Positions 1 to 64,000 of a stretch of 64,000 nucleotides of DNA are shown piece after piece. Positions within the stretch are counted from its first letter, which is position 1. The number at the start of each line of letters is the position of its first letter. This DNA comes from Planctomyces sp. (lineage in GTDB: Bacteria; Planctomycetota; Planctomycetia; Planctomycetales; Planctomycetaceae). Under the pieces are notes generated by a model. That model ran no database searches. It saw only the letters and a list, made by a program, of their open reading frames with translations, and was not told the DNA's origin. The translations under genes were made by a program, and so were the position numbers. The stretch lies in the NCBI GenBank assembly GCA_019636235.1, contig JAHBXW010000001.1, positions 310,001 through 374,000 of the forward strand, given 5' to 3'.

Positions 1-1008
1 CCGAACATCACGCGGGCGATCCACAACTGGTTTCCGCCGGGAATGTGGGAGACGGCCCAGGGCTGCGTGTGGATGAGCGGCCGGCTGATGGGGGGCCTGA
101 CGCCCTTCTTGTGGGGGCTGCTGGTGGCGGGCACGGCGGAGCGGGCGCCGTTGATGACCTGGCGGGGGGCCTTCGTGACGTTCGGCCTGTTGGGGCTGGT
201 GTGGTCGGCGGCGTTCGCGCTGTGGTTTCGCAACACGCCGGACGAACATCCCGGAACGAATGACGCCGAGCGGGAGTTGATCGCGACCTCGACGCGCTGG
301 CAGGCGGGGCACTCGGACACGCCCTGGCGGGCGTTGCTGACCAATCGCTCTTTGTGGCTGTTGTGCGGGATGTACACGCTCGTCAACTACGGCTGGATCT
401 TCAATATCACATATCTGCCCTCGTACCTGACGACGCGGTTCGCGCTGTCCGAGACGAGCGTCCTCGGAAACCTGTACAAAGGAGCGCCGCTGTGGTTCGG
501 CGCGGCCGGCTGCCTGCTGGGGGGGCTGGTGGTGAACGCGATCAGCCGCCGGATCGGCGACCGGATGCGGGCCCGCCGGATGGTCTGCGCGCCGGTGATG
601 CTGCTGTGCGCGGCGTGCTGGTGGACGGCGCTGTCCGCCGAGAATGTGCACGCGTTCTGCGTGTCGGTTTCGCTGGCCGCGTTCTGCATCGATCTGACCC
701 TGGGCTCGGCGTGGGCGACGTGTCAGGACCTGGGGCGGCGACACGCGGCGGTGGCGGCCGCGTGCATGAACACCATCGGCACGCTGGGCGCGGCGGTGTC
801 CGGATGGCTGACCGGTTCGCTGGTGGAGTGGACCGTGGCGGCACGGGCCGGCGCGCTGCATGTGCCCGTCGAACGGCTGTCCGAGACGGAGAAGCAGGCG
901 GCGCTGATGGCCGGCTATGATTCCGTGTTCGTCAGCTATGCCGCGGTGTACGTCGTGGCCGCGCTGTGCTGGACGTTGATCAGCACGCGCCGGCCGATCG
1001 GCGAGTGA
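1..1008 (+). CDS. MFS transporter, 5'-truncated by the window edge
   Basis: The frame is open from base 1 and gives 335 residues without the protein's true N-terminus. It is a hydrophobic multi-pass membrane protein of the major facilitator superfamily. The visible start contains NWFPP followed by a QG...WMSGRLMGG segment, the pattern found between transmembrane helices 3 and 5 in the anion:cation symporter (ACS) branch, which moves organic acids such as hexuronates or galactonate across the inner membrane. Roughly eight further hydrophobic helices follow, with a charged central loop around residues 80-105 and an RRIGDRMRARR cytoplasmic loop between the last helices. It ends 40 bases before a secreted carbohydrate-active-like protein on the same strand, which fits uptake of sugar-derived acids but does not prove it. 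Family is confident; substrate is unknown. Confidence 0.85.
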   Translation, partial: PNITRAIHNWFPPGMWETAQGCVWMSGRLMGGLTPFLWGLLVAGTAERAPLMTWRGAFVTFGLLGLVWSAAFALWFRNTPDEHPGTNDAERELIATSTRWQAGHSDTPWRALLTNRSLWLLCGMYTLVNYGWIFNITYLPSYLTTRFALSETSVLGNLYKGAPLWFGAAGCLLGGLVVNAISRRIGDRMRARRMVCAPVMLLCAACWWTALSAENVHAFCVSVSLAAFCIDLTLGSAWATCQDLGRRHAAVAAACMNTIGTLGAAVSGWLTGSLVEWTVAARAGALHVPVERLSETEKQAALMAGYDSVFVSYAAVYVVAALCWTLISTRRPIGE

Positions 1009-1048
1009 GACCAAAGGCGGATCGTTCCGGCCCCTTCTTCAAGGAACA

Positions 1049-2608
1049 ATGCGGATGACGCGACTGGTTCGAAGTCTGGCGCTCGGCCTGCTGCTGGCCG
1101 CGGCTTCCCGGGCGGCATACGCGGAGGAGGGCGCGGGGCCAGCGGAGGAGAACCGCAGCCCGCTGGGCATCAATCTGTCGGGCGTCGTCGACTGGTCGAC
1201 CGAATACCCCTTCGTCGATGTGTTCCGCATGTCCCGGGCATGGGTGTCGAACGCGGAAGGGAAGCCGTGGGGACAGGGAGGCGAGCTGGATGTCGACGAG
1301 CGGGGCTGGGTCCGCCAGCTCGCGCCTGGCCAGTTCGCGACAACGCTGATCCTGACGTCCCCGGGCTACCCGACGGGACAGTACGTGTGCCTGTACGACG
1401 GCGACGGCATGCTGCGGATCGATTCGCAGCGCGTTGTGGAATCGCAGCCGGGTCGGCTGGTCGTCGAGGTGGGCGATCGTCCGGGGCTGCTGCTGCACAT
1501 TCGCCGGACGAACCCGGAGAACCCGGTGCGGAACATCCGGTTCCTGATGCCGGGCTGCGAGGAGACGCATCAATCGCAGCCCTTTTATAAGCCGTTCCTC
1601 GAGCGGACAAAGCGGTTTCCCGTGCTGCGATTCATGGACTGGATGCAGACGAACGGCAGCCGGCAGGAGCAGTGGAGCGACCGGCCCCGTCCGGATGACG
1701 CGAACCAGTCGCGCGGCGTGTGCCTGGAGCACATGCTCGATTTGTGCAACGAACTGGGCGTCGATCCGTGGTTCTGCATGCCGCACCGGGCCGATGACGA
1801 GTACGTGCGCGAGTTCGCACGACTGGTGTGGGATCGACTGGAACTCACGCGCCGCGTGTATGTCGAGCATTCCAACGAAGTCTGGAACTTCGGGTTCGAG
1901 CAGGCCCGCTATGCGGCGGCCGAGGGCAAGCGTCTGCAGTTGTCGGACAACGAGTATCAGGGGGCGCTGCGTTTCCATTCGCGGCGATCCGTGGCGATCT
2001 TCAAGATCTGGGACGAGGAGTTCGGCGATTCGAAGCGGCTGGTGCGCGTGCTGGGCAGCCACTCGGCAAATCCCTGGGCCAGCGAGCAGGTCGTGGGGTT
2101 CGAGGATGCGGCGCAGCATGCCGACGCGCTGGCAATCGCGCCTTACTTCGGGCACTCGCTGGGCGATCCGAAGAACGTCGAGGCGACGCTTCGCGGCGGT
2201 CTGGACGGCGTGTTCGAGGAATGCCGCCGCGACATCCGCCGCAATGGAGAGACGATCCGCCGGCAGGCGGACGTCGCCGCAGCGCATGGACTGGAGTTGA
2301 TCGCCTACGAAGGGGGCCAGCACCTCGTGGGACATGGCGGCGCGGAGAACAACACCGAGCTGACGGAGTTGCTGCAGGCGGCGAACCGTGATCCGCGGAT
2401 GCGCGAGCTGTATGCGCAGGATCTCGCTGGCTGGAAGGCGAACGGCGGCCGGCTGTTTGTCGTGTTCGCGAGCCCCAGCCAGTATTCGAAGTGGGGGAGC
2501 TGGGGGATTCTGGAACGCGAGGATCAGCCGCTGGAGACGGCTCCGAAGCATCAGGCGCTGCTGGAGTTCGCCGAGACAAACCCCCGCTGGTGGACGCCAG
2601 AGCGCTGA
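1049..2608 (+). CDS. Secreted protein, probable TIM-barrel glycoside-hydrolase-like
   Basis: The product is 519 residues with a clear Sec signal peptide (RLVRSLALGLLLAAASRA, probable cleavage after AYA near residue 26), so it is exported. After a beta-rich N-terminal part (about residues 40-170) comes a region with VLRFMDWMQTNGS, ELGVDPWFCMPH, VYVEHSNEVWNFGF and ELIAYEGGQH. Asn-Glu at the end of one strand (SNEVWN) and a second Glu near the C-terminus (YEGGQH) resemble the acid/base and nucleophile pair of clan GH-A retaining glycosidases. I recall similar planctomycete proteins annotated as cellulose-binding or hypothetical. It starts 40 bases after the MFS gene and may be cotranscribed with it. 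Convergent with the next gene. The exact family and substrate are not known to me. Confidence 0.75.
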   Translation: MRMTRLVRSLALGLLLAAASRAAYAEEGAGPAEENRSPLGINLSGVVDWSTEYPFVDVFRMSRAWVSNAEGKPWGQGGELDVDERGWVRQLAPGQFATTLILTSPGYPTGQYVCLYDGDGMLRIDSQRVVESQPGRLVVEVGDRPGLLLHIRRTNPENPVRNIRFLMPGCEETHQSQPFYKPFLERTKRFPVLRFMDWMQTNGSRQEQWSDRPRPDDANQSRGVCLEHMLDLCNELGVDPWFCMPHRADDEYVREFARLVWDRLELTRRVYVEHSNEVWNFGFEQARYAAAEGKRLQLSDNEYQGALRFHSRRSVAIFKIWDEEFGDSKRLVRVLGSHSANPWASEQVVGFEDAAQHADALAIAPYFGHSLGDPKNVEATLRGGLDGVFEECRRDIRRNGETIRRQADVAAAHGLELIAYEGGQHLVGHGGAENNTELTELLQAANRDPRMRELYAQDLAGWKANGGRLFVVFASPSQYSKWGSWGILEREDQPLETAPKHQALLEFAETNPRWWTPER

Positions 2609-2651
2609 ACGTCGACGGGCGGCGGCGGTTCTCAGCGGCGGGACGACGCCG

Positions 2652-4205
2652 CTATTCGGCGTGGGCGGGCGCCAGTCGCGGATCGTCCAGGTCGAGTCCG
2701 TACAGGATCTGGTTGTAATCGTACCAGGGCGTCCGGGGGACGTTCTCGGTGAACAGGTTCGTGTACGTCCCCTCGAAGTGGATCCGCCGTCCGTCGTCCT
2801 GATCGAAGAAGTCGTGGTGCGTCACGTTGTAGAACGAGTACTTGTCGTGCGTGACGATCTTCACCCCCCGGGCAAAAGGCCCCTCCGGCCGCCGCGATTC
2901 CGCGTACCAGACTTCGCCGAGAAACGAAGGCCCTCCGTACGTCTCGTGCGCGATCATGACCCACCGCTGGCGATGTTCGTTCCAGCGGACCGACCCGGCG
3001 TGCAGCTGGACCTCCTTGCCGTCCGCGGCGTCGACCGTTCGGAACGGATTCTCCTCGGCGGACAACAGGCCATCTCGAACCAATGATCGCATCTGCCGCG
3101 CATCGACCGGGGACGTGGCGGCTTTCCAGCCGAAACGCACCCGGCCTGCGTCGTCGCGATCCAGCTCCGGAGGTGGGCCCCGGGACCAGAGCGCGCCCTC
3201 CGGCAGCGGCGTCCAGGACTCCCAGCGGAGCGGATCGGTCGCGGCCTCCCAGCGGGCTGGCACGCGGACCAGCACGTAGGGCGTTGCGAAGGCGATGTAG
3301 TCCTCATTGCCCTCCTTGATCCGCAGCGCCTGGCCCCGCGGCGTCGGCAGCGGCCGCTCGTCGTATTCGAACAGCGGCTCGAAGACGTTCGTCTCGTCGT
3401 TCAGCACGGCCAGCCCTGACGACAGCTCGTCGGCGAGGCTCTTGCGTCTTGAGTAATGAGTCAGAATCCGTTCGCGGCCGTCGGGATCGGTCAGCGAAAA
3501 CGCGCCATGCACCCAGATCAGCACGCCGTTCTCGCGGCGGAACATCGGGCGGCTGAAGCCGTCGACTCCCGTGAAGTATTCGAGATCGATGCCCACGGAA
3601 GGATCGAGTCCGCCCGCACCCGGCAACAGGGAGACCGCGCCTGACGTGTTGAACTGCCCCAGCGGATAGCTGAGTTTGTCGGTATCGCCCCAGAACCAGT
3701 GAATCCGGTCGCCGCGAACGACGCACTGTACCGTGTCCTGACCGGCGACCTGCGCGTTGAGGACCGGCGCGCGAATCGGGACGTCGCGTCCGAGCTTGAC
3801 GCTGTCGCGGTAGATGCCGGCGCCGGTGATCCGGTACAGGCGTTCGGCGATGTTCGTGCGCTGAATCCGGAACGTCTCCACGTTGCCGGGCTCGACTTTT
3901 ACGGCGCGGCCGCGGAACCCTAAGCCGTCCTTCGGGAACTCATAGCCGTGGCTGGAGACCTCGAAAAACACCGTCTGTCCGGCCAGGGCGGGCTCGTCGA
4001 TGGCCGCCAGGCCGTGGCTGTCAGTGATGTGCACCGAATCGGCGGTCGTCTTGAGTTCGACGAGCGGCACGCCGCGGCCGGTCTGGTCGTCGACAACATG
4101 GATGGCAAAGGGCGGGTCCGCTGCGAAAGCGCGTCCCGCGCAGGCCGCGAACATCGCTGCGGCCAGGGTCAGGCGAACTTGCGCGAGGGAACAGCGGCGC
4201 GACAT
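2652..4205 (-). CDS. Secreted beta-propeller-like hypothetical protein
   Basis: The product is 517 residues and begins with a signal peptide (LTLAAAMFAACAGRAFA, probable cleavage before ADPP near residue 29). Residues about 30-110 look like a small beta-sandwich (FAIHVVDDQTGRGVPLVEL..., a carboxypeptidase-regulatory-like fold). The remainder contains repeated short motifs such as IHWFWGDTDKL, RFGWKAATSP and GEVWYAESRRPEGPF, typical of a five-bladed propeller of the GH43/DUF4185 kind in which the WxGD loop faces the centre. It probably acts on or binds extracellular polysaccharide, but no catalytic triad could be assigned with confidence. It converges with the preceding secreted protein with 43 bases between the stops. 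Confidence 0.7.
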   Translation of the reverse strand: MSRRCSLAQVRLTLAAAMFAACAGRAFAADPPFAIHVVDDQTGRGVPLVELKTTADSVHITDSHGLAAIDEPALAGQTVFFEVSSHGYEFPKDGLGFRGRAVKVEPGNVETFRIQRTNIAERLYRITGAGIYRDSVKLGRDVPIRAPVLNAQVAGQDTVQCVVRGDRIHWFWGDTDKLSYPLGQFNTSGAVSLLPGAGGLDPSVGIDLEYFTGVDGFSRPMFRRENGVLIWVHGAFSLTDPDGRERILTHYSRRKSLADELSSGLAVLNDETNVFEPLFEYDERPLPTPRGQALRIKEGNEDYIAFATPYVLVRVPARWEAATDPLRWESWTPLPEGALWSRGPPPELDRDDAGRVRFGWKAATSPVDARQMRSLVRDGLLSAEENPFRTVDAADGKEVQLHAGSVRWNEHRQRWVMIAHETYGGPSFLGEVWYAESRRPEGPFARGVKIVTHDKYSFYNVTHHDFFDQDDGRRIHFEGTYTNLFTENVPRTPWYDYNQILYGLDLDDPRLAPAHAE

Positions 4206-4303
4206 CGGTGTGCCTCCGGAAACGGGCAGGGAGAGCCGATCCAGAGGTTATCAACCGGGAACATGCCGCAACACGCCCGGGCGGCGATCCAGCGGAGCAG
4301 GGT

Positions 4304-4774
4304 TCAGCCGTTCTGCTGACTGCGGGCGAGGATGTCGGCCAGGCCGAACTCGAAAACGAAGTTTTTCTGATTGGCAGCGGCGCCGCCCGCATCGGCCTCG
4401 AGATGGGCGAAGACGATCTCGCAGTTGGCGACCAGCCGATCGCCGCAGTGGGCGTCGATCTCGACGAGCCCCCCCTCTTCGCGGGCCTCGATGAGCCGCG
4501 CGGAGTAAATCAGCGTGTCGCCGGGCCGGACCCGGGAATGGAACGCCAGCTTGGGCACCTTCGCCAGGATGACGACGTGCTGAAACTGGTGCGTCTCCCC
4601 GAGCAGAATGCCGCCCGTCTGGGCCATGCCTTCCAGGATCAGCGATCCGGGCATGACGGGGTAGCCGGGGTAGTGGTCGTGCAGATGTTCCTCGGAGAGC
4701 GTCACATTCTTGACGGCCCGGGCGGACTTGCCGCTTTCAAAGTCGAGGAAACGATCGATCCAGAACCAGCGCAT
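4304..4774 (-). CDS. fabZ: FabZ-family 3-hydroxyacyl-ACP dehydratase
   Basis: The product is 156 residues from the ATG at 4774; an upstream in-frame start at 4834 would add 20 arginine-rich residues that do not look like family sequence. It is a single hot-dog domain. The catalytic pair is visible: His in DHYPGYPVMPGSL and Glu in LILEGMAQ, so it should dehydrate 3-hydroxyacyl-ACP to trans-2-enoyl-ACP in the cytoplasm. It is the last gene of a minus-strand cluster: dehydratase, fabG, acyl carrier protein, this gene. Because the cluster holds two dehydratases and no ketosynthase, it may serve a side pathway rather than bulk fatty-acid elongation. Family is secure; the precise acyl substrate is inferred. 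Confidence 0.88.
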   Translation of the reverse strand: MRWFWIDRFLDFESGKSARAVKNVTLSEEHLHDHYPGYPVMPGSLILEGMAQTGGILLGETHQFQHVVILAKVPKLAFHSRVRPGDTLIYSARLIEAREEGGLVEIDAHCGDRLVANCEIVFAHLEADAGGAAANQKNFVFEFGLADILARSQQNG

Positions 4775-4887
4775 GCCGCTCAGCCGCCTTGTGAGGAAAC
4801 GCCCCGGCGGACGTCGCCTGCGAAACAGGAACAAAGGGCGGGGGCCCGCACGCCCCCGCGCGAAAACTCTCTGCAGCAGGTCGCGGC

Positions 4888-5277
4888 CTAGGCGCCCAGC
4901 TTCCCGCCGATGAACTTCGTGACCATCTCGACGGTGAACAGCTCCTGGATGTTCTCGACCTTGGGATTGGCAGCGAGCTTGTCGACGTCGGCGTGCGGCA
5001 TCCGCTTGCGGAGTTCCGCGATGCCCGAAGGCGTGATGACGCCGTCCTGGACGAAGCCGGAATCGGCCGCGGTCAGGTTCTCGGGGAACAGCTCGCCCCG
5101 GGGAATCTTGATGTCGAAGCTCTTCTCGAGGCGGAACACGATGTCGAGGAAGTCGATCGACTCGGCTCCGAGATCGCCGATGAGCGTGGCCTGGGGGGTG
5201 ACTTCGTCGTCATCGACGCCCAGCGCGTCCACGAGGGTCTGGCGGACCTTTTCGAAGATCTCTTGTTGCGACGGCAT
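4888..5277 (-). CDS. Acyl carrier protein with C-terminal extension
   Basis: The product is 129 residues, longer than the usual 75-85 for an acyl carrier protein. Residues 1-75 are the canonical helical bundle (EIFEKVRQTLVDALGVDDDEV...), and the 4'-phosphopantetheine attachment serine is Ser40 in DLGAESIDFLD. The extra C-terminal half (GVITPSGIAELRKRMPHADVDKL ... EMVTKFIGGKL, written in two parts) carries more helices and may be a docking region for a partner enzyme. It lies between fabG and a FabZ-type dehydratase on the same strand, so it most likely carries the acyl chains those enzymes process. Gaps of 175 and 113 bases to the flanking genes leave room for its own promoter. Confidence 0.9.
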   Translation of the reverse strand: MPSQQEIFEKVRQTLVDALGVDDDEVTPQATLIGDLGAESIDFLDIVFRLEKSFDIKIPRGELFPENLTAADSGFVQDGVITPSGIAELRKRMPHADVDKLAANPKVENIQELFTVEMVTKFIGGKLGA

Positions 5278-5452
5278 GAATCTCTGCTCCCTGAGGCACA
5301 GGCGCGCTCCGCCTGCAGCGGCGGCCTGTCATTGCACCGGCCGGACTCACCACGGAGGCCCGGTCGCGGTGCACGACGAGCCTGCCGTCTCCACTCCCGC
5401 GCCCCGTGCGAACGCCAGCGGCGCGCGCGGGACGCGGCGGCCCTGCGGCCGC

Positions 5453-6205
5453 TCAAAAACCTCCCAGCGTGAGGCCGCCGTCCACCGTCAGCACATGGCC
5501 GGTGATGTACGAGGCCTCGTCGCCTGCCAGAAACAGCACTGCCCCGGCGATGTCCTCCGGCTTGCCCAGCCGTCGCAGGGGAACGCTGTCTTTGATCTTG
5601 GACTCGGCGGCGTTGCGCACCGCCTGAGTCATGTCGGTTTCAATGAATCCGGGCGCCACCGCGTTGACGGTGATGTTGCGGCGGCCGATCTCGGTCGCCA
5701 GGCAGCGGGTGAATCCCTGGATGCCGCCCTTGCTGGCCGCGTAATTCGCCTGCCCCTGGTTGCCGTATTCCGCGGCGACGCTGGAGATGTTGATGATCCG
5801 GCCGGAGCGCTGCGACATCATCTGCCGGACGGCGGCATGGCAGAAGTTGTAGACGCTGCCCAGGTTGGTCTCGATGACGGCCTGCCAGTCGGCGGGCTCC
5901 ATCATGGCCAGCAGGCCGTCGCGAATGATGCCGGCGTTGTTGACCAGGATATCGATCCGGCCCCATTTGGCGATGACTTCGGCGACGATGCGGTCGGCTT
6001 CGGCGGACTGGGCGACATCGCCCTGAAAGGCGACGACCTCGCGGCCCTGGCCGGTCTGTTCAGCGACAAGGGCGTTGGCGGCGTCCTGGCTTCCCTTGTA
6101 GACGAAGGCGACCCGGGCGCCTTCGCGCGCGAGCGCTTCCACAACCGCGCGACCGATGCCGCGGCTGCCGCCTGTCACGAGCGCCACGCGTCCTTCCAGT
6201 TTCAT
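5453..6205 (-). CDS. fabG: 3-oxoacyl-ACP reductase FabG
   Basis: The product is 250 residues from the ATG at 6205. It is a classical short-chain dehydrogenase: the NADP-binding TGGSRGIG is at residues 11-18, NNAG at 89-92, and the catalytic tetrad is Asn114, Ser141/142, Tyr155 and Lys159 (YAASK). The C-terminal LTVDGGLTLGGF is typical of FabG. It reduces 3-oxoacyl-ACP to 3-hydroxyacyl-ACP. The start codon overlaps the stop of the upstream dehydratase in an ATGA (6202-6205), which fixes the start and indicates translational coupling; a longer in-frame start at 6250 would lie inside that gene. The pair reductase plus dehydratase performs consecutive steps of the fatty-acid cycle. Confidence 0.95.
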   Translation of the reverse strand: MKLEGRVALVTGGSRGIGRAVVEALAREGARVAFVYKGSQDAANALVAEQTGQGREVVAFQGDVAQSAEADRIVAEVIAKWGRIDILVNNAGIIRDGLLAMMEPADWQAVIETNLGSVYNFCHAAVRQMMSQRSGRIINISSVAAEYGNQGQANYAASKGGIQGFTRCLATEIGRRNITVNAVAPGFIETDMTQAVRNAAESKIKDSVPLRRLGKPEDIAGAVLFLAGDEASYITGHVLTVDGGLTLGGF

Positions 6206-6714
6206 CCACGATCTCCGATTGACGTTGCATGGGACGCCGCCGCGGGCCACAGCACTGCAAACTCCTGCTGGAGGAGCCGGATGCGGCGTTCATCCGCGGG
6301 GGCGAGTCCGGGAGTTTCGTCGCCGGGGTTGAACTGTTCCAGCGTCAGCCGGGCGCTCACGGTTGATTGCCCGTCCACCGAGCCGGAGGCCTTGAACGTC
6401 CAGGCTTCGGGGCTGCGGCTGTGGACGGTCGACTCGATGACGAGCGTCTTGCCGGGGGACAGGAACGAGTTGAATTTGACCGCCTTGGCCTCCCGGAGCA
6501 GGACGGTGCTGTAGCGGAACTCCTCGGTCTGCCGCATCAGCCACGCCGACGACTGCACCAAGGCTTCGACCATCAGCACTCCCGGCATCACCGGAAATCC
6601 GGGGAAATGGTCCTGCAGATACTCCTCGGCGAGCGACAGCGACTTGACGGCGCGAATCGAGCGTCCGGGCTCCAGGGACTCGATGCGATCGATCAGCGAG
6701 AACCGCACGGGCAA
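6202..6714 (-). CDS. FabZ-family dehydratase (second copy)
   Basis: The product is 170 residues, a single hot-dog fold domain. It begins MPVRFSLIDRIESLEPG, as FabZ proteins do, and has His in DHFPGFPVMPGVL and Glu in MVEALVQSS at the expected catalytic positions. It differs from the other dehydratase in this cluster throughout its C-terminal half (LLREAKAVKFNSFLSPGKT...), so the two are paralogues, not a recent duplication. It is the first gene of the acyl cluster and overlaps fabG by four bases. It could dehydrate 3-hydroxyacyl-ACP, or act on a different chain length or a hydroxylated acyl group than the second copy. The reaction is inferred from the family. Confidence 0.85.
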   Translation of the reverse strand: MPVRFSLIDRIESLEPGRSIRAVKSLSLAEEYLQDHFPGFPVMPGVLMVEALVQSSAWLMRQTEEFRYSTVLLREAKAVKFNSFLSPGKTLVIESTVHSRSPEAWTFKASGSVDGQSTVSARLTLEQFNPGDETPGLAPADERRIRLLQQEFAVLWPAAASHATSIGDRG

Positions 6715-6850
6715 TTCTTCCCAAGTCGGAAGGGCGAAAAGGGTTAGTTTATTGAGACCCGATTGCGACGCAAGCCAGATACGACGCCGGGGCGTGAACC
6801 GTACGGTTCACACCCCGGTCTGCAGTTTTCGCCGCCGCGTTGCGCAGCGG

Positions 6851-7258
6851 TCAGGACGCCGGCTGGCTGCTGGGTTTGACGACCCAGTCGTCCAGGTGCA
6901 GTTCCTGCCGGTTCTCGGGCGTCATGCTCTTGAAGAGCTCCCCGACGATTTCATGGAACCGGTTCCGCTGCACGGAGTAGAAGTTGTGCTTGCCGTCGCG
7001 GCGGGACTCGATCATGCCGGCGACGCGGAGCAGGGCCAGGTGATGGCTGACGGCGGGCTGGCTTTGCCCCAGCCGCTCGCAAAGCGCGGAGACATGGAGT
7101 TCTCCTTCGCGCATGAGGAACAGCAGGATTTTCAGCCGCGTTTCGTCCGCCAGGAGTTTGAAGACCTTGACCAGGTCGCGTTCGAGCTGGTCGGAGATTT
7201 GGGGGGCGGCGGCGCTGGACATTCGCTTCCGTGGCTTTTCCAACAGTGCGGTCGACAT
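6851..7258 (-). CDS. ArsR-family winged-helix transcriptional regulator
   Basis: The product is 135 residues from the ATG at 7258, chosen because GGAAAG lies just upstream; an in-frame start at 7333 has no such site. The fold is a winged helix: ADETRLKIL (residues 37-45), recognition helix SQPAVSHHLALLR (66-78) and a wing SRRDGKHNFYSV. The metal-binding ELCVC motif of ArsR/SmtB sensors is replaced by SALCERL with a single Cys60, so classic metal sensing is unlikely and another ligand or redox signal should be considered. It sits 136 bases upstream of the acyl cluster on the same strand and may regulate it and itself. A long structured leader precedes it. Confidence 0.9.
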   Translation of the reverse strand: MSTALLEKPRKRMSSAAAPQISDQLERDLVKVFKLLADETRLKILLFLMREGELHVSALCERLGQSQPAVSHHLALLRVAGMIESRRDGKHNFYSVQRNRFHEIVGELFKSMTPENRQELHLDDWVVKPSSQPAS

Positions 7259-7580
7259 GGAACACTTTCCGAAGGTTTCGAGGACTGCTGCAGCGTCCCG
7301 CTGCCGACGGCCCGACGACTTCTTGGTCCGCAAATCGTTGCGAACGCGCCGCCCTTCCCCGAAACGAGCGATCGCGCACGATTCTTAGGCGGAAGTGCCT
7401 GAGAACCGGGCGGAGGAAGGAACCCGGCGGAACCGGACTCCGTCCGTGCACAGCCCCGTTGCGGGGATGCCTTCGCACAGATCGAATTGGAATTTGGCGG
7501 GGGAACTTCGCACGAAGACAGGAAACGTCTCGCACTGGCTCTTGCCGGAACCGCAAGATTCGCGCCAGTGCGCGTGCTTA
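7259..7580 (-). promoter_or_regulatory. Candidate structured 5' leader of the ArsR gene
   Basis: About 320 bases without a plausible gene separate the predicted start site from the ArsR start codon. Near the leader's 5' end, CGCACTGGC (7531-7539) pairs perfectly with GCCAGTGCG (7564-7572). Inside this, TCTTGC (7540-7545) pairs with GCAAGA (7553-7558), leaving a 7-nt loop and a 5-nt one-sided bulge. Smaller stems follow at about 7453-7465 (CCCCG/CGGGG) and 7384-7403 (CTTAGGC/GCCTGAG, one G-U). This is a layout expected of a regulatory leader RNA, but I recognise no known riboswitch consensus. An independent small RNA or a terminator for the upstream cytochrome gene are alternatives. Confidence 0.4.
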
Positions 7581-7586
7581 CGTCTC

Positions 7587-7614
7587 AGTCTATCAACGAA
7601 ATCTGATGGGTCAA
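7587..7614 (-). promoter_or_regulatory. Predicted sigma70-like promoter
   Basis: On the minus strand TTGACC (7609-7614) and TAGACT (7587-7592) match 5 and 4 of 6 consensus bases with a 16-bp spacer. The predicted start near 7580 places the large leader hairpin only about eight bases into the transcript that runs towards the ArsR gene. It is supported by sequence match only. Confidence 0.4.
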
Positions 7615-7708
7615 TTGCCCGGCGCGCGAAAAAGCCGCACTCCCGAACACGGCAATGGCCGCGTCCTGAAGGCGGGAAGAAGGCAATTCCTCGACGGCGT
7701 CCGCCGGC

Positions 7709-10700
7709 TCAGCGGCGTCCGCGGCCCCGTGGCCGGGGAGCTCCCGGCAGTCGCCGCGCCGACGGGTCTGTCGGCGGTTTGTCCAGGGCCAGGTAAGCAA
7801 ACAGGTCGGCCAGCTCCTGCGGCGTCAACTGGTTCTCCAGCTGTTCGGGCATCATCGAGAGTTCGCTGATGCGATATTCCTCGATGTCCTCCCGCGCGAC
7901 GGTCTCCAGCTTGCCCCCCTGGACCTTCAGGACGACCTGCTGGTCCGTCTCCTCGACCGGCAGGCCGGTCAGCACGCGTCCGTCGGCCGTCGCCAGAATC
8001 CGGGCCTGATACGCGTTGCCGATCACCAGCGACGGATCGAGCACATTGGACAGCAGCTGTTCCCAGTTGTTGCGGCCGTTCGATGTGATGTCCGGCCCGA
8101 CCTCCTCCCCTTCGCCGTGCAGCTTGTGGCACTGGGCGCAGACCTTCTTGTAGACCGCCACGCCCGCGTGCGGGTCGCCCGGCGTGCCGTTCAGAAAGTC
8201 CCGCATCTCGTTGATGACCCGCTCGCGGTCCGGGTTGCGATCCTCGCGGATCGTGCCGTACAGCGTGCGGAACGCGGCTTGCACGTCTTCGTCCTTGAAA
8301 GTGCTGATCCGCCGCAGCTGATTCAGGTTCAGCATGTCCTTGTTGACGCGGTTTTCCGCGATGGCGGCCAGCAGGCGGGCAGACCAGTGCGGTCGTTGCG
8401 TGAGCACTTCCAGGGCCCGCGGCTGGACCTCCGGCGCCAGTTCCGCGAATCGGGCGAGGATCGCTTCGGCGACCCGGCCGTCGTCGAGGCGGCTCATGGC
8501 GAACAGGACCTGCGACTGCGTTTCGGACGCCGGACGCTCGAGCAGTCGCGTCGACCAGTCGACCGACGCGGCGTGTCCACTGGACACCAGGGCACGCAGC
8601 GCATCGAGCGCGGCGGCGTCCTCCGGCCCGGCGTCGAGGCGGGCGAGGAGACGTTCCACGGCAGGGGCATCCCCCCAGGAGGCGGCGAGATGCGTCGCCG
8701 GCAGGTGCAGGGGGTGCTCCACGCCGGCTTCGAGGACGCGTCCCAACAGCGCGGCAAGTTCCTCGCGCAGCGCCTCGCGATCGCGATCCCGGATGGCTCC
8801 GGACTGCACATGCCCGGCCAGCGTGCGAATCGCGTCGGCGGCCAGCGGAAGATGTTCCGCATCCTGATCGGCGAGAATCGCCAGCAGTCGTCCCGTCAGG
8901 ACAAACCGCCGGGATTCGGCGCTCCAGGCCAGCAGTCGCTGAAGAACCGCCTGGCCCCCCCAGTGGTTCAGGACGCCCTCCACCCGCGCGAACGTCTCCG
9001 CGCCGGCTGTCGTGGCGGCCCGCTCGGAAAGGGGCAGGAGCGCCGCCCAGACCGCTCGGGGAATCAGGTCGTCGTCGCCGAATTCCGCGAGCGTCTTCGC
9101 CAGCTGTTCCTCGAACGCGACATACGAACTGGTCCGCTGGGACAGCCGAGCCACCCAGGTGATGGCCTGCAGCCGGACGGCGGGCGACGGATCCTCGAAT
9201 GCCGCAAGCACGAACTCGGCGGCGTGCATCTGGTGCAGTTCCGACAGGTCGGCCAGCGCATTGTTGATGACGCTCCGGATGCCCCAGACGCGGCGGAAGT
9301 CGTCTTCGCAGTCGAATAACGCGCGGGCGACGTTCGACCAGCGGCCGTCCGTCGACAGATCGCAGCCGAGCAGCGCGAACGTCGCGTGCCGCCGCTGGAC
9401 ATCGAGCGGGGCCTGTCGGTCGCCGGCCAGCTTCAGCAGCTTCTCGTAGATTTCGGGGGTGCCGCGTTCGTTCAACAGCCGCTGGGCCGTTTCCCGGATG
9501 AAGACGTTCGGATCTCCGAGGTTTTCAATGAGCTGGTCGTCGCTCAAAGCGGCCAGGTTGAAGCCGGCGGCGCGGGGTGTGTCCTGATAGCGGAGCCGGT
9601 ACAGTCTGCCGCGGTCGCGTTCGATGCCTTCCGGATCGGCGTTCGCGTCCTGATAGCAGTGGTAGCGGTCGTACCAGTCCAGGACGTAAAGGCAGCCGTC
9701 AGGGCCGGTCTTCTGGGCGACCGGCATGAACCAGGCGTCGTTCGCGTTCAGGAGGTCGGCCAGCCGGGGCGCGGCATCGTCGCCGCGTTTGCGGATGATG
9801 TCGTATTCGTCGTTGTCCCAGGCGCCGGCCTGGGGCGGGAAGCCGGAGTGCGGCGTGGCGTGATACGTCGCCCCGCTGCGGGCCAGAACGTCCGCGTTGA
9901 TGCAGCCGCCGTGGATGTTGCCCATGAACAGCGTGCCGCGGTATTCGGGGGGATAGGCGGGGCTGTCGAACCAGGTGATGCCGCAATAGGCGGCCTTCTG
10001 ATGCTTGTGATCAACGATGGATTCGATGGGCCAGGTGTGGGCCGGGTAGGGGCCGCCCTGACGGATGTAGTAGCCGTTGTCGACGATGTGCCACAGATGG
10101 TCGATGACGCAGGCCGACAGGAAGAACTCGCCGTCCTCGTTGATGGCGATGCCCCAGGGATTGCTCGTCCCCTCGGCGAAGATCTGGAATTCCCGCGTCC
10201 GGGGGTGGATGCGGAACAGGGCGCAGGTGAACTTCCAGCCCGGGTGATCCGGACGGAAGTTGGGGTTCTCGGGCGCGTAATGCACGTCGCAGTAATTGAA
10301 GACGCCGTTCAGCCCGTACAGCCAGCCGTCCGGCCCCCACGTGAACGAGTTGGGGAGCTCGTGCGTGTCTGTGCGGCCAAAGCCGGTGACGATGACTTCA
10401 GTGCGATCCGCCTTGAGATCGCCATCGGTGTCCTGCAGAAACAGGAGATCGGGCGCGTTGGCGACCCAGACGCCGCCATGTCCGACGGCGATGCCGGAGG
10501 GGATGTTGAGGCCTTCGGCGAAGACGGTCGCCTTATCGATCCGGCCGTCGCCGGTAGTGTCTTCGAGGACCTTGATGCGGTCGCGCCCGGGGCCGGGGGA
10601 TTGCCGCGGGTATTCGAGGCTCTCCGTGATCCAGAATCGTCCCTGTTCGTCAATGCACATGGCGACGGGATTGACGATGTCGGGCTCGGCCGCCACGACC

Positions 10701-10873
10701 TCGACGGTGAAGCCCTCCGGCACGGTCATCCGGGCGACGGCTTCTTCCGGCGTGCGGGGTTGGCCGGGTGGGCGGTCCTGCGCGCGGGGCACTTCGAGTC
10801 GTTGCGCCTGAGCGGCGCCGCCCAGAAGAATTGCCAGACCGAAGGCGACCAGCGAGGCGTGGAATCGAGTCAT
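7709..10873 (-). CDS. Large secreted PVC-type cytochrome c / HEAT-repeat protein
   Basis: The product is 1054 residues from the ATG at 10873, which overlaps the upstream gene's stop as ATGA. A signal peptide (ASLVAFGLAILLGGAAQA) shows export. An N-terminal beta-propeller region (VPEGFTVEVVAAEPDIVNPVAM ..., split here) of the membrane-bound dehydrogenase-like type covers roughly residues 45-430, with repeated DGRxWVAE-like strands. A central helical HEAT-like region (RETAQRLLNERGTPEIYEKL, and so on) spans about 450-850. A C-terminal PVC-type haem domain has CAQCH at about 912-916 and the distal Met probably in the MMPEQLE segment. Such proteins are abundant in planctomycetes and are thought to oxidise sugars or other organics in the periplasm, but the substrate is unknown. 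It ends in a basic PRPRGRGRR tail. Confidence 0.92.
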   Translation of the reverse strand: MTRFHASLVAFGLAILLGGAAQAQRLEVPRAQDRPPGQPRTPEEAVARMTVPEGFTVEVVAAEPDIVNPVAMCIDEQGRFWITESLEYPRQSPGPGRDRIKVLEDTTGDGRIDKATVFAEGLNIPSGIAVGHGGVWVANAPDLLFLQDTDGDLKADRTEVIVTGFGRTDTHELPNSFTWGPDGWLYGLNGVFNYCDVHYAPENPNFRPDHPGWKFTCALFRIHPRTREFQIFAEGTSNPWGIAINEDGEFFLSACVIDHLWHIVDNGYYIRQGGPYPAHTWPIESIVDHKHQKAAYCGITWFDSPAYPPEYRGTLFMGNIHGGCINADVLARSGATYHATPHSGFPPQAGAWDNDEYDIIRKRGDDAAPRLADLLNANDAWFMPVAQKTGPDGCLYVLDWYDRYHCYQDANADPEGIERDRGRLYRLRYQDTPRAAGFNLAALSDDQLIENLGDPNVFIRETAQRLLNERGTPEIYEKLLKLAGDRQAPLDVQRRHATFALLGCDLSTDGRWSNVARALFDCEDDFRRVWGIRSVINNALADLSELHQMHAAEFVLAAFEDPSPAVRLQAITWVARLSQRTSSYVAFEEQLAKTLAEFGDDDLIPRAVWAALLPLSERAATTAGAETFARVEGVLNHWGGQAVLQRLLAWSAESRRFVLTGRLLAILADQDAEHLPLAADAIRTLAGHVQSGAIRDRDREALREELAALLGRVLEAGVEHPLHLPATHLAASWGDAPAVERLLARLDAGPEDAAALDALRALVSSGHAASVDWSTRLLERPASETQSQVLFAMSRLDDGRVAEAILARFAELAPEVQPRALEVLTQRPHWSARLLAAIAENRVNKDMLNLNQLRRISTFKDEDVQAAFRTLYGTIREDRNPDRERVINEMRDFLNGTPGDPHAGVAVYKKVCAQCHKLHGEGEEVGPDITSNGRNNWEQLLSNVLDPSLVIGNAYQARILATADGRVLTGLPVEETDQQVVLKVQGGKLETVAREDIEEYRISELSMMPEQLENQLTPQELADLFAYLALDKPPTDPSARRLPGAPRPRGRGRR

Positions 10874-11532
10874 GAGGCGGGAGGGCTGGGAGAGGTGCGG
10901 GGGTGAAGCCATTCGAGGAATCGGCGGCGGATCGAGTTCTCGTCCTCGACATCCGCCGCCTCGAGAAATGGCCGCAGATCTTCCACGGCCAGAAACGGAA
11001 ATGCGATGGATTGCGAAATTCGCTCGTAGCCTGTGGGCAGCAGCTTCCAGGCGGTCAATTTCCGGCCGTCATACAGCCAGAGTTCGTCGACGCCCAGGCG
11101 CGCGTAAATGTCTTTTCGATCGACGCGGCTGTGGCTGACGTCGATTTCCACGGCCAGGTCCGGAGGCGGGTGCAGCGACGGATCCCAGTCGTGGACGCCC
11201 CGCAAGGCGTCCGCGTGCTGGATCCAGTAGCACTCGTCCGGTTCGAGCCCCGATTCCGCGGATTCGCTGCGAAATGTCGTCTGCCCGCCCGACTGAAGCG
11301 GCAGACCCTGCCGATACGTGATCTCTTCGATCATGCGCCCCAACAGCCGCTTCCACTGCTCATGCCGTCGTGAAAGCGTCATGAATTCCAGCCTCTGGCC
11401 GTCGAAGCTTGTCCTCAACCCGGAACGCTCGCCGAGGGCGTCGGTCACAGCGACGAATTGCCGGAACGTCACCCCGTCCAGCACGAGGTGCTGCTCGGGC
11501 TTGTTCAGGCTGGGCCGCGGCGCGATGGCCAT
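10870..11532 (-). CDS. Uma2 family (DUF820) PD-(D/E)XK nuclease-like protein
   Basis: The product is 220 residues from ATG 11532 (MAIAPRPSLNKPEQH...); the frame stays open further upstream but that sequence is not family-like. The restriction-endonuclease-like core is recognisable: GLEPDECYWI, then PDLAVEIDVSHSR, then ARLGVDELWLYDG, giving the D...ExD/K-type pattern with Asp and Glu in PDLAVEID. The family is greatly expanded in cyanobacteria and planctomycetes; its biological role is unclear and many copies are thought to be domesticated or mobile. The stop overlaps the start of the large cytochrome protein by four bases, an odd partnership for a putative nuclease. Function in DNA cleavage is inferred from fold only. 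Confidence 0.88.
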   Translation of the reverse strand: MAIAPRPSLNKPEQHLVLDGVTFRQFVAVTDALGERSGLRTSFDGQRLEFMTLSRRHEQWKRLLGRMIEEITYRQGLPLQSGGQTTFRSESAESGLEPDECYWIQHADALRGVHDWDPSLHPPPDLAVEIDVSHSRVDRKDIYARLGVDELWLYDGRKLTAWKLLPTGYERISQSIAFPFLAVEDLRPFLEAADVEDENSIRRRFLEWLHPRTSPSPPAS

Positions 11533-11789
11533 GGGAGGGTTCTCAAGGGGCGTTGCGAGTTCATCGTAAAGGCTGGACCGGGCGGGGAAAACCGGACTGA
11601 CAGCTCCGGTTGCAGTCCCCGGCGTCCCGCTCCACAATCCACCGGCAAAGCGCTCAGTGGCCGCGGCCCTGTTCCGCACGATCCGGGGGCTCTCCGGCGA
11701 CGCTTTGCGGCCGACACGACGTTCCGCGGAAAGATCCCCGGAACGCGCCGGCCCAACAGGGAACTGGCAGCGTCGAACAAGGCAAGCAC

Positions 11790-13067
11790 ATGGCTGTGAC
11801 GGCGGTGGTGGGTCTCCAGTGGGGGGACGAAGCCAAGGGAAAGATCGTCGATCTGCTGACCGATCAGCATGAGATCGTGGTGCGGTATCTGGGCGGAAAC
11901 AACGCCGGCCACACGGTCATGTTCCAGGGGCAGACGTACAAACTGTCGCTGCTGCCCGCGGGAGTGCTGCGACCCGGCGTGACGTCGGTGATCTCGAACG
12001 GCGTGGTCATCAATCCGAAGGCCCTGCTGCAGGAGATCGAATCGATTCGCAGCCGGGACGTGGTCATTCACCGCCTGTTGATCAGCGACCGGGCGCACAT
12101 CATCTTCCCGTACCACATGGCGGAAGAGGCGGCGCTGGAAAAGGGCCGCGGCGACCAGGCGATCGGCACGACGATGCGCGGCATCGGCACCTGCTACCGC
12201 GACAAGGCGGGACGGACGCACGCCATCCGGATGGGCGAACTGGTCCGCCCGGAACTCTTGCGCCAACGACTGCATGAGGTGGTTCCGCAGAAGAACCTGG
12301 TGCTCCACGCGCTCGACCCGGAGTGCCCGCCGTTCGATGCGGACGCCATTCTCTCGGAATACAGCGGATACGCGGATCAATTGCGGCCCCATGTGATCGA
12401 CACCTCGGCCTATCTGCACCGGGCGCTCGCGGACCGGAAGTCGATCCTGTTCGAGGGCGCGCAGGGCAGCCTGCTCGACATCGATCATGGCACTTTCCCG
12501 TACGTGACGTCCTCGAACAGTTCCGGGTGCGGCATCCATCCGGGCAGCGGCGTTCCCGAGCGGGCGATCGAAAAGATGATCGGCGTCGTCAAAGCCTACA
12601 CGACGCGCGTCGGCGGCGGACCCTGCCCGACAGAACTGCTCGACGACATCGGCCAGCACATCCGGGATGAGGGGCGGGAATACGGGACCGTGACGGGCCG
12701 TCCCCGTCGCTGCGGCTGGTTCGACGCCGTGGCGACCTCCTACGGAGCGCGGATCAGCGGCGTGGATTGCCTGGCCGTGATGCTGCTGGACGTCCTCAGC
12801 AAGCTGGACGAGGTGAAAGTCTGCGAGGCGTACGAGATCGGGGGGGAACGGACGACCGACTTCCCGAGCCATGCCGTGGATCTGGCGCGCGCGACGCCGG
12901 TGTATCGAACGCTGCCGGGCTGGAAGAAAGACATTCAGGGAGTGCGGAAGTTGAAGGACCTGCCGACAGCAGCCCGGGCCTATCTGGATGCGATCGCGGA
13001 ACTTGTGGATCGGCGGGTGGAAATCGTTTCCGTGGGCCCGGACCGGGACCAGACGGTGATCGTATGA
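11790..13067 (+). CDS. purA: Adenylosuccinate synthase
   Basis: The product is 425 residues, the normal length, from ATG 11790. It catalyses the GTP-dependent condensation of IMP with aspartate, the first committed step to AMP. The N-terminal [16 protein letters not shown] carries catalytic Asp13, and His41 is in GGNNAGHTV. The usual WGDEGKGK reads WGDEAKGK here, a conservative Gly-to-Ala change next to the phosphate loop. Later landmarks are [32 protein letters not shown] and [19 protein letters not shown] (IMP and aspartate sites). The frame is open 60 codons upstream but the extension has no family similarity. Its stop overlaps the start of a lactonase gene as ATGA. Confidence 0.97.
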
Positions 13068-14134
13068 CGCGTATGTTCGGAGTTCTGATCGGCGCGGCGG
13101 CGGCGCTCCTCGTGGCGCGTGGCACGGATGCCGGCACGATTGTTTACGTCTCCGTCAGCGGGGAGAACCGGATCGACGTCTACGAAGCGGACGGCGGCCG
13201 GCTGAGGCGGACGTCCAACGCGGCGACCGACGGCGCGCCGGGAGCGCTCGCCTATTGTCCGAAGCGACAACTGCTGTTCGCGGCGCTGCGGCCCGAGGGC
13301 CGGCTGGTCGTGTTTCAGGTCGCGCCCGAAACCGGAGCGCTCACGTTCATCTCGACGCATGACGTCGAGATCGATCCCGCCCACCTGTGCGTGGACGAAG
13401 CCGGCAACTTCCTGCTGGCCGCGTACTATCCCAGCGGCCAGATTTCCGTGCATCGAATCGGAGAGGACGGACGCCTGGCAGAGCCTGGCGCCTTCACGCC
13501 GACCGCAGTCAACGCGCATGCCGTCGTGCTGCATCCCCGGGACGAGTCCCGTTTGTATGTGCCGCACACGTCGGCGAATCGCATTTTTCAGTTCGCGTTC
13601 GATCGGGACAGCGGAAACGTGCGTCCGCTGAACCGGCCGTATCGGACGACGCCCGATGGAACGGGTCCGCGGCACTTGGTGTTCCATGAGCGGTTGAACG
13701 TCGCGTACGTCAGCAACGAGCAGGGGGGCAGCGTTTCGGTCTGGAACTATGATCCGTCCTCGGGCGACCTGAGCCTGCGGCAGACCGTGTCCACTTTGCC
13801 CGGCGGGTTCCAGGGGCAGAACGCCTGCTCGGAAATCCGCCTGCGCCCGGGCTCGCGGCATCTGTACGTCGCCAACCGCGGTCACGACAGTCTGGCGGCG
13901 TTCTCGATCAATCCGGAAGACGGCCGACTGACGGCCATCCGGCAGGCGGTGACGGAACAGACGCCGCGGTCCTTCGATATCGATCCGGACGGCACGCGCG
14001 TGTACGCGGCGGGCGAGGGCTCGGGGCACATCAAGATCTACCGGATCGACGACACGACGGGCGAGCTGCTTCCGGGCGATCGCGTCTACGTCGGCATGGC
14101 GCCCTGGTGGGTGATGGCGATTGCCGCGCCCTGA
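13064..14134 (+). CDS. Secreted lactonase-family (6-phosphogluconolactonase-like) beta-propeller
   Basis: The product is 356 residues from ATG 13064. A hydrophobic signal ([20 protein letters not shown]) points to export. The rest is a seven-bladed propeller of the YkgB/Pgl lactonase family: repeating blocks such as [32 protein letters not shown] and [15 protein letters not shown], and [15 protein letters not shown]. Cytoplasmic members hydrolyse 6-phosphogluconolactone; an exported member more likely opens another sugar lactone. It is translationally coupled to purA through ATGA, although no pathway links the two. The family is clear, the substrate is not. Confidence 0.88.
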
Positions 14135-14146
14135 CGGTCGAAGGCG

Positions 14147-16228
14147 TCACGAATCCAGAAGCCGGCCCAGCGCGGCGGGGTCCGTGCACGGTTCCCGGCA
14201 AAGTCCGCGCTCGCAGACGTAGGCTGTCGCCGCTCCGCTGACCGGCCGACGATTCGCGACCAGCGGGGCCATCCACTCGGGAACAGGCTCTCCCGAGACC
14301 GTTCGCAGGAGGAGCGCGCCCGGAAGAAACCGTTGCCGGACTTCCGCCACGAGCGGATCCGCAGCCCCTGACGTCGGCTCCGCCAACACAACTTCCGGCG
14401 ATGGACCGAGGTGGAAATCGAGCGCCAGGAGGGACTGGCCAGCCGCGCGCGGGTGTTCGGCCATCAGCCCGGAAACGGCCTGCAGCGTGCGGTAGCCGCG
14501 CTCTTCGAGGTCCGTGCGGGACGCCAGACGGCCCAGCCGAAGCAGGGCGAACGCCGCCATCGCGGCGCCCGAAGGAGTGGCGTTGTCCTGCACGTCGCGA
14601 GTGCGGGCGATCAGGGCCTCATGGTCCCCCGCCGTATAGAAGAAGCCGCCATCGTCCGCGGCGAAATCACGGATCATGCGATCCGCCAGCTCAAGTGCGG
14701 CGTCGATCCAGCGCGCGTCGGAAGTCGCCTGTTGCAGTTCGACGAGGCCGTCGATCAGGCAGGCGGAGTCGTCGAGATAGCCGCGAAACCGTGCGCGGCC
14801 GTCTTTCCAGGAATGCAGCAGCCGTCCCTGCTCGTCGCGCACGTTTGCCAGCAGGCAGTCCGCGGCCCGTGCGGCGGCGGCGGCATACCTCGGCTCGCCC
14901 AGCACGGCCCCGGCCCGGGCCATCGCCGCAATCATCAGTCCGTTCCAAGAGACGAGCACCTTGTCGTCCCGCCCCGGAGCGACGCGCTTGCCACGGGCCT
15001 CGAACAACACCGCGCGCGCGGCGGACAGCCGGCGATCCAGCTCATCGGCCGACATTCCCAGCACGGCGGCCGCCTGATCGGAGGGCTTCGGCCGGTTGAG
15101 AATGCTGGCGCCTTCCCAGTTGCCGCCGGGGGCGACGTCGTAGGCGTAACAGAAGACCCGGGCGTCGTCCGTCTCCAGCAGCGACTCGATCTCCTCGACC
15201 GACCAGACGAAGAACCGGCCTTCCTCTCCCTCGCTGTCCGCGTCCTGCGTGCTGAAGAACGGCCCCTCCGGCGACGTCATTTCCCGCAGGACATAGTCCA
15301 GCGTTTCGCGGACGACCCGCGCATCGTCGGGGCGGCGCTCGATCTGCCACAGCTCGAGATAAGCCGGCACGAGCAGCGCATTGTCATAGAGCATCTTTTC
15401 GAAGTGGGGGACCAGCCAGCGCGCGTCGGTGGAATACCGATGAAAGCCCCCGCCCAGGTGATCGTAGATGCCTCCCGCCACCATCCGGTCGAGGGTCAGC
15501 CGCGCCGCATCCAGCGCGTCGGCATCGCCAAACCGCTTCCAGCAACGGAGGAGCACGCGGAGGTCCATCGGGTGGGGAAACTTCGGGGCGCCGCCGAACC
15601 CGCCGTATCTCGCGTCGAATGTCCGCAACAGCGCTCGCATCGCATTCCGCAGCAGGTCGACCGAGAGCTCCGCCGGGTCGAACTCCATTGCCGACATGCG
15701 AGCCACGGCTTCAGTCAGCGACGCCGCTGAGGTTCGCACATCCTGCCGTCGGTTCTGCCAGGCGTCGTCGATCGCCTGCAGGATCTCGTGGAAACCCTGC
15801 ATGCCCATTCGCGCGCGGGGCGGCCAGTACGTGCCGCCGAAGAACGGCTGACGATCCGGGGTCAGAAACACCGACATCGGCCAGCCGCCGCGCTGCGTCA
15901 GGGCCTGCACGGCCGTCATGTAGATCTGATCGACGTCCGGCCGCTCCTCGCGATCGACCTTGATGCTGACGAACCGGGAATTGAGCAGTTCGGCGATCGC
16001 CTCGTCTTCGAAGCTCTCACGCTCCATGACGTGGCACCAGTGACACGCGGAGTAGCCCACGGACAGAAAGACAGGCCGATCAAGCCGACGGGCCTCTTCA
16101 AAGGCCTCGTCTCCCCAGGGCCGCCAGTCGACCGGGTTGTACGCGTGCTGCAGCAGGTAAGGGCTGGTTTCCGCGGCCAGTCGATTCGGTTCACGGGACG
16201 CGTGAGAAGAGGCATCGGGCTGGGACAT
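14147..16228 (-). CDS. YyaL/SSP411-type thioredoxin-domain protein (DUF255)
   Basis: The product is 693 residues from ATG 16228 ([18 protein letters not shown]). Residues about 12-175 are the thioredoxin-like DUF255 domain, with [21 protein letters not shown] and the CHWC redox motif at 62-65 ([11 protein letters not shown]). The remainder is an alpha/alpha toroid like those of N-acylglucosamine 2-epimerases and cellobiose epimerases, with [24 protein letters not shown] and [16 protein letters not shown]-type segments. Bacterial and human (SPATA20) homologues exist but the reaction is not established. It is divergent from murC, with 200 bases between start codons holding both promoters, and convergent with the lactonase gene. 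Confidence 0.93.
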
Positions 16229-16428
16229 TGGGAGCGCTTTCGGGAACGGGATGCTCCGAACGGTCAGGTTCGGTCGGAGTCCTGCCGCGGCCTCCGGCGG
16301 ACGAGTCGGGGTCGATCGTAGGCCCCTGTCGCCCGCGGGTCCATCAGGACGGTCGCAGGGTGAAACGAATCCCGAAGGTGGGCGAAATCGCTGGAAAACT
16401 CGGCTCACCGGTGCGCCCGGAATCTGCG

Positions 16429-17871
16429 ATGATCCTGCGACAGTTTCCTGTCGAGCGTTCGCTGGTCCCCTTGTCCGAGATTCCTTCCTCCTGGCGTTCG
16501 GAGCGATCGCTGCGCGTGCATCTGGTGGGATGCGGCGGAGCGGGGATGCGGGCGCTGGCCGAGTACGGCATCGACCGCGGCTGGCGGGCAACGGGCTCGG
16601 ACCAGGCGATTTCCCAACACGCGCGGCGGGCCTTGGAAGCGCGGGGAATGCGGATCGCCGACACCCATGCTGCGGGGAATGTCCCCGCGGATTGCGAACT
16701 GCTGATCTACAGTCCGGCGATCCCGGAGTCGAACCCGGAAAGGGTCGTGGCCCGGACGATGGGCATTCGGGAGGCGTCATACCCGAAAACGCTGGGGTGG
16801 ATCTCCCGGGAATGCGCGACGGTCGCGGTCGCGGGGACGCATGGCAAGAGCACGGTGGCGTCGCTGATCGCGGCGGTCCTGAGACAGGCAGGGGAAGATC
16901 CGTCCGTGCTGGTGGGCGCGGAAGCGCTCTCAGACGGCCGGCATGGTCGGGCCGGAGCGGGGCGGTGGACGGTCATTGAAGCCTGCGAATACCGCCGCCA
17001 CTTCCTGAATCTTTCACCGCAGACGACTGTGCTTCTGGGGATCGAGCCGGATCATTTCGACTGTTTCCCCGACGTCGCGGACGCGGAGCGGGCGTATGCG
17101 GAGTTTGCCGAATTGACGCCTCCGGACGGCGTCGTGGCGGCGAACGCCGATTGTGCGCGGGTCACGCAGCTCGTGCGCGGGCGCGGAAACGTCGTGACGT
17201 ACTCCGCGGGCGGGCGGGACGCCGCCTTCACGGCATCGCAGGTCCAATTCGGATCGCCGGGCGTCGCGTTCGAGGTCTCGCATCGGGGACGGTTCGAATC
17301 CCGGATCGAGTCGCGGCTGTTGGGGCGGTACCAGGCGTCGAATCTGCTGGCCGCGTATGCGGCGCTGCGGTCGCTGGGCGTGAATGCCGCACGGATCGCG
17401 GAGTCGTTTCGCGAGTTCCCGGGGCTCCGGCGGCGACTGGAACGGCTGACAGACTGGCGCGGGCAGGCGCGGTTCGATGATTACGGTCATCATCCGACGG
17501 CCGTCGCGGCAGTGCTGGAGACATTGCGGAGTTCTTTTCCGCGCGGCACGCTGCGATGTGTGTTTCAGCCGCATCAGTTGAGCCGGACGCGGGCACTGTT
17601 TGGCGAGTTCGCATCGGCGCTGGCGCTGGCCGACGAGGCATTCGTCCTGCCGGTGTTCGCCGCGCGGGAGCGATCGACCGCTGAGCTGGCGGCGTGTTCG
17701 GAGTCGCTGGCGGGGGCCGTCGGGGGATCGTCGCGCGGCGCGTTCTGTGCATCGCTTGACCATGCTTTGACCACACTAGAGACTGCCGGTCGTCCTGGGG
17801 ACGTTCTGGTCACCATTGGCGCTGGAGATATCGACCGCCTGCATTATGAGATCGATCGACGCGTTAGGTGA
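16429..17871 (+). CDS. murC: UDP-N-acetylmuramate--L-alanine ligase
   Basis: The product is 480 residues from ATG 16429. It adds L-alanine to UDP-MurNAc using ATP, the first peptide step of peptidoglycan precursor synthesis in the cytoplasm. The N-terminal Rossmann part has [10 protein letters not shown] (31-40); the P-loop is GTHGKST (136-142); [17 protein letters not shown] and DDYGHHPTA follow, then a C-terminal domain ending [12 protein letters not shown]. All are signature Mur-ligase positions. It overlaps murB by 26 bases, so the two are cotranscribed and probably coupled. The presence of murC, murB and dacB in one window shows that this organism makes peptidoglycan. Confidence 0.96.
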
Positions 17872-18724
17872 CTTTGTCCGCCGTGACGAACCGCTGGCTC
17901 CGCAGACATGGCTGCGAACCGGTGGTCCGGCGCAGTATTTCGCAGAGCCCCGGAACCGGAAGGAACTCCAGGCGCTGGCAAAAGCCTGCGCCGAGGAGTC
18001 AATTCCGATTCGCATTCTGGGCAGCGGCTCGAACGTGCTGGTGCGGGATGAAGGGGTCAGCGGGGCGGTCGTCCGGCTGACGGGACCCGAATTCAGCGGG
18101 ATCGAGATTTCCGGGGAGACGGTCCGCAGCGGGAGCGCTGCGCTGCTGTCGCAGGCGCTCGTGAAATCCGTGGAGGCCGGCCTCGCCGGGCTGGAAGCGC
18201 TGGTCGGCATTCCGGGCACGGTCGGCGGCGCGGTTCGCGGCAACGCCGGCGGACGCAGCGGCGAGATCGGGCAGTTCGTCCGGTCGGTGACGGTCCTCAC
18301 GGCCGCCGGCGAGGAGTTCGTGCGCCGCGAGGACGAGCTCACGTTCTCCTATCGGTCCAGCAGCATCAGCGACCTCGTGATTCTCGACGTCGAACTGGGG
18401 CTGACGCGGGACGATCCGGATGAGATCGCGCGGCGGATGCGGAAGTTGTGGATCATGAAGAAGTCGACGCAGCCGCTGTCGTTCCAGTCGACGGGCTGCA
18501 TTTTCCGGAATCCGCGGGGGTTGAGCGCCGGGGCGCTGATCGAGCAGGCGGGCCTGAAGGGCACGCGCGTCGGGCAGTGCGAAGTCAGCGACCGGCACGG
18601 CAACTTCATTGTGACCTACGAAGGCGCCACGACCGCCGACGTGCTGCGGCTGATCGATCTGATCCGCGCGAAAGTCTCGGAGAGGCATGGCGTGGACCTG
18701 GAGCTGGAAATCCAGGTCTGGTGA
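17846..18724 (+). CDS. murB: UDP-N-acetylenolpyruvoylglucosamine reductase
   Basis: The product is 292 residues from ATG 17846 ([17 protein letters not shown]); a TTG at 17816 would add ten residues and is less likely. It is a type II MurB flavoenzyme that reduces UDP-GlcNAc-enolpyruvate to UDP-MurNAc with NADPH. The FAD domain has LGSGSNVLV (58-66) and GIPGTVGGAVRGNAG (121-135). Tyr169-Arg170 lie in SYRSS. The proton-donor loop normally GSxFxNP reads GCIFRNP with Cys218, a substitution I believe occurs in other lineages too. The C-terminal LELEIQVW supplies the conserved Glu. It overlaps the end of murC. Confidence 0.95.
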   Translation: MRSIDALGDFVRRDEPLAPQTWLRTGGPAQYFAEPRNRKELQALAKACAEESIPIRILGSGSNVLVRDEGVSGAVVRLTGPEFSGIEISGETVRSGSAALLSQALVKSVEAGLAGLEALVGIPGTVGGAVRGNAGGRSGEIGQFVRSVTVLTAAGEEFVRREDELTFSYRSSSISDLVILDVELGLTRDDPDEIARRMRKLWIMKKSTQPLSFQSTGCIFRNPRGLSAGALIEQAGLKGTRVGQCEVSDRHGNFIVTYEGATTADVLRLIDLIRAKVSERHGVDLELEIQVW

Positions 18725-18782
18725 GGCCGCGCGTCTGACGCGGCCGGGCGTTCTGCAAGCTGTCGTTCGAGAGGCTGCGTTG

Positions 18783-20048
18783 ATGTCCGAGGGTTCTCCT
18801 GCGGCGCTCCGGGGCGGGATGGTCGGCCTGGGGATGATCTTCGACGAAACGTATCGGCCGTTCTTCGAGCGGGCCCATCGCGAGGGAGTGTGGTCCCGCG
18901 AGGTCGGCGAAACGGCAGTGTCGCTGGCGGCGGTGGCGACTCGGACCGGGTCCCGGGCGCGGGACTACCTGGCGGCGGCGCGCGGCCGGATCGCCCCGTT
19001 TCAGAACTTTTCTGGGGCCGATGCCGTCGACCGGCTGCTGGAATCGGGCGTCGATTTCGTCTGCGTGGCGACTCCCGACGACCGGCACTACGAGGCGGCG
19101 AAGAAGGCGCTGCAGGCGGGGAAGCACGTACTGATCGAGAAACCGTCGGTCCTGCGGCTGGACCAGTTGGACGAGTTGACGGCGCTGGCCCGGGAACGGC
19201 AGGCGCTGGCGAAGGTCGTGTACCACAAACTGCTCGATCCCGATCACAAGAAGCTGAGAACCCTGGTTGCTGACGGCGTGCTGCGGCATGTGAACAACGG
19301 CTATTGCTCGCTGCTGGAGCCCAAGTCGATTTCCGGCGGGCAGTTCGCGGAATGGATCCGCGGCCGGAACCCGGGGACGTACGTGGCCGTGCATTACATC
19401 AAGCTGATTGACTTCACGTTTGGCGGGCGATTAAAGACCGTGGCCGCGACGGGGCAGCGGGGACTGGTTGGTCCAGCCGACGGACCGACCTGGGACAGCG
19501 TCCAGCTGCGGTTGATCTACGAATACGAGGATGGCCGGGAGGCGGCGTTCGACATCCACACGTCGTGGGTCACGCCGGACAATTTCCCGGGCTACGTCGA
19601 ACAGGAAGTGCAGTTCCGGTTCGACAACGGCGTCTGGAACGGTCATTCCCGCAAACGCGGCGTCGAGCTGACCGTCGAGGGGCGAACCCCCAACGAACTC
19701 AAGACGACGATCAACACGCACTACAACGGCCAGTTCCTGGAACCCTGGGGAGAACGCAGCCAGCGGGGGTACGGCGTTGAGGTCATTGAACGGTTCGTCC
19801 GCGAGGTCGCCTGGGTGGAGTGCGGCGGACCGCCCGGGGAACGCGGCGAACGCGTCCGTGCGATGAGCCGGCTGACGTACAACGATCTATCCGCGGATCG
19901 GCAGGTCGTCGCGGCCGTGCAGGCGCTGGAGGCGATTCTCGCCGAGGCCGCGTCCGGACGGCCGGACGGGATCGTCCGCGTCGACCTCGATCAGGGACGC
20001 ATGGAACTCCAGCATGCGGGATCCGGAGCATCGCAGCCGCTGATCTGA
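18783..20048 (+). CDS. Gfo/Idh/MocA family oxidoreductase
   Basis: The product is 421 residues from ATG 18783 (MSEGSPAALRGGMVGLGMIF). The N-terminal Rossmann fold contains GMVGLGMI, then FVCVATPDDRHYEAAKKALQ and the catalytic-lysine motif GKHVLIEKPSV, as in NAD(P)-dependent sugar and inositol dehydrogenases. The C-terminal alpha/beta domain includes NPGTYVAVHYIKLIDFTFGG, where His may take part in catalysis. It lacks an export signal, so it is cytoplasmic. It follows murB by 58 bases on the same strand and may share its transcript. Planctomycetes carry many such enzymes; the sugar substrate cannot be read from sequence. Confidence 0.92.
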   Translation: MSEGSPAALRGGMVGLGMIFDETYRPFFERAHREGVWSREVGETAVSLAAVATRTGSRARDYLAAARGRIAPFQNFSGADAVDRLLESGVDFVCVATPDDRHYEAAKKALQAGKHVLIEKPSVLRLDQLDELTALARERQALAKVVYHKLLDPDHKKLRTLVADGVLRHVNNGYCSLLEPKSISGGQFAEWIRGRNPGTYVAVHYIKLIDFTFGGRLKTVAATGQRGLVGPADGPTWDSVQLRLIYEYEDGREAAFDIHTSWVTPDNFPGYVEQEVQFRFDNGVWNGHSRKRGVELTVEGRTPNELKTTINTHYNGQFLEPWGERSQRGYGVEVIERFVREVAWVECGGPPGERGERVRAMSRLTYNDLSADRQVVAAVQALEAILAEAASGRPDGIVRVDLDQGRMELQHAGSGASQPLI

Positions 20049-20147
20049 AGGGACTTCGGAGCGGGACGGGCGGATGGCGGGATCGAGCCGGTCGGACCCG
20101 AATGCGAAGCGGCAACACGAGTTTTCCAGGCGAACAGAGAGCGGGAC

Positions 20148-21839
20148 ATGAAGTCGATGCCGGTGGCGCTGAGCATCCTCACGAACCCGTCCCGCCGGCG
20201 GAACCTGTTCGTGCTGGGCAAGCTGCTGATCGTGCTGGCGGTGATCGTGACCGTCTACTCGATCATCTTCCATATCCTGATGGCGCAGGAGGGGCAGCAG
20301 CATTCGTGGCTGACGGGCGTGTACTGGACGCTGGTGGTGATGTCGACGCTGGGGTTCGGCGACATCATTTTTCACTCGGACGTGGGGCGGCTGTTCTCGA
20401 TTGTGGTGCTGCTGTCAGGCTCGGTGTTCATGCTGGTGCTGTTGCCGTTCATGTTCATCCAGTTCTTTTACGTGCCCTGGATGGAGGCCCAGGCGGCGGC
20501 GCGGGCGCCGCGGATGTTGCCCGCGTCCACGGCGGGGCATGTGATCCTGACGGGACTGGGCCTGGTCGAGCAGACGCTGATCCGGATGCTGAACCGGTCG
20601 CATTCGCTGTATGTGCTGCTGGTCTCGGACCTGAACGAAGCGTTGCGCCTGCATGACGAGGGGTACAAGGTCATGCTGGGGGACCTGGACGATCCGGACA
20701 CGTACGTGCGCGCCCGGGCGAGAGACGCGGCGCTGGTGGTGACGACGCAGCGCGACACGACGAACACGAACGTGGCCTTCACGGTGCGGGAGATCTCGCC
20801 CAGCGTATCGATCGTGTCGACGGCCTCGACGGAGGCGTCGGTCGACATCCTGGAGCTGGCGGGCTGCAATCACGTGCTGCAGCTCGCGGAGATGCTGGGG
20901 CAGTCGCTGGCGCGGCGGGTGCTGGGCCGGGATGCGCGGAGCCACGTGGTGGGGGAGTTCGGCGAACTGCTGATCGCGGAGGCGACGGCCGCGGGGACGC
21001 CGCTGGTGGGCCGCACGCTGAAGGACATTCGCCTGCGCGATCATGCGAACGTGAACGTCGTGGGAGTGTGGGACCGGGGGCGGTTTCAGAGCGCCGTGCC
21101 GGACACCCTGATCAGCGCCACATCGGTGCTGCTGCTTTCCGGATCGCGCTCGCAACTCGACGAATACGATTCGCTGTTCTGCATCTACAGTCTGCCGGAC
21201 GCGCACGTGGTGATCATCGGCGGGGGGCGGGTGGGGCGGGCGACGGCCCGGGCTTTGGCGGAACAGGGAGTGGATTACCGGATCGTGGAGCGCAATCCGG
21301 AGCGGATCCGGGATCCAGAGCGGTACGTGACGGGAGACGCGGCCGAGTTGGAAGTGCTCAAGCAGGCGGGCATCCTGAAGGCCTCGTCGGTCGTGGTGAC
21401 GACGCATGACGACGACATGAACGTGTACCTGGCGCTGTACTGCCGGCGGCTGCGGGCGGACCTGCAGATTCTCGGCCGCGCGAACCAGGACCGGAACGTG
21501 TCGACGCTGCACCGTGCGGGGGCGGACTTCGTGATGTCCTACGCATCGACCGGCGCCAACACCGTGTTCAACCTGCTGAAACGCGGCAAGATCCTGTTCC
21601 TCACGGAAGGTCTGGATGCGTTCCGGGTGCCGGTGCCGGACAAGCTGGCGGGGCGCACGCTGGGCGAGAGCGGAGTACGCGAGAAGACGGGCTGCAACGT
21701 GGTGGCGGTCGTGCAGGGAGAGCGGTTCGATTCCAGCCCCAGCGCAGGGACGCCGCTGCCGGCGGGGGCGGAACTGATCATCGTCGGCGATTCCGACGCC
21801 GAGCGCCGCTTCTTCGAGGCGTGGGGCGGCGGGGCTTGA
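20148..21839 (+). CDS. Two-TM potassium channel with tandem RCK/TrkA-N domains
   Basis: The product is 563 residues. TM1 is about residues 20-44, the pore helix and selectivity filter 53-72, and TM2 80-108. The filter reads TLGFGDI (67-73), a variant of TVGYGD. Two regulator-of-conductance halves follow in the cytoplasm. The first Rossmann unit begins HVILTGLGLVEQ (degenerate GxGxxG) and is followed by a TrkA-C-like domain; the second begins HVVIIGGGRVGR with an intact glycine motif, and ends with another TrkA-C domain (DKLAGRTLGESGVREKTGCN). Having both halves in one chain suggests a tetramer that forms the full gating ring. It probably controls K+ efflux in response to nucleotide or ion binding. 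Confidence 0.93.
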   Translation: MKSMPVALSILTNPSRRRNLFVLGKLLIVLAVIVTVYSIIFHILMAQEGQQHSWLTGVYWTLVVMSTLGFGDIIFHSDVGRLFSIVVLLSGSVFMLVLLPFMFIQFFYVPWMEAQAAARAPRMLPASTAGHVILTGLGLVEQTLIRMLNRSHSLYVLLVSDLNEALRLHDEGYKVMLGDLDDPDTYVRARARDAALVVTTQRDTTNTNVAFTVREISPSVSIVSTASTEASVDILELAGCNHVLQLAEMLGQSLARRVLGRDARSHVVGEFGELLIAEATAAGTPLVGRTLKDIRLRDHANVNVVGVWDRGRFQSAVPDTLISATSVLLLSGSRSQLDEYDSLFCIYSLPDAHVVIIGGGRVGRATARALAEQGVDYRIVERNPERIRDPERYVTGDAAELEVLKQAGILKASSVVVTTHDDDMNVYLALYCRRLRADLQILGRANQDRNVSTLHRAGADFVMSYASTGANTVFNLLKRGKILFLTEGLDAFRVPVPDKLAGRTLGESGVREKTGCNVVAVVQGERFDSSPSAGTPLPAGAELIIVGDSDAERRFFEAWGGGA

Positions 21840-21972
21840 AGGCGCGGCGCCCCTGCCGAAGGCGTCCCGTTTCAACACGCTTCACGAGGCGCCCTTGCGT
21901 CAATCACAGAATCGGACGGCGAACCAGTCGGTCCGCCGCCCGATTCGGTTCCATCCGTGCGGCCGCCGCCGT

Positions 21973-23523
21973 TTACGATCCGGGATTCTCAACGCGTCCG
22001 ATGAACAGCGGCGAGCCCGTCTCCCGATCCTGAATCACGAACAGAAAGGGGTGGTCCGCCCGGAACTCCGGCAACGGCTTCGGCGGCTCCCGCCGCAGCG
22101 CCGCCATGGGAGCTGGGAAGACCGTCACGGCCGCTGCTTCCGTGCCTTTCTCGTTCAGTTCGACGAACGTCGCCTGGATCGCGCCCGTCAGGGCCAGCGC
22201 GGTTGCTTCCGGATCATCGCTGAATCCCGTCAGCCCGCCGGGCACGAACGCCCTGGTCATGCCCAGCGCGCTCAGCGTCGACGTCAGCTCGTACTGGCCC
22301 TGCATCTTGAACCGGGGCAGCAGCACATGCACGCGCTGGGACCGCATCGATTCGACCCATGTGCCGACCTGAGCGGCGGTCAACCGATCCTCGAGAGCCG
22401 CCAGGCCGTCCACGCGGTTGGGCAGCAGTGCCAGCAGCGACAGGCGGCCCCCCTTGTAGGGCAGCTCCACCAGCTTCAAGCCGTCGGGATTGTCCGCCCA
22501 TTGCCACAGGAATTCGAACTCGCTGTCTTCCGGCGCGGGGACCTGCACAAGTTCATTGACGGCCCCGTCCGGGCGCAGCTCGATGTAATTCGCATCCCGC
22601 CAGCCGTCCATGAGCTGGCACTGCAACGTCGATCCGTCCGCCGCGAAGAAGTCCTTCGGCGCCGTGCGGCCTTCATCGAAGGGATCGGTCCACTCGCCTT
22701 TGAAGTAGACGGCATTCATCAGCAGGACACGCATGTCGGACGTGACCGAGCCGGGGCCCAGCGGGTCCCGAATGCGGCCCCGCGTCTGTTCAGCCGCCCA
22801 GGCGTTCATGGTTTCTCGCTCCGCCTCCGCGCGGTTGCGGAAGTCGCAGGGCCGGGCGGTCGCCCCGTAGTCGCCGGTGACGGCCTGCAGGTAGGCCTTG
22901 GTGAGCGGGAAGCCCTTGTCCACCCACACGGAATTGGCGACCCGCAACTCGTACGGGTTGATTCCCGCCCGCAGCGCGTTGACCTCGTCGACCAGCTGCT
23001 GCTCACGGCGGGGATTGCCGAATCTGCCGGTGCGGATTTCCGCTTTCGCGGCCTTCTGGACGTCGGCGAGTTCCTGCTCGAGCTTCGCGAGCCGTTCGCG
23101 GTTTTGTGCCGTGGTGCGTTCGCCGGCCGGGGCGAGGCTGTTCGTCAGCGTGGCGAAGCCCTGCAGCTGGGAGAGGGTGTCCCAGGGGCGCTCGGCATCT
23201 CCCGAACGACGGACGGAATCGGGGAAGTGCAGAACCGCGCCGATCTCCTCGGCGGCATCGCCCCGCGCGCCCTCCGCGACCATCAGCAATGCGCCGGCGA
23301 CGGAGTAGGGGGAGATGAAGACGTTTCCGGTGCGGTTCTTGCCAATCGTGCGATAGACATCGTAGCTGAATTCGCTGAGCGAGTTCGCGGTCTGCCTGGC
23401 ATCGGCTGTGATGGGGGCGGGCTTTTCCAATGGCGCGCCGTCGAGCGGATTGCCGTGATAAGCCGTCCATAAAGAAGCGGCCGCGATGGCCGCCGTTCCG
23501 CCGCAGAGAAGTTTTCGCCACAT
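21973..23523 (-). CDS. Secreted serpin-family protease inhibitor
   Basis: The product is 516 residues with an N-terminal hydrophobic segment (LLCGGTAAIAAASLWTAY) that may be a signal peptide or anchor. Serpin landmarks are GNVFISPYSVAGALLMVAEG (67-86, one residue block), NAVYFKGEW (270-278), a hinge EKGTEAAAVTV (458-468) and FRADHPFLFVI (487-497), then GSPLFIGRVENP. The alanine-rich hinge indicates a working inhibitor. P1 is ambiguous: counting 17 from the hinge Glu gives Ala474 (elastase-like target), while counting back from FRADHPF points to Leu476-Arg478. Residues about 131-188, between helices of the core, hold an extra charged, coiled-coil-like stretch not found in most serpins. Confidence 0.93.
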   Translation of the reverse strand: MWRKLLCGGTAAIAAASLWTAYHGNPLDGAPLEKPAPITADARQTANSLSEFSYDVYRTIGKNRTGNVFISPYSVAGALLMVAEGARGDAAEEIGAVLHFPDSVRRSGDAERPWDTLSQLQGFATLTNSLAPAGERTTAQNRERLAKLEQELADVQKAAKAEIRTGRFGNPRREQQLVDEVNALRAGINPYELRVANSVWVDKGFPLTKAYLQAVTGDYGATARPCDFRNRAEAERETMNAWAAEQTRGRIRDPLGPGSVTSDMRVLLMNAVYFKGEWTDPFDEGRTAPKDFFAADGSTLQCQLMDGWRDANYIELRPDGAVNELVQVPAPEDSEFEFLWQWADNPDGLKLVELPYKGGRLSLLALLPNRVDGLAALEDRLTAAQVGTWVESMRSQRVHVLLPRFKMQGQYELTSTLSALGMTRAFVPGGLTGFSDDPEATALALTGAIQATFVELNEKGTEAAAVTVFPAPMAALRREPPKPLPEFRADHPFLFVIQDRETGSPLFIGRVENPGS

Positions 23524-23770
23524 GGTCGGTGTTCCGGCGGAAGCCGGCCCTTGAAGAATGATGGGGGTTGCCCGGAAACTGGCAGCATGGACGCGACTTG
23601 CTGAGCTGAAGTTCCAGCAATTCGACGAGGTTTTCCAGCAGCGCGCCCGATGGGAGACTTGTCTCTGTCAGGATGGACCACATCGGGCGGACGAACCACA
23701 CTCCCAACGATTCGTTGCGTGCGGGCGCAGCGTGGCTCAGCGAACTCCCAAATTCTCGAAAGGCGCCCGG

Positions 23771-25147
23771 ATGCCAGGTTCTCTTTCACGACGCGATCTG
23801 CTCAAGCACACGACCGCCGGCGCGCTGGCTCTGCAGCTCGCCGGACGCGGCGCGATCGCACAACCGGAAGGAGAGCGCCCCCAACGGACCGACGGCATCG
23901 GCATCGAGAATCCGCGCGGTCGGGTTCCGCTGAGCTTCATCATTGATGACAGCACCTGCCTGGTGAACCTCGCGCATTTCTGCATCCCGCAGTTCGCCGA
24001 GGTGTTCCCCGATCAATACCGGCAGGACTGGCGAAAGCTGCCTCGCGAGATTCCCGACGATTTCGTCCGCAAGTTCGGCGACTGGTGCGGCGAGCAGGGC
24101 GTGAAAGGCAAATACAGCGTCGTGCCGTATCCGGCCTGCGTGGGCTGGGTCGATCGGGAGATGCCGGGTTGGACGCGCGGCCAGCTCGAGGACAGCCTGT
24201 CGCTGTTGCGCGAGTTCATGGCGCCGAACTGGGACTTTCACCCGGAGATGATCACGCATACGTGGGTGATCGACACCAAGACGGGCCGGCCCTACGCCGA
24301 TCGTTCGGCCCGTTCGATGGAGAACTGGGAATGGAGCGTCGGCCGCACGCCCGATGAGATGGCGGACTACCTGGGCTACGCGCTGCAGATTCTCAAGAAT
24401 GCCGGGCTGCACTGCGAAGGGGTGACGACGCCGGGCGGATTCGGGAACCGCGCCCGGGAGTCGCTGGCGCAGGCATCGCTGGAGACGCTGCGGGACATTC
24501 ACGGGGTCGAGATTCCGCACTACTTCCGGGACCTGTTCACGGATGAGCGAAGCGTCGCGCCGAAGGTGCAGTACGCCTCGGGGCTGGGGACGGATGATCC
24601 GCGGTGCGTCGTGTCGATTCTGGGCTGCACGGGGGATTGGTTCGGCGGTTGGGATGGACTGGAGCGGGGGACCGTCGACCAGTTCATCACCGAAGACCTG
24701 CGCGGCGGCCGTCTGCCGGAGGTCATTGACCGGAGCGAACCGGCAATTCTGGTCTGCCACTGGCCGGGCATCTACGTCAATGGCGAGGAGTATGGCTTCC
24801 AGGTGTTCCAGGAGGTCGTCCGGCGACTGAATCGCCGTTACGACCATCTGCTGTGGATGAAGCTCAGCGAGATCGCCCGCTATTGGGCGGCTCGCGAGCT
24901 GACGTCGATTCGCGAGGTGGAAGGGGGCTTCGAGTTCGATGCGCCGTACGCGTGCCCGGCGTTCACGGTCAGCGCCCATGGACGTCGCGGGGCGCCCACG
25001 GTCGTCCGGGGGGGCGAGCGGCAGACGCTGACGCGTGCCGGCCGCGCGCTCGATCTCGATGCCGGCAGCTGGTTCGAAGAGACGCAGCGCAGCCTGGCGT
25101 GCTTTGACCTGCCGCGCGGCCGCTCGCGCCTGGTGTGGACGACATGA
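23771..25147 (+). CDS. Tat-exported polysaccharide-deacetylase-like hypothetical protein
   Basis: The product is 458 residues from ATG 23771. The N-terminus MPGSLSRRDLLKHTTAGALA is a twin-arginine (Tat) signal, so the protein is exported folded. The mature part looks like a NodB-type TIM-barrel variant: PLSFIIDDSTCLVNLAHF near the start supplies an Asp pair, DFHPEMITHTW could give metal-binding histidines, and CEGVTTPGGFGNR and ILVCHWPGIYVNG resemble later strands. It may hydrolyse acyl groups from an extracellular polymer, but the family match is partial and I do not recognise a named family. It diverges from the serpin gene with about 250 bases between the starts. Confidence 0.7.
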   Translation: MPGSLSRRDLLKHTTAGALALQLAGRGAIAQPEGERPQRTDGIGIENPRGRVPLSFIIDDSTCLVNLAHFCIPQFAEVFPDQYRQDWRKLPREIPDDFVRKFGDWCGEQGVKGKYSVVPYPACVGWVDREMPGWTRGQLEDSLSLLREFMAPNWDFHPEMITHTWVIDTKTGRPYADRSARSMENWEWSVGRTPDEMADYLGYALQILKNAGLHCEGVTTPGGFGNRARESLAQASLETLRDIHGVEIPHYFRDLFTDERSVAPKVQYASGLGTDDPRCVVSILGCTGDWFGGWDGLERGTVDQFITEDLRGGRLPEVIDRSEPAILVCHWPGIYVNGEEYGFQVFQEVVRRLNRRYDHLLWMKLSEIARYWAARELTSIREVEGGFEFDAPYACPAFTVSAHGRRGAPTVVRGGERQTLTRAGRALDLDAGSWFEETQRSLACFDLPRGRSRLVWTT

Positions 25148-25826
25148 TCGCCCGGGGCGACTGCGCGGACGGGCGCCGCGGAACGCGGCGCGAGCGCGGG
25201 ATTGTGCCGCGCGGCCCACTCATCAGCAGCGGCTGCTGCGTGTGGGATTTCCGCGGGGGATGCCCGTTTTCAAGGCAAACTTGACAGTGAAAACCGCGGC
25301 AGAAGCGGGACGGCATTCTCAACCAGTGGACTGAAACGCCGCAATCGCTGGGTTTGCGGCTTCCGCGGTCTGGAATCTTCAAAGTGGAACGGGCCTTGCA
25401 AGTGCGGTTGAACGACGAAGTCGGAGGGCGGGAAGCCAACCTCCGACATCGCCATCGGCCTTGATGACCCCCAAGCGACATCCCGGCCGAACGTGCTCTC
25501 GGATTCGGCTCGCGCAGCGCCCCGCACGAGCGATGACGCCACCCCCATGGCGAGAGTCGCGAACGACAGCGGATCAGGATGCTGAGGCCAGCCGCCTCAT
25601 ACGAGACTCGCCGCAACGGACCCTGAAGGGAGCGTTGCGCGCCGACTGCGGACGTCGTCCGGGAAATCCAGGGAAGAGGTTGTTTGTTGAGCGCCAGATC
25701 GAGACCCGCGGCATCGGCAGGCGCGACGCCGATCCGTTTGCGACATCCGATTGATCGGCCGAGTCGCAGGGGCTGCCGCCCGGGGATCTGGGGATGACGT
25801 GTCTGAAAGTTCTGCGGAGGAATCCA
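25148..25826. other. 679-base intergenic region with two hairpins
   Basis: No convincing gene is visible; frames here are short and lack start signals. Two inverted repeats stand out: GCCGCAA (25338-25344) with TTGCGGC (25354-25360), and GTCGGAGG (25420-25427) with CCTCCGAC (25440-25447). Neither is followed by a T run. The region probably holds the promoter and leader of the DUF1559 gene that follows; a lone TTGACA at about 25279 has no good -10 partner. Confidence 0.5.
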
Positions 25827-26780
<954 letters not shown>

Positions 26781-26908
26781 ATCGCGGCCTGGTTGCCGAG
26801 AGCCGTCCGCCGCGACGTGCGCGCCGAATCGGGCGGCCTCGGCCCCCGGCGCCGTCGACGACCGTTCTTTTCTTCCAACGACTGAAACTCATGTGTGGAG
26901 CCAACGAC

Positions 26909-27397
26909 ATGAAACGAATGGGAAATGTGCCGCTGTACGGAGTGCTGAAGACGCTGGCGGCGGGAGTGCTGGCCATGTCCTGCGGCTGCTCCTCGGGCGA
27001 GTTTCCGGGGCAGATCATCAGCGGGCAGGTGACGATGGACGGCGAACCGCTGGCCAACGTCGGCATCCGGTTCTATGAGCCGAAGCTGGGGCGGGGGTTG
27101 GTGGCGAACATTGATGCGGTCGGGGAGTACTCGACGCCCACGCCGCTGCCGCCGGGACGCTACGAGGTGTCGATCGCCCCGCGCCAACCCAGCCGGGACG
27201 ACGCTGGTCTGCCGCCGGCCTCGCCTGTGCCGCCGGATTTCGTGCCGGCGCATTACCTGGATGGAGCCACCAGCGATCTGCAGGCGCTGGTCACCGATTC
27301 CGAATCGCGGTTCGACTTCTCGTTGTCGGAAAAGACCAGGAAGAAGAATGCGAAGGCGCCGCCGAAGATGCCGGTGACGTTCGCTCCCGACACGTAG
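26909..27397 (+). CDS. Small lipoprotein, carboxypeptidase-regulatory-like fold
   Basis: The product is 162 residues from ATG 26909, with GGAG at 26897-26900 as ribosome site. A signal of lipoprotein type ends LAMSCGCSSGEF, so Cys in that motif is probably lipidated. The mature part IISGQVTMDGEPLANVGIRF ... GEYSTPTPLPPGRYEVSI is a small beta-sandwich seen in many planctomycete lipoproteins encoded just after DUF1559 genes. The C-terminus is lysine-rich (KTRKKNAKAPPKM). It may decorate or anchor the DUF1559 structure, which is an inference from pairing only. Confidence 0.85.
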   Translation: MKRMGNVPLYGVLKTLAAGVLAMSCGCSSGEFPGQIISGQVTMDGEPLANVGIRFYEPKLGRGLVANIDAVGEYSTPTPLPPGRYEVSIAPRQPSRDDAGLPPASPVPPDFVPAHYLDGATSDLQALVTDSESRFDFSLSEKTRKKNAKAPPKMPVTFAPDT

Positions 27398-27450
27398 CCG
27401 CCCGCTGTCCGCAACGGACGAGCGCGCGACAAACCGGGAATCAGAACAAT

Positions 27451-27485
27451 CGCAGGCCTGTCCGGACCTCCGGGCAGGCCTTGCG
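27451..27485. terminator. Bidirectional hairpin terminator between convergent genes
   Basis: GGCCTGTCCGG (27455-27465) pairs with CCGGGCAGGCC (27470-27480) over 11 bp with one G-T pair and a 4-base loop; CGCA outside it pairs with TGCG across a one-base bulge. On the plus strand GGTTT follows; on the minus strand ATTGTTCT follows. It lies between the lipoprotein and rhodanese genes, which converge. Confidence 0.75.
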
Positions 27486-27544
27486 GTTTGGACACGCGCA
27501 ATCCGGATTCATTCCCGGGACGCGGCGCTGCGTTTCGGGAACCT

Positions 27545-27880
27545 TCAGTAACGGGGAACGCCGGAATCGACTTCCAGCGACCACCGATCGATTCCGCCGG
27601 CCAGGCTGTGGGACGTCGCAAAGCCCTGCTGTCGCAACCACGTCGCGACGCGCAGGCTGCGGGCGCCGTGATGGCAGTAAACGACGATCCGGGCGGCGCG
27701 CATGGCTTCGAGTTCGTGGACCCGGTCCTGCAGTTCCGACATGGGGATCAGCGTCGCGCCCTCGATCTTCGCGATCGCGAATTCGTCCGGTTCGCGGCAG
27801 TCAAGCAGCACGTGGTCCTCGCCGCTCTCACGCAGCAGGCGCAGCGTCGCGTAATCGACTTCAATCGGGTTTTCGGCCAT
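27545..27880 (-). CDS. Rhodanese-domain protein
   Basis: The product is 111 residues, a single rhodanese domain with no signal peptide, hence cytoplasmic. The active-site loop is CHHGARS with nucleophile Cys69, and LLDCREPDEFAIAKIEGA is the CH2A-type motif near the start. It should carry a persulfide and act as a sulfur transferase. The gene is 16 bases after the DUF1015 gene on the same strand, so they share a transcript. Its partner in sulfur transfer cannot be read from the context, although trxB lies two genes upstream. Confidence 0.93.
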   Translation of the reverse strand: MAENPIEVDYATLRLLRESGEDHVLLDCREPDEFAIAKIEGATLIPMSELQDRVHELEAMRAARIVVYCHHGARSLRVATWLRQQGFATSHSLAGGIDRWSLEVDSGVPRY

Positions 27881-27896
27881 GGGTCTGGTGAGGCTT

Positions 27897-29144
27897 TTAG
27901 TTCTGTTCGAGCAGTGAAATCACCAGTCCGGTGCGGATCTTCGGATCGAACCAGGTTGATTTCGGCGGCATGAACTGATTCTGTTCGCAGACGGCCACGA
28001 ACTGTTCCATCGTGACGGGCGCCAGCGAAAGGGCCAGCGCCGCACGCCCGGCGTCGACCTCGGCCTTCAGCCAGGCGGCGTCCTTGTTCCCTCCGACGTA
28101 GTTGACGCGCTTGTCGCGGGCGTCGGAGATGCCGAACACGCGATCGATGATCTGCCGCTGCACGATGTCGGCGTCGATCGACGCGGCGGCGCTGGCGGCG
28201 TCAAACGCCTCGGGCCGGACGCGCAACTCGTACCACTCGCCAGCGACGTACAGCCCCAGCTCGTGAATCCGCCGGGGCCGGAAGCCCGGCAGCGGCCCCA
28301 GCGGCTGAATCTGGAATGCGGTCTCCAGTTTCCCGAGCAATTCGCTCGAGGGGAGCGGATCGACCTTCAACAGCCGGTTGTAGGGTTCCAGGCCCATGCG
28401 GGAGACCGGAAAGAACACCGCGAGGAAGTGCTCGTGACCCAGGCTGGCAGCCGCGGCGCTGCGGTGATTGCCGTCGGCGACGTAGGCCGCCGCTTCGCGA
28501 CCGACCAGGGCAATGAGCCGTTTCTGGATGTCGGCGCTCGAGACCAGCCAGACGCGGTGCCGGTTGCCCGCTTCGTCTCCCGCCTCGAAGTCGCTGGTGC
28601 GTTCGCGGGCGATCTCCTGCAACGCGTGCAGCAACTCCCCCTGACGGTCGGCGACCGCCAGGTTGACGAAGCCGGTGTCGGCTCCGATGGCCTCGAGCAG
28701 CCGGGCGCGGCCGGCCGCCTTGTCGGGATGGATGCCCTCATTGCGAATGACGACGCCGCCCGGATTGGATTCGGTTCGGATCTGGTTGGTGTGGGCGCAA
28801 CCGCCAAGGCCGATCTGCGGCGCCGACGGACGCTTCGGCGACGCGATCTCGTAGACCCACAACAGATCGGGGATCGTCCGCATCAGCGGCGATGCCGCCA
28901 GTTGCCGCATGACCTCGGCGCCATGCTGCAGCGACTCCGGCGAACCATCCCGGCCGATGGCCTGCGCGGTAGGGGCGTCGCAATGCGGCATGGTGACGCG
29001 GAGCAGGCTGTCGGGCTGAGCCTGCAGAATGTCCCAGACTTCGCGGTCCGATTGAAACTCGTCGTAGTTCTGCGCGCTGACGCGTTGAGCCGCGTCGGAA
29101 TTCACGGGCGCCAGCGCCCGCCTGACTGGACTGATCCGCACCAT
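27897..29144 (-). CDS. DUF1015 family protein
   Basis: The product is 415 residues from ATG 29144, preceded by AGGGGG at a good distance; a GTG one codon earlier is possible. Family landmarks are RALAPVNSDAAQRV, NYDEFQSD near the N-terminus and YVADGNHRSAAAASLGHEHF in the middle, with MPPKSTWFDPKIRTGLVI near the end. The conserved DGNHR has led some to suspect a nuclease or ATP-dependent activity resembling the SerK (ADP-dependent serine kinase)-like fold, but the role here is not established. It precedes the rhodanese gene by 16 bases and follows trxB at 46 bases, all on the minus strand. Confidence 0.9.
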   Translation of the reverse strand: MVRISPVRRALAPVNSDAAQRVSAQNYDEFQSDREVWDILQAQPDSLLRVTMPHCDAPTAQAIGRDGSPESLQHGAEVMRQLAASPLMRTIPDLLWVYEIASPKRPSAPQIGLGGCAHTNQIRTESNPGGVVIRNEGIHPDKAAGRARLLEAIGADTGFVNLAVADRQGELLHALQEIARERTSDFEAGDEAGNRHRVWLVSSADIQKRLIALVGREAAAYVADGNHRSAAAASLGHEHFLAVFFPVSRMGLEPYNRLLKVDPLPSSELLGKLETAFQIQPLGPLPGFRPRRIHELGLYVAGEWYELRVRPEAFDAASAAASIDADIVQRQIIDRVFGISDARDKRVNYVGGNKDAAWLKAEVDAGRAALALSLAPVTMEQFVAVCEQNQFMPPKSTWFDPKIRTGLVISLLEQN

Positions 29145-29190
29145 CACGCACCCCCTGAGAAAGGCCGGCGTGCGGCCTCCCCGTTCCCGC

Positions 29191-30240
29191 TCAATGAACG
29201 TCCTGCGTCGCCAGCCAGCGCTCGCAATCGAGCGCGGCCATGCAGCCGGATCCGGCCGCGGTGATCGCCTGACGGTAATAGTCGTCCGCGACGTCGCCCG
29301 CCGCGAAGACCCCTTCCACGCTGGTGTGCGTCCGGAATGGCTTCGTCCAGACGAGATATTTCTTGTCAGTCAGTTGAAGCTGGCCTTTGAGGAAGTCGGT
29401 GTTCGGCGTATGGCCGATGGCGGCGAAGTACCCTCCGGCTTCCAGGGCTTCCTCATGGTCGCCGGGCTGAGTCCGGATGCGGACGCCCGTGACGCCGTCC
29501 TCGTCGCTCCCCAGCACCTCCTCGACGTGGGAGTTCCATTTGACGGTGATTTTCGGATTGCCCAGTGCGCGATCGGCCATGACCTTGCTGGCGCGGAAGG
29601 CGTCGCGGCGATGGACGATGTACACCCGGGAGGCGAACTTGGTGAGGTAGGTCGCCTCCTCCATGGCGCTGTCGCCGCCGCCGACGACGACCAGCGGTCG
29701 GTCGCGAAATCGGGGCAGGGCCCCGTCGCACACCGCGCACGCCGAGACGCCCCGGTTCTTGAAGCGGTCCTCCGAGGGCAGCCCGAGATAATTCGCGCGG
29801 GCCCCGGTCGCGATGATCACCGAGTGCGCCTGGACCTCCATGCCTTCGAGGGTCTGCATCCGGAACGGACGCTTCGACAGATCGATATCGACGACGTCGT
29901 CGGTGATGACCCGCGTCCCGAAATTGACGGCCTGCTGGCGCATCAACTCCATGAGTTCGGGGCCGGTGACGCCGTGCCCCGTATGCGGCGCCATGTACTG
30001 GCGTTTGTCGTTGATGATCGCCGTATCGAGGAACTGGCTGAGGTTTCCGGCGGGAAAGCCGGGATAGTTTTCGACTTCGGTCGTCAGCGCGAGCTGACCC
30101 AGGGGGAGCGTGCCGCGCGTCTGGTTTTCGGCGGTCAATGCGCCCTCGAAGACGAGGGGTTTGAGGCTGGCGCGGGCGACGTAGATGGCCGCAGCCCATC
30201 CCGCGGGTCCGGACCCGATGATCACCACGTTTTCAACCAC
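29191..30240 (-). CDS. trxB: Thioredoxin-disulfide reductase
   Basis: The product is 349 residues from the GTG at 30240, which has AAGGGA a few bases upstream. It is the FAD/NADPH flavoenzyme that reduces thioredoxin. FAD-binding GSGPAG is at 9-14, the redox pair is Cys168 and Cys171 in CAVC, the NADPH site [10 protein letters not shown] follows, and [20 protein letters not shown] is the C-terminal FAD motif. Length is slightly above the usual 310-320 because of a longer C-terminus. It heads a minus-strand run with DUF1015 and rhodanese genes, so thiol chemistry may be a common theme. Confidence 0.96.
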
Positions 30241-30330
30241 GTGCGATTCCCTTGCATTGCGAATGCCTGGTCGGTCACGCCCCTGCGTCGACGACCGTGC
30301 GGCAGTTTATGAAGCGAATTGTTGCGGGCG

Positions 30331-31464
30331 TCAACCGGCGGGAAACTCCGGCGCGGGGACCGGCGGCGTTTCCGCCTCGGATTCCGCCTGCTGCCGGACG
30401 TCGGACACTTTCAGACCCGTCCGACCGAAGTAGTACAGGCCTATCAGCGTGACCGGGATGTACTGCGCGAGATGGTACAGCACCGACGCCGCGAACACCG
30501 CCTCCTTGTCGTCGGTGAACAGCTTCAGAACGCTCATGAAGCAGAGCTGGATCACTCCCACGTACCCCGGGGAGGAGGGCACCGTCACCGCGAACGCCAC
30601 GGCGCCCAGCAGCACGCAGGCGACCCACAGCGACACCTGCACGCCGCAGCTCACCAGCGCCAGATGCATCATCCAGCCGTTCAGCGCCCACTGGGCCAGC
30701 GACAATGCCACGATGCCGATCAACAGCGCCGGCTGGTGCAGCGCCGACAGGCCCCGCGCTCCCGATTCCAGCAGCTCGAAGAACTTCGCGCGCAGCCCCG
30801 GAGGCACGAACGGCAGCCGCGTCAGGATCGACTCCGCCAGCCGGACAAAGGGATCGGTCCAGGCCACGAACGCCGCGGCGCCCAGCGTCATTGCTGCCGC
30901 CGCCGCGCCGCCGATCAGCGCAGTCCGCTTGAGGAGCGGATCGAGCCCCGTCACGAAGAACAGCCCCAGCCCGAAGAACGACACAATCGCCAGGACGTCG
31001 AACACCCGTTCCAGGATCACCGTCGACAGCACGGCCGCTTTTGGCAGCCGATGTCGCCGGGCGAACACGAACACCCGCACGAAGTCTCCCAGGTGCGCCG
31101 GCAGCAGGTTATTGAAGGCGAAGCCGATCATCGTTGGCGGCACGAGTTCCCTGGCCGGGTCGAAGCGCCCCAGGGGAGCGAGCAGCAGTCGCCACCGCCA
31201 CGCCTTCAGCCAGTAAAACAGGGCCAGCGCGAACCACGTCGGCAGCAGCAGCCAGTAGTTCGCCGTCTGGAACGCCCGCGCGATCCGCGGCAGGGATTCC
31301 TCCGGATTCCCGAGCATCTCGCGCGCCGACCACCACAGACAGAACGCGGAGACGCCGAAGCCCGCGGCGATCTTGGCAAACCGGGACCAGCGGGACGACA
31401 GGCGGGACGCAGACACGCGGAGGACTTTCAGGGACGGTGCGGCATTTCGCAGGAGATATAGCAC
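30331..31464 (-). CDS. Lysylphosphatidylglycerol synthase-type (flippase-like) membrane protein
   Basis: The product is 377 residues from a GTG at 31464; the exact start is uncertain because no strong ribosome site is visible. It has about eight hydrophobic helices and the LPG_synthase_TM/UPF0104 motifs: FNNLLPAHLGDFVRVFVF (residues near 110-130) and TVILERVFDVLAIV, then SSPGYVGVIQ. Relatives include the flippase half of MprF and AglD-like proteins, which move lipids or polyprenyl-linked sugars across the inner membrane. No catalytic LPG-synthase domain is attached, so lipid flipping is the more likely role. It diverges from the beta-CASP gene with 122 bases between. Confidence 0.88.
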   Translation of the reverse strand: MLYLLRNAAPSLKVLRVSASRLSSRWSRFAKIAAGFGVSAFCLWWSAREMLGNPEESLPRIARAFQTANYWLLLPTWFALALFYWLKAWRWRLLLAPLGRFDPARELVPPTMIGFAFNNLLPAHLGDFVRVFVFARRHRLPKAAVLSTVILERVFDVLAIVSFFGLGLFFVTGLDPLLKRTALIGGAAAAAMTLGAAAFVAWTDPFVRLAESILTRLPFVPPGLRAKFFELLESGARGLSALHQPALLIGIVALSLAQWALNGWMMHLALVSCGVQVSLWVACVLLGAVAFAVTVPSSPGYVGVIQLCFMSVLKLFTDDKEAVFAASVLYHLAQYIPVTLIGLYYFGRTGLKVSDVRQQAESEAETPPVPAPEFPAG

Positions 31465-31586
31465 GGGGCCGTGAAAGCCTGCTATGCCTTCGTGGGCGGA
31501 CGCGTCACACTGTCCGCCGGCGGCCTGAGAACTCCGCCGAGCCGGATGCGGCCTGTTCGAACTCTCTGCACGGGAATCCTCGGATT

Positions 31587-32981
31587 ATGAAGATCACCTT
31601 TCTCGGGGCCGCGGGAGAGGTCACGGGCAGCCAGCACCTGATCGAGACGACCGAACGGCGGATCCTGCTGGACTGCGGTCTGTTCCAGGGGCCTCGGGCG
31701 CCCAGCCGACTGAAGAACGAGCAATTCCACTGCCGGCCCTCCGACCTCGACGGCGTGATTCTGTCGCACGCCCACATCGACCACTGCGGCAACCTGCCGG
31801 GACTGTACCGGGCCGGATTCCGCGGTCCGGTGTTCTGCACCGAAGCCACGCTCGACGTCGCGGAAATCATGTTGCTGGACGCGGCGAAGATCCAGCAGGA
31901 GGACGCGCGGTACCTGCCTCGCAAGTTGAAGCGGGGGCACCCGCCGATCGAACCGCTGTACGGCGAGGCGGAAGTTCGCGGCGTCATGAAGTTGTTCCAG
32001 CCGCTGAGCTACGGCGAATGGCATCAACTGGCGGACGACCTGCGGCTGCGGTTCTCTGACGCCGGCCACATCCTGGGCTCGGCGATTTCGGAGATTCAAT
32101 TGCGGGACGCTGGCGAAATCCGGCGGCTGGTGTTCACCGGCGATCTCGGGCGCCGCGACATGCCGCTGCTGCACGATCCGCAACCCGTCCCCGGCTGCGA
32201 CGTGCTGATCACCGAATGCACCTACGGCAACCGGGTGCATCCCGAAACGAGCGACATCAAGGCCGCGCTGGTGCGGATCTTCGCCGAGGCCGTCCGCTTG
32301 CAGGGCCGCGTCATCATCCCGGCCTTCAGCCTGGGGCGGACGCAGCAGCTCGTGTACTTCCTGAACGAGCTGTTCAATGCCGGGCAGTTGCCGCACCTGC
32401 CGATCTTCGTCGACAGCCCGCTGTCCCGGACTCTGACGAACGTCTTTCGGCGTCATTTGCATTCGCTGGACGACGACGTGGCCGACCTGCTGCAGCGCGA
32501 TTCCGACCCGTTCGGTTTCGCCTGCCTGACATACACGTCGACGCGCGAGGAAAGCGCGCTGCTGAACCATCGCTCGGGGCCGTTCGTGGTGATCTCCGCG
32601 AGCGGCATGTGCGAAAGCGGCCGCGTCGTGCACCATCTCAAGCATGCCGTGGCCGACGAGCGGAACACGATTGTGCTGATCGGCTACCAGGCGCCTTTTA
32701 CGCTGGGGCGGCAGCTGGCGGACCGTCGGCCGTACGTGCGGATTTTCGACCGGGAAGTTCCGTTGAAGGCGCATGTGGAACAGCTGGAGGGGCTGTCGGC
32801 CCACGCCGACGTGCAGGACTTCAAATGGTGGTTTGAGCACCTGGCACGGGACGAGGGCATCGGCCGGGCGTTTCTGGTCCATGGCGAGGCCCCCGCGGCG
32901 ACGGCTCTGGCGGGAATGCTCAAGGACTTTTCGAATGAGGAGCCTGTGATCCCGGGCTTTCGCGATTCGTACGTCGTGTGA
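31587..32981 (+). CDS. Metallo-beta-lactamase fold beta-CASP protein (RNA-processing type)
   Basis: The product is 464 residues from ATG 31587 (MKITFLGAAGEVTGSQHL). The zinc-binding motif HAHIDHCGN lies near residue 65, AGHILGS supplies another His, and FTGDLGR an Asp. A beta-CASP insert follows (IIPAFSLGRTQQ), then SASGMCESGRVVHHL, and an RMMBL (RNA-specificity) domain with LSAHADVQDF at the C-terminus. The architecture is that of YSH1/CPSF73-like RNA endo- or exonucleases. It ends 61 bases before the retron promoter on the same strand. I treat it as a separate housekeeping gene, but its nuclease fold and orientation make a link with the retron worth testing. Confidence 0.94.
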   Translation: MKITFLGAAGEVTGSQHLIETTERRILLDCGLFQGPRAPSRLKNEQFHCRPSDLDGVILSHAHIDHCGNLPGLYRAGFRGPVFCTEATLDVAEIMLLDAAKIQQEDARYLPRKLKRGHPPIEPLYGEAEVRGVMKLFQPLSYGEWHQLADDLRLRFSDAGHILGSAISEIQLRDAGEIRRLVFTGDLGRRDMPLLHDPQPVPGCDVLITECTYGNRVHPETSDIKAALVRIFAEAVRLQGRVIIPAFSLGRTQQLVYFLNELFNAGQLPHLPIFVDSPLSRTLTNVFRRHLHSLDDDVADLLQRDSDPFGFACLTYTSTREESALLNHRSGPFVVISASGMCESGRVVHHLKHAVADERNTIVLIGYQAPFTLGRQLADRRPYVRIFDREVPLKAHVEQLEGLSAHADVQDFKWWFEHLARDEGIGRAFLVHGEAPAATALAGMLKDFSNEEPVIPGFRDSYVV

Positions 32982-33041
32982 CCCCGGCGCCGCGTGCGGC
33001 GTTCGGAAGCGGGCGAGTTCAAGAACGGGCTGAAACGTCGA

Positions 33042-33071
33042 TTGACGGCGATTGAAGGGGGGCAGCATAAT
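33042..33071 (+). promoter_or_regulatory. Predicted sigma70-like promoter of the retron RNA
   Basis: TTGACG (33042-33047) and CATAAT (33066-33071) each match five of six consensus bases with an 18-bp spacer. A start seven bases after the -10 falls at 33078, exactly the first base of the 5' inverted repeat of the retron RNA. The coincidence with the independently defined repeat boundary supports the call. Confidence 0.7.
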
Positions 33072-33077
33072 CGCCAC

Positions 33078-33240
33078 GGCAGCCCGAGGATCGCACAAGC
33101 GTTGGTCCTTTCGAGGACGCTGCGGGGCAACCCCGCGGTAGAAGCGTTGACGATCATTCATCCGAGAATTTGTGCTCGGCAATGCGTTGTTTGCCGAGAC
33201 AAATTCGCCACAGGATTCGTTGTGCGATCCCCGGGCCGCC
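33078..33240 (+). ncRNA. Retron msr-msd non-coding RNA
   Basis: This 163-nt stretch has every structural part of a retron RNA. The ends are inverted repeats: 33078-33098 (a1) pairs with 33220-33240 (a2) at 19 of 21 positions, with an unbroken 11-bp core GGATCGCACAA / TTGTGCGATCC. Directly after a1 the sequence AAGC gives a candidate branching guanosine at 33099. Two msr-type hairpins follow: GTCCT-TTCG-AGGAC (33105-33118) and GCGGGG-CAA-CCCCGC (33122-33136). After about 29 unpaired bases comes the msd hairpin 33166-33206: 16 bp with one bulged G (33174) and an 8-base loop, arms GAATTTGT/ACAAATTC and CTCGGCAA/TTGCCGAG. Reverse transcription should begin just before a2 (about 33219) and end upstream of the hairpin, giving msDNA of roughly 65-85 nt. 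The boundaries are predicted, not measured. Confidence 0.9.
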
Positions 33241-33379
33241 TTCGCAGTCTCATTGGCAGGTCATGTGTGACGTGCGGGCCGGCATGACGGTCCGTCGTCC
33301 GTCGATGTCCCGCGGTTCGCCTGCCCAGACGGTTTCCTGACAGCACCGATCAGCCGCGACGCCCGTCCGCCCGCCGACC

Positions 33380-34669
33380 ATGGGACTTTTTGCTTTCCTG
33401 CGTCGAATCCTCTTCGGCGCGCCCGAGGACGCTGCTGACGACGGCGGCTCCACGGCTCCCCGCCAGTCGCCCCCCCCGCAGTCTCCGGCAACGGCCAGGC
33501 GCCGTCGGACTCCGCTTCCGCCCCTCCGCTACGGTTCGAAACATCCGCGAACCCCCGCCGCGTTGGAGCAGGTCGCCGAGCGTCCCTATCAGTTCGCAAA
33601 CCTGGGGCCGGCCGGACGATTCCTCGACCTCAGCACCGACGCTGATCTGTCGCGGCTGGAACAGCTGGAGCTGCCGCGGCTGCTCACCCCCGCGGACGTC
33701 GCTCATTGGTTGAACATGCCGCCCGGCCGGCTGGCCTGGCTGTCCGGACGCTTCGAACCCCAGCAGCGCGCCGCCAGCGAAAAGGCCGCCCATTACCACT
33801 ACCGCTGGATCCGCAAGCGATCCGGAGGGATGCGGCTGATCGAGGCTCCCAAGGTCCGGCTGCGCCAGGTGCAGACTCGTATTCTCCGGGAAATTCTCGA
33901 CCATGTCGCGGCGCACGATCACGCGCACGGATTCGTTCGCGACCGTTCGGCGCTGACCAACGCGAAACCGCACGTCGGCAGCTATGTCGTCCTGAAGCTG
34001 GACCTCGAGAACTTCTACGCTTCCGTGCGGTACTCGCGCGTGGTGGCGATCTTCCGCGCGTTGGGGTTTTCGCGCGCCGCCGCGCTGTGGCTGGCCCGGC
34101 TGACGACGTCCGCCGCGCCGGCGTCGCTGAGTTTTCCCGATCGCAGTCCGCTGGGGTTGCTGCCGTACCTGCCGCGGCATCTGCCGCAGGGAGCGCCGAC
34201 GTCTCCGGCGCTGGCGAACCTGTCGGCCTGGTCGCTGGACGTGCGTCTGACGGGACTCGCGAAGAAGTACCACGCAACGTACACGCGGTACGCGGACGAT
34301 CTGACGTTCTCCGGATCGCATCGGTTCGCCGCGGCGCTGTCGGAGTTCATTCCGCTGGCAGAAAAGATCATCCGTTCGGAACGGTTCAAGGTGAACCGGG
34401 CCAAGCGCAAAGTGCTGCGGCGCAGCGGCCGGCAGACCGTCACGGGGGTCGTCACGAACGCCCGCCCGAACATCGCCCGGGAGGACTACGACCGCCTCAA
34501 GGCGATCCTGCACAACTGCGTCCGGCGCGGACCCAGCACGCAGAACCACGACAGTCGCAAGGACTTTCAGGCGCATCTCCGCGGGCGGGTCGCCCACGTC
34601 CGCAGCGTTCACCCCGCGCGCGGCGCGAAGCTCCTCGCGCTGTATCAGCGGATCGACTGGAAGCGCTGA
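33380..34669 (+). CDS. Retron reverse transcriptase
   Basis: The product is 429 residues. Residues 1-100 are a basic, proline-rich leader plus a helical region with no recognised domain; the RT core runs from about 101 (LLTPADVAHWLNMPPGRL) to 360. Core motifs: RWIRKRSGGMRLIEAP (142-157), AHGFVRDRS (182-190), the retron-specific NAxxH as NAKPH (194-198), motif A KLDLENFY with Asp208, LPQGAPTSP (268-276), catalytic YADD (304-307) and the retron VTG motif (354-356), which contacts the msr. The remaining 70 residues are a basic thumb. The protein should bind the RNA encoded 140 bases upstream and make branched msDNA. The long N-terminus and the HGF...TNA pattern recall myxobacterial Mx65/Mx162-type RTs, from memory. 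No ribosome site is obvious before the ATG. It converges with trpA, seven bases apart. Confidence 0.97.
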   Translation: MGLFAFLRRILFGAPEDAADDGGSTAPRQSPPPQSPATARRRRTPLPPLRYGSKHPRTPAALEQVAERPYQFANLGPAGRFLDLSTDADLSRLEQLELPRLLTPADVAHWLNMPPGRLAWLSGRFEPQQRAASEKAAHYHYRWIRKRSGGMRLIEAPKVRLRQVQTRILREILDHVAAHDHAHGFVRDRSALTNAKPHVGSYVVLKLDLENFYASVRYSRVVAIFRALGFSRAAALWLARLTTSAAPASLSFPDRSPLGLLPYLPRHLPQGAPTSPALANLSAWSLDVRLTGLAKKYHATYTRYADDLTFSGSHRFAAALSEFIPLAEKIIRSERFKVNRAKRKVLRRSGRQTVTGVVTNARPNIAREDYDRLKAILHNCVRRGPSTQNHDSRKDFQAHLRGRVAHVRSVHPARGAKLLALYQRIDWKR

Positions 34670-34676
34670 CGCCCGC

Positions 34677-35504
34677 TCAACGGGCGCAGGCCGCGACCAT
34701 CTCCCCGGAGAATTGGCCGACGGAATCGAGCACCGCGTCGAACGGCGCGCCCTCCGCGGACTCCAGCCTGCGGACAATCGCAGAGCCCACGATCACGCCG
34801 TCCGCCACGCCGCGCAACGTCGCCACATGTTCCGGCCGGCTGATGCCAAAGCCCGCGGCCAGCGGCAGCTCGGTTTGCGACTTCAGCCAGCGGAGCTGCT
34901 GGATCAGCTCGTCGGCGACCGATTCGCGTTCGCCGGTAATGCCGGCCACGGCCAGACAGTAGACGAACCCGGAGCACGATTTCAGGATCGACGGCACGCG
35001 TGCGCGGTCGGTCGTGGGGGCGATCAACTGGATCAGGTCCAGCCCGGATGCATGCGCCATTCGGAACACATCGTCCGCCTCGGCGGCGGGAAGATCGGGA
35101 ATGATCAGCCCGGAGAAGCCGGCCTGCGCGGCGTCGGCGAGGAACCGTTCGACGCCGCGGCGCATCAGCAGGGCGTAAGACGCCATCGCGACGAGCGGCG
35201 CGAGCCCCTGGCGGTCCAGCGAGCCGAACGCGGCGAATATCGCGTCGAGCGTGATCCGCCGGCTCAGCGAACGTGTGTAGGACGCCTGGATCACAGGCCC
35301 GTCGGCGATCGGATCGCTGTACGGAAAGCCGACCTCAATCAGGTCGACGCCGGTTTCCGAAAGCCGCCGCACGAGAGCCCGCGTGCCTTCCAAGTCCGGA
35401 TCGCCCGCCGTGATGAACGGCATGAACGCGGTGCGGCCTTCGCGTTTGGCGCGGGCGAAGGTCTCAGAAATCCGCACGGGGGCGGAGGGGGATTGAGCAG
35501 CCAT
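34677..35504 (-). CDS. trpA: Tryptophan synthase alpha subunit
   Basis: The product is 275 residues, normal for the family, from ATG 35504. It cleaves indole-3-glycerol phosphate and passes indole to the beta subunit. Catalytic Glu57 is in LIEVGFPYSDP and Asp68 in IADGPVIQ; FSGLIIPDLPAAEAD, LIQLIAPTT and GFGISRPEHVATL are the phosphate-binding and barrel signatures. trpB is not next to it in this window, so the trp genes are dispersed. The stop lies seven bases from the end of the convergent retron RT gene. Confidence 0.96.
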   Translation of the reverse strand: MAAQSPSAPVRISETFARAKREGRTAFMPFITAGDPDLEGTRALVRRLSETGVDLIEVGFPYSDPIADGPVIQASYTRSLSRRITLDAIFAAFGSLDRQGLAPLVAMASYALLMRRGVERFLADAAQAGFSGLIIPDLPAAEADDVFRMAHASGLDLIQLIAPTTDRARVPSILKSCSGFVYCLAVAGITGERESVADELIQQLRWLKSQTELPLAAGFGISRPEHVATLRGVADGVIVGSAIVRRLESAEGAPFDAVLDSVGQFSGEMVAACAR

Positions 35505-35620
35505 TCCTCGAAGTCGCTGAACCGGAGTCGTTGCCAGGACGCATGCCGCAAAGGCGGCAGTCTAGCCGAACGCCTTCCGGAGAGCGACGCGGCGACGTTG
35601 GGCGGGCGGCGGGGCCGCGT

Positions 35621-36451
35621 TCAGTAGTTGTACTCGAAATTCGCCGTGTCGAAGTCCGAGTTCGACAGCCCCACGTTCATCTTCAGCGACTGGTAGTGGT
35701 AGTCCTCAAGCAGCGGGGGCTTAGCGGCGTTCTTCTCGGCAAACCCGTAGGACTGCGAGCGAATCGGCAGACCGGACTCCGCATCGAAATACAGCCGAAT
35801 CGTCTGGTAGGCGAGGTTGTTGACGGGCGCCGCCAGCAGGGTTTCATACACCTGGCAGGACTGATCGGCGATCTTCGCGTCCGGGTAGAAGTTGACTTTG
35901 ACGTCCTCCGAGGCGGCGAACTGCAACCATTGCTCGATGACGCTCTCGACCATCTTGCGGATGCCGATCATCGTGATCGGATACCGATTGCCTTCCATGG
36001 CGAGCTTGCCCTTGGGGTCCAGCCGCAGCGTGCCGACCAGCGACGCGAACCCGGTCTCGTGCGCCAGCACGAGATTGTCGTGCTGGCCCTCGACGTAAAT
36101 CGCCTCCCGGCCCGCGTTCGGCTCGAGGTACTTCACGTACACGCTGAACGGGTCGTGCCGCAGCTTGAGGGCCATCCGCGACTTGATGAGCGATTTGCCG
36201 ACGAGTTCCTGGCGGACGAATGTCGCCTGGTAGTCCTGGACGCTCTCGAAGTCCGAGAGCGCTTTGGCGGCCCGGCGCAGCGGCGCGGCCAGCACATGCG
36301 ACTCGGGGGTTTCGGCGATGCGGGCCGCGAGCTGTTGCGGCTCGGCGAACGCCGGTCGACGCAACAGGCCCGTCAGGGCCAACGTCCCGAACGCGGTCTT
36401 GAGAAACCGGCGCCGCGAGGCCGCCAGTCCGATGTTCGATTCCGTTCGCAT
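35621..36451 (-). CDS. DUF1571 protein with Tat-type signal
   Basis: The product is 276 residues from ATG 36451; the frame is open up to 36553 but the extra residues are not protein-like. ASRRRFLKTAFGTLALTGLL is a twin-arginine signal. The mature part, with YQATFVRQELVGKSLIKSRM, KLRHDPFSVYVKYLEPNAGR and YPITMIGIRKMVES, is the DUF1571 family, which resembles LolA/outer-membrane lipoprotein carrier folds and is common in planctomycetes. It is probably periplasmic and may bind lipid. It is 116 bases from trpA and 199 from the CPBP gene, all on the minus strand. Confidence 0.88.
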   Translation of the reverse strand: MRTESNIGLAASRRRFLKTAFGTLALTGLLRRPAFAEPQQLAARIAETPESHVLAAPLRRAAKALSDFESVQDYQATFVRQELVGKSLIKSRMALKLRHDPFSVYVKYLEPNAGREAIYVEGQHDNLVLAHETGFASLVGTLRLDPKGKLAMEGNRYPITMIGIRKMVESVIEQWLQFAASEDVKVNFYPDAKIADQSCQVYETLLAAPVNNLAYQTIRLYFDAESGLPIRSQSYGFAEKNAAKPPLLEDYHYQSLKMNVGLSNSDFDTANFEYNY

Positions 36452-36650
36452 TGTGCCGTTTCCGTGGTCAGGTGGGGTCATGCCGGCGGCAGCAGCGCCT
36501 GCGGACGGGTTCCCATCGGGTTGATCGGGATCACAGGGGCCTGCGCTTCTCAAGTCTGCAATCGCGCATCGCGTTCGTTACAACCGGCGACCGCGGCGCG
36601 GCACGGCCCGCAGCCCGGCGTGCGATCCCGACCGGGCAGGGGAGATTGCT

Positions 36651-37658
36651 TCAAGACCCGACGGCGCTCCAGACGAACGCGGCGGTGAAGACCACGACGA
36701 TCGCCGCCGCCAGGGTCCGGATTCGCCCGCCCGAACCAGACGGCAGCGGCATGGGCCGCAGCGGCGCGTCGACCGGTCGCGATCGCGACGGCTGCGTCAG
36801 CATCAGCGAGATCGCGAGAACATACGCCAGCGCCGAACACAGGAGCAGCGGCGAGCCGGGCAGCTGTTCAACCACAGAGAACCGCGCCAGCGAGATGATC
36901 AGCAGATTGTTCAGGAAGTGGACGATGATCGGCGTCCAGAGACTGCCCGTCGTCCGGTACACGTGGTGCAGGAACAGGCCGATCGGCACGGTCGCCAACG
37001 CGTGCGGGGGAAATCCGTGCGCCATCGCGAACAGCAGCGACGTGAGCACCATGCCGGCCGCGGCTCCCCAGCGCCCGACGAGTCCGCGTCCGATCACGCC
37101 GCGAAATACCAATTCTTCGCCGATCGCCGGCCCCAGCGCGATCGCGACCACCAGCACCGGGTAGGACTCTTCACGCGCGAAACCAAGCAGCGCGTCCACG
37201 GCGTTCGACTGCTGCCAGCCCGCCGTCTCCGGCCAGACCTGGGCAAGCCGACCCCACAGCGCGAGGCTCCACCGGTACAATTGCTCGGAGACGATCGACA
37301 GCGGCAGAACAGCGCTGACGGTCAGCAGCAGTCTGCGGCGATCGGGCAATTCCATGCCCAGGCGATCTCGCCAGGCCCGACCCAGCCGCAGCCGCGCGGC
37401 CGGAACGAGCGCGAACAGACACAACAGGTTCGCCACTCCCAGCGGCACGAACGAGCGATCGAGTTCGACGTCGAGTAGGAGGTCGACGACGCGGGTCGGA
37501 TCGACGTTCCAGTGGCCGAATGCGGCGAAGACGATCAGCGACAGGAACAACCCCAAGGCAAGCAGCTGCGCGATCAGGTACGCGACGGTCCAGGCAACGC
37601 TCTCGGGGAGTCCGGGGCCGGGAGGCCGCCGGGCGACCTGAACGCCGGTCGGTACCAT
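36651..37658 (-). CDS. CPBP-family intramembrane glutamic/metallo-endopeptidase
   Basis: The product is 335 residues from ATG 37658; a GTG at 37673 would add five. It has about eight hydrophobic helices. The conserved ABI/CAAX-protease motifs lie near the C-terminal half: GEELVFRG (EExxxR), FAMAHGF (FxxxH) and HFLNN (HxxxN). These residues form the active site of Rce1-like proteases within the membrane. Bacterial members include proteins implicated in bacteriocin processing or immunity, but no peptide gene is seen nearby. The C-terminus ends in a further helix after a proline-rich linker. Confidence 0.92.
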   Translation of the reverse strand: MVPTGVQVARRPPGPGLPESVAWTVAYLIAQLLALGLFLSLIVFAAFGHWNVDPTRVVDLLLDVELDRSFVPLGVANLLCLFALVPAARLRLGRAWRDRLGMELPDRRRLLLTVSAVLPLSIVSEQLYRWSLALWGRLAQVWPETAGWQQSNAVDALLGFAREESYPVLVVAIALGPAIGEELVFRGVIGRGLVGRWGAAAGMVLTSLLFAMAHGFPPHALATVPIGLFLHHVYRTTGSLWTPIIVHFLNNLLIISLARFSVVEQLPGSPLLLCSALAYVLAISLMLTQPSRSRPVDAPLRPMPLPSGSGGRIRTLAAAIVVVFTAAFVWSAVGS

Positions 37659-37805
37659 AAGTCGACTCTTCACTTCTGTGGACGACGGCCGCAGCGCAGC
37701 TCGACTCTAAACCGCGTTTCGAGAGTCGTCAACGGGCGAAACGGCGCCGCGCGAGGTTCCGTGAGGCCGCGTCTGACCCGCAGAGCACCGGTTTCGAGGC
37801 GGACG

Positions 37806-38873
37806 TCACCCGGCCGCTTCGATCCGCGATTCGACGGCTGCTGTTCGCCCTTCCCGCGCGGACGCCAGCGAACGCAGCATGATCTCGGTGACGTGGCGGG
37901 CGAAGCGGGCGTTGGCGATCGGCGGCTGGACGCCATCCCGAATGCACCGCACCCAGTGCTGATGCGAGTTCTCGTCCGGCCAGTCGCGCGTGGCGATCGT
38001 TTCTTTGAGGAGCGGCGCGTCTTCGTCGACAAGCGAACTGGGCCGGTACAGTTCGAGGTCCCCCGTCAGCGGCGGATTGACGAGTTTGCCGGTCGTCCCG
38101 TGGATCGAGAAGCCGTAGGTGCGGGCTCCGTCGCACCAGCCGGTTTCCGCGGTTCCGATCGCGCCGTTCGCGAACCGCATCAGAATCGCCGCCGTATCCT
38201 CCAGCGTCGTGGGCTTCGCGACTGTCGTGCAGCAGCAGGCGACGTCGACGACGGAACCGAGAACCGCGCACAGGTGCGCGATCGAATACACGCCCATGTC
38301 GAACAGGGCGCCGACATCGGCCTGTGCGGCGTCGAAGAACCACAGCGCGTCGTCGGGAGTCTCGCCGAGGATGTTCTGGATCGTCGCGTAGTAGACCTCG
38401 GGGCCGCCATGGCTGAATCGCGCGTGCGCCGAAGCGACGCGCCCCAGGTCGCCGCGCTCCACCCGGGCGCGGGCCTCCAGCACGTGCGGCCGGGCGACGA
38501 ACGGCAGCGCCAGCACAGTGCGATTGGTGTTCTCCACGGCCCGCACGAACGCGGCCGCCTCATCCAGCGACGTGCTCAGCGGCTTCTGGATATGCACATG
38601 TTTGCCGGCCTCGAGCGCCGCAATGCCGTATCGCACATGCAGCGGATGCGGCAGGGCGATGATGACGCCGTCAATGTCCGGATCGGAGATCACCTCATCG
38701 TAGGCATGCGTCCAGCGGGGGACGTTGAACTTGCGGCACAGCGTTTCGAGCCGGCTGGCCTTGCGGCCGGCCAGGACGACGACTTCAGCGTCCGGAACCG
38801 TGGCCATCTCCGGCAGGTGCAGTTTTGCCGCAATGCCTCCGGCGCCCAGCACGCCGATCCGCAACGTCTTCAT
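37806..38873 (-). CDS. Gfo/Idh/MocA family oxidoreductase
   Basis: The product is 355 residues from ATG 38873, with AGGAG about nine bases upstream. It starts KTLRIGVLGAGGIAAKLHLP, a Rossmann fold NAD(P) site, followed by GVIIALPHPLHVRYGIAAL and GKHVHIQKPLSTSL with the catalytic Lys in the EKP-type motif (here QKP). The C-terminal domain has DMGVYSIAHLCAVLG with the conserved Asp/His region. The Glu-to-Gln change in EKP is a minor variant. The protein is cytoplasmic and the sugar-like substrate is unknown. It is only distantly similar to the family member next to murB. It diverges from the LuxR-type gene across 301 bases. Confidence 0.93.
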   Translation of the reverse strand: MKTLRIGVLGAGGIAAKLHLPEMATVPDAEVVVLAGRKASRLETLCRKFNVPRWTHAYDEVISDPDIDGVIIALPHPLHVRYGIAALEAGKHVHIQKPLSTSLDEAAAFVRAVENTNRTVLALPFVARPHVLEARARVERGDLGRVASAHARFSHGGPEVYYATIQNILGETPDDALWFFDAAQADVGALFDMGVYSIAHLCAVLGSVVDVACCCTTVAKPTTLEDTAAILMRFANGAIGTAETGWCDGARTYGFSIHGTTGKLVNPPLTGDLELYRPSSLVDEDAPLLKETIATRDWPDENSHQHWVRCIRDGVQPPIANARFARHVTEIMLRSLASAREGRTAAVESRIEAAG

Positions 38874-39174
38874 CGGGAACGCTCCTGCTAAGGGAAGGAA
38901 TGAGTGCTAGGGTACCGGCGGCCGGCCCGGTTCGCGTCCCCGGGCCTGAAGCCCGCGCGTCGCGCTCCGCCAGGGGCGATCCGGAACGACGGATCTCGCG
39001 ATTCCGGTCTGCAAGCGTCATTCAGGCTGCCAACAAGCTGACAGACCGCAGGACGATCTGCCGACTGTCAGCAGGGCCTCAGTTGGGCCGAGCCCGACGA
39101 CGGTGGAGCCCGAAGGGGGTGGAGCCGCGGTCAGCCAATTCGACGATGCCGTCCAGCTGGAGAGGGCCGATCCC
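38874..39174. promoter_or_regulatory. Divergent intergenic region with a large dyad
   Basis: This 301-base space lies between two divergent genes and holds no open frame of interest. GCTGACAG (39037-39044) and CTGTCAGC (39065-39072) form a perfect 8-bp inverted repeat enclosing GCAG/CTGC (39048-39061), so the element could fold as a 36-base two-part stem-loop or act as an operator about 100 bases before the LuxR-type start. A second dyad is GATCCG (38978-38983) with CGGATC (38990-38995). No clear -10/-35 pair was found. Confidence 0.45.
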
Positions 39175-39873
39175 ATGATCCCATGCGGGCGACGAATGAA
39201 CGCGCAGTTTGATGCTGCGGCGTCGGTCGTGCAGGCGCTGTTCCTTGATTCGGATCGGCTCCTCGGCGAATTGCTGGCGAGTCCGTCCGGCGGTTGCGTG
39301 CGGGTTCGCTTTCTGCCGGCGGACAGCAACCCGCTGGAGACGCTGTCGCGTTTGACGGCGCTGCAGCCGGATGTCGTCGCCGCGGGCGAGGACGTGTTCG
39401 AATCGGAGTTTCGAGCGCTGTTCCAGCTGCTGCCGGTGCGGCTGGGGCGAATGCAAATCGCGGTCTTCGCGGATCGACTGAGCGATTCGCAGCTTGTCCT
39501 GGCGATCCAGCTCGGCGCCTCGGGCCTGTTGTCGCGGAAGGCGTCCCTGAGCGAATTGCGGCGGCAGTTGGAACGCATCGCGGGGGGCGATTTCATCGTC
39601 GCCGCGCCGATCGCCGATCGTGTCGAACGGCGTCCCGGCGAGGCTCGGCCGCATGTGCCTCGCGCTGCAGGGCTGGCCCAGCTCAGCGACCGTCAACTGG
39701 AACTGCTGGTCGAACTGCTGTCCGGCGAGAGCATTCGGGAGCTGTCGTCCCGACTGGGGATGACGGAGAAGTCGCTGGAGAGTCACCGCACGCGGATCAT
39801 GGCGAAGCTGGGGTTTTCGAACCGCGTGCAGTTGTGTCGCTGGGCGATCCGCGAGGGGCTGTTGCGCCCGTGA
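39175..39873 (+). CDS. LuxR/NarL-type regulator with degenerate receiver domain
   Basis: The product is 232 residues from ATG 39175, chosen because GGAGAGGG (39159-39166) sits eight bases upstream. Residues about 15-140 fold like a response-regulator receiver (ALFLDSDRLLGELL, then a final LGASGLLSRKASLSEL resembling the Lys region). At the usual phosphorylation site, however, the strand reads PDVVAAGEDVF, with no Asp in the right place, so phosphorylation is doubtful. Residues about 165-230 are a GerE helix-turn-helix: LSDRQLELLVELLSGESIRE and SLESHRTRIMAKLGF. It probably binds DNA as a dimer. No histidine kinase lies nearby. Confidence 0.88.
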   Translation: MIPCGRRMNAQFDAAASVVQALFLDSDRLLGELLASPSGGCVRVRFLPADSNPLETLSRLTALQPDVVAAGEDVFESEFRALFQLLPVRLGRMQIAVFADRLSDSQLVLAIQLGASGLLSRKASLSELRRQLERIAGGDFIVAAPIADRVERRPGEARPHVPRAAGLAQLSDRQLELLVELLSGESIRELSSRLGMTEKSLESHRTRIMAKLGFSNRVQLCRWAIREGLLRP

Positions 39874-39943
39874 AGCGCCGGCCGCCGCTTGCCTGCGGAG
39901 CGTGGAGCGCTCGCCGGCCGCAGCGACGAGAGATGCGCTGCGT

Positions 39944-41071
39944 TCACTGCGCCATCGAGCGTGATCCATTTCGGGACCCCGTGATCGGCACTCCACGAGG
40001 CAGCGGCCGGACGGCGATCTCGAAGCCGTTCTCGTGGGCAGCCCGCTGCAACAGCCGGTGCAGTTCAAAGCTGTCCGGATACACCCAGAATGTCAGGGAC
40101 GTGCTGTCGCTGGCGCCTTCGAGCGCGCGGGCGAACCGCGACCCGGGACGCAGCGCTTCCCTGGCCGTCTCTTCGACGAGGCCCGGCGTCGGCTGCAGCG
40201 TCCATTGCGAGACGCCGAACCGCACGACGCCCCGGCCGTACTTCAGTTCTTCGACGAGGCTGGCCCCCTGGCGCTCGACGAGATAGTCCATCTTGTATCC
40301 ATCAAAGGGGCCGACCGTCCCCTCGAACCTTTCCAGCTTCATGATGGCGTCGCGGTGCCGCTGCAGGTTCTCCTGCAATCGCAACGCCAGCACTTCCACC
40401 GGCACCAGCGACACCCGGTTGCCCGACAACCGGAAATGCAGCTCGCTGCCCTCGACGAGTCGGGCCACGGGCGACATGTGGTGTTCCAGCTCCTCGATTC
40501 GGGGCGGAGTGCTTTCCATGCTGGACAACTGCTCCTGCAGAACGTCCACCTGACGGGCCGTCTGAGCGGACTCGCGCTGCAGCCGCAGCAGGATCTGTTC
40601 GGCGGCGTCCGCATCGGCGGCGACGGACTGCAGTTCGTCCGCGAGTCCCGCAACAGTCGAGTTCAGAGCCGCCGCCGCGGGCCGCCGCGCTTCAATGTCG
40701 CGGCCGATGGAGTCCGAGGCCGCCACCAGTTTCTCGCGCAGCCTCCGGAGATCGTCCGCTTCGGTGATCAGGTCCACGGGCTGCCGGGCGGGCGGCAGCG
40801 GCTGTGGCCGGGGCGGATGCGGCGTGCGTCGGCGCGGCGCAGGCGGGGGCGGATCGTCGGCCAGTTCCGGGAGGATCGGCGGATCGATGAATGCGGGTTC
40901 CGGATCGGGTTCGGAGATCGCCAGGAGGGGCAGCGCCTGCGGCGCCGGCGCGCGGCTGACCCGCAGTCCCACGATGACGATCAGAATCACCAGGATGCCG
41001 ACGACGTTCGCAATGACGTCCAGAAACGAGTCGGAACCGAATCCCGCATCCTGCTGATGTCGGCGAGCCAT
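39944..41071 (-). CDS. TolR/ExbD/MotB-like single-TM protein (module gene 3)
   Basis: The product is 375 residues. After GFGSDSFLDVIANVVG a hydrophobic helix runs to about residue 40 (ILVILIVIVGLRV); the Asp in SFLDVIAN just before it is where TolR, ExbD and MotB have their proton-carrying acidic residue. A proline-rich linker (about 45-90) leads to a coiled-coil-like stretch (LREKLVAASDSIGRDIEARR, TAEQ-type heptads to about 190) and a C-terminal mixed domain (SELHFRLSGNRVSLVPVEVL and WTLQPTPGLVEETAREALRP). It begins three bases after the stop of the neighbouring larger TolR-like gene. The pair plus the TolQ-like protein probably forms a proton-driven membrane machine; I do not know a named system with this composition. 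Confidence 0.8.
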   Translation of the reverse strand: MARRHQQDAGFGSDSFLDVIANVVGILVILIVIVGLRVSRAPAPQALPLLAISEPDPEPAFIDPPILPELADDPPPPAPRRRTPHPPRPQPLPPARQPVDLITEADDLRRLREKLVAASDSIGRDIEARRPAAAALNSTVAGLADELQSVAADADAAEQILLRLQRESAQTARQVDVLQEQLSSMESTPPRIEELEHHMSPVARLVEGSELHFRLSGNRVSLVPVEVLALRLQENLQRHRDAIMKLERFEGTVGPFDGYKMDYLVERQGASLVEELKYGRGVVRFGVSQWTLQPTPGLVEETAREALRPGSRFARALEGASDSTSLTFWVYPDSFELHRLLQRAAHENGFEIAVRPLPRGVPITGSRNGSRSMAQ

Positions 41072-41074
41072 GCG

Positions 41075-43129
41075 TCACTCCAGGGTCTGGTCCATGGTCA
41101 CGCGGAGGCCCCATAGTTCCGCCATTCCCTTCAGCCGCGACACGTGCACGTTGCCGCCGGGCCGGACGCGCAGATTGACCTTTGGCAGCCAGTAGAAGTT
41201 CCCCGCCGGCTTGCCCCAGCTGCGGACCTCGGCTTCGACGAGCATCGCGAAGGCCTCCTGAACCTCATCCTGATCGGCGTCCGCCGACAGTGCGATTTCG
41301 TCATCGCCGACGACGACCCGGTCGCCATGCACGTCCATCGACACGACGCGCTCGAAGCCAATCCGCGCCCCGGGATTCGACGTTCCCCAGCGGCGGGGGG
41401 CCGTCGATTCGGTTCCTGGCAAGGATCGTCGCCGAACGGGGGGCTCGTCGAAGTCAGGAGGCTGGAGAGGCCCGCGCGTTCGCTGACGATTCGCCTGCGC
41501 TTCGGTGGCCGCCTGGGGGCCGAATGTTCGGCGCTGCTGTGGCGGCTGCTGATTGGATTCTCGGCTCTCGGTTCCCTGCGGTGCGGAGGGAGACCGGCGA
41601 ATCTTCAGTGAGGGTTCCCGGCTGACGCGGTCGGAATCGTCGCCGGGGGAAACGTCGACCGCCTGCGACTCCTGGTCGCCGGGGCTGGCGGGGTCGAGCC
41701 GCGCGATGCCGCTGGGAACGCCCGACAGTCGCGATGGCGGCGCAGGTTCGCCGGCGGCTGCGGCGCCTCCCGATTGCGGAGTTTCTGCTTGCGGAGCGTT
41801 CTTCAGTGGTGCGCCGGATTGCGGTCCGAAGTCCTGCGCCGCTGGCGGCTGCCGCCCCGGGCCGAAGCCGCCCGTTCCGCCACGGGGGAGGTCCGGGGAG
41901 CGGCTCGCGCCGCGGTCCTTGGCATCGGCGAAGTGACCGCGGAGGGCTCGGTCGCCGGTGGGCTGATCGCGAAGCTCTTCCACTTCGGGCAAGTGAAACT
42001 CGCCGTCCGGACCGCCGAACTGGAGTTCCCGCGGAATGCCCGTGCTGGTTTTCGGCGTCACGCGGCCCCGATCCGCGAGACAGCGTGCGATGGCCGCCTC
42101 AAGCGCCGCCACCTGTTGCGGATCGGGCTGCGGCCAGACGAACTGAAGGTCGTCCGGAACGAGTTCCACTCCCGATGCGAGCGGGGAATCGCCAAGCAGG
42201 GCGCGGGCGATGTAGTAGGCCTCCGTGCCGCGGGGCCGCACAACGAACAGGATGTATGGCCGCGCCGACTCCTGGACTGCGGCGTTGCTCGACGCCTGCT
42301 GCAGCGCGGCGAGCGCAGCGGTCCCCGCCCGCAGTGGATTGTGAGCGGGCGGAAAACCGGTCAGATGCGCGGGAGTCAGCGAAACGTTCTGCCCGGCGAA
42401 CCGGATCCGGTCTTCGAGGCACTCCAGGACGATCGGATCGAGCCGCGTGCCGGAATTGCCCCGATGCGCAACCAGCGAATACCGTTGCGGGGCGTTCGCC
42501 TGGGCGTCGCGCAGCGATTCGAGCCGTTGTTCGAGTTCCTCGAGCGCCCGCGCGGTTCGCGCGCGTTCGTCGCGAAGGCTGCGATGGGAGCGTTCCAGTT
42601 CCTGTCGCCGTGCGGACTGGCGATCACGATCGCGCTGCAGCTGCTGCTCCTGCCGGGTCAGGGCCGCGGCGCGGCCTTCGAGCGTTTCGAGCTGTTGCCG
42701 GCGCTCGGCGATTGCGGCCTGCAGGCCGTCCACCTCCTGACGCATCGCGTCGACCTGCGTCTGCCAGGTTCGACGCAGTTCCGCCTCCTCGCGCGCAATG
42801 TCTTCGGCGGTTGGCCCGGGAGGTTCATGGAAATCCGGCAATATCGGATCCAGATCGTCCGGATCTTCGATGGGGGCGACGACCGGGGCCGGCTGGGGAG
42901 CCGCGGGAATGGGCAGGGGACGCGGCTGCGTCGTTGGCGGAGCGGGAATGATCGGCGCCGGCGGCAGCGCGGCCATCTGGGACTGCTGCCACTGCTCCAC
43001 AGTGCGTTCCCGGATCTGCCGGGCGGTGACGACAAGCAACAGGATCAGCGCCCCCATCGTGCACATCAGCACGGCGAGGAAGGGGAACAGCGCAACCGGC
43101 GGTCCGGCCGATGCCCGTTTGTGTGCCAC
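41075..43129 (-). CDS. Large TolR/MotB-like single-TM protein (module gene 2)
   Basis: The product is 684 residues from a GTG at 43129 with GAGGA just upstream. One N-terminal helix (PFLAVLMCTMGALILLLVV, about 15-35) is followed by a proline-rich linker and a long coiled coil (about 110-215, for example EVDGLQAAIAERRQQLETLE). A globular part (ARPYILFVVRPRGTEAYYIA) resembles the C-terminal domain of its smaller neighbour. A low-complexity Gly/Pro/Gln/Arg-rich region (about 400-590) comes next, then a final folded domain (RVVSMDVHGDRVVVGDDEIA, NVHVSRLKGMAELWGLRV). Unlike TolR, there is no clear acidic residue in the helix. It lies between the TolQ-like gene (46 bases) and the smaller TolR-like gene (3 bases). 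Confidence 0.78.
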   Translation of the reverse strand: MAHKRASAGPPVALFPFLAVLMCTMGALILLLVVTARQIRERTVEQWQQSQMAALPPAPIIPAPPTTQPRPLPIPAAPQPAPVVAPIEDPDDLDPILPDFHEPPGPTAEDIAREEAELRRTWQTQVDAMRQEVDGLQAAIAERRQQLETLEGRAAALTRQEQQLQRDRDRQSARRQELERSHRSLRDERARTARALEELEQRLESLRDAQANAPQRYSLVAHRGNSGTRLDPIVLECLEDRIRFAGQNVSLTPAHLTGFPPAHNPLRAGTAALAALQQASSNAAVQESARPYILFVVRPRGTEAYYIARALLGDSPLASGVELVPDDLQFVWPQPDPQQVAALEAAIARCLADRGRVTPKTSTGIPRELQFGGPDGEFHLPEVEELRDQPTGDRALRGHFADAKDRGASRSPDLPRGGTGGFGPGRQPPAAQDFGPQSGAPLKNAPQAETPQSGGAAAAGEPAPPSRLSGVPSGIARLDPASPGDQESQAVDVSPGDDSDRVSREPSLKIRRSPSAPQGTESRESNQQPPQQRRTFGPQAATEAQANRQRTRGPLQPPDFDEPPVRRRSLPGTESTAPRRWGTSNPGARIGFERVVSMDVHGDRVVVGDDEIALSADADQDEVQEAFAMLVEAEVRSWGKPAGNFYWLPKVNLRVRPGGNVHVSRLKGMAELWGLRVTMDQTLE

Positions 43130-43175
43130 GTCGTCCTCGTCCCGGAATCGTTCAAACAGCCCGTGCGACGGCGAC

Positions 43176-44630
43176 TCAGGCGGCCCTGGCCGCGTGCCGC
43201 GCCGTCAGCAGGTGGACGGCCGCGTTCAGGCTGTGAAGCGTCTGCTCGAACGCCTCGGCGGCGCGAACGGCCTCGAGGTTCGCCGTCAGCCGCTGCTGCA
43301 CGCCGACGAGCTGCTCCTCCTGTTCGACGACACGCCCCAGCAGCCGGGTCTGGTCCTGCAGGACCTGCATCTGCGCGCCGGCGGTCTCCACCAGCGTCCG
43401 CATCTCCGTCTGCCAGGCGGCCAGGCGCTCGGCGATGTCGCGCGACCACGCCTCCTGCGCCGTGTCCCGCGCCGACTGCTCCGCCCGCCAGCGCGCATCG
43501 AAGCTGGCCCAGAACGCCTGCGACTGGCTGCTGAGCAATTCTTCGTGCCGTTGCCGCGCCGCTTCCGACTGCGCAAGGCTGTCCGCGAGCTGCCGCGAAA
43601 CCTCCCGATAGGCGTCCACGAACTCGGTGCGCGCCGCGGCCAGCGAGTCGCGATGGTCGGCCCAGGTGTCGGCGGCGCCGTCCGTCAGCGACTGCGACAA
43701 CTGGTCGCGATGCGCCTCCAGTGTGTTCGCCCAGCGCTCTCGCAGCTGTTCGACGGATGTGTTCCAGGCCCGGGTCTGCTGATCGAGGAGGACTTCCGTC
43801 CGGTCGACGAGGGCCTGCGCGGCCAGCGACTGCGCCTCTTCGAGCGGGCTCGCGGGGCCGCCGGACGCCAGAGAGCGGGCGAGCACGCGGCTCATGGCGT
43901 CGACATCCGCCAGCACCCGGCCGCCGCCGGCCTTCACGCTCCACTGGCAGAAAACCAGGAACAGCGACTGCACAAGGGCCACCGCGGTGGTGTCGAACGC
44001 GACCGCCAGACCGCCCGTGACTTCGCCCAGCGAGCGATCCAGCTGCTCCGGGGTGATGTGCGCAATCGCGATCGTGATGCCCAGCACCGTGCCGAGGAAG
44101 CCGGTGATGGGGATCGCCCAGATGACGGTGTTCAACAGCGAGTAGGAGTCGTGGAAGCGATCCTCTTCTACACTCGCGAGTTCGGCGACGTTCTCGTCCA
44201 TCCGCTCGGCTGAACTTCCGGACGCAAGCAGCGCCAGGTCCCGCAGCCGCCGCCCCCAGGCCGTGGCCTGCAGGCCGCGCGACAGTCCGTGACAGCGGGC
44301 GAGCAGCGTGTCCCGAGCGAATGTGGACCGGTCCGCTCCGGTCGGCATCAGAGACGACAACGGCAGCCCGGCGAGCGCTTTGCGGTCGCGGCGCAGCCGC
44401 CAGCCCTTGCCCGCCAGGTCGCACAGAGCCAGAAAGAACAGCCCCGCCTGCAGATACGAGACGGGATGCCCGCAGAAGTATCGCTCCGCCTGTTCCCGTC
44501 CCGCAGGCAGATGGGGGAGGGCCGAATAGAATCCGACGGTGAGCGCTACGCTCCACAGCCAGGGGGTGCTCCACAGCGACGACCACGCGAATCCCGACGG
44601 CGGATCCGAATGCTGAGTCGAATGCGCCAT
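43176..44630 (-). CDS. MotA/TolQ/ExbB-like proton-channel protein with coiled-coil tail
   Basis: The product is 484 residues from ATG 44630, which has AGGGAA upstream; an ATG at 44699 is the alternative. Hydrophobic helices are at about residues 20-37, 58-75, 160-180 (WAIPITGFLGTVLGITIAI, the TolQ-type GFLGTVLG motif) and 195-220 (GGLAVAFDTTAVALVQSLFL). The C-terminal 250 residues are mostly alpha-helical and charged, with runs such as SRQLADSLAQSEAARQRHEE, so a long cytoplasmic coiled coil is likely. The same outline is seen in ZorA of Zorya defence systems, but no ZorC or ZorD is present here. It is the first gene of the module. Divergent from a small membrane protein. Confidence 0.85.
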   Translation of the reverse strand: MAHSTQHSDPPSGFAWSSLWSTPWLWSVALTVGFYSALPHLPAGREQAERYFCGHPVSYLQAGLFFLALCDLAGKGWRLRRDRKALAGLPLSSLMPTGADRSTFARDTLLARCHGLSRGLQATAWGRRLRDLALLASGSSAERMDENVAELASVEEDRFHDSYSLLNTVIWAIPITGFLGTVLGITIAIAHITPEQLDRSLGEVTGGLAVAFDTTAVALVQSLFLVFCQWSVKAGGGRVLADVDAMSRVLARSLASGGPASPLEEAQSLAAQALVDRTEVLLDQQTRAWNTSVEQLRERWANTLEAHRDQLSQSLTDGAADTWADHRDSLAAARTEFVDAYREVSRQLADSLAQSEAARQRHEELLSSQSQAFWASFDARWRAEQSARDTAQEAWSRDIAERLAAWQTEMRTLVETAGAQMQVLQDQTRLLGRVVEQEEQLVGVQQRLTANLEAVRAAEAFEQTLHSLNAAVHLLTARHAARAA

Positions 44631-44884
44631 CGCCTGTTCCCTTTGGATCGGTTCGACCGTGCCGGCTGTATCGTCCGTGCCGTTTGGATCAACTGTCATA
44701 GCCCGTGCTATCGGCACAATTCTTGAGGATGGAACAGTCATCCTGCCGATGGAGCGATAGGAGCCCGGCGCCGCTTTCAGGACGTAGGCGGCAGGGCCGG
44801 ACCGGCGCCGACGGGAATGCCGACGCCCCATCCAGTTGCGTCGAGCGTCGCGCATCGCCCGACGCCTGTGGACATCGAACGGCC

Positions 44885-45178
44885 ATGGACGGCATTTCTC
44901 ACGATTCAACCGGCGAAAACCGCCGAAATCCGGCGGACGCCGGCCTGGCCCGAGCCGCCGCGTGGCTGCTCGTCAGCATCGCCCTGTTGAGTCTGCTGCT
45001 GCTGGTCAGCACGTTCCTGTGGCAGGTGCTGGGCGCCTGCGGCGACCTGCTGGGCGAATCGACGTTATTGGCCACGGCCGTGGTGATTGCCGGCGTGTGG
45101 GTGGCGCACTGGTGCGGGCTGATCCTGTTGAACTCGCTGAGTCTCGCACGGGCCAACTCGCGCGACGCGGCGCGGTGA
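44885..45178 (+). CDS. Small two-TM hypothetical membrane protein
   Basis: The product is 97 residues from ATG 44885 (MDGISHDSTGENRRNPADAG). Two hydrophobic helices, about 30-55 (LLVSIALLSLLLLVSTFLW) and 65-90 (LLATAVVIAGVWVAHWCGLI), cover most of the chain, with a short basic C-terminus. It diverges from the TolQ-like gene, with 254 bases between starts, and could be a small accessory membrane protein of that module, although nothing beyond location supports it. A frame is also open on the other strand here but encodes no membrane or domain pattern. No family recognised. Confidence 0.55.
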   Translation: MDGISHDSTGENRRNPADAGLARAAAWLLVSIALLSLLLLVSTFLWQVLGACGDLLGESTLLATAVVIAGVWVAHWCGLILLNSLSLARANSRDAAR

Positions 45179-45510
45179 CGTCTTCGAAAGTTCTTTCCGC
45201 CGGCTGGGAATGGCGCTGCGTGTCGGACTGTCCAACCTAGCCCTCCCGGCACGCGCTGCTAAAATTGCGGGTTTGGGAAAGCCTTCGCGACTCCTCCGCC
45301 ATTGGAGGCCTGCGGCCCGGCCGCAGGATGCGCGCATCGAATTCCAGAGGTCCTGTCGGACCGGGTTCCGCGCCCCGCGACGGTTGATGAATTCCAGTGA
45401 TTTCCGGGGCCCGGGACCCCGGAGCCGTCCTGAAGTCGATCACGGCGCCGGCGTTCCAGCCTGTCGCCGCCGCAGTCGCCCGCCACGGATGTTGTCCGGG
45501 AGAATTTCGA
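45179..45510 (+). promoter_or_regulatory. aceE upstream region with direct repeats and hairpins
   Basis: The 332 bases hold no gene. GAATTCCAG occurs twice in the same orientation (45339-45347 and 45389-45397, 50 bases apart), a spacing that could suit a repressor binding two sites. Stems are CTGCGG/CCGCAG (45310-45326) and TCCGGGG/CCCCGGA (45403-45423). TAAAAT at 45260-45265 is a possible -10 with no good -35. A ribosome site GGGAGAA precedes the aceE ATG. Confidence 0.4.
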
Positions 45511-48234
45511 ATGTCGGTTGAGAACACCATTGATGGCGCCGTGCACGGGATCGACCCCAGCGAACTCGCCGAATGGTTCGAATCGCTGGAGGACGTGCTG
45601 CACCGCTACGGGCCGGAGCGCACGCAGCAGTTGCTGGTGAATCTGCGCGAGCGGGCGTATCTCCGCGGCGTGATGATGCCGTTCACCGCCACGACGCCCT
45701 ACATCAACACGATTTCCGTGGAGGACCAGCCCCGTTTCCCGGGCAACATCGAGATGGAACGGCGGATCAAAAGCATCATCCGCTGGAACGCGATGGCGAT
45801 GGTGCTGCGGGCGAATAAGAAGACCAAGCCCGGGGGCGCCGTCGGCGGCCACATCTCGACGTACGCGTCGTCGGCGACGCTGTACGAGGTGGGCTTCAAC
45901 CATTTCTTCCATGCCCGGACCAAGGATCACACGGGCGACATGGTCTACTTCCAGGGGCACGCCTCGCCCGGCATGTATGCCCGCGCGTTCGTCGAAGGCC
46001 GGCTGACGGAAAGCCAGCTTGAAAACTTCCGCCAGGAAGTCCCCCGCGGCAGCGGCCTGTCGTCCTATCCGCACCCCTGGCTGATGGAGGACTTCTGGCA
46101 GTTTCCGACGGTTTCGATGGGCCTGGGCCCGATCTGTTCGCTGTACCACGCCCGGTTCCTGCGCTACATGCAGCACCGGGGCCTGCTCGACACCAGCAAG
46201 TCGAAGGTCTGGGCCTTCCTGGGGGATGGCGAGATCGACGAACCGGAATCGCTCGGCGCGATCACGCTGGCCTCTCGGGAGCATCTCGACAATCTCGTCT
46301 GGGTGATCAACTGCAACCTGCAGCGGCTGGACGGCCCGGTCCGCGGCAACGGGAAGATCATCCAGGAGCTCGAAGGGGCGTTTCGCGGCGCCGGCTGGAA
46401 CTGCATCAAGGTCGTCTGGGGCCGCGACTGGGATCCGATTCTGGCCCGCGACTCGGAAGGCAAGCTCGTCCAGCGGATGGGCGAGGTCGTCGACGGCCAG
46501 TATCAGAAGTACGTGGTCTCCGACGGCGCCTACATCCGCGACCACTTCTTCGGGACTGATCCGGACCTGCTGGCGATGGTCGACCATCTCAGCGACGAGC
46601 AGCTTCAGAAGCTGCGGCGCGGCGGGCACGATTCCGACAAGGTTTACGCGGCGTATCACGCGGCGGCGAACCATAAGGGCGCGCCGACCGTGATCCTCGT
46701 CAAGACGATCAAGGGCTACGGCCTGGGCGAGGAAGGCGAAGGCCGGAATCGCGCTCACAACGTCAAGGAGTTCGACAACAAGAACTCCGTCAGGAACTTC
46801 CGCGACCGGTTTGGCGTTCCGATCTCCGACGACGACCTGGAGAAGCTGCCCTTCTACAAACCCGCGGAGGACAGCCCCGAGATGGCCTACCTGCGGTCGC
46901 GGCGCGAACAGCTCGGCGGCTACCTGCCGGTCCGCGACGCGACTCTGGAAAAGCTGGATGTTCCGCCGCTCGACGACAAGGCCTTCGCCCGCCAGTTGAA
47001 GGGCACCGAAGGCGGGGCGGCGTCCACCACCCAGGCGTACGGCGCCATGCTGATGGGCCTCATGCGCCACAAGGGCATCGGCAAGTACATCGTGCCGATC
47101 ATTCCGGACGAAGCCCGCACCTTCGGCATGGAGGCCTTCTTCAGCACGTTCGGCATCTACTCCAGCAAGGGCCAGCTCTATGAGCCGGTCGACAAGCTGA
47201 TGCCGGACGGCTCCCCGAGCCTGATGTACTACAAGGAGGCGACCGACGGGCAGGTCCTCGAAGAGGGGATCAACGAAGCCGGCGCGATGGGATCGTTCGT
47301 CGCCGCGGGAACGGCCTACGCCAACCTCGGCGTGCAGATGATCCCGTTCTACATCTACTACTCGATGTTCGGATTCCAACGTGTCGGCGACCTGATCTGG
47401 CTAGCCGCGGACTCCCGCTGCAAGGGCTTCCTTGTCGGCGGCACGTCCGGCCGGACGACGCTCAACGGCGAAGGCCTGCAGCACGAGGACGGCCACAGCC
47501 AGCTCGTCGCCAGCACCGTGCCGGTGATTGTCGCCTACGATCCCGCGTACGCCTACGAGCTGGCCGTCATCATTCAGGACGGCCTGCGGCGGATGTACGT
47601 CGAGAACGAAAACATCTTCTACTACCTCTCGGTGTACAACGAGGCGTACGAGATGCCCCCGATGCCCGAAGGCGTCGCGGAAGGCATCCTCCGCGGCATG
47701 TACCAGGTCCGCAGCACCGATAGCGGCGAGGGCCAGCAGCGCCGGCCCCAGCTTTTCGGCAGCGGCACGATCCTGCCCGGCGTTCTGAAAGCGCAGCAGA
47801 TGCTGAAGGAAAAGTACGGCATCGGCTGCGACGTCTGGTCCGTCACCAGCTACAACGAACTGTGCCGCGACGCCATGGCGGCGACCCGCTGGAACCGGCT
47901 GCACCCGGGCGCCGAAATGAAGAAGAGCTATCTCGAAACGGTCCTCGCTGGGCGAAATGGTCCGTTCATCGCGGCCAGCGACAACGTCCGCACGGTGCCC
48001 GACCAGATCCGGGAATGGGTGCCGGGCCAGTTCGTCGTCCTGGGAACCGACGGCTTTGGCCGTTCGGACACCCGGCCGGTGCTCAGGCGGCATTTCGAGA
48101 TCGACGCCGAGTGCACGGTCTACGCCACGCTGCACGCCCTCGCGGACGAAGGGGCGTTCGACCGGACCCGGCTGCCGGACGTGCTGCAGGAACTCGGAAT
48201 CGACCCGGACAAGGTCGACCCCCGCACGGCCTGA
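45511..48234 (+). CDS. aceE: Pyruvate dehydrogenase E1, homodimeric type
   Basis: The product is 907 residues, close to the usual 880-890, from ATG 45511 with GGGAGAA upstream. It decarboxylates pyruvate with thiamine diphosphate and passes the acetyl group to the E2 lipoyl domain. The ThDP motif is GDGEIDEPESLG followed by WVINCNLQRLDGPVRGNGKI. His-containing GGHISTYASSATLYEVGFNH and YFQGHASPGMYAR are further active-site segments, and TLNGEGLQHEDGHS is the C-terminal transketolase-like pyrimidine region. E2 and E3 genes are not in the window, so the complex is encoded at dispersed sites. A strong hairpin terminator follows the stop. Confidence 0.97.
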   Translation: MSVENTIDGAVHGIDPSELAEWFESLEDVLHRYGPERTQQLLVNLRERAYLRGVMMPFTATTPYINTISVEDQPRFPGNIEMERRIKSIIRWNAMAMVLRANKKTKPGGAVGGHISTYASSATLYEVGFNHFFHARTKDHTGDMVYFQGHASPGMYARAFVEGRLTESQLENFRQEVPRGSGLSSYPHPWLMEDFWQFPTVSMGLGPICSLYHARFLRYMQHRGLLDTSKSKVWAFLGDGEIDEPESLGAITLASREHLDNLVWVINCNLQRLDGPVRGNGKIIQELEGAFRGAGWNCIKVVWGRDWDPILARDSEGKLVQRMGEVVDGQYQKYVVSDGAYIRDHFFGTDPDLLAMVDHLSDEQLQKLRRGGHDSDKVYAAYHAAANHKGAPTVILVKTIKGYGLGEEGEGRNRAHNVKEFDNKNSVRNFRDRFGVPISDDDLEKLPFYKPAEDSPEMAYLRSRREQLGGYLPVRDATLEKLDVPPLDDKAFARQLKGTEGGAASTTQAYGAMLMGLMRHKGIGKYIVPIIPDEARTFGMEAFFSTFGIYSSKGQLYEPVDKLMPDGSPSLMYYKEATDGQVLEEGINEAGAMGSFVAAGTAYANLGVQMIPFYIYYSMFGFQRVGDLIWLAADSRCKGFLVGGTSGRTTLNGEGLQHEDGHSQLVASTVPVIVAYDPAYAYELAVIIQDGLRRMYVENENIFYYLSVYNEAYEMPPMPEGVAEGILRGMYQVRSTDSGEGQQRRPQLFGSGTILPGVLKAQQMLKEKYGIGCDVWSVTSYNELCRDAMAATRWNRLHPGAEMKKSYLETVLAGRNGPFIAASDNVRTVPDQIREWVPGQFVVLGTDGFGRSDTRPVLRRHFEIDAECTVYATLHALADEGAFDRTRLPDVLQELGIDPDKVDPRTA

Positions 48235-48245
48235 TTCACTGCCCT

Positions 48246-48278
48246 GAACCCCGGCAATTCACCGGGGTTCTTTTGTTT
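48246..48278 (+). terminator. Rho-independent terminator of aceE
   Basis: GAACCCCGG (48246-48254) pairs perfectly with CCGGGGTTC (48262-48270) across a 7-base loop, and TTTTGTTT follows directly. It lies 12 bases after the aceE stop and ahead of the next gene, so that gene needs its own promoter or read-through. Confidence 0.9.
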
Positions 48279-48291
48279 CAGGAGATCAACC

Positions 48292-49356
48292 ATGACGCTG
48301 CGCCTCGCGTCTCGTGACTGCCTGTGGACGCCCTTCGTGGCCACCGCCGTCCTCGTGGGAACCTGCGTGTGCGGCGTCCGGGGGCATGACTCCGAAGGGG
48401 CCTTGGATGCGCCTCGGCAGGGACTCGCGGCGCAGTATCCGGGGGATCGGGGAATCGCCGACGATCCGCGCGTGCTGTTCGTCGAAGACTTCGAAGAGGC
48501 GACGATCGCCGGCCTGCACGAGCGCTGGGAATCGGTCGGCGCCGGCGAGCAGATGTCGTTCTCGGAAGAACGTCCCGAGGGCAGCCGCGGGCGGCAGTCG
48601 CTGCTGATGGATCGCGAACGCGGCGATGCCGGATCGCTGTACCGGAGGCTGACCAATCGGGAGGGGGGCTTCGGCGCCGACCGCGTGTTCGCAAGGTATT
48701 ACGTCCGCTTCGCGCCGGATTGCGGCGAGCTGCATCATTTCGGGACCTGCATCGGCGGGAATAATCCGCCGACGCCCTGGCCCAGCGTTCGGGCCGGCCA
48801 GCCGACCGATGGCGCGAAGGCGTTCTGGTCGGGCATTGAACCGTTCGGCTCGGCGTGGACCTGGGACTACTACACCTACTGGAAAGACATGCGCGGCAGT
48901 CCTCCGCGCGGGCAGACATGGGGCAATTCGTTCATCCACGATCCGGAACTGAAGGTCGACCGGGGCCGCTGGATCTGCATCGAGCAGATGATCCGCATGA
49001 ACGACGTCGGGAAATCGAATGGCGAACAGGCGCTGTGGATCGACGGCCGGCCGGTCAGCCATCTCAAGGAAGGCGAGCCGAAGGGACTGTGGACGTTCGA
49101 CAAGTTCCTGCCCGGCCGGGGAGGCGAGGGCGTGCGCTGGAGCTTCGCGAAAGGGGATCGCGAGCACTTCACCGTGCCCGAGGACGGCGCGCCCTTCGAG
49201 GGCTTCGAATGGCGGACGGTCCCCGCGTTGAACGTGAATTTCGTCTGGCTGTACGTCTACACGGCGCAGCCGCCGGGGCACCGGATACAGGTGTGGTTCG
49301 ATGATGTCGTGGTGGCGACGGAGTACATCGGACCGCTCGCGGATCAGGACGACTGA
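48292..49356 (+). CDS. Secreted polysaccharide-lyase-like hypothetical protein
   Basis: The product is 354 residues from ATG 48292, with GGAG at 48281-48284. A signal peptide (TPFVATAVLVGTCVCGVRG) indicates export. The mature protein is mostly beta-strand with concanavalin-like features: VLFVEDFEEATIAGLHERWE, VFARYYVRFAPDCGELHHFG, RWICIEQMIRMNDVG, and IQVWFDDVVVATEYIG at the end. This order (an FEDFE start, a YYVRF strand, a WxxxE strand with the bound polymer, then WFDDVVVA) is that of jelly-roll lyases and glucanases. Whether it cleaves or only binds polysaccharide cannot be decided. Not in an obvious operon. Confidence 0.7.
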   Translation: MTLRLASRDCLWTPFVATAVLVGTCVCGVRGHDSEGALDAPRQGLAAQYPGDRGIADDPRVLFVEDFEEATIAGLHERWESVGAGEQMSFSEERPEGSRGRQSLLMDRERGDAGSLYRRLTNREGGFGADRVFARYYVRFAPDCGELHHFGTCIGGNNPPTPWPSVRAGQPTDGAKAFWSGIEPFGSAWTWDYYTYWKDMRGSPPRGQTWGNSFIHDPELKVDRGRWICIEQMIRMNDVGKSNGEQALWIDGRPVSHLKEGEPKGLWTFDKFLPGRGGEGVRWSFAKGDREHFTVPEDGAPFEGFEWRTVPALNVNFVWLYVYTAQPPGHRIQVWFDDVVVATEYIGPLADQDD

Positions 49357-49446
49357 ACATTGCCGCAGGCGCAGGGTGGGTCGACGCAGGAAACCCGCGA
49401 TGACTCGCGCTTGGAACCGAGGCCATCGTCGTTGCGGACGGCCGCT

Positions 49447-50172
49447 TCAGTTCTGATCGACCATGGTGAAATATTCCGGCCAGGCGACTGCCGGATTCAG
49501 GGCGGCGACGCGGCCGGAAATGAAAGCGACTGCGACGACCGCGCCGATCGCGCCTGCCAAAAGCAGGCTGGCCCCGATCCCGGTCATCCACTCCCCCAAA
49601 GGCCCGCTGATTGCGGGCGCTTTAACCATCAGCGCGAATCCGACCGAAAGAAATGGCACGGACAACGAACTGGCGACGACCAGCACGGCGCGATTGAATC
49701 CGCGAACCCGGATCGTGAGCGTGGCCATGTTGTGAAAGTCTCCGCCGCAACGGTCCTTCAAATCGGGCACGATGTAGACGGCGATGTGTTTGGAAAGCGC
49801 CGCCGCGATGCCGACCCAGCCGATCAGACACGCGAAGCTCCAACCAGCGATCAACGCCTGCATTACAATGGCGAACTCCTCCAGCGGCGGATCGCGCCCT
49901 GTGGCCAGCGTGGCCAGCAGCAGCAGCAACAGGACGAACAGCGCCCGGAGCGCGGCCGCAATGCCGGCATGAGCGGCATAAAACCAGCTGCAGACGCCGC
50001 CGCGGTCCGCGAGCGGATCATGTCGCCGCAGCCAAAGTGCGGTGTCGAGGCTGGGCCATCCGACCATGAAATAGGAGATTGCGGCGACCCCAGTTGGATC
50101 GCCCGTCGACAGGTAGACGACGATCGCGACTGAGAGCAGCAGAATCGCGATGACCCAGCGGTTTGAGTTCAC
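49447..50172 (-). CDS. Hypothetical multi-TM membrane protein
   Basis: The product is 241 residues from a GTG at 50172. About six hydrophobic segments are visible: WVIAILLLSVAIVVYLS near the N-terminus, AALRALFVLLLLLLATLATG, SFACLIGWVGIAAALS, AVLVVASSLSVPFLSVGFAL and SLLLAGAIGAVVAVAFISG. No motif of a known transporter or enzyme is recognised. It lies 27 bases downstream of thiO on the same strand and may be cotranscribed with it. No signal of horizontal transfer was noted. Confidence 0.6.
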   Translation of the reverse strand: MNSNRWVIAILLLSVAIVVYLSTGDPTGVAAISYFMVGWPSLDTALWLRRHDPLADRGGVCSWFYAAHAGIAAALRALFVLLLLLLATLATGRDPPLEEFAIVMQALIAGWSFACLIGWVGIAAALSKHIAVYIVPDLKDRCGGDFHNMATLTIRVRGFNRAVLVVASSLSVPFLSVGFALMVKAPAISGPLGEWMTGIGASLLLAGAIGAVVAVAFISGRVAALNPAVAWPEYFTMVDQN

Positions 50173-50199
50173 GAGGTCCGCGGCGCGTGAGCGAGCCGA

Positions 50200-51312
50200 C
50201 TAAGATTGACGGTCGGGTTGCCGATTCAGGTTCACAGCAAACGCCCTCAGCGAGAGCTCGGGCTCTTCGCCGCGGATCGCCTGCGCCATCAGCCGGCCCG
50301 TGACGGTCGACAAATGCAGGCCAGCACGGAAATGTCCGGCCGCCAGAAACAGGTTCGAGCACTCCGGCATCGCCCCCAGAAACGGCGTGCCGCGACGCGT
50401 GTGCGGACGCAGGCCGCTCCAGCAGGCCTCCAGCGTCGCCTCCGACAGTCCCGGGACCAGCCGCCGGCCAAACTCGACCAGCCCGGCCACGCCCCCGGCC
50501 GTGTTCTGCTTCACGAAGCCGACCCACTCCTCGGTCGAACCGATCAGCAGCCGGCCGTCGGTGCGGGGCACGACATACCGCGCGCCGATTTCGAGGATGT
50601 GCCGGATCAGCGGCGATGGCGTCTTCAGCAGGACCATCTGGCCGCGCACCGGCTCCAGCTCCAGCGCGCGGCCGATCGATTTCAGAATCTCCCCCGACCA
50701 CGCGCCCCCCGCGACGAGGAACGCCCCGGCCGACAGGTCGCCGGCGGCCGTTCGCACCGCGTCCACGCGGCCATTCGACATGTGAAAGCCAACCGCCTCA
50801 CGGTCGCAAACGATCTCGACTCCGGCCGCGCGACAGGCCTCGCCCAGAGCGCGGACATGCCACGGGTTGCGGACCTGGCAGGCGTCGGGCAGGACGTAGG
50901 CGGCGGGAACGTCCCGGCTGGCCGCCGGCTCGAGATCCCTGAGGGCTTCGGCGCTCAGCGGTTCGGCGCGGACGCCGTTGATCCGCCAGCCATCGAGGTC
51001 CGATTCGAGCCGCGCCGGGTCTTCGAGGACCTGGATCTCGCCGCAGCGGCGGAAGCCGTTGTCGATGCCGGTCTGGTCGCGGAGCGCATCCGTGACCTCC
51101 GGCCAGAGTTCCGTCGCGCGGCGGAGCAGGGGGGCCAGCGGGTCGTTCGGATCGCCGCGATGGCCGGGGGGCAGAATGCCGGCCCCGGCCCAGGAGGCCT
51201 CGCGTCCCGGCTGGGCGCGGTCGAGAACCGCCACGCGCAGCCCCGTTTTCGCGAGCTCCCAGGCGGTCGTGAGACCCATCACGCCGCCGCCGATGATCAG
51301 AACGTCATGCAT
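50200..51312 (-). CDS. thiO: Glycine oxidase ThiO-type FAD enzyme
   Basis: The product is 370 residues of the D-amino-acid-oxidase-like family. The FAD-binding [16 protein letters not shown] starts at residue 6, followed by [15 protein letters not shown], the typical ThiO signature. [38 protein letters not shown] and [16 protein letters not shown] complete the substrate and flavin sites. It oxidises glycine to iminoacetate, the precursor of the thiazole moiety of thiamine, in the cytoplasm. Other thi genes are not nearby. It follows rho by 40 bases on the same strand, so the two may share a transcript. Confidence 0.93.
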
Positions 51313-51352
51313 GGAGGATTGCGGTCCGCTGTCCGGTCCGGAAACGGCGGAC

Positions 51353-52867
<1,515 letters not shown>

Positions 52868-52974
52868 ATCGAATGGCCTGCGCGAACGCGCCGGTGAGGA
52901 GCCGAATTGGGAAGGGGCGGACGTGTCGCCCCGGGGGGAGTGGGGCGGCGGGAACTGGGGAGAACGTGAGGACG

Positions 52975-53634
52975 TCAGGCCGGCGACCGCAGCGCCTGAT
53001 GGATATATTCGTACAATTCGCGACCCGCGATGTCGAGGGTCGCGTCATTGCGGATCACGAAATCGGCCGCGTCCCGCTTCGCATTCAGCGGCCATTGGCT
53101 GGCCTCCCGGCGCGACAGTTCCGCGTCGTCCCAGCCCCGCGCTGCCACGCGGCGCAGCCGTTCCTCCCGAGGGACGTCCACGTACGCCACCGCCCGGCAG
53201 GCGTCCCCCCAGCCCGCCTCCAGCAGCACCGCGGCGTCCAGCAGCACGGCTCGCACGGCGCCGTCCTGTTCCCAGTGCGCGAGCCGTTGCTCGAAGTCCC
53301 GGCGGATCGCGGGATGGACAATGGCTTCGAGATCCTGGCGGGCCGTTTCGTCGGCGAACACGATTTCCGCCAGCCGCCGCCGATCGACGTCTCCGTCCGG
53401 CGCGAGAATCCGGGGGCCGAAGCGGGCGGTCAACTGGTCCCGGACCTCGGCCGTCCGGAGGGCGCGATGGCCCGCTTCATCGGCGTCATAGACCCGCAGC
53501 GCGGGGTCGAATTCCGCGGCCCGGCGGGCGATGGACGACTTCCCGGAGCCGATCCCCCCGACGATCCCGAACACCGGCAGTCCAATGCGGCCGGCGCCGG
53601 AAACAGGTTCAGCGGCAGATCGGGGAGGCTGCAT
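52975..53634 (-). CDS. coaE: Dephospho-CoA kinase
   Basis: The product is 219 residues, typical length, with the start uncertain because the first 20 residues are not family-like. It phosphorylates dephospho-CoA at the 3'-hydroxyl, the last step of coenzyme A synthesis. The P-loop is [10 protein letters not shown] (25-34), and [25 protein letters not shown] and [20 protein letters not shown] are conserved CoaE segments around the acceptor and lid. It precedes rho by 107 bases on the minus strand and diverges from the ABC permease gene by 132 bases. Confidence 0.95.
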
Positions 53635-53766
53635 GGAACGCGAGAAACTGGCGAAGGAGACGAGGCACGGCGGATCCTGCAGACCTATATGGACTCAGTC
53701 CGGGCCAGTTGCAACAATCCCGCCGCAGAGAAGGAATCTCTCTCGACCCCGCCACGGACGGCCCGG

Positions 53767-55401
<1,635 letters not shown>

Positions 55402-55446
55402 GTCACCGAGTCTCTCCCGCGTCAACGATCCGCTGGCCGCACCCAT

Positions 55447-56199
55447 ATGCCATCCCCCTCCGCAGCGACAATCCTCCCGATGCCGAAGCCCGCCTCGGAC
55501 TACCTGGTCGCCCAGGCGCTCGACAAGTCGTACCACAAGGGCCAGCACCCGGTGCCGGTGCTGCGGGGCGTGGACGTCCGCATCAACAAGGGAGAATTCC
55601 TGTCGATCGTCGGGCAGTCCGGCTCGGGGAAGAGCACGCTGCTGCATCTCCTGGGGCTGCTGGATCTGCCCGATCTGGGCCGGGTCATGCTGCAGGGAAG
55701 CCGCATCGACGATCTGCCGTCCGCCACGCGCGATGAACTGCGCAACCGGGTGTTCGGCTTCGTGTTTCAGTTCTACCACCTGTTGCCCGAACTGACGCTG
55801 CTGGAAAACGTCCTGGCGCCGCTGATGATCCGCTGTTCGGCGATGGAGTACTGGCGCCGCCGCCGCGAATTCCATGATTCGGCCAGCGAAATGATCGAGC
55901 AGGTCGGGCTCAGCCACCGCGTCCGGCACCGCCCGTCGGAACTGTCCGGCGGCGAGATGCAGCGGGCCGCCATCGCCCGGGCGCTGGTCGGACGTCCCGA
56001 GGTGCTGCTGGCCGATGAACCGACCGGCAACCTCGACGCGCACACCGGCGGCGAGATCATGGCGCTGCTCACGAAGCTGAACGCTGACCAGCAGCTGACG
56101 ATCGTGATGGTGACGCATGACGATTCCATCGCCGGTCAGGCGGAACGGATCGTGCGACTGCGAGAGGGTCGGCTGCAGTCGCTGGACGAAGCGGCCTGA
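55447..56199 (+). CDS. lolD: LolD-type ABC transporter ATP-binding protein
   Basis: The product is 250 residues. Walker A is GQSGSGKST (56-64), the signature LSGGE (166-170), and Walker B LLADEPTGNLD from 187; the H-loop is in VTHDDS. The LSGGEMQRAAIARAL and DEPTGNLD spelling is that of the MacB/LolD/FtsE subfamily. It begins 45 bases after the LolC-like permease and pairs with it as a Lol-like exporter, energised by ATP at the inner membrane. A start at Met12 (55480) is also possible. Family is certain; the transported lipoprotein substrate is inferred. Confidence 0.94.
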   Translation: MPSPSAATILPMPKPASDYLVAQALDKSYHKGQHPVPVLRGVDVRINKGEFLSIVGQSGSGKSTLLHLLGLLDLPDLGRVMLQGSRIDDLPSATRDELRNRVFGFVFQFYHLLPELTLLENVLAPLMIRCSAMEYWRRRREFHDSASEMIEQVGLSHRVRHRPSELSGGEMQRAAIARALVGRPEVLLADEPTGNLDAHTGGEIMALLTKLNADQQLTIVMVTHDDSIAGQAERIVRLREGRLQSLDEAA

Positions 56200-56343
56200 C
56201 GCCTGGAGCGGGGCAGGGCGGCGTTCACGCGGCTGTGCTGGTCACGACCCGGACCCGGTTTTAGACTGCGAACCGCGCACAGGTTCGACCTGTCCTCGCC
56301 GGGCCGGCGGTTTCCCGACACTTTTTCGCGCTGTCACAACGTC

Positions 56344-57201
56344 ATGCAGGTCTATCTCAACGGTTCTCTGGTTCCCAAGGAACAGGCTGTCGTCAGCGTG
56401 TTTGATCACGGGCTGCTGTATGGCGACGGCGTGTTCGAAGGCATCCGGGTGTACAGCGGACGGGTGTTTCTTCTGGCCGAGCACGTGGACCGGCTGTACG
56501 AGAGCGCCCGCGCGATCCGATTGGAAATTCCGCTGATGCCGGCCGACATGGCGCAGGCCGTCGAGAAGACCGTGGCCGCCAACGGCATTCGTGACGGCTA
56601 TGTGCGGCTGGTCGTCACGCGCGGGGCCGGCTCGCTGGGCCTGGACATCCGCAAGACCAGCGATCCGCAGGTCATCGTCATCGCCGACACGATCACCCTG
56701 TATCCGCCCGAGATGTACGAGCAGGGCATGGCCATCGTGACGGCCAGCACGATCCGCAATCATCCGGCCGCGCTCAGCCCGCGAATCAAGTCGCTGAATT
56801 ACCTGAACAACATTCTGGCGAAGATCGAAGGCACGGACGCCGGCGCCCCCGAGGCTCTGATGCTGAACCACAAGGGGGATGTCGCGGAGTGTACGGGGGA
56901 CAACATCTTCCTGGTGCGGCAGGGGGAGCTGCTGACGCCGCCGCGCGACGCCGGCATCCTCGAGGGAATCACTCGCAACGCCGTGATCCGTCTGGCGCGC
57001 GAGGCCGGCATCGAGGTCCGCGAAATCACGCTGCAGCGCCACGATGTGTATGTCGCGGACGAATGCTTCCTGACGGGCACAGCGGCTGAGATCGTTCCCG
57101 TGACGTCGGTGGACGGACGGAAGATCGGCGCTGGCCGGCCGGGTCCGGTGACTCAAGACCTGCTGCGCCGTTTCCACGCGTTCGCCCGAGGCGAGGGCTG
57201 A
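56344..57201 (+). CDS. ilvE: Branched-chain amino acid aminotransferase
   Basis: The product is 285 residues of the fold-type IV PLP enzymes. DHGLLYGDGVFEGIRVY (21-37) is the family start, the PLP-binding Lys149 is in IKSLNYLNN (148-156), and MLNHKGDVAECTGDNIFLVR and TGTAAEIVPVTSVDGRKIG carry the PLP phosphate-binding strands. It transfers amino groups between glutamate and the branched-chain 2-oxo acids. D-amino-acid transaminase and aminodeoxychorismate lyase share the fold, but the ECTGDNIF plus GTAAEI pattern fits IlvE best. It follows the Lol-type ATPase by 144 bases. Confidence 0.9.
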   Translation: MQVYLNGSLVPKEQAVVSVFDHGLLYGDGVFEGIRVYSGRVFLLAEHVDRLYESARAIRLEIPLMPADMAQAVEKTVAANGIRDGYVRLVVTRGAGSLGLDIRKTSDPQVIVIADTITLYPPEMYEQGMAIVTASTIRNHPAALSPRIKSLNYLNNILAKIEGTDAGAPEALMLNHKGDVAECTGDNIFLVRQGELLTPPRDAGILEGITRNAVIRLAREAGIEVREITLQRHDVYVADECFLTGTAAEIVPVTSVDGRKIGAGRPGPVTQDLLRRFHAFARGEG

Positions 57202-57431
57202 AGTTCGCCGGGGCGGTCTCGGGCGCGGCGAGCCGGCCGTTTCGAGCCGCTTCCCAAGCTGCGCATGCGCCCCCGGGGAGCCGAGACGGAGCGCGCCGAA
57301 TCGGCCCGGGCGCGAGGGCAGGGGGACGCCGCATCGGCAATTCAGTCGCTGAATCGACGGAACAGCCGTCGTGCCGGGAGGGTTCGCCGCGATATACTTC
57401 CTGAAGCACCGCCACAGGGGGGAATTGCGCA

Positions 57432-58913
57432 GTGTCGAACATTATCGACGACTACGAACTGTTGAACTGCCTGGCCACCGGCAACGTCTCGCAGATCTGG
57501 GAAGCCAAGCAGGTCTCGTCGGGCCAGACGTTCGCGATGAAGCTGCTGCTGCCGGAGACGCTCAAGGAGTCGGAGCATCGGGCCGCGCTCAAGCACGAGG
57601 CCGCCGTCGGCAAAAGCCTCGACCATCCGAACATCATCAAGCTGTTCGATGTGCGGATCAACAAGAAGCACGGCTACTTCATCATGGAGTATTTCCGGGC
57701 GCCGAACCTGAAGTCGATGCTGCGCTCCGACCTGACGGGAGCGCGGGTCCGCCTCAAGCGGATGGTGGAGTGCATCTCGCAGGCCGTCGCCCACATGCAC
57801 GAAAAAGGCTGGGTGCACCGCGACATCAAGCCGGACAACATTTTGATCAACAAGGGGTCTGAGGTCCGGATCATCGACTTCTCGCTGGCGGCGCATCCCA
57901 AGTCGCTGATCGGACGGATGCTGTCCAGCAAGCGCCGGACGGCCATCCAGGGGACCCGCACGTACCTGGCTCCGGAGCTGATCGAACGCAAGCCGCTGGC
58001 GATCTCCGCGGACATTTACAGCCTGGGCGTGACGATGTACGAGGTGCTGACCGGCCGTCCGCCGTTCGTCAGCGGCAATGCGAACGAACTGTTGATGATG
58101 CACGTCCGCGATACGCCGGAGAAGCCGTCGGGATACAACGACAACGTGACTTCGGAATGCGACGCGCTGGTGATGTCGATGTTGGCCAAGAAGCCGGAAA
58201 AGCGTCCGCAAAGCATGCATGAGGTCTTCGCGGCGATCCGCAACATGCGGCTGTTCAAGGTCGATGCGGACGAGCAGGCGAAGCTGGATGCGGTGAAGGC
58301 CGAGGACCGGAATGCGCAGTCGCTGAACGCCCGGTTGGACAGCCGCGTCGACGCCGCGCGGACGCCGGAGGAGCGGGCCGCCGTCGCGGCCGAAGCCAAG
58401 CGCATCCGCCAGGAAACCGAGACCAAGCGCAAGGCTGCGATCGCGAAACAGGCTGCGAAGAAGGGGGGCAAGCAGCCCGCGGCGCCCGCGCCGCAGCCAA
58501 CCGCCCCCACGTACGGCGGCATGCCCGCGCCGATGCCGGGATACCCCGCGCCTGGCATGCCCATGCCCGGGTATGGTTATCCCCAGCCGGGAGCGTATCC
58601 GCCGGCGGCCGCGTTTCCTCCCGGACAGTTCCCCCCAGGTCAGTTTCCCGGTGGGCAGTTTCCACCAGGTCAGTTGCCCCCTGGTCAGTACCCGGGAGCG
58701 CCGATGCCCGGTCAGATGCCGGGTCAGTTCCCGCCGGGATACGGCGCTCCGGTCCCGCAGGGATTCCCCGCCGCGCCGCAGCCGATCCCCCGACCGGCCG
58801 CTCCCGCGCCTGCTCAGCCGCAACCGCATCCTGCCGAACCCCGCCGGCCCAAGCCGCTGAAGGACGATCCGGAGGACCTGCCGCTGATGGACGAACTGCC
58901 GGAAGTGATTTGA
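57432..58913 (+). CDS. Ser/Thr protein kinase with Pro/Gln-rich tail
   Basis: The product is 493 residues from a GTG at 57432 preceded by GGGGGAA. Residues 8-275 are a Hanks-type kinase: Lys37 (AMKLL), Glu56, HRDIKPDN (129-136) with catalytic Asp131, and APE at 180-182. Two features are unusual: the glycine loop is TGNVSQIW instead of GxGxxG, and the Mg-binding DFG reads DFS (149-151). The middle section (280-355) is alanine- and charge-rich, helical; residues about 390-470 form a proline/glycine/glutamine repeat tail. No transmembrane helix is present, so it is soluble, unlike many planctomycete kinases. Its targets are unknown. It lies between ilvE and accA. Confidence 0.93.
   Translation: MSNIIDDYELLNCLATGNVSQIWEAKQVSSGQTFAMKLLLPETLKESEHRAALKHEAAVGKSLDHPNIIKLFDVRINKKHGYFIMEYFRAPNLKSMLRSDLTGARVRLKRMVECISQAVAHMHEKGWVHRDIKPDNILINKGSEVRIIDFSLAAHPKSLIGRMLSSKRRTAIQGTRTYLAPELIERKPLAISADIYSLGVTMYEVLTGRPPFVSGNANELLMMHVRDTPEKPSGYNDNVTSECDALVMSMLAKKPEKRPQSMHEVFAAIRNMRLFKVDADEQAKLDAVKAEDRNAQSLNARLDSRVDAARTPEERAAVAAEAKRIRQETETKRKAAIAKQAAKKGGKQPAAPAPQPTAPTYGGMPAPMPGYPAPGMPMPGYGYPQPGAYPPAAAFPPGQFPPGQFPGGQFPPGQLPPGQYPGAPMPGQMPGQFPPGYGAPVPQGFPAAPQPIPRPAAPAPAQPQPHPAEPRRPKPLKDDPEDLPLMDELPEVI
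58610..58745 (+). repeat. In-frame repeat encoding PGQFPxG-like units
   Basis: Roughly ten short, imperfect repeats around a core such as CCxGGxCAGTT encode PPGQFPPGQFPGGQFPPGQ and similar units in the kinase tail. Synonymous drift between copies shows that they are not very recent. Confidence 0.8.
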
Positions 58914-59129
58914 AGCCCGTCGGTCGCCGACGCGGGAACGCCCGCCGGCCAACGGCGCTGGCCCCGGACGGGTTCTGTTGCCTGCCGCAGATGCACTACA
59001 CTCGCGGCCGCCGCAGGGTGGGGGAGTGGACGCCGCTTGTCGCCCGCCCCGCGTGCGCACGGGATCGTCCGGACGGACGGTCTGACTGACGAAACCCGAT
59101 TCCCGCCCGAGCGCGGGCCAGCATCGTCC

Positions 59130-60122
59130 ATGAGCAAACTCATTCCGCTGCCGTTCGAACGGCCGATCGTCGACCTCGAATCGCAGTTGGAGCAGCTTGA
59201 GCAGCAACTCGGCCGCTCCCCGCAGTTGACCGATGCCGTGCGGCAGATGCGAGTCGAACTGCAGCGGCTGACGCGCGAAGTCTACGAGAACCTCCGCCCC
59301 TGGGAGGTCGTCAGCGTCGCCCGCCATACGAACCGCCCGCAGGCCCTCGATTACGTCGAGCTGATCTTCGACGAGTTCGTCGAACTGCACGGCGACCGGG
59401 CCTTCGGCGACGACCGGGCCATCCTCACCGGCTTCGCCCAGCTCGATGACCAGAAGGTGCTGTTCGTCGGACAGCACAAGGGGCGGAATCTGGACGAGCG
59501 GATCACGCACAATTACGGGATGGCCCACCCCGAAGGGTACCGCAAGGCGTTGATGAAGATGCAACTGGCCGCCAAGTACCAGTTGCCAATCGTGTGCTTC
59601 ATCGACACCGCGGGAGCCTTTCCCGGGATCGGCGCGGAAGAGCGCGGTCAGGCCTACCAGATCGCCTACAACCTGCGGGAGATGTCCCGCGTCCGGACGC
59701 CGATCGTGTGCGTCGTCATTGGCGAGGGGGGCTCCGGAGGGGCGCTCGGCATCGGCATCGGCGATCACGTCGCAGTGCTGCAGTACGCGTACTACTCGGT
59801 CATCAGTCCCGAAGGCTGCGCCGGCATTCTCTGGAAGCATCCGAAGTTCGCGGACAAGGCCGCGGAAGCGTTGCGGTTCACGGCGCCGGACCTGCTGAAA
59901 TTCGGAGTGATCGACGAAGTCGTGCCGGAGCCGCTGGGTGGCGCGCATCGCGACCATCGCCGCATGGCCATCACGCTGAAAGGCACGCTGCTGCACGCCC
60001 TCAAACAACTCAAGTCGCTGCCGCTCGACGAGCTGTTGAACCGCCGCTACGACAAGTTTCGGCGGATCGGGCAGTTCGAGGAGCAGCACGCGACCACGGC
60101 CGAGTCGTCGGCGGCATCCTGA
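59130..60122 (+). CDS. accA: Acetyl-CoA carboxylase carboxyltransferase subunit alpha
   Basis: The product is 330 residues from ATG 59130 (MSKLIPLPFERPIVDLESQL). It pairs with AccD to move carboxyl groups from biotin to acetyl-CoA, the first committed step of fatty-acid synthesis. The crotonase-type core has FVGQHKGRN, HPEGYRKALMKMQLA, CFIDTAGAFPGIGAEERGQA and GEGGSGGALGIGIGDHVAVL, with YSVISPEGCAGILWK near the C-terminus. All are strongly conserved in AccA. accD is not in the window. It lies 216 bases after the kinase gene and 43 bases before dacB. Confidence 0.97.
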   Translation: MSKLIPLPFERPIVDLESQLEQLEQQLGRSPQLTDAVRQMRVELQRLTREVYENLRPWEVVSVARHTNRPQALDYVELIFDEFVELHGDRAFGDDRAILTGFAQLDDQKVLFVGQHKGRNLDERITHNYGMAHPEGYRKALMKMQLAAKYQLPIVCFIDTAGAFPGIGAEERGQAYQIAYNLREMSRVRTPIVCVVIGEGGSGGALGIGIGDHVAVLQYAYYSVISPEGCAGILWKHPKFADKAAEALRFTAPDLLKFGVIDEVVPEPLGGAHRDHRRMAITLKGTLLHALKQLKSLPLDELLNRRYDKFRRIGQFEEQHATTAESSAAS

Positions 60123-60165
60123 CGCGGGCCGTGCGGAACCTGGAGATGCCGTCGGAGGCTGGCGG

Positions 60166-61731
60166 ATGCGAAGTGGGCATGCGGCGCGCATAACGGCGAT
60201 CCTTCTGGCTCTGGTCTTTGCGGTCCCGGCGTTCGCGTCTGATCCCCCGCCCTGGCAGGAGCGGCTGCAATCCGTTCTCGACCGACCGGAGTACCGGCAC
60301 GCCCACTGGGGCCTGCTGGTCGTTGACGCAAAGACGGGCGATGTCGTCTACGAACATCAGGCGGACAAGCTGTTCGCGCCGGCCTCGGTGACGAAACTGT
60401 TCTCCGTGGGCGCCGCGTGGGCGGCCTTCGGGCCCGACCACCGCTTCATCACTCCAGTCTTTCGTCGCGGCGACGTGCGGGATGCTGGCGCGCTCGAGGG
60501 AGATCTGGTCCTCCGCGCGACAGGCGACCTCACGCTGCACGGCCGGGGCAGCGAATCCGGCGAGATCAGTTTCCGCAATGGCGATCACACCTACGCCAAC
60601 GGCAACCTGACGGCGCAATTGACGGACGAGAATCCGCTCGCAGGGCTGGACGAACTGGCGCGGCAGGTCGCCGCGGCCGGGATCCGGCGGATCAACGGCG
60701 ATGTTCTCATTGATGCGCGATTGTTCGAGCCGGCTTCCAGCACGGGCAGCGGTCCCGGTCGCGTGACTCCGATGCTCGTCAACGACAATCTGCTCGATGT
60801 CCTGGTGACGGCGGCGGCGGAGGCAGGGCAGCCGGCGACCGTCTCGACGCGGCCGGAAACAGCGCTGTTCACGATCGACTCGTTTGTCGAGACCGGGCCG
60901 GCCGGGGCGCGCCCGGAACTGTCTCTCCGCTGGTCTGGTTCGGGGCGGGCTGTTGTGCGTGGGAAGGTTCCTGCGGGGCATCGGCCGATCGTCCGCGTTC
61001 TGGAATGGGAGGATCCGGAGTTTGTCGCGCGGGGGCTGTTCATCGAAGCCCTGCAGCGGGCCGGCATCCGGGTCGACGCTTCCCCGCTCGCGGCTTCTTC
61101 CGCCGCGCTTCCTGAGGTCGACTGGTACGCCACGGCCCCGCGTGTCGCGGCGCTGGAATCGCCGACGTTCGCGGAGGAGGCCAAGCTGATTCTGAAGGTC
61201 AGCCACAATCTGCATGCCAGCACGCTGCCGCTGCTCCTCGCCGCCAGCCGGGACCGCCGCACGCTGTCCGAGGGGCTGGCGATTCAGGGCGAGATTCTGG
61301 AGCAGCTCGGGGTCGAGCGCGGGACGATTTCGTTCGGCGGCGGCGCCGGCGGAGATCGCGCGGATTACACCACGCCCCGGGCGACCGTCCAGTTGCTCAG
61401 CCAACTGGCCTCCCGTGAGGACGGCGAGCGATTCCGGGCCGCGCTGCCGATCCTGGGAGTCGACGGGACGCTGTCGTCGATCGGGGCGAAGGACAGCCCC
61501 GCGCGGGGAAGGGTGTTCGCGAAGACCGGGACCCTGTTCTGGGACAACCGGCTGAACGGTCGCCCATTGCTGACGAGCAAGGCCCTGGCGGGGTACATCG
61601 ACGCCGCCTCGGGGCGTCAGCTGGCGTTCGCCTGCTTCGTGAATCTGACCCACCTTTCATCGGGCGAAGAGACGGCCCGGGAAGGGCAGGCGCTGGGCGA
61701 GATCGCGGAGATTCTTCAGCAGGGTCTTTGA
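60166..61731 (+). CDS. dacB: D-alanyl-D-alanine carboxypeptidase/endopeptidase (PBP4 type)
   Basis: The product is 521 residues from ATG 60166, with GGAGG at a good distance. A signal peptide (ITAILLALVFAVPAFA) directs it to the periplasm. Active-site motifs of the S13 family are present in order: SVTK with nucleophile Ser74 and Lys77, SHN at 346-348 and KTG at 453-455. Between SxxK and SxN lies the large accessory domain usual for PBP4 proteins. It trims or cross-cleaves peptidoglycan peptides. Together with murC and murB it is further evidence of a peptidoglycan wall. A small sequence block with hairpins follows it. Confidence 0.94.
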   Translation: MRSGHAARITAILLALVFAVPAFASDPPPWQERLQSVLDRPEYRHAHWGLLVVDAKTGDVVYEHQADKLFAPASVTKLFSVGAAWAAFGPDHRFITPVFRRGDVRDAGALEGDLVLRATGDLTLHGRGSESGEISFRNGDHTYANGNLTAQLTDENPLAGLDELARQVAAAGIRRINGDVLIDARLFEPASSTGSGPGRVTPMLVNDNLLDVLVTAAAEAGQPATVSTRPETALFTIDSFVETGPAGARPELSLRWSGSGRAVVRGKVPAGHRPIVRVLEWEDPEFVARGLFIEALQRAGIRVDASPLAASSAALPEVDWYATAPRVAALESPTFAEEAKLILKVSHNLHASTLPLLLAASRDRRTLSEGLAIQGEILEQLGVERGTISFGGGAGGDRADYTTPRATVQLLSQLASREDGERFRAALPILGVDGTLSSIGAKDSPARGRVFAKTGTLFWDNRLNGRPLLTSKALAGYIDAASGRQLAFACFVNLTHLSSGEETAREGQALGEIAEILQQGL

Positions 61732-62283
61732 GCCGGTGGAGCCTGCCGCGCGGCCTGTCGGCTGGCCGGCTCACGCCGCCGTTCGGGGTCGCGTCGCGGC
61801 GGTCATTCCGCGCGGGCCGTTCGCCTTGGCGGCCGCCCGCGTCGAAAGCCCGATCGATGTGGCCGCGCGGCAACGTCCGCGTTGCGTCCGGGAAACACGC
61901 TTCGTCGCGTTTCCCTGAGATTTTCACCATCCCAGGTGAACATAACGGACATTATCGGACGTTGGTGGGGGCCTTCATCCGGGCGGCGGCCTGGCGGAAG
62001 GCGCAGCTCCCGTCGCGATCTTGTCGACGCGCGCATCGCCCTCCGCGCAGCGCGCCAAGCAGCGTGCCGCGGGTCGGCCAGCGAGCGCATTTCGGGGAGC
62101 GGCGTCGGCGTTCGAATCCGGACATGAAGGCTCTGCTCCGCTGATGGGAATCGGGGCCGTCAGGCTGGTCCGCCAGCCGGACGTTTGCGACCCCGTGGAA
62201 ATGTGATACGAACCCCTCCGAGGAGCGGCAAGCGCTCCGCCGGCGGCGATCGACCGCTCGGCTCAGAGGTCGTTGAGGACACG
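61732..62283. other. 552-base intergenic region with three consecutive hairpins
   Basis: Between dacB and tyrS no convincing gene is visible; an open frame of 138 codons here is arginine-rich and unlike protein. Within a locally AT-richer patch are three stems in a row: CAACG-TCCG-CGTTG (61871-61884), GGGAAAC/GTTTCCC (61890-61915, followed by TGAGATTTTC) and TTCACC/GGTGAA (61923-61940). The second could terminate dacB. The rest probably contains the tyrS promoter. No T-box consensus was found. Confidence 0.45.
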
Positions 62284-63510
62284 ATGGCATTTCTCCCTGT
62301 CGCCGAACAGCTCGCGGTCATCCGCCGCGGCGTCGAGAAGATCGTTCCCGAGCAGGAACTGGAGCAGCGGCTCGAGAGTTCCCGCGCCTCCGGCGTGCCG
62401 CTGCGGGTCAAGTACGGCATCGATCCGACCGGCATCGACGTCCACCTGGGGCACACGGTCCCGCTTCGAAAGCTGCGCCAGTTCCAGGATCTGGGCCATC
62501 AGGCGGTGATCATCATCGGAAATGCGACGGCCCTCGTCGGCGACCCCAGCGGCCGGGACCAGGCCCGCAGCAGGAAACTGACGCCGGAGGACGTCGAGCG
62601 GAACGCCCGCGACTACCTGGCGCAGGTCGGACGCGTCGTGGACCTTGACCGGGCCGAGGTCCACCGCAATGCGAACTGGTTCGGCCCGATGGCGTTCACC
62701 GACCTTTTGTCGCTGTGCGGCAAAGTGACGGTCGCCCAGCTTCTGACCCGGGACGACTTCTCGAAGCGGATGGCCGCCGGCACGCCGATCTTTCTGCACG
62801 AGTGCCTGTACCCGGTGATGCAGGCCTGGGACTCGGTGATGATCCGATCGGACATTGAACTCGGCGGAACGGAACAGCTCTACAGCTTCATGCTGGCCCG
62901 CGACCTTCAGCGGACGCAGGGGCTGCCGGAACAGATTGGCGTCATGTCGCCGATCCTTGTCGGGCTGGACGGCGTTCGCCGGATGGGCAAGAGCCTGGGC
63001 AATTACATCGGCGTCGCCGAGCCGGCCTACGACATGATGAAGAAGTTCATGCAGCTCCCGGACGACTGCATGCGGATGTATTTCGAGTTGTTGACGACGG
63101 CGCCGCTCGACGACGTGGGCCGGCTGCTGGGCGGGCATCCGAAACAGGCCAAGCTGACGCTGGCGAAGACGGTGATTGACGAATACCACGGCGCGGGCGC
63201 TGGCGACGAGGCGGCCGCGCGCTGGCAGCGGGAGATCGGGGAAGGGGCGCTGCCCGAGGACATTCCCATCGCGACGATTCCGGCCTCCGCCGTGCAGGAT
63301 GGACACATCTCCGCGGCGCAGTTGCTGAAACTCGCGGGGCTGTGCGCGTCGACGAGCGACGCCCGTCGTGCGATCCAGCAGGGAGGCGCCTACATCGGCG
63401 ACGACAAACGGGCGATCGCCAGCCACGACGAGGCGATCCCCGTTTCCAGCGGCATGTTGATCCGCGTCGGAAAAAAACGCATCTGCCGGCTGGAGATCGG
63501 CGGCGGCTGA
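62284..63510 (+). CDS. tyrS: Tyrosine--tRNA ligase
   Basis: The product is 408 residues from ATG 62284; the frame is open upstream but not conserved there. It charges tRNA-Tyr. Class I signatures are HLGH (54-57) and RMGKS (233-237, the KMSKS loop); YGIDPTGIDVHLGHTVP, SDIELGGTEQLYSFMLARDL and VMSPILVGLDG mark the tyrosine and ATP pockets and fit the TyrRS branch with a short linker. The C-terminal part (ISAAQLLKLAGLCASTSDAR and KRICRLEIG) is an S4 RNA-binding domain. It is followed after 119 bases by the folC gene. Confidence 0.95.
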   Translation: MAFLPVAEQLAVIRRGVEKIVPEQELEQRLESSRASGVPLRVKYGIDPTGIDVHLGHTVPLRKLRQFQDLGHQAVIIIGNATALVGDPSGRDQARSRKLTPEDVERNARDYLAQVGRVVDLDRAEVHRNANWFGPMAFTDLLSLCGKVTVAQLLTRDDFSKRMAAGTPIFLHECLYPVMQAWDSVMIRSDIELGGTEQLYSFMLARDLQRTQGLPEQIGVMSPILVGLDGVRRMGKSLGNYIGVAEPAYDMMKKFMQLPDDCMRMYFELLTTAPLDDVGRLLGGHPKQAKLTLAKTVIDEYHGAGAGDEAAARWQREIGEGALPEDIPIATIPASAVQDGHISAAQLLKLAGLCASTSDARRAIQQGGAYIGDDKRAIASHDEAIPVSSGMLIRVGKKRICRLEIGGG

Positions 63511-63629
63511 ATCCGTTTGAAGATGCCGGAATTGGTCGCGCGGCGTTGCTGGCGGGCGCAGCCGGCGGGTCTTAGAGTCCAGTTCGAAGCCTGCCGGCCG
63601 CCGGGCCGCCCTGTTGTCCGCCGTGTTCG

Positions 63630-64000
63630 ATGTCTCCTCCGCGCGTGTCCTCGCCGAACGATGCCGTTGCCGACGCTGCGTCCGGCGGCGGGCTGTCTCC
63701 CGCCCTGACCTGGCTGTTCGGGCGCTTGAATTACGAGCGGGCGCCGCACGATTCCTACACCGTCGAGGACTTTCGGCTGGGGCGCATGCAGCGTCTGCTG
63801 GAACTGCTGGGGGATCCGCAGCACGCGTTGCCTGCGGCGCACATCGCGGGGACCAAGGGGAAGGGATCGACGGCCGCCATGCTGGCCGCGATGCTCGAGG
63901 CTGCGGGGTTGCGCGTCGGTCTGTTCACGTCGCCGCACCTGACGCACTATGAGGAGCGGATGACGGTCAACGGCCGCCGGCCCGACGCCGCTGATCTGGA
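63630..64000 (+). CDS. folC: FolC (folylpolyglutamate/dihydrofolate synthase), 3'-truncated
   Basis: The frame starting at ATG 63630 runs off the end of the window after 123 complete codons, so only the N-terminus is seen. TWLFGRLNYERAPHDSYTVE and the ATP-binding AHIAGTKGKGSTAAMLA (P-loop GTKGKGST at 74-81) are typical, followed by VGLFTSPHLTHYEERMTVNG. The enzyme adds glutamate to dihydropteroate or folates. The first 25 residues are a non-conserved leader, so translation might start later. Confidence 0.9.
   Translation, partial: MSPPRVSSPNDAVADAASGGGLSPALTWLFGRLNYERAPHDSYTVEDFRLGRMQRLLELLGDPQHALPAAHIAGTKGKGSTAAMLAAMLEAAGLRVGLFTSPHLTHYEERMTVNGRRPDAADL

Follow-up and report, generated by a model that had tools for sequence, protein, structure and literature searches.

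A mostly vertically inherited planctomycete retron without a linked effector gene and with a putative membrane anchor on its reverse transcriptase

The 64,000-nucleotide stretch of Planctomyces sp. DNA analyzed here (the window) carries a retron of two parts, a structured msr-msd RNA and a reverse transcriptase (RT) of the retron family, which are inherited together under purifying selection and have no effector gene linked to them. The RT begins with a short helix that is predicted to bind the membrane, and both its msDNA product and its biological role are inferred. With modest confidence, we read the whole as a mostly vertically inherited, membrane-tethered retron that has no effector at its locus and likely acts as a resident sentinel. 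The preliminary description of this DNA had proposed a complete, functional retron in a probable planctomycete. Completeness (RT plus RNA) in a planctomycete is confirmed, with msDNA synthesis inferred, and function is supported by purifying selection, although msDNA has not been observed. Our search of the open-access literature turned up neither a paper about retrons of planctomycetes nor one about a retron RT tethered to the membrane.

A retron RT and its structured RNA

The window RT, the sole match in its 5.6-Mb genome (E ≤ 0.001), contains in one frame the motifs NAKPH (residue 194), YADD (304), and VTG (354), as the preliminary description had read them; among validated retron RTs, NAXXH and VTG are each present in 14 of 16, according to the accessible portion of PMC6868368. 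Pfam RVT_1 matches at 2.8e-19, and among the PADLOC models RT_other ranks first (1.7e-130), followed by RT_outgroup (1.3e-123; labeled retron) and RT_XIII (4.5e-105). No NCBIfam model reaches its cutoff, and the group II, Drt2, and Drt3a models score far under theirs (50 bits against a cutoff of 300, 33.7 against 390, and 24 against 200, respectively). Retron RTs are also the best matches of a PDB sequence search, with the Ec86 RT on top (2e-30). The AlphaFold2 model has a confident RT fold (mean pLDDT, 89.3), and when it was compared with the PDB by Foldseek, the first 18 rows were all retron RTs, ahead of any group II intron RT. Neither Pfam nor the AlphaFold2 model reveals an additional domain. 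The earlier placement among retron RTs is supported by profiles, PDB search, and Foldseek, whereas the tree check is only partial: our RT trees contain retron-group RTs alone, without group II or DGR references.

In alignment A4, which comprises 49 sequences (the window plus 48 of 80 loci), YADD is invariant. The RTs of the window's type, which we call clade A, hold NAxxH in 30/30, YADD in 30/30, and VTG in 27/30, while NAxxH occurs in only 2 of the 19 non-clade-A RTs. By profile and alignment scores, the window RT belongs to the "outgroup/other" retron RTs, an untyped set from Proteobacteria, myxobacteria, Acidobacteria, and other groups that supplies its best profiles. The 19 non-clade-A RTs of A4 are 40 to 46% identical to it, and several RT_outgroup/RT_other loci carry a related RNA upstream (E-values down to 2.5e-13 with covariance model R1, described below). 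Type XIII RTs are also similar, RT_XIII being the third-best model; however, the window RT scores 350.4 bits on RT_XIII versus 434.5 on RT_other, 84 lower, and falls outside the type XIII group in a tree rooted on that group. Ec86 (Eco1) is the closest solved structure both by sequence (E-value as above) and by fold (1.5e-21; TM 0.71 on target). It was, however, solved with an effector, whereas the window retron has no linked effector and its RT has an N-terminal extension.

Upstream of the RT gene lies the msr-msd RNA (Table 1). Covariance model R1 matches positions 33067 to 33241 at 134.5 bits (the window sequence is also in the R1 seed), and the segment 33042 to 33240 folds at −97.5 kcal/mol (z = −5.4; 0 of 200 shuffles equally good), with a z of −3.45 for the longer segment 33000 to 33379. 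Rfam 15, at gathering thresholds, has no match in the window. The 163-nt region bounded by inverted repeats is as first described, including the pairing of its ends, and a repeat search returned 33073 to 33098 and 33220 to 33245 as 85% complementary. Some details needed correction. Of the two short stems and 16-bp bulged hairpin claimed, the 5-bp stem and the hairpin stand, but the second stem has 9 bp and is not short; the AAGC branch-point candidate is present at the left repeat, but at 33097 to 33100 it overlaps the last two bases of that repeat rather than following it. The RNA is predicted to start at about 33078, an inferred position.

Table 1. Features of the retron in the window and stand-alone retron RNAs of genus g4
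Feature	Coordinates	Strand	Basis
ncRNA promoter −35 element, TTGACG	33042..33047	+	Similar sites upstream of homologous RNAs
ncRNA promoter −10 element, CATAAT (spacer, 18 nt)	33066..33071	+	Similar sites upstream of homologous RNAs
msr-msd ncRNA, 163 nt	33078..33240	+	Covariance model R1, fold
a1, left inverted repeat	33078..33098	+	19/21 positions pair with 33220-33240 (manual count)
Candidate 2'-5' branch guanosine in AAGC	33099..33099	+	AAG of this motif invariant; role assigned by analogy with known retrons
msr stem-loop 1, 5 bp, varies among relatives	33105..33118	+	Fold
msr stem-loop 2, 9 bp, conserved CUGYGGGGNNACCCCRCGG hairpin	33119..33139	+	Alignment, fold
msd hairpin, 16 bp, one bulge; inferred msDNA template	33166..33206	+	Fold, covariation
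Conserved single strand with CACAGGA, just inside a2	33207..33219	+	CACAGGA columns invariant
a2, right inverted repeat	33220..33240	+	Repeat search, covariation
Retron reverse transcriptase, 429 aa	33380..34669	+	ORF, profiles, structure model
N-terminal amphipathic helix, codons 3-12	33386..33415	+	AlphaFold2 helix 3-12; hydrophobic moment of relatives
Presumably disordered linker, codons 13-61	33416..33562	+	Low model confidence
Stand-alone retron RNA, genus g4	L111:8612-8791	+	
Stand-alone retron RNA, genus g4	L112:8246-8426	+	
Stand-alone retron RNA, genus g4	L113:8668-8849	−	

RNA structure among relatives

We aligned 31 sequences from upstream of relatives' RTs and obtained 43 consensus pairs, 30 of which change on both sides in at least one sequence. 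Model R1 was built from this alignment, so its seed sequences match by construction. With it, RNAs on the forward strand were detected upstream of the RT at 69 of 76 clade-A loci, 70 in all; these counts exclude weaker reverse-strand matches arising from the palindromic RNA. Across these 70 forward matches (E ≤ 1e-15), compensatory two-sided change is seen in 35 of 43 pairs, 94.8% of alignment cells are paired, and the covariation score is 0.602, whereas shuffled alignments give 0.177 and sliding the structure gives no more than 0.106. Further pair types, by contrast, are no more numerous than in shuffles (101 versus 99.1; 145 of 500 shuffles as high), and the 70-RNA alignment was fitted to the covariance model, which biases it in the model's favor.

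The helices differ in how they are kept. In helix 1 (a1/a2), 16 of 20 pairs are changed on both sides, and helix 2 (msr stem-loop 2) is paired in 99.6% of cells. All 15 modeled pairs of helices 3 and 4, which form the msd stem, change on both sides: this stem is conserved in shape rather than in sequence. Two unpaired elements are invariant in the 31 aligned sequences, the A-A-G beside a1 and the CACAGGA preceding a2, although priming at the guanosine is only inferred. The check suggested at the outset, whether the inverted repeats and msd hairpin persist upstream of relatives' RTs, gave a positive answer, with compensatory change in both, and this comparison of aligned relatives confirms that the msr-msd RNA is real. 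One genome (L029) has two tandem RNA copies with different msd hairpins (2978-3140 and 3297-3459, both on the minus strand) ahead of a single RT.

The claimed promoter ahead of the RNA, TTGACG-18-CATAAT, also holds up: a site scoring at least 9 of 12 lies in the 55 nt upstream of 56 of the 70 RNAs, versus 4.1% of 1,400 shuffles. By eye, two forms recur, TTGACG-18-CATAAT and TTGACC-16-TACGAT, and the latter may perhaps contain a lineage-specific −10 form.

Co-occurrence and descent of RT and RNA

Among 120 sampled genomes of the window's family, 92 encode an RT of the wider group (E ≤ 1e-60), and 79, from 42 genera, encode a clade-A RT (as read from identities and coverage). Strong R1 matches occur in 77 genomes, all of which carry a clade-A RT, and a genome-wide search with R1 found no strong match in any of the 41 genomes lacking one. 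A weak match (8e-8) lies at the clade-B RT of one genome (G116). The RTs without an RNA, in G019 and G104, both end at contig ends. At the level of loci, 7 of 76 clade-A RTs have no RNA nearby; four of these are at contig ends, and the other three (L050, L055, and L061) all belong to genus g4.

We considered loss of the RNA in genus g4 and rejected it, since a genome-wide model search found the RNAs at another genomic locus (116, 114, and 112 bits; Table 1). No RT is present within the 9 to 17 kb of sequence around these stand-alone RNAs. Their stem is retained by compensatory change even though the sequences differ among the three species (read by eye), the g4 RT adjoins a ubiquitous membrane-protein gene, and the g4 RTs included in A4 (L160 and L178) retain YADD. 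The most economical reading is that in this genus the RT works on its RNA in trans.

Across the phylum, counting the window's family, the RT occurs in 54 of 294 sampled genomes at E ≤ 1e-50. Family f25 has it in 14 of 16 genomes and family f48 in 4 of 7; with R1, an RNA is detected at 9 of 11 loci from f25 and at 3 of 4 from f48, the fourth f48 locus giving a weak partial match.

We compared RT and rpoB trees for 60 genomes and found 30 of 57 splits in common (permuted mean, 0.14; maximum, 1 in 300 permutations). When only RT splits with support of at least 0.9 are counted, 25 of 32 are present in the rpoB tree, and 6 of the 32 contradict rpoB splits of support ≥0.9. Distances also correlate (Mantel r = 0.575, p = 0.001), each of the 13 genera represented by at least two genomes forms a single clade in the RT tree, and the RT is mostly single copy per genome. 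Because the RT and rpoB trees largely agree and genera are monophyletic in the RT tree, the RT-RNA pair is, as judged from these phylogenies, mostly vertically inherited, with losses and some transfer. In one genome, G029, the RT (L018; G029:C179:40846-42111) groups with genus g16, whereas rpoB places G029 elsewhere; neither of its two sampled congeners (G070 and G091) has an RT match at E ≤ 1e-60, and this copy was probably acquired by horizontal transfer. The RT core is under purifying selection, with dN/dS of 0.03 to 0.13 in 13 close pairs. The retron is nonetheless dispensable, because 41 of 120 genomes lack the RT.

A putative membrane anchor at the RT N terminus

Where related RTs have a folded N-terminal domain, the clade-A RTs, that of the window included, have a helix and linker. 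The window RT's RT_outgroup match covers profile positions 77 to 407 of 407 and thus leaves out the N-terminal domain (profile 1 to 76); the corresponding match starts at position 6 for a Pyxidicoccus RT and at 13 for a clade-B planctomycete RT. The Pyxidicoccus RT (locus L183) is 44% identical to that of the window but has a folded N-terminal region, and its R1 match is weak (E = 0.0067). Clade-A RTs begin with about 12 residues like MGLFDFLRRLFG, followed by a variable, basic, Pro/Ser-rich linker, for which 10-residue blocks 2 to 6 of the AlphaFold2 model have mean pLDDT values of 41 to 53. We take such N-terminal helices to resemble membrane-targeting N termini, e.g., that of FtsY.

The first 12 residues have a mean hydrophobic moment of 0.415, versus 0.291 ± 0.016 when shuffled (highest of 500, 0.335). 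This statistic covers 60 of 76 clade-A proteins, and the start pattern used itself favors hydrophobic residues at positions 3 and 4; the 16 excluded proteins were truncated, of a membrane-spanning type, uncertain in their start, or mismatched to the pattern. Three RTs from genera g23 and g26 (L012, L075, and L076) have a membrane-spanning-like stretch instead of the helix, as judged by eye. In the 13 close pairs, dN of the helix is 0 in nine and at most 0.065 in the other four, and the linker evolves fast (dN, 0.03 to 0.61). Together, a helix on a linker suggests a membrane-tethered retron; membrane binding itself is inferred.

Similar N-terminal starts occur in f25 (MGLFDWLFGKKK), f48 (MGLGFLKRLFGG), and f51. 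In a 175-sequence RT tree rooted on type XIII, f51 and f25 branch first, and clade A plus f48 (support, 0.98) stands opposite clade B plus other phyla (0.99). Given that root, the helix would be either ancestral or have arisen more than once. A short helix of amphipathic appearance (MGLLQRLAEWLFG or a similar sequence) also opens the type XIII-like planctomycete RTs L105 and L106 (clade C) and L102; the type XIII-like label rests on score for L105 (RT_XIII, 1.3e-156), whose start resembles that of the window RT, and on tree position for L106 and L102.

No linked effector

In the portions of PMC6868368, PMC8867640, and PMC12548924 available to us, retrons figure mostly as defense systems whose toxic effector is encoded next to the RT. 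In the window, the RT is flanked by a beta-CASP metallo-beta-lactamase gene (nuclease-like) and trpA, and we found no defense island, ten further genes of the window belonging to ordinary Pfam families or to none. Nor is an effector linked in 64 relatives, where the recurrent neighbors are ubiquitous genes. One candidate was a gene for a membrane protein of about 240 aa that immediately follows the RT gene at 28 of 64 long-flank clade-A loci (17 of 36 genera). We rejected it as an effector: 100 of 120 genomes have it, including many that lack the RT, and the genome of the window carries it 320 kb away from the RT. This shared neighbor suggests an ancestral locus. The family (G000:C1:22307-22930) has no Pfam match at E ≤ 0.1. 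A divergent M50 peptidase is encoded near the RT in 18 loci from 12 genera.

Elsewhere in the window, 41075-43129 on the minus strand encodes a 684-aa coiled-coil-like protein with a subthreshold PspA/IM30 match (30.6 of 33.9 bits), and the adjoining gene encodes a 375-aa protein without a Pfam match.

The locus does not fit the definition of a tripartite retron defense system in which the effector is linked to the RT, although an effector encoded elsewhere could still exist. The accessible part of one review (PMC8867640) mentions retrons that lack a clear effector, and an unclassified retron with no obvious effector is described in the part of PMC12548924 that we could consult.

Discussion

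We interpret the element as an RT-RNA pair passed on mostly by descent within the family, as opposed to a mobile defense cassette that carries a linked toxin. We propose that the promoter at 33042-33071 would drive the 163-nt RNA, whose msr stems the RT would bind, priming on the 2'-OH of guanosine 33099 by analogy with known retrons (PMC6868368, in its accessible portion). Reverse transcription through the msd hairpin, beginning at the foot of a2, would then yield branched msDNA, the complement of the single strand at 33207-33219 forming its inferred 5' end. From this anatomy and known retrons, the product is expected to measure about 55 to 71 nt, which replaces the 65 to 85 nt of the preliminary description and remains a prediction for a molecule not yet observed. 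The RT core would sit on a disordered linker, hung from an amphipathic helix that is most likely bound to the inner face of the membrane, and RT and msDNA may act as a membrane-tethered complex. Its most likely role would be that of a resident sentinel sensing phage or nucleic-acid stress through msDNA, with an output at the membrane delivered by the RT's own N-terminal helix or by an unlinked partner. Only tentatively do we advance a further idea: the element could be a two-part, core-genome retron with no separate effector, retained mostly through descent in planctomycete lineages. Its output would be the membrane helix, a built-in effector that the msDNA complex either keeps away from the membrane or renders harmless, and its RNA could be supplied in trans.

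The main competing explanations concern what the msDNA complex does. Characterized retrons generally consist of an RT, an RNA, and a toxic effector (PMC12548924, as far as its available text goes), and in genus g4 the RT and its RNA themselves lie at separate loci; a conventional tripartite antiphage retron could accordingly have its toxic effector encoded elsewhere, with the helix aiding effector binding or being incidental. We doubt this, in that the sole recurrent neighbor of the RT is a membrane-protein family found with or without it, but keep it as a possibility. The msDNA could also have a cellular role, such as holding a DNA-binding protein or repair, rather than one in defense, as perhaps in myxobacteria. 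Mostly vertical inheritance, ordinary neighbors, strong purifying selection, and a conserved promoter would all fit such a housekeeping element, and the vertically inherited myxobacterial retrons (Mx162, Sa163) are the closest precedent for the window retron: they are near-universal in their bacterial group, with msDNA in 27 of 28 strains, according to what could be consulted of PMC6868368. However, the RT is lost from or absent in 41 of 120 genomes of the family, and no such retron role was found demonstrated in the literature examined; we hold this account to be less likely though viable. The sentinel and housekeeping roles are the best-supported options and cannot be separated from sequence alone.

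Two further explanations question whether the element works as a retron at all. The missing linked effector and the patchy distribution at the genus level might point to a selfish or decaying retroelement without function, yet the low dN/dS of the RT core, the compensatory changes in the RNA, the invariant YADD in 49 RTs, and a mostly single-copy, mostly vertical mode of inheritance make this very improbable. Likewise, since msDNA was not observed and structured RNAs are used by many bacterial RTs, the enzyme could belong to a different RT class, whether DRT-like, DGR, or group II derived, and its structured RNA might never be converted to branched msDNA. We give this very little credence: a1/a2, AAGC, the msr hairpins, and the msd hairpin occur in retron order, the group II, Drt2, and Drt3a models remain far below their cutoffs, and retron RTs come first in Foldseek.

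Our preferred reading, the membrane-tethered sentinel, describes a retron that is held mostly by vertical descent in one planctomycete family and is near-universal in a second (f25), without a linked effector, and in which a putative membrane anchor replaces the usual N-terminal domain of a retron RT. Such retrons can now be searched for with the 70-sequence RNA alignment and the covariance model, and genus g4 provides a natural case of RT and RNA retained together without linkage. These planctomycetes bring two questions within reach of experiment: the function of retrons that have no effector, and the ability of msDNA to work at a membrane.
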